Positions 1 through 37,235 of a stretch of DNA of 37,235 nucleotides are shown here, one piece after another. The DNA lies in contig NZ_KI271844.1 in the NCBI RefSeq assembly GCF_000469465.1, positions 1-37,235 on the forward strand, given 5' to 3'. Numbering within the stretch: position 1 is the first letter of the stretch; every line of letters starts with the position of its first letter. The notes beneath the pieces were generated by a model. That model worked only from the letters and a program-made list of their open reading frames with translations, searched no databases and was not told the DNA's origin. A program made the position numbers and the translations under genes. Source of the DNA: Gemella bergeri ATCC 700627. Lineage in GTDB: Bacteria; Bacillota; Bacilli; Staphylococcales; Gemellaceae.

Positions 1-42
1 CTATCAGTCCTATATTTTGTAGATCCAAAACAGTTCTTAAAA

Positions 43-1044
43 TTATTTTTTAAAATAAACTTTCTTCCAAGAAAAACCTTTTACTAAACCTACTAAAGTT
101 CCCAATCCATAAGAAATATGTACTAAAAATAAAATAATTGGCATTAACAACAATGTTAAATTAAATTTATTTGTTAATATAGTCGCAACGGTTATTATTA
201 TCGTAAAAAATAAATACACACCCATTAATAACTCCAATAACAACCATGTCCAAGGCAAAACTAATAAACTCACGATAATTGCTACTACAAATACAAACGG
301 TACAAAGTGAAATATTGATAAACATTTAGGCACGACATGACTTGTTAAGCCTATCCAATAACCGTTCATATATTTTTGTCTTATCATTTTTTTTAATGTA
401 GGTCTCATGTATTGGTATGATAAAATTTTATTGCTATATCGAATTTTATACCCGTATTTCCTTAAACGATAATGCAATTCGTTATCTTCTGTTCTAATCA
501 GCCGTTCATCCATCAACCCGACTTTATCAAATACTTCTCTTTTATACATACCGTGAAAAATAGAATTTACATAAGCATCACTATAACTTTTACGATAATT
601 AGCTATACTGCTTCCAAACATATTTTCTTCTACAAGATGAAGAGTTTTAGAAAAATTATCCTTTGCTTCAACAATAGTGGGGCGTCTTCCTCCACATATG
701 TATTCTCCTGTTTTTATAATAGCTACATTGTTTTCAATAAAATCTTTTGTTATTTTAGAATGAGCATCAATTTTGAGAATAACATCTCCAACCGAATGTT
801 TTACTCCCAGATTAAAACCACACGGTTGAACTTTTTTCGGATTATCTATAATCTTTATATTCTTAAATTCAGTGTTGTTATTTCTAAATTCTTCTAAAAT
901 TTTTACTGTATTATCTGTAGACATTGCATTAATAAAAACAATCTCTATATTCTTTTTTTCGTACGTTTGTTGCTTTAAATCTTCTATTAGTCCCGGCAAA
1001 TAATTTTCTTCGTTATATGCACTTATTACCACTGATACTAACAT
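43..1044 (-). CDS. GT2 family glycosyltransferase with C-terminal membrane segments
   Basis: The N-terminal ~230 residues are a GT-A fold of family GT2: SVVISAYNE near the start, the nucleotide-binding Asp in ILKIDAHSK, and an acceptor-side ED motif in IRTEDNELHYRL. The last ~100 residues contain two to three hydrophobic segments and a basic tail, so it is probably a membrane-anchored sugar transferase of the ExoA/succinoglycan type. I start it at the ATG at 1044, which has AAGGAG seven bases upstream; an ATG ten codons earlier lies inside a terminator-like hairpin and has no good site. The protein is 333 aa, a normal length. It sits downstream of the GH73 gene, separated by a hairpin, so it may need read-through or its own promoter. 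Linkage to the teichoic acid genes suggests a wall-polymer role, but the sugar is unknown. Confidence 0.85.
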   Translation of the reverse strand: MLVSVVISAYNEENYLPGLIEDLKQQTYEKKNIEIVFINAMSTDNTVKILEEFRNNNTEFKNIKIIDNPKKVQPCGFNLGVKHSVGDVILKIDAHSKITKDFIENNVAIIKTGEYICGGRRPTIVEAKDNFSKTLHLVEENMFGSSIANYRKSYSDAYVNSIFHGMYKREVFDKVGLMDERLIRTEDNELHYRLRKYGYKIRYSNKILSYQYMRPTLKKMIRQKYMNGYWIGLTSHVVPKCLSIFHFVPFVFVVAIIVSLLVLPWTWLLLELLMGVYLFFTIIITVATILTNKFNLTLLLMPIILFLVHISYGLGTLVGLVKGFSWKKVYFKK

Positions 1045-1060
1045 ATAGTCTCCTTGCCAA

Positions 1061-1101
1061 AAGTAAGGGAGCAAGGCAACTTATCTGCCCGGCTCCTACT
1101 T
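1061..1101 (-). terminator. Stem-loop between the GH73 gene and the GT2 gene
   Basis: An imperfect inverted repeat (AAGTAAGGGAGC against GCTCCTACTT, with an inner GGCA/TGCC pair) begins just after the glucosaminidase stop codon. Both sides carry short T runs, TTTT on the minus strand and TTTTTT on the plus strand. It is read as an intrinsic terminator or attenuator for the glucosaminidase transcript. Confidence 0.6.
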
Positions 1102-1103
1102 TT

Positions 1104-2663
1104 TTATTTATCTTTTCTTCCTAAACGTTCATTAGCTTCAAACATTATACTTGCGATTGATTCGCCCCAATACGGTGCTGTTGCATAGTTTACATTCATA
1201 CCGCCGGCTTTATTTCCTAAATATGCACCATGTGCAGGGTATCTGCCATTAGTTAGATATTTCTCACTAATCCAACGTGCAGCCCCCAATATACCGGCAT
1301 CAACATTATCAAAACGTTTAGCTGAATTGAACGGATTTGAATCGTAAGCGGCAATACCGAAGAAATTATTTTTTCTTTTCGCTATATTACTTTTACCCCA
1401 AGCACTTTCTAAAGCACTATGCGCCACTAAATAAAGTGCATTAACTCCATATCTTCTTTCAGCTTCTTTGAATGTTGCACCTCTTCCAGCCAACATACTA
1501 TTGCTCGCTCCCATTAAATTATAAAGGCGATTAAGGTCTGCTGCCGAATAATTTGTTTTTGATTTTAAATTATTAAATTGAAACGGATGCTGAAGTTTAA
1601 ATGTTCCGAAATTAACACCGTCTGCTGAATAATAAGCTTTACCTACTACCATATTCGGATTATGGTATGCGACTTTTACTTTACTATATTTTGAATAACG
1701 GTGATATACATATTTACCATCACTTACATAATCAGGAATAAATGTTGTATTTTCATTTACAGATTGTACTTGAGAAGGATTTACATAACCCGTTAAGCCT
1801 GCTACCTGTACCGGTATTCTTCCGTTTGAAGTTGCTCTACTGTCTCTAAATAAGACTGTTCCTTGTGATACATGTGATAATATTTTCCCGTTAGCATCAT
1901 AAACCGGAATATACAATCCTTTTACTTTATAGTATCCTGAGTAAGAATTAAGTTTTTGAGCATATTTACCGTTCAAAAATTGATGTTCACCGGCACTATC
2001 TCTTCCATAACCTGTGTATTTCTTACCGTCTTTGAAATAATACCAGTCTTTTCCATCATCGTACCACCAGTTTGCATATTTTCCACTTGCAAAATAGTGT
2101 TCGCCGGCATTATCTTTGCCATAACCGGTTAATTTCTTACCGTTTTTAAAGAAATACCAGTCTTTTCCATCATCGTACCACCAGTTCGCATACTTTCCGT
2201 TTGCAAAGTAGTGTTCACCGGCATTATCTTTGCCATAACCGGTTAATTTCTTACCGTTTTTAAAGAAATACCAGTCTTTTCCGTCATCGTACCACCAGTT
2301 CGCAGGTTTTCCGTCAACATAATAAATTCCGCTTCGATATCCTCTTGTCGATGTTGTTTTGTTGTTTACTTCTTTTCCTTTTACATATCGTTTACCGTTA
2401 TATGTCCCATTTGCATACTTTCCGTTTACAAAATAATGTTCGCCGGCATTATCTTTGCCATAACCGGTCAATTTCTTACCGTTCTTAAAGAAATACCAGT
2501 CTTTTCCGTCATCATACCACCAGTTTGCAAGTTTACTTCCATCGTAAAAATATGCTCCTTTATATCCTGCCTGTACATTAACTTGTACTACTTCATTCAC
2601 TATTATCGGTGTTGATAAAACGGTCAGCACCCCTAATCCTATTTTTATTTTTTTATTTCTCAT
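1104..2663 (-). CDS. Secreted GH73 N-acetylglucosaminidase with tandem cell-wall-binding repeats
   Basis: This 519-aa protein has a signal peptide (about 1-32, NKKIK then a hydrophobic stretch), four copies of an aromatic repeat starting at W48, W123, W161 and W199, an SH3-like segment around 245-300 and a C-terminal GH73 domain (about 375-515). The GH73 domain has the catalytic-type Glu419 in AHSALESAWG and the following KNNFFGIAAYDSNPF block typical of LytB/Atl glucosaminidases. It is expected to cut the glycan strand outside the membrane, in cell separation or remodelling. The 38-residue repeats (WWYDDGKDWYFF, NGKKLTGYGKD, GEHYF) resemble choline-binding repeats in composition but are nearly twice as long. 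Lying beside the choline and teichoic acid genes, it may bind that polymer; this is inference. Confidence 0.9.
   Translation of the reverse strand: MRNKKIKIGLGVLTVLSTPIIVNEVVQVNVQAGYKGAYFYDGSKLANWWYDDGKDWYFFKNGKKLTGYGKDNAGEHYFVNGKYANGTYNGKRYVKGKEVNNKTTSTRGYRSGIYYVDGKPANWWYDDGKDWYFFKNGKKLTGYGKDNAGEHYFANGKYANWWYDDGKDWYFFKNGKKLTGYGKDNAGEHYFASGKYANWWYDDGKDWYYFKDGKKYTGYGRDSAGEHQFLNGKYAQKLNSYSGYYKVKGLYIPVYDANGKILSHVSQGTVLFRDSRATSNGRIPVQVAGLTGYVNPSQVQSVNENTTFIPDYVSDGKYVYHRYSKYSKVKVAYHNPNMVVGKAYYSADGVNFGTFKLQHPFQFNNLKSKTNYSAADLNRLYNLMGASNSMLAGRGATFKEAERRYGVNALYLVAHSALESAWGKSNIAKRKNNFFGIAAYDSNPFNSAKRFDNVDAGILGAARWISEKYLTNGRYPAHGAYLGNKAGGMNVNYATAPYWGESIASIMFEANERLGRKDK
1956..2522 (-). repeat. Tandem 114-bp coding repeats in the glucosaminidase gene
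   Basis: Four copies encode WWYDDGKDWYFF...GEHYF. The last three are directly adjacent with a 38-codon (114 bp) period; the first is separated from them by about 37 extra residues (GTYNGKRYVKGKEV and onward). The copies are almost identical at the nucleotide level, including third codon positions, which points to recent duplication or ongoing recombination. Confidence 0.9.
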
Positions 2664-2714
2664 AATTGTTTCTCTCTGTTTCCTAAATTTTTTCTAAATA
2701 TATATTACCAGTAT

Positions 2715-2723
2715 ATTATATCA
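2715..2723 (-). promoter_or_regulatory. Extended -10 promoter for the glucosaminidase gene
   Basis: On the minus strand TGATATAAT (TGn extended -10) lies about 50 bases upstream of the glucosaminidase ATG. The same TGATATAAT is used upstream of tacF. No convincing -35 was found, which is common for extended -10 promoters. Confidence 0.55.
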
Positions 2724-2790
2724 TATTTAAGAACCCTTATTTATTACAATTATGCACCTTTTATTACAAATTAGTTACAACTTTAATTTA

Positions 2791-3813
2791 CTATATTTCC
2801 CACTTAAACACTGTTTTAAAAGCATTGTTTAAATCACTTGCAAATACTTTATGAATATCACTGATACTTTTTACAGATTGTTCTAAGTAGATAATATTTT
2901 TAAATCGACGTTCAAATTTTTTATCTTCAAGCATTGCTATTGCTTTTTCAAAGTCGCTTCGTCCGGAACGTGATGAACCGATTAGGGTTAAACCTTTTTC
3001 AAGAATATCACGTGTATTTATACTTACATGGTATTCACTAACTCCCATTAAAACAAGGCTCCCTTGCGGTTTAATATATTTAATAATATCATTAATTGCG
3101 TAGCCGCTACCATCTCCGCCGCAACACTCAAATCCATGATCAAATGTAAGATCGGCAGGAATATTATCTGTTAAATATGTTTCCTTGGCAAACGAGAATA
3201 GCTCTAATTTCTCCCAGTGTCTTCCTATCACAATAATTTGCGTTTCCGGTAATGTGTAGTTTACAATATTTGCCATAACAAACGCAAGACTACCGTCACC
3301 AATTATCGCAATACGTTCTTTTTTACTGTGAGAATCTTTCAAAAAACGTTCCATAGCGTGCATTCCAACACTTATAAATTCTGTTATTGCAGCGACACTA
3401 TCATCGACTGTGTTATAAGGTACTACTCTATCTGCAGGTAAAGTAATAAATTCACGCATAAAACCGTCAAACCCGCTGGATAAAAAGTGGGTCCCCGGCA
3501 TATAATTTTCATACATTTCTTCATCACTTGCACGAGGTGGTTGATTTGGTATCATCACAACATGTTGTCCTACTTTATATGTCCCGGTCGGATCTGCAAT
3601 AACTTCTCCGCAACATTCATGAATAAGTGCCATCGGCAACTTCTTGGCAAGTATCTTAGGATCACGTTTACCTTGATAATAACGTTGATCAGCATGGCAC
3701 ACAGCCATATAATTCGGGCGAATAATTACTTTATCTCCGACGGATAAATCTTCTTCCTGATATTTAACATTAATAAATTTCGGTTTTATTAGTTGATATA
3801 TATGGTTAATCAT
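2791..3813 (-). CDS. tarJ: Ribulose-5-phosphate reductase TarJ (zinc-type medium-chain dehydrogenase)
   Basis: This 340-aa protein is a medium-chain alcohol dehydrogenase. It has CHADQRYYQGKRD near residue 40 (first zinc ligand), LIHECCGEV for the second ligand region, and a nucleotide-binding segment beginning IAIIGDGSLA. The family member next to a TarI cytidylyltransferase reduces ribulose-5-phosphate to ribitol-5-phosphate with NADPH. The gene starts one base after the tarI stop codon and has GAGG upstream, so the two are co-translated. In pneumococcus the same pair opens the lic1 operon and supplies CDP-ribitol to teichoic acid. The nearby ribitol-phosphate-type LicD gene supports that job here. 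Annotation as a generic dehydrogenase would be the only serious alternative. Confidence 0.92.
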   Translation of the reverse strand: MINHIYQLIKPKFINVKYQEEDLSVGDKVIIRPNYMAVCHADQRYYQGKRDPKILAKKLPMALIHECCGEVIADPTGTYKVGQHVVMIPNQPPRASDEEMYENYMPGTHFLSSGFDGFMREFITLPADRVVPYNTVDDSVAAITEFISVGMHAMERFLKDSHSKKERIAIIGDGSLAFVMANIVNYTLPETQIIVIGRHWEKLELFSFAKETYLTDNIPADLTFDHGFECCGGDGSGYAINDIIKYIKPQGSLVLMGVSEYHVSINTRDILEKGLTLIGSSRSGRSDFEKAIAMLEDKKFERRFKNIIYLEQSVKSISDIHKVFASDLNNAFKTVFKWEI

Positions 3814-3814
3814 T

Positions 3815-4522
3815 TTACTGGTCCTCTAACATACCTTTAGCTATTTTTAAATCTGTTACCGTTGTTATTTTAATATTCGAATATTCTCCTTTAGCTAAAG
3901 CAACTTTTTTCCCTTTAATAACAAAAATTTTACAAGCATCTGTAAGTACCGATTTTTCTTCTGCACTTAACGAATCATATAATGATAGAAAATCTTTACA
4001 ACGGAAACTTTGTGGGGTTTGTCCTTGATAATAATGTACTCTGTTGGGGATAGTTGTAATATAGTTTCCGTTTGTACTTTCTACAATCGTATCTACTGCT
4101 TCCACAACTGTATCCACCGCTTCGTTTTCTTTTGCCAATCTGATGTTATCTTTTATAATACGTAATGTAATAAACGGGCGTACAGAATCATGCGTTATGA
4201 CAATATCGTCGTCTGCTAATTTTTTATAATCATTAATAACTTCAATTATTTTTTTTATTGTCGTATTTCTATCACTACCTCCTGCGGTAATAATTATTTT
4301 CTCACGAAATGTAGATAAATATTTATCAATCAAATCCTCCGCATGACTAACCCAGTCTTCATGTACCCCTACAACAATTCGTTCAATTTCAGGTTCAAGA
4401 ACAAATTTTTCTATTGTGTGTATAATAATAGGTTTATTCCCTAAATCAAGAAATTGTTTAGGCATATTACTTATGCCCATGCGAGTTCCTGTCCCGCCCG
4501 CTAATATTCCAGCATATATCAT
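3815..4522 (-). CDS. tarI: CTP:ribitol-5-phosphate cytidylyltransferase TarI
   Basis: This 235-aa protein has the IspD/TarI nucleotidyltransferase fold. The CTP-binding loop LAGGTGTRMG is at residues 8-17, followed by MPKQF, then THDSVRPF and a late YQGQTPQSF motif. The VHYYQGQTPQ form and the tarJ partner favour TarI over IspD. It activates ribitol-5-phosphate as CDP-ribitol in the cytoplasm. The ATG has AAGGAG seven bases upstream. It is the first gene of a short tarI-tarJ operon running away from tacF, with its own extended -10 upstream. Confidence 0.93.
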   Translation of the reverse strand: MIYAGILAGGTGTRMGISNMPKQFLDLGNKPIIIHTIEKFVLEPEIERIVVGVHEDWVSHAEDLIDKYLSTFREKIIITAGGSDRNTTIKKIIEVINDYKKLADDDIVITHDSVRPFITLRIIKDNIRLAKENEAVDTVVEAVDTIVESTNGNYITTIPNRVHYYQGQTPQSFRCKDFLSLYDSLSAEEKSVLTDACKIFVIKGKKVALAKGEYSNIKITTVTDLKIAKGMLEDQ

Positions 4523-4566
4523 ATATATTCTCCTTAAATATTCTCATTTTTTACTTAATTAATACC

Positions 4567-4575
4567 ATTATAACA
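4567..4575 (-). promoter_or_regulatory. Extended -10 promoter for tarI-tarJ
   Basis: TGTTATAAT on the minus strand, about 45 bases upstream of the tarI start, is a TGn extended -10 element. It faces away from the tacF promoter in the 223-bp divergent region (4523-4745), the only promoter-bearing gap between the two teichoic acid operons. Confidence 0.55.
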
Positions 4576-4703
4576 TAAAACATTATATTTTTATTAGAAT
4601 TCCCATTATTTACATTTATATTCTAATGCTTATACTTAAAATTTTAACTACTATAAACATTCTCAACCAATTTTACAATAATTTCTACTTTCTACTATAA
4701 ATA

Positions 4704-4712
4704 TGATATAAT
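4704..4712 (+). promoter_or_regulatory. Extended -10 promoter for tacF-licD1-licD2
   Basis: TGATATAAT lies about 33 bases before the tacF ATG, followed by GAAAGGA as ribosome binding site at 4728-4734. The -35 region (TTCTAC or TTTCTA at suitable spacing) is weak. Confidence 0.6.
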
Positions 4713-4745
4713 AGTCACAGAACTTTTGAAAGGATATTACTTTGT

Positions 4746-6233
4746 ATGAAAAGTATAAAACTCAATGCCCTGGCATTTATGGGAATTAGAGTGCTTAATA
4801 TAATATTTCCTATTTTAACCGGCACATATGTAGCACGGATTTTAGATCGAACAGATTACGGATATTTCAACTCTGTTGATACTATTATTTCTTTCTTTCT
4901 ACCTTTTGCTACATTCGGTGTGTATAATTATGGTTTAAGAGAAATTAGCAACATAAAAGATAATAAAAATAAGGTAAATAAAATATTCTCACAATTATTT
5001 TATTTATGTGTTTGTTGTACAATATTGACATATACTGTATACTTTTTTGCATATCCGCTATTTTTTGAAAATAATCCGGTATTAAAAAAAATATACCTAG
5101 TAATGAGTATTCAACTAATGGCTCAAATTTTTTCAATAGAATGGATTAATGAAGCATTAGAAAATTATAGTTTTTTATTTTATAAAACTGCATTTATTAG
5201 AATAATGATGCTTATAGCTATCTTTGCATTTGTAAAAAATGAACACGATATAATCATCTACTCACTTATAATGACGCTGTCAACGACAATAAACTTACTT
5301 ATTAGCTATTTCTGGATAAAAAGAGATGTTTCTTTTGTAAAGGTTCGATTACATGAGTATAAACCTCTTTTTTTACCGTTGATAGCCATGGTTATATTCG
5401 CAAATGCAAATATGCTATTTACATTCCTTGATCGCTTATTCTTAGTTAAGTTAGGTAATGAATTATTCGTTACTTATTACACCATGGCACAACGTATTAT
5501 TAATGTAATTGCCGGAGTAATAACCGGAGCAATCGGAGTCAGTGTCCCACGTTTAGGATACTATCTCGGGAATAATGATAAAGAATCTTATACTTATCTT
5601 GTCAACAAAGGAGCTCGTATATTTAGTTTCTTTATAGTACCTATCAGTGTTGGTGCAACTCTATTAGGTCCACATACAATACTACTATATGGTAGTGAAA
5701 AATACCTCGGAGGAGGGATGCTCACATCATTATTTGCCATCAGGACAATTATTTTAGCTTTAGAAACTATTCTGGGTTCACAAATTATTTTTGTTAACGG
5801 ATTTGAAAAACAATTAACCTCCTTTACGGTTATTGCAGGAGGAATAAATCTTGGTCTTAATACTTTATTATTTTCAAATAGTGTAACTTCTCCGGAATAT
5901 TATTTAATAACAACAATGTTGTCGGAAGTAATTTTAGTCAGTATGTATATTGTATTTATAAAAAGCAAACATTTAATTAGCTTACGAAATATATTTAAAT
6001 ATACAATAAAATACTTGTTATTTTCATCATCATTCGTAGTAATATATTTTTTAGTAAATTATATATACCCTGTAGAAATGATAATTAATTTGAAATTTCT
6101 TATTAATGTTGCTATTGTAATTACTCTATCCGTTATTAGTTACATTACCTGCTTGATAACAACAAAAGATGCAATATTCTTTGAATTTCTTAATCATATT
6201 ATAAAAATTAAAAATAGACTTTTAAGTAAATAG
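4746..6233 (+). CDS. tacF: Teichoic acid repeat-unit flippase TacF (MOP/Wzx family)
   Basis: This 495-aa integral membrane protein has about 12-14 hydrophobic segments in the MOP/Wzx pattern: an N-terminal amphipathic start, NIIFPILTGTYVARILDRTDYG at the first loop, and polysaccharide-flippase-like charged loops. In pneumococcus the flippase gene directly followed by licD1-licD2 is tacF. TacF moves lipid-linked teichoic acid precursors to the outer leaflet, with a preference for choline-bearing chains. The same order, spacing (12 bases to licD1) and neighbouring tarIJ support the name. A second flippase at 19.5 kb belongs to the capsule genes. The alternative is a generic oligosaccharide flippase. 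Confidence 0.85.
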   Translation: MKSIKLNALAFMGIRVLNIIFPILTGTYVARILDRTDYGYFNSVDTIISFFLPFATFGVYNYGLREISNIKDNKNKVNKIFSQLFYLCVCCTILTYTVYFFAYPLFFENNPVLKKIYLVMSIQLMAQIFSIEWINEALENYSFLFYKTAFIRIMMLIAIFAFVKNEHDIIIYSLIMTLSTTINLLISYFWIKRDVSFVKVRLHEYKPLFLPLIAMVIFANANMLFTFLDRLFLVKLGNELFVTYYTMAQRIINVIAGVITGAIGVSVPRLGYYLGNNDKESYTYLVNKGARIFSFFIVPISVGATLLGPHTILLYGSEKYLGGGMLTSLFAIRTIILALETILGSQIIFVNGFEKQLTSFTVIAGGINLGLNTLLFSNSVTSPEYYLITTMLSEVILVSMYIVFIKSKHLISLRNIFKYTIKYLLFSSSFVVIYFLVNYIYPVEMIINLKFLINVAIVITLSVISYITCLITTKDAIFFEFLNHIIKIKNRLLSK

Positions 6234-6245
6234 GAGACACTTCTT

Positions 6246-7049
6246 ATGAAAAAATTAAAAATTGATGAAGTAAAACAGATTGAATTGGAAATTTTAGCTT
6301 ACATTGATTCTTTTTGCAAAAAGAATAATATTACATATTTTATTAACTACGGAACACTTTTAGGTGCTGTACGCCATAAAGGTTTTATACCTTGGGATGA
6401 TGATATTGATATTTCAATGACACGGGAAAATTATGAGAAATTTATCAAATTATTCGAAACTGACAGTTCTAAATATAAACTTCTTTCTCTAAAAACCGAT
6501 AATAAATATTATAACAATTTTTTGAAAGTTTTTGATTCTACCACCTTGATTGAAGATACCAGAAATTACAAAACGTATAAAACAGGAATTTTTGTGGATA
6601 TTTTCCCTATGGATACATTTAACGATAAAAATATTGTTGATATTTGCTATCGTCTTGAAAGTTTTAAGTTACTTTCATTTAGCAAAAGAAAAAATATTAT
6701 CTATAAAGATAATATCTTAAAAGACATTATTCGTAGCAGTTTTTGGGCAATACTGCTTCCTATTTCCCCGCGTTTTTTCGCTTTTAAAATTGAAAAAAAC
6801 ATAAATAAATATTTTGATAACAACGGTAACTATATAGCTTTTCTGCCATCAAAACAAAAAGAGCAGGAAGTATTCAAAAGTGATATTTTTGATGACCTTA
6901 TTGAATTACCATTTGAACATCTTATTCTCCCTGCGCCTAAAAATTATGATATAATATTATCTCAATATTACAATAACTACATGGAACTTCCACCGGAAGA
7001 AAAAAGATATAATATACATGAATTTCATGCATATAAATTGGAGGATTAA
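6246..7049 (+). CDS. licD1: LicD family phosphocholine transferase (LicD1 position)
   Basis: This is a 267-aa LicD-family protein (nucleotidyltransferase fold). The core [18 protein letters not shown] is followed by DDDID at residues 51-55, the metal-binding aspartates; the usual C-terminal tail ([13 protein letters not shown]) is present. LicD enzymes move phosphocholine from CDP-choline to sugars of teichoic acid. The gene follows tacF by 12 bases, with an AGGAGA site, and precedes a close paralogue by three bases, as in the pneumococcal tacF-licD1-licD2 operon. Which of the two decorates which residue cannot be told from sequence. Confidence 0.88.
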
Positions 7050-7052
7050 CAG

Positions 7053-7859
7053 ATGAATTATCTTTCTAAAGAAGAGGTAAGAACTCATCAACTGGCTATT
7101 TTAGATTTTATTGATGATGTTTGTAAAAAAAATAATATTAAATATTTTCTTAGCTATGGTACTTTATTGGGAGCTATACGTCATAAAGGTTTTATACCTT
7201 GGGACGATGATATTGACATTTCTCTTTACAGAGCCGACTATGAACGACTTATTGAAGCTGTAGATAACGAACAACACCCACGATATAAAGTATTAGATTA
7301 TAATCACTCTGATTGGTATTTCCATAATTTTGCGGCTATTATCGATACATCAACAATTATTGAAGATAATGTTAAATATAAACGTCATGATACAAGTATT
7401 TTTATTGATATATTCCCTATTGATACCTTTAACGATTTAAGTATTGTGGACAAAAGTTATAAGTATGTCGCACTTAGACAACTATGTTATATTAAAAAAG
7501 AACGTGCTACATATAATGATAATAAAATGAAAGATATTGCACGTATTATATGTTGGTATATATTAAGGTTATTTAACCCACGATTCTTTTACAAAAAAAT
7601 TGATAAATTAATAAAAAAATCAGCTACTAAAAACGGTAAATTTGAAGGCGGTATCGGTATAGGTAAAGATGGTATGAAAGAGATTTTCCCTGCAGGAACT
7701 CTATCTGATATTATATATACCGAATTTGAAGATAGACAATTACCTATCCCAAAAAATTACGATGTATTCCTTTCTCAACTTTATGGCGACTATATGACGC
7801 CTCCTTCACTTGAAATGCAAGAGTGGTATAGTCATAATATTAAAGCATATAAAAAATAA
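7053..7859 (+). CDS. licD2: LicD family phosphocholine transferase (LicD2 position)
   Basis: This 268-aa paralogue of the preceding gene shares the core [18 protein letters not shown] and DDDID at residues 51-55, IFIDIFPIDTFND in the middle and GDYMTPPSLEMQ near the end. It starts three bases after the licD1 stop, with GGAGG eight bases upstream, so the pair is surely co-translated. The high similarity to licD1 over the full length suggests a tandem duplication followed by specialisation on two acceptor sugars, as known in pneumococcus. It ends just before a bidirectional terminator. Confidence 0.88.
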   Translation: MNYLSKEEVRTHQLAILDFIDDVCKKNNIKYFLSYGTLLGAIRHKGFIPWDDDIDISLYRADYERLIEAVDNEQHPRYKVLDYNHSDWYFHNFAAIIDTSTIIEDNVKYKRHDTSIFIDIFPIDTFNDLSIVDKSYKYVALRQLCYIKKERATYNDNKMKDIARIICWYILRLFNPRFFYKKIDKLIKKSATKNGKFEGGIGIGKDGMKEIFPAGTLSDIIYTEFEDRQLPIPKNYDVFLSQLYGDYMTPPSLEMQEWYSHNIKAYKK

Positions 7860-7862
7860 ATA

Positions 7863-7906
7863 AGATAAATACTTATGAAGATGTTATAATTCATAGGTAT
7901 TTATCT
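7863..7906. terminator. Bidirectional terminator between licD2 and the permease gene
   Basis: A 17-base stem (AGATAAATACTTATGAA paired with TTCATAGGTATTTATCT, one G-T pair) with a 10-base loop fills the 52-base gap between convergent genes. An A-rich run precedes it and a T-rich run follows, so it can end transcription in both directions. Confidence 0.8.
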
Positions 7907-7911
7907 ATATT

Positions 7912-9336
7912 TTATATTATATCTAAATCATTTCTATCCTTTAACATATATTGTCTTAATGGAGATATACTTGCTATAAAATATAATAATCCACCAAAAA
8001 TAGCAGTGAATCCGCTACCTGTTGTAAAAAGAAAAATATTACTCTTTATTTCTCCGCTATATGGATTATAAACATATATCATAGCTACTAAGCAGGTAAT
8101 AATAATACATAATAATCCTATAATATTAAAACCGTTCGTATATTCATAGGAATTATGTCCATTCATATTATAAGCCGATTTTAAAGATAATTTTCTTCTT
8201 CTTAAAATTAAATAGTCTACCAATATCATTCCGATAATCGGGCCTTGTATATAAGCAGCTAATGAAATAAAAGCTCCGAAATATTCCTCTACTCCTCCCC
8301 ATATTGTTAAAATACTCACATAAATCATCGCTAATATAACAAGTAATTTATAACTCACTTTAGGCAACCCGCTTTTTACAATCATACAATTTACATAAGA
8401 ACCTGTTCCCTGCGTTCCTATATTTGCAAAAGCAACTAATAATAAACTCAATAAACCTAATGCAGGAGTAGTTAATGTCGCTAACATTGTAGTAGGATCA
8501 CTTTCATAAACACCTGTTTTCACAAACATTGCCAAAGCCATAACCCCACCTGTCGCAACAAAAAACGGAGCAACAAAACCATAAGAAAGCACGGTTCCCC
8601 AATAACCACTTCGTTCCGTTCTGGATAATCTCGGCATAACTAATGCTTGTGTAGACCAAGAAAATGCAAAAGCTACATTTCCTTCCGCTGATAACATAAA
8701 ACGTTGCAGTGCGGTTACTCCCGCTTCTTCAGCCGGTTTAACATTTATTAAATCATTAAACGGAACAGCAGTAAGGCAGATTATAAATACTATAATACCT
8801 ACTGCTAATAAAGCAACTACTAAAAATCTATTTGTCCATTTTATAACTTCAGGGCCTCCCAAGGCTATAATAGTCCCAAGCACCACGCAAAGAGTTCCCA
8901 GTATGGGCGACCAAATATTTGTATTTAAAGACAATCCGAAGTTGTTTGCCAAATTAACCATGGAAGAAGCAAATAAATTCGCTGCTACGGCATACCAGCC
9001 GAAATTGGCTAAACTTATAACAATAGATAATACCGTTACGCCTTTTCTTCCTAAAACCGCCCTAAGCCATATCCATAAGTCTATCCCATATCTAACCGCA
9101 AATAATACCGGTAAACAACTTATTAAAACCCAAACTATATTGAAACAAAATATATTTATAAGCATTTGTTTAAAATTTAAAAATTTAGCTACATATGCTC
9201 CTTGAGTATAACACCATGTTGCAATCGCAAAACCGCTTGTTGATAAGAACAAATCTATAAATGAATACTTTCTTTCGTTTCCTAAAACAGGTACAACCCC
9301 CGTTATGGTTTCTTTTTGTATATAATTACTTTTCAT
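7912..9336 (-). CDS. NCS1-family permease, probable choline (or related) importer
   Basis: This is a 474-aa integral membrane protein with about 12 hydrophobic segments. The NCS1 (cytosine/purine/hydantoin) signature is clear: GIDLWIWLRAVLGRKG in the early loop and IQGPIIGMILVDYLILRRRK near the end. I place the start at the ATG at 9336, not eight codons earlier, because GGAG sits ten bases before it and the ATG overlaps the stop of the small upstream ORF (TAATG). It is the last gene of the licCA operon, the place where pneumococcus has the unrelated choline permease LicB. Choline uptake is therefore a reasonable inference, but the family normally carries nucleobases, thiamine or hydantoins. 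Confidence 0.82.
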   Translation of the reverse strand: MKSNYIQKETITGVVPVLGNERKYSFIDLFLSTSGFAIATWCYTQGAYVAKFLNFKQMLINIFCFNIVWVLISCLPVLFAVRYGIDLWIWLRAVLGRKGVTVLSIVISLANFGWYAVAANLFASSMVNLANNFGLSLNTNIWSPILGTLCVVLGTIIALGGPEVIKWTNRFLVVALLAVGIIVFIICLTAVPFNDLINVKPAEEAGVTALQRFMLSAEGNVAFAFSWSTQALVMPRLSRTERSGYWGTVLSYGFVAPFFVATGGVMALAMFVKTGVYESDPTTMLATLTTPALGLLSLLLVAFANIGTQGTGSYVNCMIVKSGLPKVSYKLLVILAMIYVSILTIWGGVEEYFGAFISLAAYIQGPIIGMILVDYLILRRRKLSLKSAYNMNGHNSYEYTNGFNIIGLLCIIITCLVAMIYVYNPYSGEIKSNIFLFTTGSGFTAIFGGLLYFIASISPLRQYMLKDRNDLDII

Positions 9337-9515
9337 TAACTTATCACTCCAATCGCACATAAATATATTAACACCATACTTGTAATCAATAACCCTATTA
9401 TAATTATCATATCTATATTAGAAATTCTACTAGGAAATATATACGTTGGATCTTCCATTTTTTTTAATCTTTTTTCTGTTTCTTCATATATTAATTCTTC
9501 TATTTTTTTTGTCAC
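9336..9515 (-). CDS. 59-aa single-pass membrane protein coupled to the permease
   Basis: Reading the minus strand from a GTG at 9515 gives an open frame of 59 codons. The N-terminal half is highly charged (TKKIEELIYEETEKRLKKM), then DPTYIFPSRISN, then one hydrophobic segment (about residues 35-57, DMIIIIGLLITSMVLIYL). The stop TAA overlaps the permease ATG in TAATG, the hallmark of translational coupling, and the frame starts 21 bases after the licCA stop with GGAGAG 12 bases upstream of the GTG. The spacing to the RBS is long. I do not recognise the family. It looks like the small accessory subunits known beside some secondary transporters, so it may stabilise or regulate the permease. Confidence 0.7.
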   Translation of the reverse strand: MTKKIEELIYEETEKRLKKMEDPTYIFPSRISNIDMIIIIGLLITSMVLIYLCAIGVIS

Positions 9516-9536
9516 TTTAACATTACTCTCCTATAT

Positions 9537-11291
9537 TTAATTTGTTAATAAGGCTTCTTTTCCGTATAACTTAACGTATTTATACCATATATATAAATAA
9601 TTTCCTACATTTTTTCCCACACTTTCCTGATGTAAAGCCCATAAAAACCAATAAAATGAAATAACTGCCGTATAACCTAAATAATGTTTTTCATAATTTT
9701 TATTAAATTTCTCTCCAAGATACTGTTTTATTATTTGCTTCGCTTCATCGATAGTATAACTAGAACAGGCAATAAATGTACCCAAATCAACAGCAGGATC
9801 AGCCATTCCCGAATACTCCCAATCAATAAGATACATCTTTTCGTCATTATCTATCAAAAAGTTAGGGTCATAACTATCACAATGACACAGACATATTTCT
9901 TTATTATTCAAAACACTTTTTAACTTTTCTACTATGCCTACCAATATATGCATATCTTCAAAGTCATCACGTTTATTTTCAGCTAATATATGCTTGAAAT
10001 TATCTATCTGCTTCCAAATATCAAATGTATAATCTGTTTTGTATCCACTCTTATGTAATTTTTTCAAGTAATTTAACGCCATTTCCACATCATTCTTATT
10101 GTTATAATCCAATGTTCTGGCATTTTCTATAAAATATGATATTTTCCAACCCTTATCTTTATCTATGTATATATATGTGTCGTCAATTCCCAAGCACTTA
10201 GCCACTTGCATTGATTGTGCTTCACTTGCCCTACTTATATAAGAATCAGTTCCTCTTCCGGGGTGTCTGTATACATAATTTTTATTATCTACAGAAAATT
10301 TAAATGATGTATTGGTCATACCGGATTTAATAGGCTCTATTTTTTTTATGTCATGTTCATTACAATTCAAAACATTGCATATATTTTTCAATATTTCCGA
10401 GTTGGAATTACTTAAATAATTACTGTCAAACTCTCTCAATTCGTCCAAAGAATCAAATTCTTGTATTTGTTCTTTGTCATAATGCCGTATATACATATCC
10501 AATTCAGAAACATATCGTATATATAAATCTTCCCATAAACCATTCTTAGTAACTTGTCTTGGATATTCTTTTTCTAATATATCTACAAATTTTTCGCTAA
10601 AACTCTTATTGAAAAATACATGTCCCAACATTGTCCATGAATTTTCCCCGCCTATTTCTACATTTGTTATCTTCCCTTTTTTATCACATTGTATGCAATA
10701 TTCATTAGTTTCGCCATCTTCATATACCGCAGAATAATAAGATCTATACACATATCTTTCAAATGGATTTTTAACAAAATAATTATCAGAAGAACATATA
10801 TAAGTGTTTGCCAATAAATCTTTTACTAACATTAATGATGATGTGTTATTATACTTATAATATTCTTCATTAACTACAATTTTTACGCCATATTTTTCTT
10901 CCAGATAAAACATCTTTTCTTTCATATAACCGACCACAAGTATTATATCTTTAATACCCACAGCCTTTAATTGCTCTATTTGGCGTTCTATAAGTAGCTC
11001 TCCTTTTACTTTTAACAAACCTTTAGGTTTCTCGTACGAAAGTGGAGCAAAACGAGTACTCATACCCGCAGCAAGTATTATTGCATTATTAACGGCAAAC
11101 GGTTCTAATGACTGCAAACCGCTTTTCGTCAATGTTAAATTTTCAGTTATTAAATTTTCATCTTTTAATTTTTTTAACAATATATTTACTTTCCCTAAAG
11201 ACATACGTGTCTGTTCGGCCAACATACGTTGTGTATGTGTTGTTTTATTTAACAATTGTGTTAATATATTAAACTCTGATAAAGTTAGCAT
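9537..11291 (-). CDS. licCA: wHTH-LicC-LicA fusion: phosphocholine cytidylyltransferase and choline kinase
   Basis: This 584-aa protein has three parts. Residues 1-65 are a MarR-like winged helix (TLSEFNILTQLL, then a recognition helix in MSLGKVNILLKKL). Residues ~68-290 are a LicC-type nucleotidyltransferase with LAAGMSTRFAPLSYEKPKG at 73-91. Residues ~310-584 are a choline-kinase/APH fold with CHCDSYDPNFLID (about 469-481) and LIDWEYSGMADPAVDLG. Together they phosphorylate choline and activate it to CDP-choline for the LicD enzymes. I use the ATG at 11291, preceded by AGAGAGG; an earlier ATG has no site. LicC-LicA fusions are known, for example in Treponema denticola. The N-terminal DNA-binding-like domain suggests self-regulation or is only a structural cap. 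Confidence 0.9.
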   Translation of the reverse strand: MLTLSEFNILTQLLNKTTHTQRMLAEQTRMSLGKVNILLKKLKDENLITENLTLTKSGLQSLEPFAVNNAIILAAGMSTRFAPLSYEKPKGLLKVKGELLIERQIEQLKAVGIKDIILVVGYMKEKMFYLEEKYGVKIVVNEEYYKYNNTSSLMLVKDLLANTYICSSDNYFVKNPFERYVYRSYYSAVYEDGETNEYCIQCDKKGKITNVEIGGENSWTMLGHVFFNKSFSEKFVDILEKEYPRQVTKNGLWEDLYIRYVSELDMYIRHYDKEQIQEFDSLDELREFDSNYLSNSNSEILKNICNVLNCNEHDIKKIEPIKSGMTNTSFKFSVDNKNYVYRHPGRGTDSYISRASEAQSMQVAKCLGIDDTYIYIDKDKGWKISYFIENARTLDYNNKNDVEMALNYLKKLHKSGYKTDYTFDIWKQIDNFKHILAENKRDDFEDMHILVGIVEKLKSVLNNKEICLCHCDSYDPNFLIDNDEKMYLIDWEYSGMADPAVDLGTFIACSSYTIDEAKQIIKQYLGEKFNKNYEKHYLGYTAVISFYWFLWALHQESVGKNVGNYLYIWYKYVKLYGKEALLTN

Positions 11292-11356
11292 TAATAATCC
11301 TCTCTTTATGTTCATTATTTGTATATTCTTTTGAAAAATGAACCTTTTATTATAAA

Positions 11357-11380
11357 AAAAGATAGAATACTCTATCTTTT
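11357..11380 (-). terminator. Intrinsic terminator ending the teichoic acid assembly operon
   Basis: A perfect 10-bp stem (AAAAGATAGA / TCTATCTTTT) with a four-base loop is followed on the minus strand by a T run. It lies 38 bases after the Wzz-like gene and before the licCA start, so it separates the two operons. Confidence 0.82.
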
Positions 11381-11417
11381 ACTTACTGCTCATTTTATCA
11401 CAAAATTTTAAAATTAG

Positions 11418-12458
11418 CTACAACTTATAGTTAATAACCCCTAAAATATCTTTATCCAAGTTAGCCAATACTTGTAAATTTTCTTCAAAATTTTTATATC
11501 GTGTAACTCCATACTCTTCTATAAATAGTACATTATCGGCTTCGATTAAAGATTGTACATCATCAACACTTCTTACTTTTACATCAACTGACAAATATTT
11601 TTTATATTCATGTTTAAATTTTTCTAATACTTTAGCGTTTGTTCCAATAAATACCAATGATTGATTATTTATCTTATAGTCAATTATCTTTTTCAAATTA
11701 TCCATAGTAGTTATAGTTGATACAAAACCTATATTATATTTTTTATAATCTCCTGCCCTATTAATTGTCGGATTAAAAATATATACTATTATATTAGCGA
11801 TTATTACTAAAATTATTGATAATATCCCTAATATTCCTAAACGCATTATTAGTTTTGTTTTATTAACTGCAACAGATTTTTTGCCGCCTGCAACTAATTC
11901 TTGAGAATTTATAGTATCCAATTTATTAATTTTTACATCAGAGTATGTATCTTTAAATTTGTCGATCAATAAATCTAATTTTTTCTCAATTATTTCATTA
12001 GCATTTTTACTGGAAGTTAACACTTTTACAGATACCCCTGCATTGTTAATCAATGGATTTACTATTATTTTCTTGTCCCAATAATCAAAATTAGAATTTT
12101 TAAGGGTTGTTTCTCCGGTATCTAATTCATTAGCAATTTTTGCCATCTCTTCAGATGATAAATCATTAAATAAAAATGCTCCATTTATATTAGATTCTAA
12201 TAATTTTGCATAAAAATCACTATACCCTCCAACTTTATTTTTATTGGAATTTTGTTGTTCTTCTAATGGAGATGTAATTTTGTAACTTAAATATGTTGAA
12301 TAATTTGTTGTATCTTTTACCGTTGTTTTACTGTTTATAGCTTTTAATGTATACGGTATTGCAATAGCACAAAATAATACTATTACGGCTATTATATTTA
12401 TTATCTTCTTTTTATATATATTAGCAAATAAATCTGCTGTTGAATAATTTTCAAACAT
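11418..12458 (-). CDS. Wzz-like polysaccharide co-polymerase with a degenerate kinase-like C-terminal domain
   Basis: This 346-aa protein has TM1 (about 18-38), a ~165-residue outside domain, and TM2 (about 204-228) ending in IFNP, the layout of Wzz/Wzd chain-length proteins. Unlike CpsC it continues for ~105 residues inside the cell. That tail reads like a tyrosine autokinase or MinD-type ATPase whose nucleotide site is gone: SLVFIGTNAKV (267-277) falls where Walker A should be but has no GKS/T, while ADNVLFIEEYGVTRYKN and KDILGVINYKL match the kinase's last two strands. It overlaps the upstream polymerase gene by eight bases, so it is probably the polymerase partner. From memory, pneumococcal TarP has a partner called TarQ; this could be its counterpart, unverified. 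Confidence 0.7.
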   Translation of the reverse strand: MFENYSTADLFANIYKKKIINIIAVIVLFCAIAIPYTLKAINSKTTVKDTTNYSTYLSYKITSPLEEQQNSNKNKVGGYSDFYAKLLESNINGAFLFNDLSSEEMAKIANELDTGETTLKNSNFDYWDKKIIVNPLINNAGVSVKVLTSSKNANEIIEKKLDLLIDKFKDTYSDVKINKLDTINSQELVAGGKKSVAVNKTKLIMRLGILGILSIILVIIANIIVYIFNPTINRAGDYKKYNIGFVSTITTMDNLKKIIDYKINNQSLVFIGTNAKVLEKFKHEYKKYLSVDVKVRSVDDVQSLIEADNVLFIEEYGVTRYKNFEENLQVLANLDKDILGVINYKL

Positions 12459-13905
12459 TAATTCTCTTCTCCTTGTGTCGTATATTGTGTTTTTTTGTCA
12501 TCGTTTTAGCTCCAAAGAATATTATCGCAATAATCCCCCAAAACTGCATTGTAAATAAATTAAGGAAACTTTCCGAAAAGCTGCTGCGGGGCATAAAAAA
12601 CAAGTTATTTAAAATAAATAATCCTATCCCGAACAATAATATTCTATCTGAATAAGCTATCTTCATTATTAGAACAAATAATACTCCCAGTAAAATACTA
12701 AATACAAAAACTCCTATAAATCCGAAATCAGTATATAACTCCATTATATAACTACTTCCAATGCCATGCCCATCCAAGTATTTTTCTTTTAACGTTATAT
12801 AAGAAATATTATGTGCATAACTATTACTCTTTAATGCCAACTCTGTACTGTTGGTAGTATGTTCAAACGCCTTACCCCCGAATAAAACACCAATATTTCC
12901 CTTAGTAAAATATTCTATAATCGGGCCAAAAGTATAACTGCTCACTTCTCTTACGGGTAAATTACTGTTGTAAAGATAGCCATGTGCCAAAACCCCAAAA
13001 CTTGTTCCTTGTTTGTATATAAAATCAAGGAATATATCTGAAAAACTATTACCTGCTACCTCTACATTATCACGAACATAATTAAGTATTCCCATAATAA
13101 TCATTAATACGGGTGTTCCTATATAAATAATCAATTTTTCTTTGAAGCCTATCCACAACCCCCGCTCTCCTTGATTACGCATGAAATAATATACAAAAGC
13201 AAATAACAAGCTAAGGATAAACGGATTACGTGTCCCAATCAACAGATGAATTGCATTGGCAAAAATAAGAGCTAAAAGTACCAATGTTGCATAAAGTTTT
13301 CTTGGTTTTGTCGCTAAATATATACATAAAGAATATAACATAAATGATGATAGTATATAAGTAAAATATGGTAATTCACTTTTAAAATTGGCGTAATAAT
13401 CATAATATGTTGTATTTAATCTAAAAAGTAATCGTTCAACTAATCTCAATACATAAAATGGATATGATAATCCAAAAATAACTAATGCCATTAAACGAAC
13501 CTTTTTTATATATCCCATATTTTTATTTTTCATTTTATTTTGTAGCGGTACCCTTTTAGTTGTAATAATACTACCTATGTGTAATCCTATAATAGATATT
13601 ATAACGACTAAAAATGAAAATTTATACACATCCCCTTGATATGTGCTCAATGCTCCCGTTTTAAAATAATCAATTGTTGGCCTTGACACTAAAAAAATAA
13701 AAATTGTAATATAGAATATTAAATGTATAATGTAATACTCTATATTATTAAAACACCATAGTATACAACATAATAGTAATGAAAGGAGTGTGTAAAATAA
13801 TATTGATATTTCATTACTTATAATATACCTGATACCTAAACAAATAGTTATTGTAGTGCTTAATAATGTAAAAAGAAAATATATTCTTTTTCTATCTATA
13901 CTCAA
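12451..13905 (-). CDS. Wzy-type repeat-unit polymerase, candidate teichoic acid polymerase (TarP-like)
   Basis: This is a ~484-aa protein with about 12 membrane segments and a large outside loop (about residues 285-380, with NSYAHNISYITLKEKYLDGHG), typical of O-antigen/capsule Wzy polymerases. It would join lipid-linked repeats on the outer face. There is no ATG near the start. I choose the TTG at 13905 because AAGGAGG lies seven bases before it; a TTG two codons earlier is too close to the site. It sits after GT4 and GT2 genes and before the Wzz-like gene. That order matches the pneumococcal cluster holding the teichoic acid polymerase, so TarP function is inferred from context, not from residue identity. 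Confidence 0.78.
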   Translation of the reverse strand: MSIDRKRIYFLFTLLSTTITICLGIRYIISNEISILFYTLLSLLLCCILWCFNNIEYYIIHLIFYITIFIFLVSRPTIDYFKTGALSTYQGDVYKFSFLVVIISIIGLHIGSIITTKRVPLQNKMKNKNMGYIKKVRLMALVIFGLSYPFYVLRLVERLLFRLNTTYYDYYANFKSELPYFTYILSSFMLYSLCIYLATKPRKLYATLVLLALIFANAIHLLIGTRNPFILSLLFAFVYYFMRNQGERGLWIGFKEKLIIYIGTPVLMIIMGILNYVRDNVEVAGNSFSDIFLDFIYKQGTSFGVLAHGYLYNSNLPVREVSSYTFGPIIEYFTKGNIGVLFGGKAFEHTTNSTELALKSNSYAHNISYITLKEKYLDGHGIGSSYIMELYTDFGFIGVFVFSILLGVLFVLIMKIAYSDRILLFGIGLFILNNLFFMPRSSFSESFLNLFTMQFWGIIAIIFFGAKTMTKKHNIRHKEKRINV

Positions 13906-13918
13906 AGTCAAGCCTCCT

Positions 13919-14905
13919 TTAATATATCTGTTTTGATTGCTTAATATTTTTAAATAGCAACACTCTGTAAAGTTTTACATTAATAAGTAATGCTAATGTC
14001 GCCATTCTTCGCCCTTTTCTAAATATCTTATTATTAGTAATTTTTAATGCGTTAATTTTTAAAAAGTTGACAACTTTTTTATAATCTTCAAACTTACTAT
14101 AATTTGATTCTAATAACATTTTATCTAAAATAAAAAAATATGCGTATGACAATCTGAAAAATCCAACATCTTCTATGTCCGGATAATCTTTTTTAACAAA
14201 ATCATAATATCGTGTGTAGATATCTATATATGCTAAATCTTTTTTCGCATATGGTTTGGTTGTTATGCTATCTCCTCTATGGTAATAGTAATAATAAGGC
14301 TTGGTATTAATAACGAATTTTCGGGCTACTTTTAATAAATCATAATGATAATAGGCATCTTCATATATCAATCCTACCGGAAATTTTAGATTATTTACTA
14401 TTTCTTTTTTCATTAATTTATTACAAATAGACCCCGGAATTTGTTCACCTATTAAATATTTTTCTAAAAATTGCTTTTTATCACATACAAAATATAACTC
14501 CGTGTTTTTACATTGCGGACTGCTGCTGTTGGTGTAAACATTAGTAACCCCACAACTTGAAACATCTGCATTTTCATTTATTATCTGATTGTATAAAGTC
14601 TCAATCATTTTTTCATGTATATAATCATCTGAATCTATAAATATAATATATTTCCCATTAGCTTGAGAAAAACCATAATTTCTTGCGTCAGATAACCCAC
14701 CATTTTTTTTATGTAGCACCTTTATGCGATTATCTTTTTTCTTAAAATCATCACAAATTTTTCCGCTGTTATCTGTTGAACCGTCATCTACCAATATTAT
14801 CTCCAAATTACCATATGTTTGATTTAATATTGAAGTTACGCTTTTTTCTAAATATTTCTCTACATTGTATATAGGAACAATAACACTTATTAAATCATTT
14901 TTCAT
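13919..14905 (-). CDS. GT2 glycosyltransferase of the teichoic acid operon
   Basis: This 328-aa protein has a complete GT-A domain: ISVIVPIYNVEKYLEKS, NLEIILVDDGSTDNSG, then the metal-binding FIDSDDYI and an acceptor-side YEDAYYHYDLL. A basic C-terminal stretch without clear membrane segments suggests a peripheral membrane enzyme. Family members of this type add a single sugar (often GalNAc, Gal or Glc) to a lipid-linked oligosaccharide. It lies ten bases after the GT4 gene, with GAGG six bases before its ATG, in the operon that also holds LicD and the polymerase. By analogy with pneumococcal teichoic acid, one of the two GalNAc residues is a candidate substrate, but the sugar is not readable from sequence. 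Confidence 0.88.
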   Translation of the reverse strand: MKNDLISVIVPIYNVEKYLEKSVTSILNQTYGNLEIILVDDGSTDNSGKICDDFKKKDNRIKVLHKKNGGLSDARNYGFSQANGKYIIFIDSDDYIHEKMIETLYNQIINENADVSSCGVTNVYTNSSSPQCKNTELYFVCDKKQFLEKYLIGEQIPGSICNKLMKKEIVNNLKFPVGLIYEDAYYHYDLLKVARKFVINTKPYYYYYHRGDSITTKPYAKKDLAYIDIYTRYYDFVKKDYPDIEDVGFFRLSYAYFFILDKMLLESNYSKFEDYKKVVNFLKINALKITNNKIFRKGRRMATLALLINVKLYRVLLFKNIKQSKQIY

Positions 14906-14914
14906 TAATAACCT

Positions 14915-16015
14915 CTAACTAAATATTTCTTCTATATCTCTTATTTGTCTTTCTACTGTAAACTCTCTTATAAATTTAAGGGCAAGTTCTTTATCCATTA
15001 TCTTCCTATTATCTAAATACTCAACAAGCGCTTGCTCTGCTTCTTCATTATTATATATAATTTTACCAAATTTCCCGTTTTGCGATAATTCTTCAGCCCC
15101 ACCTACATCTGTTGATACAAAAGGTACACCCAAGCTAAGCGCCTCTACATAAACCCCAGGAAAGCCTTCTTGTTTTGACATAGACAATAAAACTTTCATA
15201 TATTTTAAATATTTATAAGGATTTTTTTGATAACCTAAGAAATGAACATATTTCTCCAAACCATGTTTTTTTACTCGTTTTTTCAATATATCTTCCATAT
15301 CACCACTGCCTATATAATATAAGTGATATTTCTTGTTTTGTTTATGAAGTTCGTTTATAACTTCCAAAACTCTATCCGAGCCTTTATTTTCTTCTATTCT
15401 TCCAATTGTACAAATACTGTTAGGTTCTACTTCTATATTAATATCTTCACTTGCTTTACTTACTATATCATCAAAATTATAACCATTATATATATTTACT
15501 ACTTTTCCTTTATACTCAGGATAGACATCAACTATCGACTGTTTGGTTTTATTAGAAATCGCTACAATTTTATCTACATCAGCTAGATGTTTTTTATGAG
15601 ATACTCTTTTTAAGCTATCTTCTTTAAATTGCTCAATACTCCCATGTATCCAAGCTATTTTTTTTACGTCTTTTCTTTTTGAAAAATTAAATGGTGGATT
15701 CATAATTGTAAAAGATACTTCTATATCATAATTATCCTTTACTGCCAACTTTCGTGTTAATTTAGGAAAATATATTCTAAAACGCCATAATAATGCACGA
15801 ACAATTCTGCTTTGATTATGATATTGCCATGGTTTTAAAATATGAACATTATCAGGTACCGGTTCGTAACCTTTATCAAAATGCTCCATCTCCAATATAT
15901 CAATATCATATTTTTCACTATTCAGGTTAGATACTATTGTTGAGAGTATTTTCTCCGCCCCGCCACCAAGCGAGTACGACCACATAAAAAATAATATTCT
16001 TTTTTTCTTAGTCAT
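14915..16015 (-). CDS. GT4 glycosyltransferase of the teichoic acid operon
   Basis: This is a 366-aa GT-B fold enzyme. The N-terminal SYSLGGGAEKILSTIV loop and the C-terminal family GT4 signature (ICTIGRIEENKGSDRVLEVI, then SKQEGFPGVYVEALSLGVPF with the EX7E glutamates, and TDVGGAEEL) are all present. It transfers a sugar from a nucleotide donor with retention, inside the cell. It overlaps the upstream LicD gene by eight bases and has GGGGGAG four bases before its ATG. With LicD upstream and GT2 plus polymerase downstream it is probably one of the repeat-unit transferases; the exact sugar is unknown. Confidence 0.9.
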   Translation of the reverse strand: MTKKKRILFFMWSYSLGGGAEKILSTIVSNLNSEKYDIDILEMEHFDKGYEPVPDNVHILKPWQYHNQSRIVRALLWRFRIYFPKLTRKLAVKDNYDIEVSFTIMNPPFNFSKRKDVKKIAWIHGSIEQFKEDSLKRVSHKKHLADVDKIVAISNKTKQSIVDVYPEYKGKVVNIYNGYNFDDIVSKASEDINIEVEPNSICTIGRIEENKGSDRVLEVINELHKQNKKYHLYYIGSGDMEDILKKRVKKHGLEKYVHFLGYQKNPYKYLKYMKVLLSMSKQEGFPGVYVEALSLGVPFVSTDVGGAEELSQNGKFGKIIYNNEEAEQALVEYLDNRKIMDKELALKFIREFTVERQIRDIEEIFS

Positions 16016-16844
16016 AATACTCCCCCTTATATTTCGTATAACTACTATCCATATCCGTTACCACTGCATCATGATGCGGTACTTGTTTTTCTTTCGGTGG
16101 TGGAGTCATATAATCTCCGAACGCTGTCTTCAAATAAATATCGTAACCTTTTGGTATCGGCATTTGTGTTTGTTCAAACGGCATAAATATACTTTCGTCA
16201 AAAGCATTTAACGGATATTTTTTTTTCATATATCCCGGACCTGAGCAAAGTTCAGTAATGCCGTCACTTTCTGCTTTAGTATATTTTGTCATCTCACGTT
16301 CAGCTTTTTTCCAAATTTTATAACGAAGTATCCGTGGTGTTATTCCTAATAATATTGTACTGCCCCATCTCATTAATCCCCCATGTTTTTTGGGAATTGT
16401 TTGAGCACAAAACAATGAATATACTAGCGCCCAGCGAACTTGTTTTTTTCGTTTATATTTATCCTTAGGGTAATAATCAAGCGGTAATATATCCAACGCT
16501 AAGCCATGTGGTATATCTAAATCCTGTTGATAAGGTTTAATACATGTAGTTTGAGTATCACGAATAGTAATAAATAAATTTCTATCAACGAAATCTCTAC
16601 CACTTTTTGACAAGAAATATCTTTTATCAGCATACTCCTGCCACAACATTGGTAATTTTTCGTAATCACTACGTGGCATAAAAAAATCTAAATCGTCATC
16701 CCACGGAATAAACCCTTTATGCCTTAAAGTCCCAATCGCGCCACCACCACACAAGTAACATAGTAAGCCATGTTCATTACAAAATTCTACAAAATACTCA
16801 GCCATTTCTAAACTTCTATTTTGAATCTCCTGTAAATTACTCAC
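16008..16844 (-). CDS. LicD family transferase, candidate ribitol-phosphate transferase (LicD3-like)
   Basis: This 278-aa LicD-family protein has the core [17 protein letters not shown] and then DDDLD at residues 49-53; the usual fourth-position Ile is Leu. The C-terminal GDYMTPPPKEKQVPHHDA tail is intact. I start it at the GTG at 16844, six bases after GGAGG; an upstream TTG abuts the site. The gene overlaps the aminotransferase before it and the GT4 after it by eight bases each. It differs from LicD1/LicD2 (HxxQ-like tail, CGGG instead of YGT) and lies among chain-building genes, as pneumococcal licD3 does. I infer transfer of ribitol-phosphate from CDP-ribitol rather than choline decoration. 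Confidence 0.82.
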   Translation of the reverse strand: MSNLQEIQNRSLEMAEYFVEFCNEHGLLCYLCGGGAIGTLRHKGFIPWDDDLDFFMPRSDYEKLPMLWQEYADKRYFLSKSGRDFVDRNLFITIRDTQTTCIKPYQQDLDIPHGLALDILPLDYYPKDKYKRKKQVRWALVYSLFCAQTIPKKHGGLMRWGSTILLGITPRILRYKIWKKAEREMTKYTKAESDGITELCSGPGYMKKKYPLNAFDESIFMPFEQTQMPIPKGYDIYLKTAFGDYMTPPPKEKQVPHHDAVVTDMDSSYTKYKGEYYD

Positions 16845-18054
16845 CCACAACCTCCGTTACAATTCGCTTAAATCTATCTATTATTACATCAATATCATTG
16901 TCACTCAAGCATGTATGAAGCGGCAAAGTAATCTCATTTTCGAAATAAGCATACGCATTTGGATAATTTTCTATATTAAACCCTAGGTTATGATACGCTG
17001 TTAATAATGGTAAAGGCTTATAATGAACATTACAGCTAACGCCCATCTCTGCCATTTTTTCTATAATTTTACCTCGTTGTTCAAATGTTGCACCTTTTAT
17101 ATGAGTAATGTAAAGATGTCTACATGATTCAAAATTCTCCGTTTTATGCACTAACGGTACTATACGTGTATCTCTAAAAGCTGTATCATATTTTTCAACT
17201 ATTTCTTTTCTTCGCTTCAACAAGCTCGGATAACGTTTTAATTGTACAAGACCTATTGATGCTGCCAAATCGGTCAAATTACATTTGTAACCGGGTAGTA
17301 TAATATCATACTCCCAAGATCCTGCTTTCATTTTAGACAAAGCATCTTTTGTTTGACCATGTAATGATAAAATTTGAAACTCTTTATACAACTCATCATT
17401 ATCAAATACCGGATTATTTCTCCATGTAACACTACCGCCTTCCGCTGTAGTAAAGTTTTTTACCGCATGAAACGAGAATGTACTAAAATCTGCAACACTG
17501 CCAACTTTTTGACCTTTGTACACACTTCCTAACGCATGTGCCGCATCAGCAACAACAGCCACTCGTCCCAGCTTTTCTTGATATTTTCCATTCGGTTTAA
17601 ACAAGTCTTTTTTACGCTCTACTATATTAAATATACGTTCATAATCGCAAGGTATTCCAGCTAAATCCACCGGAATAATTGCTTTTGTTTTTGGTGTAAT
17701 AGCTTGCTCCAATTTATTATAATCCATCTCATGACCATCTTTTTGAATATCAATAATAACAGCTTTCGCTCCAACATGATAAATAACACTACATGATGCA
17801 GTATAAGTCATTGCCGGAACGATTACCTCGTCACCCTCACCAATACCTAACACACGCAATGCCAATTCGAGAGCAGCTGTTGCAGAATTAAAACAAACCG
17901 TTTTCGGTGTATCGGTAAATTCTGACAATCTGCGTTCCAATTCTTTTGTCTTCGGTCCTGTTGTAATCCAACCTGATTTTAATGTATCAATTACTTCGTT
18001 AATTTCTTCTTCGCTAATATCCGGCGGAGAAAATGGAATATTGTATTGTTTCAT
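16837..18054 (-). CDS. DegT/DnrJ/EryC1 PLP-dependent sugar aminotransferase
   Basis: This is a 405-aa type I aminotransferase of the sugar-modifying DegT family. The N-terminal PFSPPDISEEEINEV and SGWITTGP are typical, the PLP-binding aspartate is in VADAAHALGS (D170) and the Schiff-base lysine is K199 in SFHAVKNFTTAEGG. Such enzymes aminate nucleotide 4-keto-6-deoxy sugars. Pneumococcal teichoic acid starts with the diamino sugar AATGal and uses an aminotransferase of this family beside the initiating transferase, so UDP-linked AATGal is the leading substrate. The required 4,6-dehydratase is not in the window. The ATG has AAGGAG upstream, and a consensus-like promoter lies 120 bases before it; it heads the operon. 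Confidence 0.9.
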   Translation of the reverse strand: MKQYNIPFSPPDISEEEINEVIDTLKSGWITTGPKTKELERRLSEFTDTPKTVCFNSATAALELALRVLGIGEGDEVIVPAMTYTASCSVIYHVGAKAVIIDIQKDGHEMDYNKLEQAITPKTKAIIPVDLAGIPCDYERIFNIVERKKDLFKPNGKYQEKLGRVAVVADAAHALGSVYKGQKVGSVADFSTFSFHAVKNFTTAEGGSVTWRNNPVFDNDELYKEFQILSLHGQTKDALSKMKAGSWEYDIILPGYKCNLTDLAASIGLVQLKRYPSLLKRRKEIVEKYDTAFRDTRIVPLVHKTENFESCRHLYITHIKGATFEQRGKIIEKMAEMGVSCNVHYKPLPLLTAYHNLGFNIENYPNAYAYFENEITLPLHTCLSDNDIDVIIDRFKRIVTEVVGE

Positions 18055-18173
18055 TATTGTTCTCCTTAGTTACATAGTAAGTATTTACTAATACCACTAT
18101 TACTTTTATTACTGTAATTATTTTCTTAAAATTCTCTTCTAATTTCTACTTATCGTCCATTTTAATAATACAA

Positions 18174-18202
18174 AATATACTACTTAAAACTACTTTAATC
18201 AA
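18174..18202 (-). promoter_or_regulatory. Promoter of the teichoic acid assembly operon
   Basis: On the minus strand TTGATT and TATATT are separated by exactly 17 bases, upstream of the aminotransferase gene. It leaves an untranslated leader of roughly 115 bases. Confidence 0.6.
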
Positions 18203-18415
18203 ATGTTGTATTATTATTTTAAACTAGCGGAACACTTCTTTTAATTACTGTAATTCTACATTTTTATACTCTTGATTATATCAAATTACAACATAATAAT
18301 CAATTATAGGTTTTGTATGAAAATCAAAGTATATATTATTTTACAAATATTTAAGCAATGGTTAGTAGTAGTATGGACGCCTACAACTAACCCACTATGT
18401 GGGTGGATTTTTCGG

Positions 18416-18483
18416 CTAGAATTTTAGCCAAGGTCTAAAATTCTCCAAGTAAAATGCTTTTGGCATTTTACTATTACCACTAC
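18416..18483 (+). repeat. Dispersed intergenic repeat, copy 1
   Basis: About 68 bases form two back-to-back perfect hairpins (AGAATTTTAG/CTAAAATTCT and AGTAAAATGC/GCATTTTACT) with a shared CTCCAAGTAAAATG core. A second, diverged copy lies in the opposite orientation at 21032-21095. Size and structure recall small dispersed repeats such as RUP or BOX of streptococci, but the sequence is not one I recognise. Confidence 0.7.
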
Positions 18484-18682
18484 AAACATTGCCATAAGGC
18501 TCGTTGCCATTCTTAGCGATGAATTTCTTAAAGTTGCATCACCACTATAGAATCAGCAACAAAAAATATTTTGTATATAAATATATAATTTTGCCTACAT
18601 AATAAAAATAAGCTCCATATCACTTAATAGACACAGAACTATTTCCATTCATATTTTACATTTGCTACATTGTTATTAGTAG

Positions 18683-19366
18683 TTATCTTAATACTACAAC
18701 CACAGTTTTTATCATAATTTTAATATCATTTAAAATACTGAATTCTTTAATATACTGTAGATTATATTTCATTTTCTCCGGTAATACTTTTTCTATATAA
18801 ATATCATCAATGGATAAATCACTATCCTTGTATAGTGCAATCACATCATCTTCATCTTTATATTCAATACTTGCAGGAGAAGTAATACCCGCCGGCAACA
18901 AAAGTGTTGCGTTCATCTCATCGGTATATTTATCAACATACTTCGCAACCTCCGGTCGAACACCGACAAAACTCATATCCCCTATAAGAACATTAATAAG
19001 CTGTGGCAATTCATCAAGTCGCAACTTACGAAGTTTTCTCCCCGCTCTACTAATACGTGGATCATCCTGAAGAGTAACAGATGAACCGATTTTGTCAGCA
19101 TCTTGCACCATTGTTCTAAATTTAAAAATTTTAAACGGTCGTCCGTAAATTGTAATTCGTTCCTGCCTATAAAAAACAGGTCCTTTACTATCCACTTTTA
19201 TCCATAACGCTAAAAATAATATTATCGGTGACAATATTATTAATAAAAATAATGCCAACAACTTATCAAAAAACAACTTCAAATATAAGGACATTTTGCG
19301 TTGTTCTATTATTTTTTTATATCTATCTACTATTTCAGTTTCAAATCGTTTATCAATACTGCTCAT
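18683..19366 (-). CDS. Short initiating sugar-phosphate transferase (bacterial sugar transferase family)
   Basis: This 227-aa protein is a minimal polyprenyl-phosphate sugar-1-phosphate transferase. One hydrophobic hairpin (about 34-55, LLALFLLIILSPIILFLALW) is followed by the catalytic domain with KGPVFYRQER, FKFRTM, then LDELPQLINVLIGDMSFVG and VRPE. It lacks the extra membrane region of the long CpsE-type enzyme at 30.8 kb. It would load the first sugar onto undecaprenyl phosphate for the teichoic acid chain; next to the aminotransferase gene this suggests AATGal, as in pneumococcus. I start at the ATG at 19366 (AAGGTG upstream); the longer frame would contain the promoter -10. Confidence 0.85.
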   Translation of the reverse strand: MSSIDKRFETEIVDRYKKIIEQRKMSLYLKLFFDKLLALFLLIILSPIILFLALWIKVDSKGPVFYRQERITIYGRPFKIFKFRTMVQDADKIGSSVTLQDDPRISRAGRKLRKLRLDELPQLINVLIGDMSFVGVRPEVAKYVDKYTDEMNATLLLPAGITSPASIEYKDEDDVIALYKDSDLSIDDIYIEKVLPEKMKYNLQYIKEFSILNDIKIMIKTVVVVLR

Positions 19367-19397
19367 TTCGCACCTTACTACAAAATCATTTCTATTT

Positions 19398-19403
19398 ATT
19401 ATA
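19398..19403 (-). promoter_or_regulatory. Candidate -10 for the short sugar transferase gene
   Basis: TATAAT on the minus strand lies about 32 bases before the ATG at 19366. No good -35 is visible. It supports the shorter start and an independent transcript for this gene, separate from the capsule operon upstream. Confidence 0.4.
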
Positions 19404-19540
19404 CCACAATATTCTGTCATGTGTTATGAAAATACTAAGATATTGTTGAGCCTTTTATCTTTATTTTTTCTCATACACCATATTTAATACAGAGCCAAAC
19501 TATCCATTTGACATCAAACTCATTAATTTAACCAACCAAT

Positions 19541-20950
19541 TTATTTTATCATCTCTCTTAGTTCCTTTATATCTATAACTTTTAAATATAAAATCAAGCC
19601 GATATATACCGTTCCACCTACTAAAACATACACTACTAACCCTATTACATTAGATAATCCAATCAATACTTTTAATAATTCTATTACAATAAACATCACT
19701 ATTGCAGAAAGAAATATTTTAATAAATTTATTATTAAAAATAGTACGAATATCTACTATTTTTCTGCTGTAATTCCATTGTAAAATAAATACTAAAAATT
19801 CTACAATAACCGATGTTATTGAAGCACCGATATACCCCAACAAAGGAATTAGTGCGATATTTATTAAAATACTGACAATCGCCGGTATAGTTGTAGACAA
19901 CATAAATTCCTTATTTTTATTTCTAACAACAAGCACTTGATATCCTAAAATATTAGTCCAACCTATAAATAAAATATTAAAAGAAATAATATATAAACTG
20001 TATTTTACATCTCCAAAATTCTCTCCTAAAAACAAATTAACAAATAATTCATTAATAACCATCAACCCAAAAATCATAGGAAAAATTATTACATTATATA
20101 CCAGAAAAGAAAATTCAACCATTTGTAAAGCCTCTTTTTCTTTTTTTTCAGCTAACAAATTAGCAACTCTCGGCAACATTACAGCACCTAACGAACTGAC
20201 AATCGTAAGCAAGATACTTATTAATTTTTGGCTTTGATCATAGATACCGACATCATAAAAAGACCCAAATATTCCCAGTAGCGTTCTATCCATAACAACA
20301 TACAATGAAATTGCAATCTGTGGTAAAAACAGTAATATTGTAGGTTTAATATTTTTCTTTATGCCGTCCCATCTAAATTCAGGTTTTCTTATATACTCTC
20401 TAGCAGGAAACCACATTATTAATTGCCCTAAAAAATCAAAAATAACTAGAATAAAAACATAAAGATAGATCTGATTTTCATTTTTAATAAATAGAAAAAT
20501 ACTAATAACACCGAGCAACCTTACACTCGCATTTCTTATTGTGATTCTTTTAAAATCTTCTCTGCCGGTAAATAACCAAGATATATCTAAAAGTTTTGAA
20601 AACAAACTAATAACTAACAAAACAGCTATTTTATTATTCATCGTCGGAACTAGGTTAAGTGCTCCGCAATACAATAAAATTGATACTATACTTGTTGTTA
20701 CCTGAATAGCGTAAATATTCCAAAACGTTTTGTTTACGTTGGTTGATGAAGCTATTTGCTTTGTACCATAAATATTTATTCCAAGATTAGCCAGTAAAAC
20801 AAAATAACTAACAATAGAATTATAAAAACCGTAATTCCCCAGATTTTCACTTGTAAAAACACGTGTTACATAAGGTACTGTTATAATTGGTAATATAATA
20901 TTTAATAATTGATATGATACATTGTATAAATAATTTTTTAAGAGTTTCAC
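19541..20950 (-). CDS. wzx: Wzx flippase of the capsule locus
   Basis: This 469-aa protein has about 12-14 membrane segments of the MOP/Wzx family, beginning VKLLKNYLYNVSYQLLNI and with LPIITVPYVTRVF after the first helix. It flips the lipid-linked capsule repeat to the outer face. I choose the GTG at 20950, which has AAGGGG seven bases upstream; the TTG six codons earlier lies on the site itself. It is the last gene of the long minus-strand capsule run and no clear terminator follows within the next 170 bases. Together with the polymerase at 23.3 kb and CpsE it completes a Wzx/Wzy system separate from TacF. Confidence 0.88.
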   Translation of the reverse strand: MKLLKNYLYNVSYQLLNIILPIITVPYVTRVFTSENLGNYGFYNSIVSYFVLLANLGINIYGTKQIASSTNVNKTFWNIYAIQVTTSIVSILLYCGALNLVPTMNNKIAVLLVISLFSKLLDISWLFTGREDFKRITIRNASVRLLGVISIFLFIKNENQIYLYVFILVIFDFLGQLIMWFPAREYIRKPEFRWDGIKKNIKPTILLFLPQIAISLYVVMDRTLLGIFGSFYDVGIYDQSQKLISILLTIVSSLGAVMLPRVANLLAEKKEKEALQMVEFSFLVYNVIIFPMIFGLMVINELFVNLFLGENFGDVKYSLYIISFNILFIGWTNILGYQVLVVRNKNKEFMLSTTIPAIVSILINIALIPLLGYIGASITSVIVEFLVFILQWNYSRKIVDIRTIFNNKFIKIFLSAIVMFIVIELLKVLIGLSNVIGLVVYVLVGGTVYIGLILYLKVIDIKELREMIK

Positions 20951-21031
20951 AATAAGTCCCCTTTTCAAAATTTTCGTAACTTTTTATTGAAATTATTTGT
21001 TTTATACAAAATTTTTTGTTGATTATTTTTT

Positions 21032-21095
21032 GTAGCGATAACGATAAAATGTTTTTCATTTTACTTGGAGATTTTTGAGCCTTAGTCAAAATCAA
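21032..21095 (-). repeat. Dispersed intergenic repeat, copy 2 (inverted)
   Basis: Read on the minus strand this stretch aligns with copy 1 over about 65 bases: TTTTGACTAAGG, then CTCCAAGTAAAATG, CATTTTA and GTTATCGCTAC. Identity is about 70-75% by eye, with the CTCCAAGTAAAATG core exact. It sits in the 219-base gap between glf and wzx. Sequence outside the core does not match copy 1. Confidence 0.65.
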
Positions 21096-21169
21096 CTCAT
21101 AAATAAGTCAATTATAGGTAGCTGTTTCATCACAAACCTTTGTTGGAAATTTACCCTAAAACAAACCCG

Positions 21170-22270
21170 CTACTTTCCTAATTCATTTTTCACCACATCT
21201 AATACTCGTTCAATTACTACGTGCATATCGTAATATTTATAATCTGCAAGACGCCCACAAAAAATAACATTATTTTTTTTATTCGCCTCTTCTAAGTATT
21301 TTATATATATCGCATTATTTTTTTCATCATTAATTGGGTAATATGGTTCGTCTCCATGTTGCCAACTAGTTGAATATTCACGTGTAATAACAGTTTTTTC
21401 TTGAGTTCCATATTCAAAATGTTTATGCTCAATAATTCTGGTATATGGTATTTCTCGTTCGGTATAATTAATAACCGCATTCCCTTGAAAATTATCTTCA
21501 TCTAATATCTCATGTTCAAAACGAAGACTTCTGTATTCTAATTCACCGTATTTATAATCAAAATATTGATCTATCATTCCGGTGAAAACTACTTTTTCAG
21601 CACAGTCTTCTAATTCCTGTCTATTTTTAAAGAAATCTACATTCAACTCCACTTCTACATTCTTTAACATATTTTCAATAATAACGTTGTATCCACCAAT
21701 AGGTATACCTTGATAACGATCATTAAAATAATTATTATTAAACGTAAATCTTACAGGTAACCGTTTAATGATAAACGACGGTAATTCTGTAGCACTTCTT
21801 CCCCATTGTTTTTCCGTATACCCTTTGATTAGCGTTTTATATACATCTGTTCCAATCAATTTTATCGCTTGTTCCTCAAGATTTTTGGGTTCACTATCTT
21901 TCAAATGTACCGTTTGCTCCGCTATTTTAGCTTTTACTTCAGCCGGAGTTTTAGTACCCCATAAAGCATAAAATGTGTTCATATTAAATGGTAGATTATA
22001 CAATTTCCCTTTATAATTTGCTACCGGTGAATTTATATAGTTATTAAATTCGGCAAATTGATTGACATAATCCCACACTTCCTTGTTTGAAGTATGAAAA
22101 ATATGTGCTCCATACTTATGCACGTTAATACCTTCTATGTTTTCACAATAAATATTCCCACCAATATGACTTCTCTTATCTATTACTTTTACTTTTTTCC
22201 CTTTTTTCGTTGCTTCATAGGCGAAAATTGCACCTGAAAGTCCCGCACCTACTATTAAATAATCGTACAT
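21170..22270 (-). CDS. glf: UDP-galactopyranose mutase Glf
   Basis: This 366-aa flavoprotein starts with the FAD-binding MYDYLIVGAGLSGAIFAYEA and has the family blocks HKYGAHIFHTSNKEVWDYVN, PFNMNTFYALWG and GYTEKQWGRSATELP. The late RALRF-like YRSLRFEHE and GRLADYKYYDM motifs complete a full-length Glf. It converts UDP-galactopyranose to UDP-galactofuranose. I start at the ATG at 22270, which follows AAAAGGGG by seven bases; a start nine codons upstream has no site. Its presence means the capsule (or a side chain) very likely contains galactofuranose, for which the 29.5 kb transferase is the candidate user. Confidence 0.95.
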   Translation of the reverse strand: MYDYLIVGAGLSGAIFAYEATKKGKKVKVIDKRSHIGGNIYCENIEGINVHKYGAHIFHTSNKEVWDYVNQFAEFNNYINSPVANYKGKLYNLPFNMNTFYALWGTKTPAEVKAKIAEQTVHLKDSEPKNLEEQAIKLIGTDVYKTLIKGYTEKQWGRSATELPSFIIKRLPVRFTFNNNYFNDRYQGIPIGGYNVIIENMLKNVEVELNVDFFKNRQELEDCAEKVVFTGMIDQYFDYKYGELEYRSLRFEHEILDEDNFQGNAVINYTEREIPYTRIIEHKHFEYGTQEKTVITREYSTSWQHGDEPYYPINDEKNNAIYIKYLEEANKKNNVIFCGRLADYKYYDMHVVIERVLDVVKNELGK

Positions 22271-22323
22271 GTTAAAACCCCTTTTAATAATATTCAAAAA
22301 TATATTTTAGTTATATTATCAAC

Positions 22324-23325
22324 TTATATCTTAATAATATTCTTTAAAATCGGAATTCTATATATCATCTCCGATATTAAAAGACTTATTCCTATCGTTA
22401 ATCCGAATACCAATATTGTATCATACCAATGTCCTATTTTTATAACCTTCACTAAGAATTTTATCACATAAGTATGCAATATGTATACTCCCATCGTTAA
22501 AGCGGACAAATGATAAATAGTATTTTTGTAGTTTTGTTTAATCGTAGAAAAATCCAACTTTAAAAATATAATAAAGATACCTACGCTGAGAATTTTTACA
22601 AATAAGCTGTCATAAAAATACTCTGCAAAAATATTATGATGAACACTTTTTGCTACAGAGTATAAAAATATTGGAGAAACAAATAACATAATTAAGAAAA
22701 AACATGTTATATATTTATTTATTTTAATCTTAATCATGAGTTCTTTTCTACCACCTATGTAACCACCAACGATATAGTAAAAATACCATGTCCATAATCT
22801 TAAAGTTTGTGGAATGTATCTTTGTATCGGCTCTGCTACCACAGATAAATTAATAATTTCTATTATTATTCCTACTCCCAACAATAACAACAATATTCTC
22901 AAATAATTTTTTTTATTACTTAGTAACTTCTTTAAATACGGTAATGTTAAATATATTATTATTAATGATCCGAAGAACCAAAATTGAAAAAAATAACCCC
23001 TTTGCAATAAAGAACCAACAATTTTCTTTATAGGATTACTATAGAAATCTCTCTTCATTATCCATAAAATAATATTCCAACTAAACACTACAATTAATAT
23101 ATTTTTTATTTTTATAGTCAAATATTTATATGATAAATTTAATTTATTCAATAAAAAATAACCATTAATCATAAAAAATAATGGTACAGAAAATGTACCC
23201 ATATAATATAAGTACGCACTCACATTATTACCGGCGAAAAAATCAAAACCTAATATCATAACATGTAATAAGACAATACCCAAACATGCTATAATTTTCA
23301 ACATATCTATAGTAATATCTCTCAT
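22324..23325 (-). CDS. Acyltransferase 3 family membrane protein (probable O-acetyltransferase)
   Basis: This 333-aa protein has about ten membrane segments. The family signature is at the start, RDITIDMLKIIACLGIVLLH with the conserved catalytic His at residue 21, followed by SVPLFFMINGYFLL. Members of this family O-acetylate sugars of capsules and O-antigens using acetyl groups passed across the membrane. It is placed in the capsule operon between the polymerase and glf genes, with AAGGAG before its ATG. Acetylation of the capsule repeat is the natural reading; the site is unknown. Confidence 0.85.
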   Translation of the reverse strand: MRDITIDMLKIIACLGIVLLHVMILGFDFFAGNNVSAYLYYMGTFSVPLFFMINGYFLLNKLNLSYKYLTIKIKNILIVVFSWNIILWIMKRDFYSNPIKKIVGSLLQRGYFFQFWFFGSLIIIYLTLPYLKKLLSNKKNYLRILLLLLGVGIIIEIINLSVVAEPIQRYIPQTLRLWTWYFYYIVGGYIGGRKELMIKIKINKYITCFFLIMLFVSPIFLYSVAKSVHHNIFAEYFYDSLFVKILSVGIFIIFLKLDFSTIKQNYKNTIYHLSALTMGVYILHTYVIKFLVKVIKIGHWYDTILVFGLTIGISLLISEMIYRIPILKNIIKI

Positions 23326-23338
23326 AAATTTTTTCTCC

Positions 23339-24529
23339 TTAGTAATTTAAGTTACGTTGTTTTTTACGAATATTAATAAATTTTGTTGAGCTATTGTAAT
23401 ATATATATCCTAAAATAAACCAAAAAGTATTATAATAAGGATATATAATTAAGTCATCTATAATCCCATGAATAGCCAGCAATGCAAATATTACCAATAA
23501 ATAATTATCTTTTAATTTAGTTATATAAAACATAACTACAGTCAATATTATTATAAATAAAATTACAAATATAATTCCATATCTTTGTAATATCTGGACA
23601 TATAAATTATCTACATAATTATATGACGTGAAATTTATTTCTCCATTTACATCTAATCCGTTTCCTACTAAATACAACTTTTTCCAAAATAAGCCATATC
23701 CATATGTTTGTATAGAATCTTGACCTAAAGATAACCTTCCTGAAAGCATACTATTTAAGTTGTATTGCCAATTACTCAACATTTTATAATTTATTGTAAA
23801 ATAAATACTTATTGTTGAACAAATTAAATACATTAACGGGAAAATATAATACAATAATCGCAATTTTATATTAGGAAGATATTTTATAATTATTGCAAAT
23901 ATTATAAAACATAAACTTATAAATGAAGTTAATCTTGAATCTGTATAAATATAAATTAAATAATTTATTAAAAATAATATCCCTAATGTTTTTAGTTTTA
24001 TTTTTTCTTTGTCTATATATATTTTTAAAAATACTATATTCGAAAAAATAGTAGCTGAATTTAAAGCATATCTAAATCCCAAATATTCTCGAGTTCTATC
24101 TGCTTTATTTACGAAAAAATTTTCAATTATGTTAAAGTAACTGCTCACTATTACAAAACCCAAAACAAAACTGCTGATTACTAAAGATATTTGTGCTATT
24201 TTTTTAAAGTCTATATTCCTTGCTGAATAGATAAACACTATCATTAGCGGTATTGTTTTTTGTTCTGTATTAGTAGATGCCATAAATGTTATTACAGACG
24301 ATATTATTACTAACAAAAGTAATATAATATCCTTGTAATTGTACTTATTGTGCGTTAGTTCTTTCAATATCAAAAATAAAAGACATACAATTAGTATTGT
24401 TTTATACGTTGCTCCATAAAAATATTTATAATATAACGATGTACTTAAAAGAGAAAACAATAAAAATATACTATATGAAAAATAAAAGCATAGTTGTCCT
24501 ATATGATTTTTTGATATTCTAATTTTCAT
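23339..24529 (-). CDS. wzy: Wzy-type capsule polymerase
   Basis: This 396-aa protein has about ten to eleven membrane segments and little similarity in sequence to other genes here, as usual for Wzy. A periplasmic-side loop contains NKADRTREYLGFRYALNSAT and a later one SMLSGRLSLGQDSIQTYGYG, the RxxYxGF and xGRxxLG patterns seen in streptococcal capsule polymerases. It overlaps the upstream LicD gene by ATGA, so the two are coupled, and has AGGAG before its start. It would polymerise the CpsE-initiated repeat outside the membrane, distinct from the polymerase at 12.5 kb. Confidence 0.82.
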   Translation of the reverse strand: MKIRISKNHIGQLCFYFSYSIFLLFSLLSTSLYYKYFYGATYKTILIVCLLFLILKELTHNKYNYKDIILLLLVIISSVITFMASTNTEQKTIPLMIVFIYSARNIDFKKIAQISLVISSFVLGFVIVSSYFNIIENFFVNKADRTREYLGFRYALNSATIFSNIVFLKIYIDKEKIKLKTLGILFLINYLIYIYTDSRLTSFISLCFIIFAIIIKYLPNIKLRLLYYIFPLMYLICSTISIYFTINYKMLSNWQYNLNSMLSGRLSLGQDSIQTYGYGLFWKKLYLVGNGLDVNGEINFTSYNYVDNLYVQILQRYGIIFVILFIIILTVVMFYITKLKDNYLLVIFALLAIHGIIDDLIIYPYYNTFWFILGYIYYNSSTKFINIRKKQRNLNY

Positions 24530-25371
24530 TGCTTTTCTCCTAAATTCTTATCAATTCTGTACCCTTTGGAATTATGTGCCACCTGTTTATCCTTTGGAGG
24601 TAACTTTCTGTAATTTCCGTACAAATTAGTTAAATATATATCATAATTAGCATACCCTTTAACTTTGTATTTCTCAAAAAGATATTCTTTTTGTGGTAAC
24701 ATTTCTTTTTTTAACCATTTTTCTTTTTTACCGTACATACCTGTTATAATTCCTACATATTCGGCATCTTCAAACTTAACAATTTTGCATACCGACTCTA
24801 ACAGGTTTACTAAATTGTATGAACCTATCTTCTTCAATATCGGTCTATATAAATTTTTTACTTTTGCACTAAATTTTCCACGTCTACTTGTGTTTTTTCT
24901 TTCCACAGAAGTTAATAGTAATCTTCTTAATTGTTTTATGATAAATACTTGTATATTAAATAAAGATTTGTTGCTAGGAATACCATCAACTACAAAAATA
25001 TCTATTCCTATATACGGACAATCTTCTTTTTCTGCCATTTCATCAATTCTACCTATATCTTTTCTTATATATCTGGAAAAATGACGTGCAAAAGATTTAT
25101 CTCTATTAGAGATTATCTTTCTGTCATCTGATATAATCAATGAATTGGTTATATTTAACTCCAATAATTTTTCGTAATCCATACGGGGCATAGCAACATC
25201 TATATCATCATCCCAAGGTATAAAACCCTGATGTCTTACTGCGCCCAACATCGAACCTCCACATAAATCATACCTTAAATTATATTCTTTACAAAGACTA
25301 TCAAATTCGATTAATAATTCCAAATATGCTCCCTGCAATTCTTTCAATGTCATTAACTTTATAATCCCCAA
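24526..25371 (-). CDS. LicD family phosphotransferase of the capsule locus
   Basis: This ~281-aa LicD-family protein has [19 protein letters not shown] followed by DDDID at residues 54-58 and GNYRKLPPKDKQVAHNSKGY at the end. I start it at the TTG at 25371, which follows AAGGAG by six bases; the ATG at 25392 lies upstream of that site, and the ATG at 25353 is a second choice. The gene directly follows the cytidylyltransferase fusion and precedes the polymerase. It would move a phospho-alcohol from a CDP donor onto a sugar of the capsule repeat. The donor could be choline or the unknown product of the neighbouring genes. Confidence 0.8.
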   Translation of the reverse strand: MGIIKLMTLKELQGAYLELLIEFDSLCKEYNLRYDLCGGSMLGAVRHQGFIPWDDDIDVAMPRMDYEKLLELNITNSLIISDDRKIISNRDKSFARHFSRYIRKDIGRIDEMAEKEDCPYIGIDIFVVDGIPSNKSLFNIQVFIIKQLRRLLLTSVERKNTSRRGKFSAKVKNLYRPILKKIGSYNLVNLLESVCKIVKFEDAEYVGIITGMYGKKEKWLKKEMLPQKEYLFEKYKVKGYANYDIYLTNLYGNYRKLPPKDKQVAHNSKGYRIDKNLGEKQ

Positions 25372-25384
25372 AAAATTCTCCTTT

Positions 25385-26713
25385 CTATTCATATAGACTA
25401 ACTTTAGCTTGTGAATATTTCTCCATTATATCTAAAAATAGCATACAATATTCCTTGTTGTTTGCATTATTTACATTAATATTATTTATCAATTTTATAA
25501 ATTCTAACATTAAATAACGGAAACCATTCCCCTTGTATTCATAAAAGTATTTCTTTGTATCTCTTAAATCCTCATATCTTACTTCAAAATAGTCTATTTT
25601 CCACCAAGGAGATGGCACATACACATAACCTTTTGTTCCGGTAATAACCAAGTGCCCTTCTGTTTTTATACCTATTCCCGCTTTAAATGTAGCTGTAGCT
25701 TTCCCAAAATCCAAGATACCTTTTGTTAGGTAACTGAAATTATTTTTTTCAAAGCTATACATTTTACATTCATCTATATTTTTTCCCAATATGCTGATTA
25801 TAGGGAACAACATAGTTGAACTCCAATCATAAAAACTTCCTTCATATTTATTTTTAACTACATTATCCATATTATTTAAGATTTGGCTACATGAAATATC
25901 TATATCTTTAACCTCTCCTATTATTCCGGATTTCAGCTGTAAAAGAAGATGAGTTAACGCCGGAAAATAACGTGTTTTTTCCGCCTCAAACAAAATTAAA
26001 CCTTTTTTATAAGCATAATCATATAATTCGATTGCTTCTTTTCTATTCAAAAATAACGGTGGATTACATAATACATGACAATCGTTTTCCAAAGATTCTT
26101 TTATCATAGAATAGTGTTTATCCGCAGAACTGTCTATATAAACCGCATCTATACTGTCAAAAAACTCTTTTTTATTTGAATAATACTCTAATTCATCGTT
26201 GTTATAACCATATGTATTCTCTTGAGCGTATACAGATTTTACAGATAATGAACCCACGGTAGTGCTTTCTTTGTAAAATCTATCCGTAGTTCTTCCCGTT
26301 CCTAAAAAACCTACTTTTAAAATAGGATTTTGTTCTGTTCTTATTTTGGTACTACTAATCCCTTCTGTTCTAGGTAGATATACAACTTCGCAGTATTCTT
26401 TTAAATAATCGAATTTACCTACCCAGTCAGAACCTACAGTAAATACGTCTATATCATAACTTTGAATATCTATTATTTTTTGCCCTACATATTCTTCAAT
26501 TATTATTTCATCAGCTAATCCGGTTTTTCTTATAGCTTCTATACGCTCTGCTAGCGGTTGTTTTACATTTAGCTTCCCTCTCCTCTTATCAAAAGCATCT
26601 GCCGTAACTCCAACTATCAGATAATCTCCTAACTTTTTCGCTCTTTCTAAGAGTGCTATATGCCCATGATGTAATAAATCATACGTTCCATATGTTATAA
26701 CTTTTTTCATCAT
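25385..26713 (-). CDS. Cytidylyltransferase-oxidoreductase fusion (TagD-like plus Gfo/Idh/MocA-like)
   Basis: This is a 442-aa two-domain protein. Residues 1-128 are a TagD/GCT-type cytidylyltransferase: HHGH at 15-18, then AERIEAIRKTG and RTEGISSTKIR at 115-125. Residues ~132-440 look like a Gfo/Idh/MocA oxidoreductase, with a Rossmann start KVGFLGTGRTTDRF and a long beta C-terminal domain. The usual CEKP catalytic block reads CNPP (216-219), so the lysine is missing and the second domain may be non-catalytic or changed in function. The first domain should activate glycerol-phosphate or a similar small phospho-alcohol with CTP. Gene neighbours are a class V aminotransferase (11 bases upstream) and LicD transferases, so a CDP-amino-alcohol is a reasonable guess. 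Confidence 0.78.
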   Translation of the reverse strand: MMKKVITYGTYDLLHHGHIALLERAKKLGDYLIVGVTADAFDKRRGKLNVKQPLAERIEAIRKTGLADEIIIEEYVGQKIIDIQSYDIDVFTVGSDWVGKFDYLKEYCEVVYLPRTEGISSTKIRTEQNPILKVGFLGTGRTTDRFYKESTTVGSLSVKSVYAQENTYGYNNDELEYYSNKKEFFDSIDAVYIDSSADKHYSMIKESLENDCHVLCNPPLFLNRKEAIELYDYAYKKGLILFEAEKTRYFPALTHLLLQLKSGIIGEVKDIDISCSQILNNMDNVVKNKYEGSFYDWSSTMLFPIISILGKNIDECKMYSFEKNNFSYLTKGILDFGKATATFKAGIGIKTEGHLVITGTKGYVYVPSPWWKIDYFEVRYEDLRDTKKYFYEYKGNGFRYLMLEFIKLINNINVNNANNKEYCMLFLDIMEKYSQAKVSLYE

Positions 26714-26723
26714 TATATCCTCA

Positions 26724-27797
26724 CTATTTTAAAATATTTCTTTCTTTCAATTCATATAATGCACGTATCAACTCGTTATTTTTCTCTATCGATAAGTTTC
26801 CAATATGACCTACCCTAAATAATTTTTCTCCTAATTCTCCACCATTAGGACAAACCCATATTTTATATTCATCTTTCAGTATATTAAATATGTCTTTTGC
26901 AGAACAATTATTGGTCAATAAAGGTGTCACCGTGTTAGATAACTTGTATTTCGGTATTGTTAAAGGTAGTTCTTTTACTTTTTCCCTAAAGTCATTTGCT
27001 AATTTTTCTATTTTTTTTCTTTCCGCTTCTACACCGCCCGTAGAAGAAATTTGTTTTAATCGAGCATTTAATTGCAACAATATCCCTACTGCCGGAGTAA
27101 ATGGTGTTTGCCCTCTCTCGCCATCTTTTAATGCTTTTTTAAAATCAAAATATAGTATGTCGTGATTTATATTTTTTATTCTATCAATCGCTCTTTTACT
27201 TAATACAATTATCGCCACACCCGGAGGGCAAGCTAACGCCTTTTGAGAACCTATTATCAAAACATCAATACCATGTTTTATCACATCAATTTCATCTGCT
27301 AAAAAAGCACTTATTGCATCAACAATTAAAAATAAATTATTTTCCCTGCAAAATTTACTTATTAATTCTATATCATACAATTTTCCTATAGACGTTTCAT
27401 CCAAGTTAACTACAAGTACTGTGAAATTTCTATTACTATACTTTTCTAATTTTTCAAGAGTTAATATTTCTTCAAACCCTATAATTACTTCTTCATAATT
27501 TAATTTTTTCAAACTGCAAATTTCTGCAAAACGTGTTCCGAAACTACCGCCATTTATTATTAATATCTTATCTTCCGAAGTCAAGGTATTTATTACACTT
27601 GATTCCATACCGGCTGTGCCAGACCCTGTTAAAAAAATTACTCTATCATCACCACTCGCATTGGTCAATTCCTTAACCAATTTTTCATTTTCCAACATAA
27701 TATCGGAAAATTCATTTGTTCTAAAGTATGGTATATCTCCATATGCTTCCATAACTTCCTTTGTTAAATGTACCGGTCCTACCGAAAAATTAATCAT
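26724..27797 (-). CDS. Class V PLP aminotransferase (AEP transaminase-like)
   Basis: This 357-aa protein belongs to the class V fold of 2-aminoethylphosphonate/serine-glyoxylate aminotransferases. The start [14 protein letters not shown], the TGSGTAGMES loop, the PLP aspartate D160 in LIVDAISAF and the Schiff-base lysine K186 in GSQKALACPPG are all intact. It would aminate a small aldehyde or ketone. No PEP mutase or phosphonopyruvate decarboxylase is nearby, so aminoethylphosphonate is not an obvious substrate. Its overlap with the LicD gene before it (eight bases) and tight spacing to the cytidylyltransferase fusion suggest it makes the amino group of a CDP-activated decoration. Confidence 0.82.
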   Translation of the reverse strand: MINFSVGPVHLTKEVMEAYGDIPYFRTNEFSDIMLENEKLVKELTNASGDDRVIFLTGSGTAGMESSVINTLTSEDKILIINGGSFGTRFAEICSLKKLNYEEVIIGFEEILTLEKLEKYSNRNFTVLVVNLDETSIGKLYDIELISKFCRENNLFLIVDAISAFLADEIDVIKHGIDVLIIGSQKALACPPGVAIIVLSKRAIDRIKNINHDILYFDFKKALKDGERGQTPFTPAVGILLQLNARLKQISSTGGVEAERKKIEKLANDFREKVKELPLTIPKYKLSNTVTPLLTNNCSAKDIFNILKDEYKIWVCPNGGELGEKLFRVGHIGNLSIEKNNELIRALYELKERNILK

Positions 27798-28647
27798 TAT
27801 CTTTTTCTCCTAATTTATATTTTCCTAAATCATATTCTATATATTGATTCCATACTCTTTCTTTTTCCGGGGGGATCTTCATATAATTTCCATATCTTCT
27901 CATTAAATAATCGTCATAATTAGAAAATATATAACAATTTCTTCCTTCAAAATTCACAGGAATAAGTTTTTCTACATCACTTCTTTTTTCAATTTCTCCA
28001 TAAAAGTGAAATTTATCAACCGGTACCGTAACTTCTTTGGAATTATTATTTTTACACATTCTATTCCATACATCATAACGAGTTGCAAGTGTTTCTATTC
28101 TTATAAAACTAATCAAACCTCCTATATACTTTCGTATATTTTTATCATCATTTTTTTTATTTTTATATTTTCTTCGACAAGATAGTAAAAAACCTAAAAC
28201 TAACGAACCTATACCATGAATATGTTTTAATAGTTTATTATCAAAAACATTTTCTATTATAAAAATATCAATAAATACTCCAACATCATCTAAGTCTTGT
28301 TCCAACACAGTTCTATATGTAGTCCCTTTAAGTCTTATCTTAGGGATAACACGACCGTAATTTTGTTCTTCCGCCGGATTTAACATAGAGTATTTATGAG
28401 AATATTGGGCGCTAATTATATCAATAAATTTTTCAAATCCTTCTCTTGTCATAGCTATATCTATATCGTCATCCCAAGGTATAAATCCTTGATGTCTTAC
28501 TGCTCCTATGGCACTTCCACCTATTAATACAAAATCTATCTTATTTTTCTCACATATTTCAATAATGTCATCCAATATCACAAGCAATACCCTTTGTATA
28601 TTTTTTAACTCCGATTCGGTTAACTGCTTAGCTATTTCTTTCATCAT
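27790..28647 (-). CDS. LicD family phosphotransferase of the capsule locus
   Basis: This 285-aa LicD-family protein has [19 protein letters not shown], then DDDID at residues 59-63, with [14 protein letters not shown] in the middle and [20 protein letters not shown] near the end. GAGG is nine bases before the first of two consecutive ATG codons; either could start. It overlaps the aminotransferase gene after it and the LicD gene before it, so all are co-translated. The sequence diverges clearly from its neighbour LicD, which argues for different acceptors or donors rather than a fresh duplication. Confidence 0.85.
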
Positions 28648-29491
28648 CTCTATCTACCTCAACAATAATTGTTTTATGTGCATTCCTATCTTTTTCTTTC
28701 GGAAGTTTCATATAATCTCCATATAAGGTTCTTAAATATATATCATATTCTTTCGGCCCTATTACTTTTAAGTTTTCAAAATTATATTCTTCACAACTAC
28801 TATAGATTTTTTTAGGAAATAACTCATTAAATTTATATGATGTTTGACCCATAAAATTAATTACCCAATCTGATTTTTCATATGGATATTTAGTCAATAA
28901 TTTATCCAGTTTTATTAATTGATTATTAGTATTAAAATATTTCCCTACCGGAATTACGCTCGCTGCTTTTATAATCACTTTTTCTAAAAAAGAACGATCC
29001 GGTCGTTTTGTATTTACTTTTTCTAAACAAGATATGTGATATAATAATCTGTTTACTAGTAATCTTCCTTTGTGGATTTCTCTTTTTATTCTTCCACTAG
29101 GCATGCCGTCTAATGGGAAAATATCCACCCAAACATTTTCTATTCTATTATCTTTACTTCCTAATCTTTTGACTTGATGATTTTTATTTACTATTCTTGA
29201 AAAATAATAATGATGGTCTGAATTATCATCATATACCCTAAGTTCTAAATTTTTTCCCAAGTATCTTTCTGCATTATTTAAAAAATATTTATATTGTTCC
29301 CTTGGTATAGCTATATCAATATCATCATCCCAAGGTATAAACCCCTGATGTCGAACAGCTCCCAGCATTGTTCCACCTTGGATATAATAAGTTATATTCA
29401 TATTATCAAATATTAGTAATAGTTGTGAAAAAATATCTAAAATTTCTTTCTGCAATGTATTCAAGTTACTATTATTCTTATCGATTTTCAT
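28628..29491 (-). CDS. LicD family phosphotransferase of the capsule locus
   Basis: This 287-aa LicD-family protein has [19 protein letters not shown] and DDDID at residues 55-59, [12 protein letters not shown] in the middle, and [18 protein letters not shown] at the end. I start at the ATG at 29491, six bases after GAGG; a GTG four codons upstream lies on the site. It follows the galactofuranosyltransferase-like gene by 11 bases and overlaps the next LicD by 20. It is more like the pneumococcal and cps-associated LicD proteins described as glycerol- or choline-phosphate transferases; the substrate cannot be assigned. Confidence 0.85.
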
Positions 29492-29502
29492 TTTATACCT
29501 CA

Positions 29503-30570
29503 CTACAACTCACTAAGAGTCTTATCCAGAACCTTTCCAAAATAGTATCCCTCTCTAATTTTTTGAGATATACTTTTTACATTTTCTAAAATCTCAGAAT
29601 AACTTTCTATATCAAGTGATATTAATTTTTCTTCTAGTTCACTTAAATTGCTCACAGTAAATCCTAAATTATTATCTTTGATAAAATCTGATATTGCAGC
29701 TTCTTTCCAAACAATAACCGGAAGTCCTGCCGCTAAATATAATGACGTCTTATGCGGATTATTAAACTTTAAATATTCTCCTGTATTTCCTGTGCAAGTT
29801 TCAAGTGAAATACCATCCCATACTAAACCAAAATCTCCTTTAATATTTTTTATTAAATCATTAGGAGGAAATGAACCAACATATTCAGCATTGTCTGTTA
29901 ATTTCTCTTTTTTTAGATTTGGTCCATATAGATTAAACATAACTTTTTTAGAGTTTTTTATTAAATCATAGATATAACTGCTTTTACCTTCTGCTAAGTT
30001 GCCTGCTATAACAATTGTGTTATATTTTGTTCCAATATTATAACTAGGTTCTATTTCACTAAGATAATCAAATATTTGTAATTCTTCTAATTTTTCTTCT
30101 TCTATTCCTGCTTCAACCAAATAATTGTGCATTTTAATATTATGACATATTATTTTGTCGAATTTTTTCAATAATTCCGTATCTGCAAGTTTATTTGTAT
30201 GTTGATTGTTTTTTATAACTCCATCTATCCCTTTTCTCAAAGATTCCAGATCGTGTATAACAGCTATAAATTTTATTTTTTTATATTTTTGCAGTTTAGG
30301 AATAAAAAAATTAGCTACTCTTACACCATACATCGGGTGTTGAAAGATTACCCTATCACCTTTTTTCAACTTCCAGAACATCTTTAACCAATTATACCCT
30401 ACCACAAAAAATAGCCACGCTTTTTGATAAAATTTACTTTTATATGTAGGAAATTTAGGAAATAAAATTTCTCCTATTCCTCTTTTTTTAGCTATATTAG
30501 AAATATCTTCAGGAGCTTTTATCCCCGCAGTATCTCTCAATTCTTTCTCTATACTTATACAATAATCCAT
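29503..30570 (-). CDS. GT-B glycosyltransferase, galactofuranosyltransferase-like
   Basis: This 355-aa protein resembles the Gtf3/beta-1,6-galactofuranosyltransferase group. Features seen are [12 protein letters not shown] and [10 protein letters not shown] in the N-terminal half, then [31 protein letters not shown](I)SLETCTG and [19 protein letters not shown] in the donor half. With glf in the same operon, transfer of galactofuranose is the likeliest role. It is the first gene after the conserved cpsABCDE head and the only ordinary glycosyltransferase in the capsule part. That is few for a capsule, which raises the role of the LicD enzymes in building the repeat. The start ATG has only a weak GGAT site. 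Confidence 0.8.
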
Positions 30571-30700
30571 TTTAACATCTATCCTTATATTATATATTTC
30601 ACACTCTACATTTTTGTTGTCTCTTCACCTATACTTAATTAAACTCTACACCCCTTTGATTCTTTATCCTGAAAAAATAAATTCTCACAAAAAAACAGAA

Positions 30701-30742
30701 TTAGTCGGTTGTATAATCGACTATAATATTAACTTTAAGCAT
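30701..30742 (-). other. 13-codon open frame with good ribosome binding site in the cpsE/GT gap
   Basis: The 215-base gap between cpsE and the galactofuranosyltransferase-like gene holds ATG-MLKVNIIVDYTTD-stop with AAAGGAG four bases before the ATG. Its end overlaps a short inverted repeat (TAGTCG/CGACTA, 30702-30723) followed by a T run on the minus strand. This could be a leader peptide with attenuator, or the start of a deleted gene. No other coding signal was seen in the gap. Confidence 0.3.
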
Positions 30743-30785
30743 ATTACTCCTTTTCTGACCTTTCACACTTCTTATTCACTTCCCT

Positions 30786-32147
30786 TTATTTACTTCCTTC
30801 TCTTTTTAATACTACCATTATTGTTTTTACAATTATTTTTATATCTAATCTTAATGACCAGTTTTCAATATACTTCATATCAAGTTTTATAACTTCTTCA
30901 AAATCCGTTATATCACTTCTACCATTCACTTGCCACATTCCCGTAATTCCCGGTTTTACCCTCATTCTCTTAAAGTGATGCAAATTGTATTTTTCATATT
31001 CATCTACTGTTGGCGGTCTTGTCCCTACCACACTCATATCACCCTTTAAGACATTTATAAATTGTGGCAACTCATCTAATGACCAATCTCTCATTTTCTG
31101 ACCGAACGGGAAAACCCTCGGATCATTGTCCATTTTAAACATAAGATTTGTCGTGTGTTCATTCTGTACTAATAACTCTCTTTTTCTTTCTTCTGCATCA
31201 AGGTACATACTTCGAAATTTATAAATTTCAAATCTTTTCCCGTTTTGTCCTATTCTTACTTGTTTAAATATTAACGGTCCGGGTGACTGTCTTCTCACCT
31301 TAGGATAAATTATCACAGCTACCAATGCTGTCAAAATTGTCCCTGATATTCCTAGGGTAATATCTATTACTCTTTTTAATATCATTTGCCTTAATGTTGA
31401 TATTTTTATTGCCGATGTAAGATATACATCATCTCCTTGAAAAGTTAATGTTGAATTACTTTTTATTCCCTTAAAAATCGGGGTTATATTAATTTTTAAC
31501 GGTATTCCTAAAATATCAAAAACTTCCAAAATTTCTGCAACGTTTGATTCATGGCTGACATTAGCATAAATCTCATCGACTCTATTGTGGGATAAGAACT
31601 CTCTCATTTCCTCCATATTGTGAACAATAGGTATATTATTATAAATTTTCTTTTCAGAATTATTAAAATAGGCTACTACCTGATAGTTGGTAGGAAAAGC
31701 ACCAAACTTATTAAGATCTTCAAAATTTGATAAAATAATTATTTTTCTACTATCATCACGATATTTTACATTTATTATTTTAGCTATTGTTCTAAATACA
31801 TAAATAATAATAAATAGTGCTACACTAAAAATCGGAAGCGATAAGTCTTTAATAGATATTAATAGCATAGTATTGTGAAATACTACTAAATATAACAAAA
31901 AAAGTGATATTAATTTTAAAACATATAAAAACGTAGACTTTAATTCTAATAAATACCCTCTATCCGTTATCGTCCAGTATTCTTCTGAAAATAGTGAAAT
32001 ACTTAATGCTATTAAGGACAATACAAAGAAGAAATATAGATTGTATTTACCCGAAATAGAATCGAAACACATCATGTATGAAATGAACAGTGCTAATATA
32101 TCAAATACTAAAAACAAAACCTTATTATTTCTTCTTACATAATACAT
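30786..32147 (-). CDS. cpsE: Undecaprenyl-phosphate glycosyl-1-phosphate transferase CpsE (WbaP/WchA type)
   Basis: This 453-aa protein has four to five N-terminal membrane segments, a CoA-binding-like middle region (RKIIILSNFEDL) and a C-terminal catalytic domain with SPGPLIFKQVRIGQNGKRF, YKFRSM, WSLDELPQFINVLKGDMSVV and GTRPP. This is the full-length capsule initiator that loads glucose- or galactose-1-phosphate onto undecaprenyl phosphate. It is placed as the fifth gene after cpsA-D, as in streptococci. It is distinct in length and sequence from the 227-aa initiator at 18.7 kb, so two lipid-linked chains are started in this locus. Confidence 0.93.
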   Translation of the reverse strand: MYYVRRNNKVLFLVFDILALFISYMMCFDSISGKYNLYFFFVLSLIALSISLFSEEYWTITDRGYLLELKSTFLYVLKLISLFLLYLVVFHNTMLLISIKDLSLPIFSVALFIIIYVFRTIAKIINVKYRDDSRKIIILSNFEDLNKFGAFPTNYQVVAYFNNSEKKIYNNIPIVHNMEEMREFLSHNRVDEIYANVSHESNVAEILEVFDILGIPLKINITPIFKGIKSNSTLTFQGDDVYLTSAIKISTLRQMILKRVIDITLGISGTILTALVAVIIYPKVRRQSPGPLIFKQVRIGQNGKRFEIYKFRSMYLDAEERKRELLVQNEHTTNLMFKMDNDPRVFPFGQKMRDWSLDELPQFINVLKGDMSVVGTRPPTVDEYEKYNLHHFKRMRVKPGITGMWQVNGRSDITDFEEVIKLDMKYIENWSLRLDIKIIVKTIMVVLKREGSK

Positions 32148-32171
32148 ATTTTTTCCCTATTAAATTTGTTA

Positions 32172-32867
32172 TTAATTTTCTTTCCCATACTCTCCGTAAC
32201 CTCCATATGCACCATATCCACCATAGGTTACTTCTTTCACATCTACTTTATTTAAAATTACACCGAGAAATTTTGAACCTGCTTTTTCCAGTTGTTCTTT
32301 TGATTTTTCTAATACTTTTTTCTTAATTTTATTTGATTCTACAACTATTGCAAAACCATCGCATTTTCGGGAGATAATTGCGGCGTCCACTACTGCCCCG
32401 ATTGGTGGAGTATCAATAATTATATAATCATAATATTCTTTAAAGACATCTATCATAATATTAAAGTTTCGATTTTGTAATAGTCCTGTAGGATTTGGTG
32501 GTACTTGTCCTGCCGGAATAATATTTAAATTATTGACATCCGTTTCATAAATAATGTCCTCAATCGGTGATGATCCCGATAAATAATTTGTCAAACCATT
32601 TATTTTGTTTTTAAATTTGAATCTACCTGCCATTACCGATTTACGAGTATCGGCATCTATTAATACTGTTTTAAGCCCAAGTTCTGCTAATGAGATAGCC
32701 AAATTTATTGACACCGTACTTTTTCCTTCGTTCTCACTTGTTGATGTTATGGCTATTACTTTAATATCTTTACCAAGAAATTGCACATTTGTTCTTAACG
32801 CATTGTAATATTCTTTTATAGATGAATCTACGATTCTTTCGTTATTCAATACACTTATTTCTGCCAT
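32172..32867 (-). CDS. cpsD: Tyrosine-protein autokinase CpsD (Wze)
   Basis: This 231-aa BY-kinase has Walker A in [17 protein letters not shown] (about 41-57), Walker A' in [10 protein letters not shown], Walker B in YIIIDTPP, and a C-terminal tyrosine cluster [14 protein letters not shown] with five tyrosines. With CpsC in the membrane it phosphorylates its own tail; CpsB removes the phosphate. This cycle controls capsule chain length. AGGAGG precedes the ATG and the gene follows cpsC by nine bases. It is the active counterpart of the degenerate domain fused to the Wzz-like protein at 11.4 kb. Confidence 0.95.
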
Positions 32868-32876
32868 AGTATCCTC

Positions 32877-33575
32877 CTATTTTTTATTTCCTTTTGTATC
32901 AGGTATTATCCCTAACAACACCATATCTAATCCTTCTTCTATATCTTCAGGTCTACGTATTCTATCGTCCAGTAATTCTAATAGTATAACACCTAATACC
33001 GATATGATAAAACCTAATACTGTAGCCAAAACAGCATTTTTCACTATATTCGGCGAACTCGGTACCACTGCCGGTTTTGCTTCTTCCAATGTTGTTACAT
33101 CATCAATTTTTGTTACTTCTTTAATTTTAGCGGCTGATACTTCTTTTACAGCGTTCGCTAATTTACTAGCCACTTCCGAATCTTTATCGGTTACCGAAAT
33201 AGAAATAATACGAGTATCTTTCGGGGCGTCTACATTAATTTTTGAAGCTAATGCTTTTGTCGACAATGTCAAACCGTTCTGTGAAATAACATCTTCCAAT
33301 ACTTTATTAGAAAGAATAATCTCTTTATAGTCTTTTACCAAAAGCGTTCCCAGTTGAACATCTTGTGTTGTTATTGCTTTGTTATCATTTTTTTGATTAA
33401 CAACATATACTTTAGTTGTACTTTGGTACTTCGGTGTTACAACAAATAGGCTGTAAGCTAACGCCACCGCCGTAAATGTTAGCGAAATTACCGCTATAAC
33501 TAATTTTTGACTCCATAACTTTCTCAATAGAAATAGTATATCTATTTGCACAAAATCTTGTTCGTTGTTGTTCAT
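32877..33575 (-). CDS. cpsC: Capsule co-polymerase CpsC (Wzd, Wzz family)
   Basis: This 232-aa protein has two membrane segments (about 24-44 and 180-202) flanking an outside domain with YQSTTKVYVVNQKND and a proline-rich exit (PAVVPSSPN). A short inside tail (DDRIRRPEDIEEGLDMVLLGIIPDT) contacts CpsD. It activates the autokinase and shapes polymer length. Length and order (between cpsB and cpsD, 17 and 9 bases) are as in streptococci. Confidence 0.95.
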   Translation of the reverse strand: MNNNEQDFVQIDILFLLRKLWSQKLVIAVISLTFTAVALAYSLFVVTPKYQSTTKVYVVNQKNDNKAITTQDVQLGTLLVKDYKEIILSNKVLEDVISQNGLTLSTKALASKINVDAPKDTRIISISVTDKDSEVASKLANAVKEVSAAKIKEVTKIDDVTTLEEAKPAVVPSSPNIVKNAVLATVLGFIISVLGVILLELLDDRIRRPEDIEEGLDMVLLGIIPDTKGNKK

Positions 33576-33592
33576 TATTATTTCCTTTCGCT

Positions 33593-34342
33593 TTATATAA
33601 TTTTATTCATTAGTAGCCTTTCGGCATTTTTTTCAAATAATTCATAAGCCACTGTCGTTCCGTATTTCTTTTCTATTATATCGTATGCTTCTTTCATATG
33701 AGGTCTTCGTAAGGTCATATTGTGCATATCAGATGCTATAAAATGTACGAACTCGCCGTCCAAATATTTTTTTGCACGCTTTTTATAGTGTTTATGTTTA
33801 TCGCCAAATAGTTTCGTTTTTAAGACACTTGTCGCATTAACCTGCATATAACACCCCATATTTATTAATTCTTGAACATGATTTAAATCTTTTTCAAGAC
33901 AAGCGTATCTTTCTATATGAGCTATCACCGGAGATAATCCTAATAAGATTATTCCGTTCAACGCTTTGTACATTTCTCTATAGCTGATTCCGTAAGAAAA
34001 TTCTACCAATATATAATCAGTACCTGCCAATGTTGGATATTTTCTACTTTCAATATTAGCGAGTTCCCCTTCCTTGTAGAAAATCTCACTCCCCAAATAA
34101 ACATTCAAATCTTCCGAAATATTTTTAGCTATTTTTTCTACTTCTTTAAAATTTTCTTTTATGGTTTCGATACTTTCTTCAAACATCCCGCGTCTGCGGT
34201 GAGGTGTCGCTATTATCGTTCCGACACCTTGGTTAAAGCTTTCTCTAAGGAGATCTTCAGTATCTTCTTTTGTTTTAGCTCCATCATCCACTCCAAATAC
34301 AATATGGGAGTGAATATCTATCATCCTGTGTGAATCTTTCAT
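33593..34342 (-). CDS. cpsB: Phosphotyrosine-protein phosphatase CpsB (Wzh, PHP family)
   Basis: This 249-aa PHP-family metallo-phosphatase begins with the metal-binding MIDIHSHIVFGVDDGAKT, then ATPHRR, and later VIAHIERYACLEKD and ASDMHNMTLRRP. It dephosphorylates the CpsD tyrosine tail. The ATG at 34342 has GGGA eight bases upstream; an internal ATG at 34324 gives the classical MIDIHSH start but with a poorer site. It overlaps nothing and follows cpsA by three bases. Confidence 0.94.
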   Translation of the reverse strand: MKDSHRMIDIHSHIVFGVDDGAKTKEDTEDLLRESFNQGVGTIIATPHRRRGMFEESIETIKENFKEVEKIAKNISEDLNVYLGSEIFYKEGELANIESRKYPTLAGTDYILVEFSYGISYREMYKALNGIILLGLSPVIAHIERYACLEKDLNHVQELINMGCYMQVNATSVLKTKLFGDKHKHYKKRAKKYLDGEFVHFIASDMHNMTLRRPHMKEAYDIIEKKYGTTVAYELFEKNAERLLMNKII

Positions 34343-34345
34343 TAA

Positions 34346-35818
34346 TTATTTCCCATCCAATACATTTTTAATATTTTCACTAACTTCTTTTAAACTGTTA
34401 TTATCTATTTGTGTCATATAAAGATTAGCCCCCGGCATTGCATATGACGGTAGTCCCATTGTACCATGTCCTGTTAAGGCTTGTGATGATACGGTGTAAT
34501 CTTTTCCTGCACTAAGTTGCTCATTTGCCAAACTCATCGCTGTTTCTAACGGCATGTTAGTTTGGATAGATTCGTTAAGTTCTTTAATTATACTGTTATA
34601 GTTTGCTAGTCCTTCTTTAGAAGAAAGTTTTTTGATAATTGCCGTAATAACTTTTTCTTGATTTTTACCACGGTCATTATCTCCGCCGGTTAAACCGTAA
34701 CGTTCTCTAACAAAAGCAAGAGCATGTTGTGAGTCAAGATGAACCACACCGGGACTGAAATCATAACCGCCAATATGCGATTTGAAACTTTGATCGTTAT
34801 AAACATCAATTCCTCCAAGCGTGTCAATTAACTTCAAGAAAGATGTAAAATTAAGTCTTGCATAATAATCTATTTTAATACCATATAGATTTTCGAGAGT
34901 ATGTATTGAAGCATCCACTCCATAAACTCCGGCATGGGTCAGTTTATCATATTGATTATTACCACCGTCTGCAATTTTCACGTAAGAATCACGTGGTGTA
35001 GTCGTTAGTAATATTTTCCCGGTATTTTTATTTACAGTCATAATTATATTAACATCTGAACGTGATACCGATGAAATAGGACCGTAAGTATCAATACCGC
35101 TGATATAAACGTTAAAGGTATCTCCGGCTTTCGCATTATTTTTTGCAGTTACCGCTTTTGTTATCTTAAATTCGTAAATTTTTTTAGTATTTTCTAAAAA
35201 CTCCGGATATTGTGCTGTGATGAAACTCTCATATGAACTATTTAATATCATCGCTTGAGTTTCTCCGCTTTTGAGCTGTTCATAACCGGTTACATAGTTT
35301 TTTACTTCTACCAAGTTCAAACTTAACTTCTCATTATCACGAATATTTTTCATCAGTTTATTAATATTTTCGCCATCTGCCGAAACGGGTGCGGCTATTT
35401 GTTCACCGGCAATATCTTTTAAGTTATTTGCCTTATTATTTTTTAATACTACAACACTCATGGTATATTCATTGACGCCGGCTGTATTGTTCAGATTATT
35501 AAATAAGTTTATCGCTGTTCTAAATTGTAAAAACGTAAATATTAATATTACATTTAAAATCAACAAAGCTATGGTTGTAAAAAATTTTGCTTTTCTTTTT
35601 ATTAATAACACTATAGAAATAATAAATACAAAAATAATTACAGCTAACAGTATATAATTAACACCTCTAAAATTTAAAAAATTATACTTCAGCATGGTGT
35701 ATCCTACCAGCACCCCGCTTATTAACAGTACAACACTTAATATACCGTTTATAATATCAAATCCGCCTATTTTTCTACCGGATTCCTCTTCGAAATTTCT
35801 TCTATTTCTTCTTGACAT
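34346..35818 (-). CDS. cpsA: LCP family protein CpsA (Wzg), wall-polymer ligase
   Basis: This 490-aa LytR-CpsA-Psr protein has three N-terminal membrane segments, an accessory outside domain (about 115-225) and the LCP catalytic domain with TTTPRDSYVKI, KLTHAGVYGVDASIHTLE, GGIDVYND and FVRERYGLTGGDNDRGKNQ. LCP enzymes attach capsule or teichoic acid from lipid carriers to peptidoglycan. I start at the ATG at 35818, nine bases after AGGA; a GTG 16 codons earlier has no site. It heads the capsule operon. The same enzyme class could also serve the teichoic acid. Confidence 0.92.
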   Translation of the reverse strand: MSRRNRRNFEEESGRKIGGFDIINGILSVVLLISGVLVGYTMLKYNFLNFRGVNYILLAVIIFVFIISIVLLIKRKAKFFTTIALLILNVILIFTFLQFRTAINLFNNLNNTAGVNEYTMSVVVLKNNKANNLKDIAGEQIAAPVSADGENINKLMKNIRDNEKLSLNLVEVKNYVTGYEQLKSGETQAMILNSSYESFITAQYPEFLENTKKIYEFKITKAVTAKNNAKAGDTFNVYISGIDTYGPISSVSRSDVNIIMTVNKNTGKILLTTTPRDSYVKIADGGNNQYDKLTHAGVYGVDASIHTLENLYGIKIDYYARLNFTSFLKLIDTLGGIDVYNDQSFKSHIGGYDFSPGVVHLDSQHALAFVRERYGLTGGDNDRGKNQEKVITAIIKKLSSKEGLANYNSIIKELNESIQTNMPLETAMSLANEQLSAGKDYTVSSQALTGHGTMGLPSYAMPGANLYMTQIDNNSLKEVSENIKNVLDGK

Positions 35819-36055
35819 TTCTCTAATTCCTAACTTTATAAAATTATCTTCTATCCATTCTATCACTTATTTCAACTGTTGTCTATTGCATTAATGTTAC
35901 ACAAATAGGTAGGTACAAAATTTTAAAACATTTCTATAATTTCTATAAATAATTAGAATAGTTCCGAAAGAATTACTTTAATGTTTTAAACTAACTCAAA
36001 ATATTTACAACAATAACTACACATTACCAAATATAATATTTTTTAAATTTCAATT
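35819..36055. other. Intergenic region upstream of cpsA
   Basis: No gene seen. It must hold the capsule promoter but I see no strong -35/-10 pair; the best is TTGTAC-17-ATTAAT on the minus strand (near 35890-35918). A perfect 10-base inverted repeat, TTTAAAACAT at 35922-35931 and ATGTTTTAAA at 35981-35990, could be an operator pair. Confidence 0.35.

Positions 36056-37235: not shown

Follow-up and report, generated by a model that had tools for sequence, protein, structure and literature searches.

A conserved single-span membrane protein whose gene is translationally coupled to that of an NCS1-type permease in a choline operon: a probable accessory subunit of the carrier

The question raised by this locus is what is encoded in the short interval between a licCA gene and a permease gene in a choline operon of Gemella bergeri, and to which of its two neighbors the product belongs. 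The window, i.e. the whole stretch of DNA analyzed (37,235 nucleotides), contains on its minus strand, in this order, licCA, a 21-base gap, the small gene and the permease gene, the last two overlapping (Table 1). As originally predicted, the interval holds a GTG-started frame of 59 codons that ends in TAATG; a likely ribosome-binding site precedes it. An in-frame ATG at position 9360, upstream of the assigned permease start, gives an open reading frame of 482 residues; the permease homologues align from the start at 9336, not from this ATG. The 1.6 Mb genome contains a single small gene, a single PF02133 permease and a single LicCA-type fusion.

Table 1. Features of the choline operon and of its surroundings in the window
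Feature	Position	Strand	Basis or detail
Small gene, 59-residue membrane protein	9336..9515	-	GTG start 9515-9513, TAA stop 9338-9336
NCS1 permease (PF02133), 474 residues from the ATG at 9336	7912..9336	-	Pfam, NCBIfam, structure model
TAATG overlap of small-gene stop and permease start (ATG 9336-9334)	9334..9338	-	Sequence; same or nearly the same junction in homologues
GGAGTGAT, likely permease ribosome-binding site inside the last codons of the small gene	9343..9350	-	6 bases before the ATG
AGGAGAG, likely ribosome-binding site of the small gene	9526..9532	-	10 bases before the GTG
LicCA-type protein: winged-helix domain, NTP transferase, choline/APH kinase	9537..11315	-	Pfam/NCBIfam
LicD-family phosphocholine transferase, convergent with the operon	6246..7049	+	Pfam
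Second LicD-family phosphocholine transferase	7053..7859	+	Pfam

The permease was assigned to the NCS1 family by its match to PF02133 (71.9 bits for a cut-off of 23.5, E = 5.9e-20). Its score against TIGR00800 (ncs1) was 61.8 bits, under the cut-off of 353.1, which places it, on sequence grounds, in a divergent branch of the family. The best matches of its structure model were Mhp1 and CodB (Foldseek ranks 1-5), with Mhp1 also recognized by profile (E = 1.4e-14); more distant structural matches included the choline carrier CHT1 and MAP17-bound SGLT2. Since the SGLT2-MAP17 complexes match the permease model, a one-span partner bound to this fold would, by analogy, have a solved precedent.

The small gene is a conserved protein-coding gene. 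A scan of contigs with the permease yielded 63 loci, two of which were cut off at a contig end; in all of the 61 with intact upstream DNA, a small-protein homologue of about 60 residues lies directly upstream of the permease (HMM E-values from 6e-17 to 2e-31). Neither loss of the frame nor stop codons in the homologous gaps, either of which would speak against a gene, were found. The 61 relatives span Gemella, Streptococcus, Parvimonas, Lachnospiraceae, Treponema, Selenomonas and Coriobacteria, and many bacteria of the gut and mouth carry the pair of small gene and permease. Among the genomes searched, Gemella sanguinis comes closest (57% identity for the small protein, 79% for the permease); in the other seven sampled genomes of the genus, neither the permease nor the small gene was found. 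Far from a dN/dS near 1, a median of 0.154 was obtained over 121 unsaturated pairs (Nei-Gojobori), indicating purifying selection, and in 19 chosen pairs the mean pS/pN was 0.50/0.14 in frame versus about 0.2/0.2 in the two other frames. The signal was weaker (dN/dS 0.56) when the window was paired with locus L021 alone. A chance open reading frame is ruled out by the 61 homologues together with the in-frame selection.

Coupling to the permease is also conserved. Junctions were examined in 59 loci plus the window: 28 of these 60 overlap as TAATG or TGATG and 8 as ATGA, while in 22 the permease start lies 3 to 6 bases past the first base of the stop, so that 58 are coupled or nearly coupled; the two longer junctions both come from Clostridium aminophilum. 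In 59 of 60 homologues, a Shine-Dalgarno-like motif occurs within the last 24 nucleotides of the small gene. Conservation, junctions and selection therefore strongly support the original description: a membrane protein with one span, whose translation is coupled to that of an NCS1 permease. Across genomes, the small gene is adjacent to and co-translated with a LeuT-fold carrier, as is the case for accessory subunits of such carriers.

The AlphaFold model of the small protein, built from the homologue alignment (mean pLDDT 92), predicts an amphipathic helix (residues 5-21), a loop and a membrane helix (residues 33-55). It has the single membrane helix and the soluble extension of LeuT-fold accessory subunits, with a proposed orientation that would leave this extension in the cytoplasm; almost all charged residues precede the membrane helix. 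The loop carries the motif Y25-x-F27-P. Among 51 sequences, E12, R16, M20, Y25 and D35 are invariant, and a direct reading of the sequence puts E12, R16 and M20 one turn apart on the same helix face. In a single-chain AlphaFold model in which the small gene was read through into the permease (TAA/TAG taken as residues), pLDDT fell below 50 around the forced junction. The small protein matched no Pfam or NCBIfam family, and only in this sense does the earlier label 'unannotated' hold; profile searches against Pfam, NCBIfam and the PDB returned weak matches to unrelated helices only. When the 51 members were compared with Pfam-A at E-values up to 1, the MetS and SSS small-subunit families were absent among the 25 matches listed.

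Gene order indicates that the small protein belongs to the permease and not to the licCA gap. Although licCA precedes the small gene in most loci, the order is small gene-permease-licCA in eight of them (L051, L053, L059, L061, L062, L080, L082 and L083), and three loci (L032, L033 and L037) have the whole unit duplicated, with each permease keeping a small gene of its own. The reversed order and the distant loci described below rule out a mere filler of the gap. Pairwise distances between small proteins (53 loci) correlate with those of the permease (r 0.83) better than with those of LicA (0.72) or LicC (0.64); the partial correlation of small protein and permease given LicC is 0.70, versus 0.11 for small protein and LicC given the permease. 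These values are descriptive and not probabilities, because the loci are related by descent.

The association also holds at a larger distance and is restricted to one branch of the family. When 398 genomes of the phylum were searched with a profile, five convincing members of the small-protein family were recovered, that of the window included; two more turned up in a related genome. Every one of these members is encoded directly upstream of an NCS1 permease. By contrast, among 70 control NCS1 loci from the 123 genomes of this sample with PF02133 matches, the small-protein HMM gave no match better than E = 1. A tree of 60 permeases places the 20 that have a small gene together on one side of a branch (SH-aLRT 100) and the forty that lack it on the other; the label changes once on the tree, compared to 17 times on average when shuffled, and none of 500 shuffles was as low. 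Clade members devoid of the small gene may exist, since the branch leading to the clade is long (1.35) and part of the NCS1 loci were read. Linkage, clade restriction and co-divergence thus lend good support, from comparative sequence data, to the part of the original prediction that made the small protein a subunit of the carrier. Its argument from the place of the gene between choline kinase and carrier fails as a general one, because licCA is downstream in eight loci and absent from the distant ones.

As regards the substrate, three distant loci, without licCA, lie beside dimethylamine/trimethylamine methyltransferases, corrinoid proteins, pyrrolysine genes or a choline-dehydrogenase-like gene, and a fourth lies beside a methyltetrahydrofolate:corrinoid methyltransferase; the methyltransferase genes near distant members are of the MtbB, MtbC/MtgC and MttB types. 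Given these neighbors, and the two LicD genes beside the operon of the window, choline and other methylated amines are the probable substrates of the clade, choline being read only from the gene neighborhood. The coriobacterial loci, which mostly have no choline gene nearby, count against choline. A 2026 report describes a bacterial NCS1 carrier for metformin, a cation (PMC13390362), so that cationic substrates are not new to the family. Note that in L098 and L101 the NCS1 and small genes are found within methylamine methyltransferase loci, with pyrrolysine genes in L098, where the MtbB-type gene is split over two open reading frames, as expected for an in-frame pyrrolysine codon. In the coriobacterial pairs L072 and L075-L078, no licCA was found in the fetched DNA, and the neighbors (MetA, HisIE/HisJ) give no clue to the substrate.

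The occurrence of the same pair in so many gut and mouth bacteria makes a second transporter subunit the probable function of the small protein. We infer that it probably serves an NCS1-type importer of choline and related methylated amines as a dedicated accessory (beta) subunit; interaction, role and substrate are all part of this inference. The small protein would insert so that the charged N-terminal helix stays cytoplasmic and the short C-terminus faces outward; the stripe formed by E12, R16 and M20, along with the Y-x-F-P loop, would dock on the cytoplasmic side of the permease, and the membrane helix would rest against the permease core. The carrier would depend on this arrangement to fold, to remain stable or to gate, and the overlap in translation would hold the two proteins near a 1:1 ratio. 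In the window, choline would be the substrate, handed on first to LicCA and next to LicD. A wider proposal is that the whole branch consists of obligate two-component importers of choline and methylated amines, each with a co-translated one-span subunit, which would provide both the first NCS1 accessory subunit and the first NCS1 choline carrier; we regard this as having an even chance of being correct.

The same linkage and selection would also be expected of a regulatory partner that is not an obligate subunit and that inhibits the permease, alters its specificity or controls its turnover. Small one-span regulators of transporters are well documented, e.g. MgtS, SgrT, AcrZ and MgtU; those listed are mostly shorter, and their carriers are encoded elsewhere or separately controlled (PMC10710835). 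A partner that is not strictly required would more easily explain the situation in the S. oralis group, where four loci (L024, L025, L028 and L030) carry a second permease in tandem, around locus positions 7392-8973, behind a remnant of the small gene reduced to the membrane helix and the ribosome-binding site. Since this second permease is intact (471 codons) and under purifying selection (pS about 0.2, pN about 0.01), it may share the partner of the first copy or dispense with it. In L026, the second copy looks disrupted. We nevertheless consider a regulator unlikely: co-translation is near universal and gene order is fixed, which favors a constitutive partner.

Two further readings are far less probable. 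If translation of the frame served mainly to open the ribosome-binding site of the permease, the peptide itself being functionless, the Shine-Dalgarno-like motif near its end would be accounted for, as would the fact that this coding stretch is among the most conserved. However, the five invariant residues are far from the junction, both halves of the frame show low dN/dS, and the protein retains its single span from one phylum to another; moreover, no Rfam element was found in the window, which speaks against an RNA element there. We give such a leader very little credence. No more credible is a partner of LicCA that would tether this choline-activating enzyme to the membrane beside the carrier: it would make use of the charged, presumably cytoplasmic helix and agree with the adjacency of licCA in most loci, yet homologues accompany NCS1 genes lacking a nearby licCA, and the divergence of the small protein follows that of the permease and not that of LicC.

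An accessory subunit would have parallels in related carriers. MetS, the small subunit of the sodium-coupled methionine carrier MetP (NSS family), is a one-span protein of about 60 residues that is encoded beside its carrier and needed with it. It resembles the small protein in size, in its single span and in the location of its gene beside that of a LeuT-fold carrier; the carriers, however, belong to different families, and no member matches the MetS Pfam family among the matches listed. MAP17 (PDZK1IP1) is likewise a small single-span partner of LeuT-fold carriers, SGLT1 and SGLT2, with solved complexes; unlike the small protein, it is eukaryotic and pairs with the SSS family, and no sequence relation between the two was found. 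The small subunits of bacterial SSS carriers (DUF485/YjcH with ActP, YhdT/DUF997 with PanF, and DUF4212) are also short membrane proteins, whose genes directly precede, and often overlap, that of a LeuT-fold carrier, but they usually have two spans and about 80-100 residues, and the small-protein members gave no Pfam match to them among the matches listed. Mhp1 and CodB, whose structures are textbook models of LeuT-fold transport, share fold and family with the permease but transport nucleobases or hydantoin and, to our knowledge, have been studied as single polypeptides without a small partner. In the part of the literature covered, we found no small subunit of an NCS1 carrier. If the pairing is real, NCS1 carriers recruit small subunits as NSS and SSS carriers do, the pair is a tractable system for learning what such subunits do, and the permease expressed alone may prove inactive.

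In the Lic-1 pathway, the place held here by the NCS1 carrier and its small partner is taken by LicB, a DMT-type protein. The two would have the same role, LicB being the presumed choline importer for LicA, LicC and LicD (PMC10434233). The locus suggests how certain bacteria of the mouth and gut may take up choline without LicB, whether to decorate their surface with phosphocholine or to make lipids, and the distant loci suggest how methylamine-using bacteria import their substrates; were the two-component reading true, it would give oral and gut bacteria an alternative to LicB for phosphocholine decoration. A LicB may exist elsewhere in the G. bergeri genome, which encodes three EamA proteins.

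Finally, the LicCA-type protein of the window has an N-terminal winged helix (PF13412) fused to its cytidylyltransferase and choline kinase, which suggests that the enzyme may also bind DNA. This domain was detected in most relatives with licCA upstream, but in none of the eight whose licCA follows the permease. The choline operon is directly preceded (11418-13911, minus strand) by genes for a TarQ-type teichoic acid protein and an O-antigen-polymerase-like protein, which mark a teichoic acid region.
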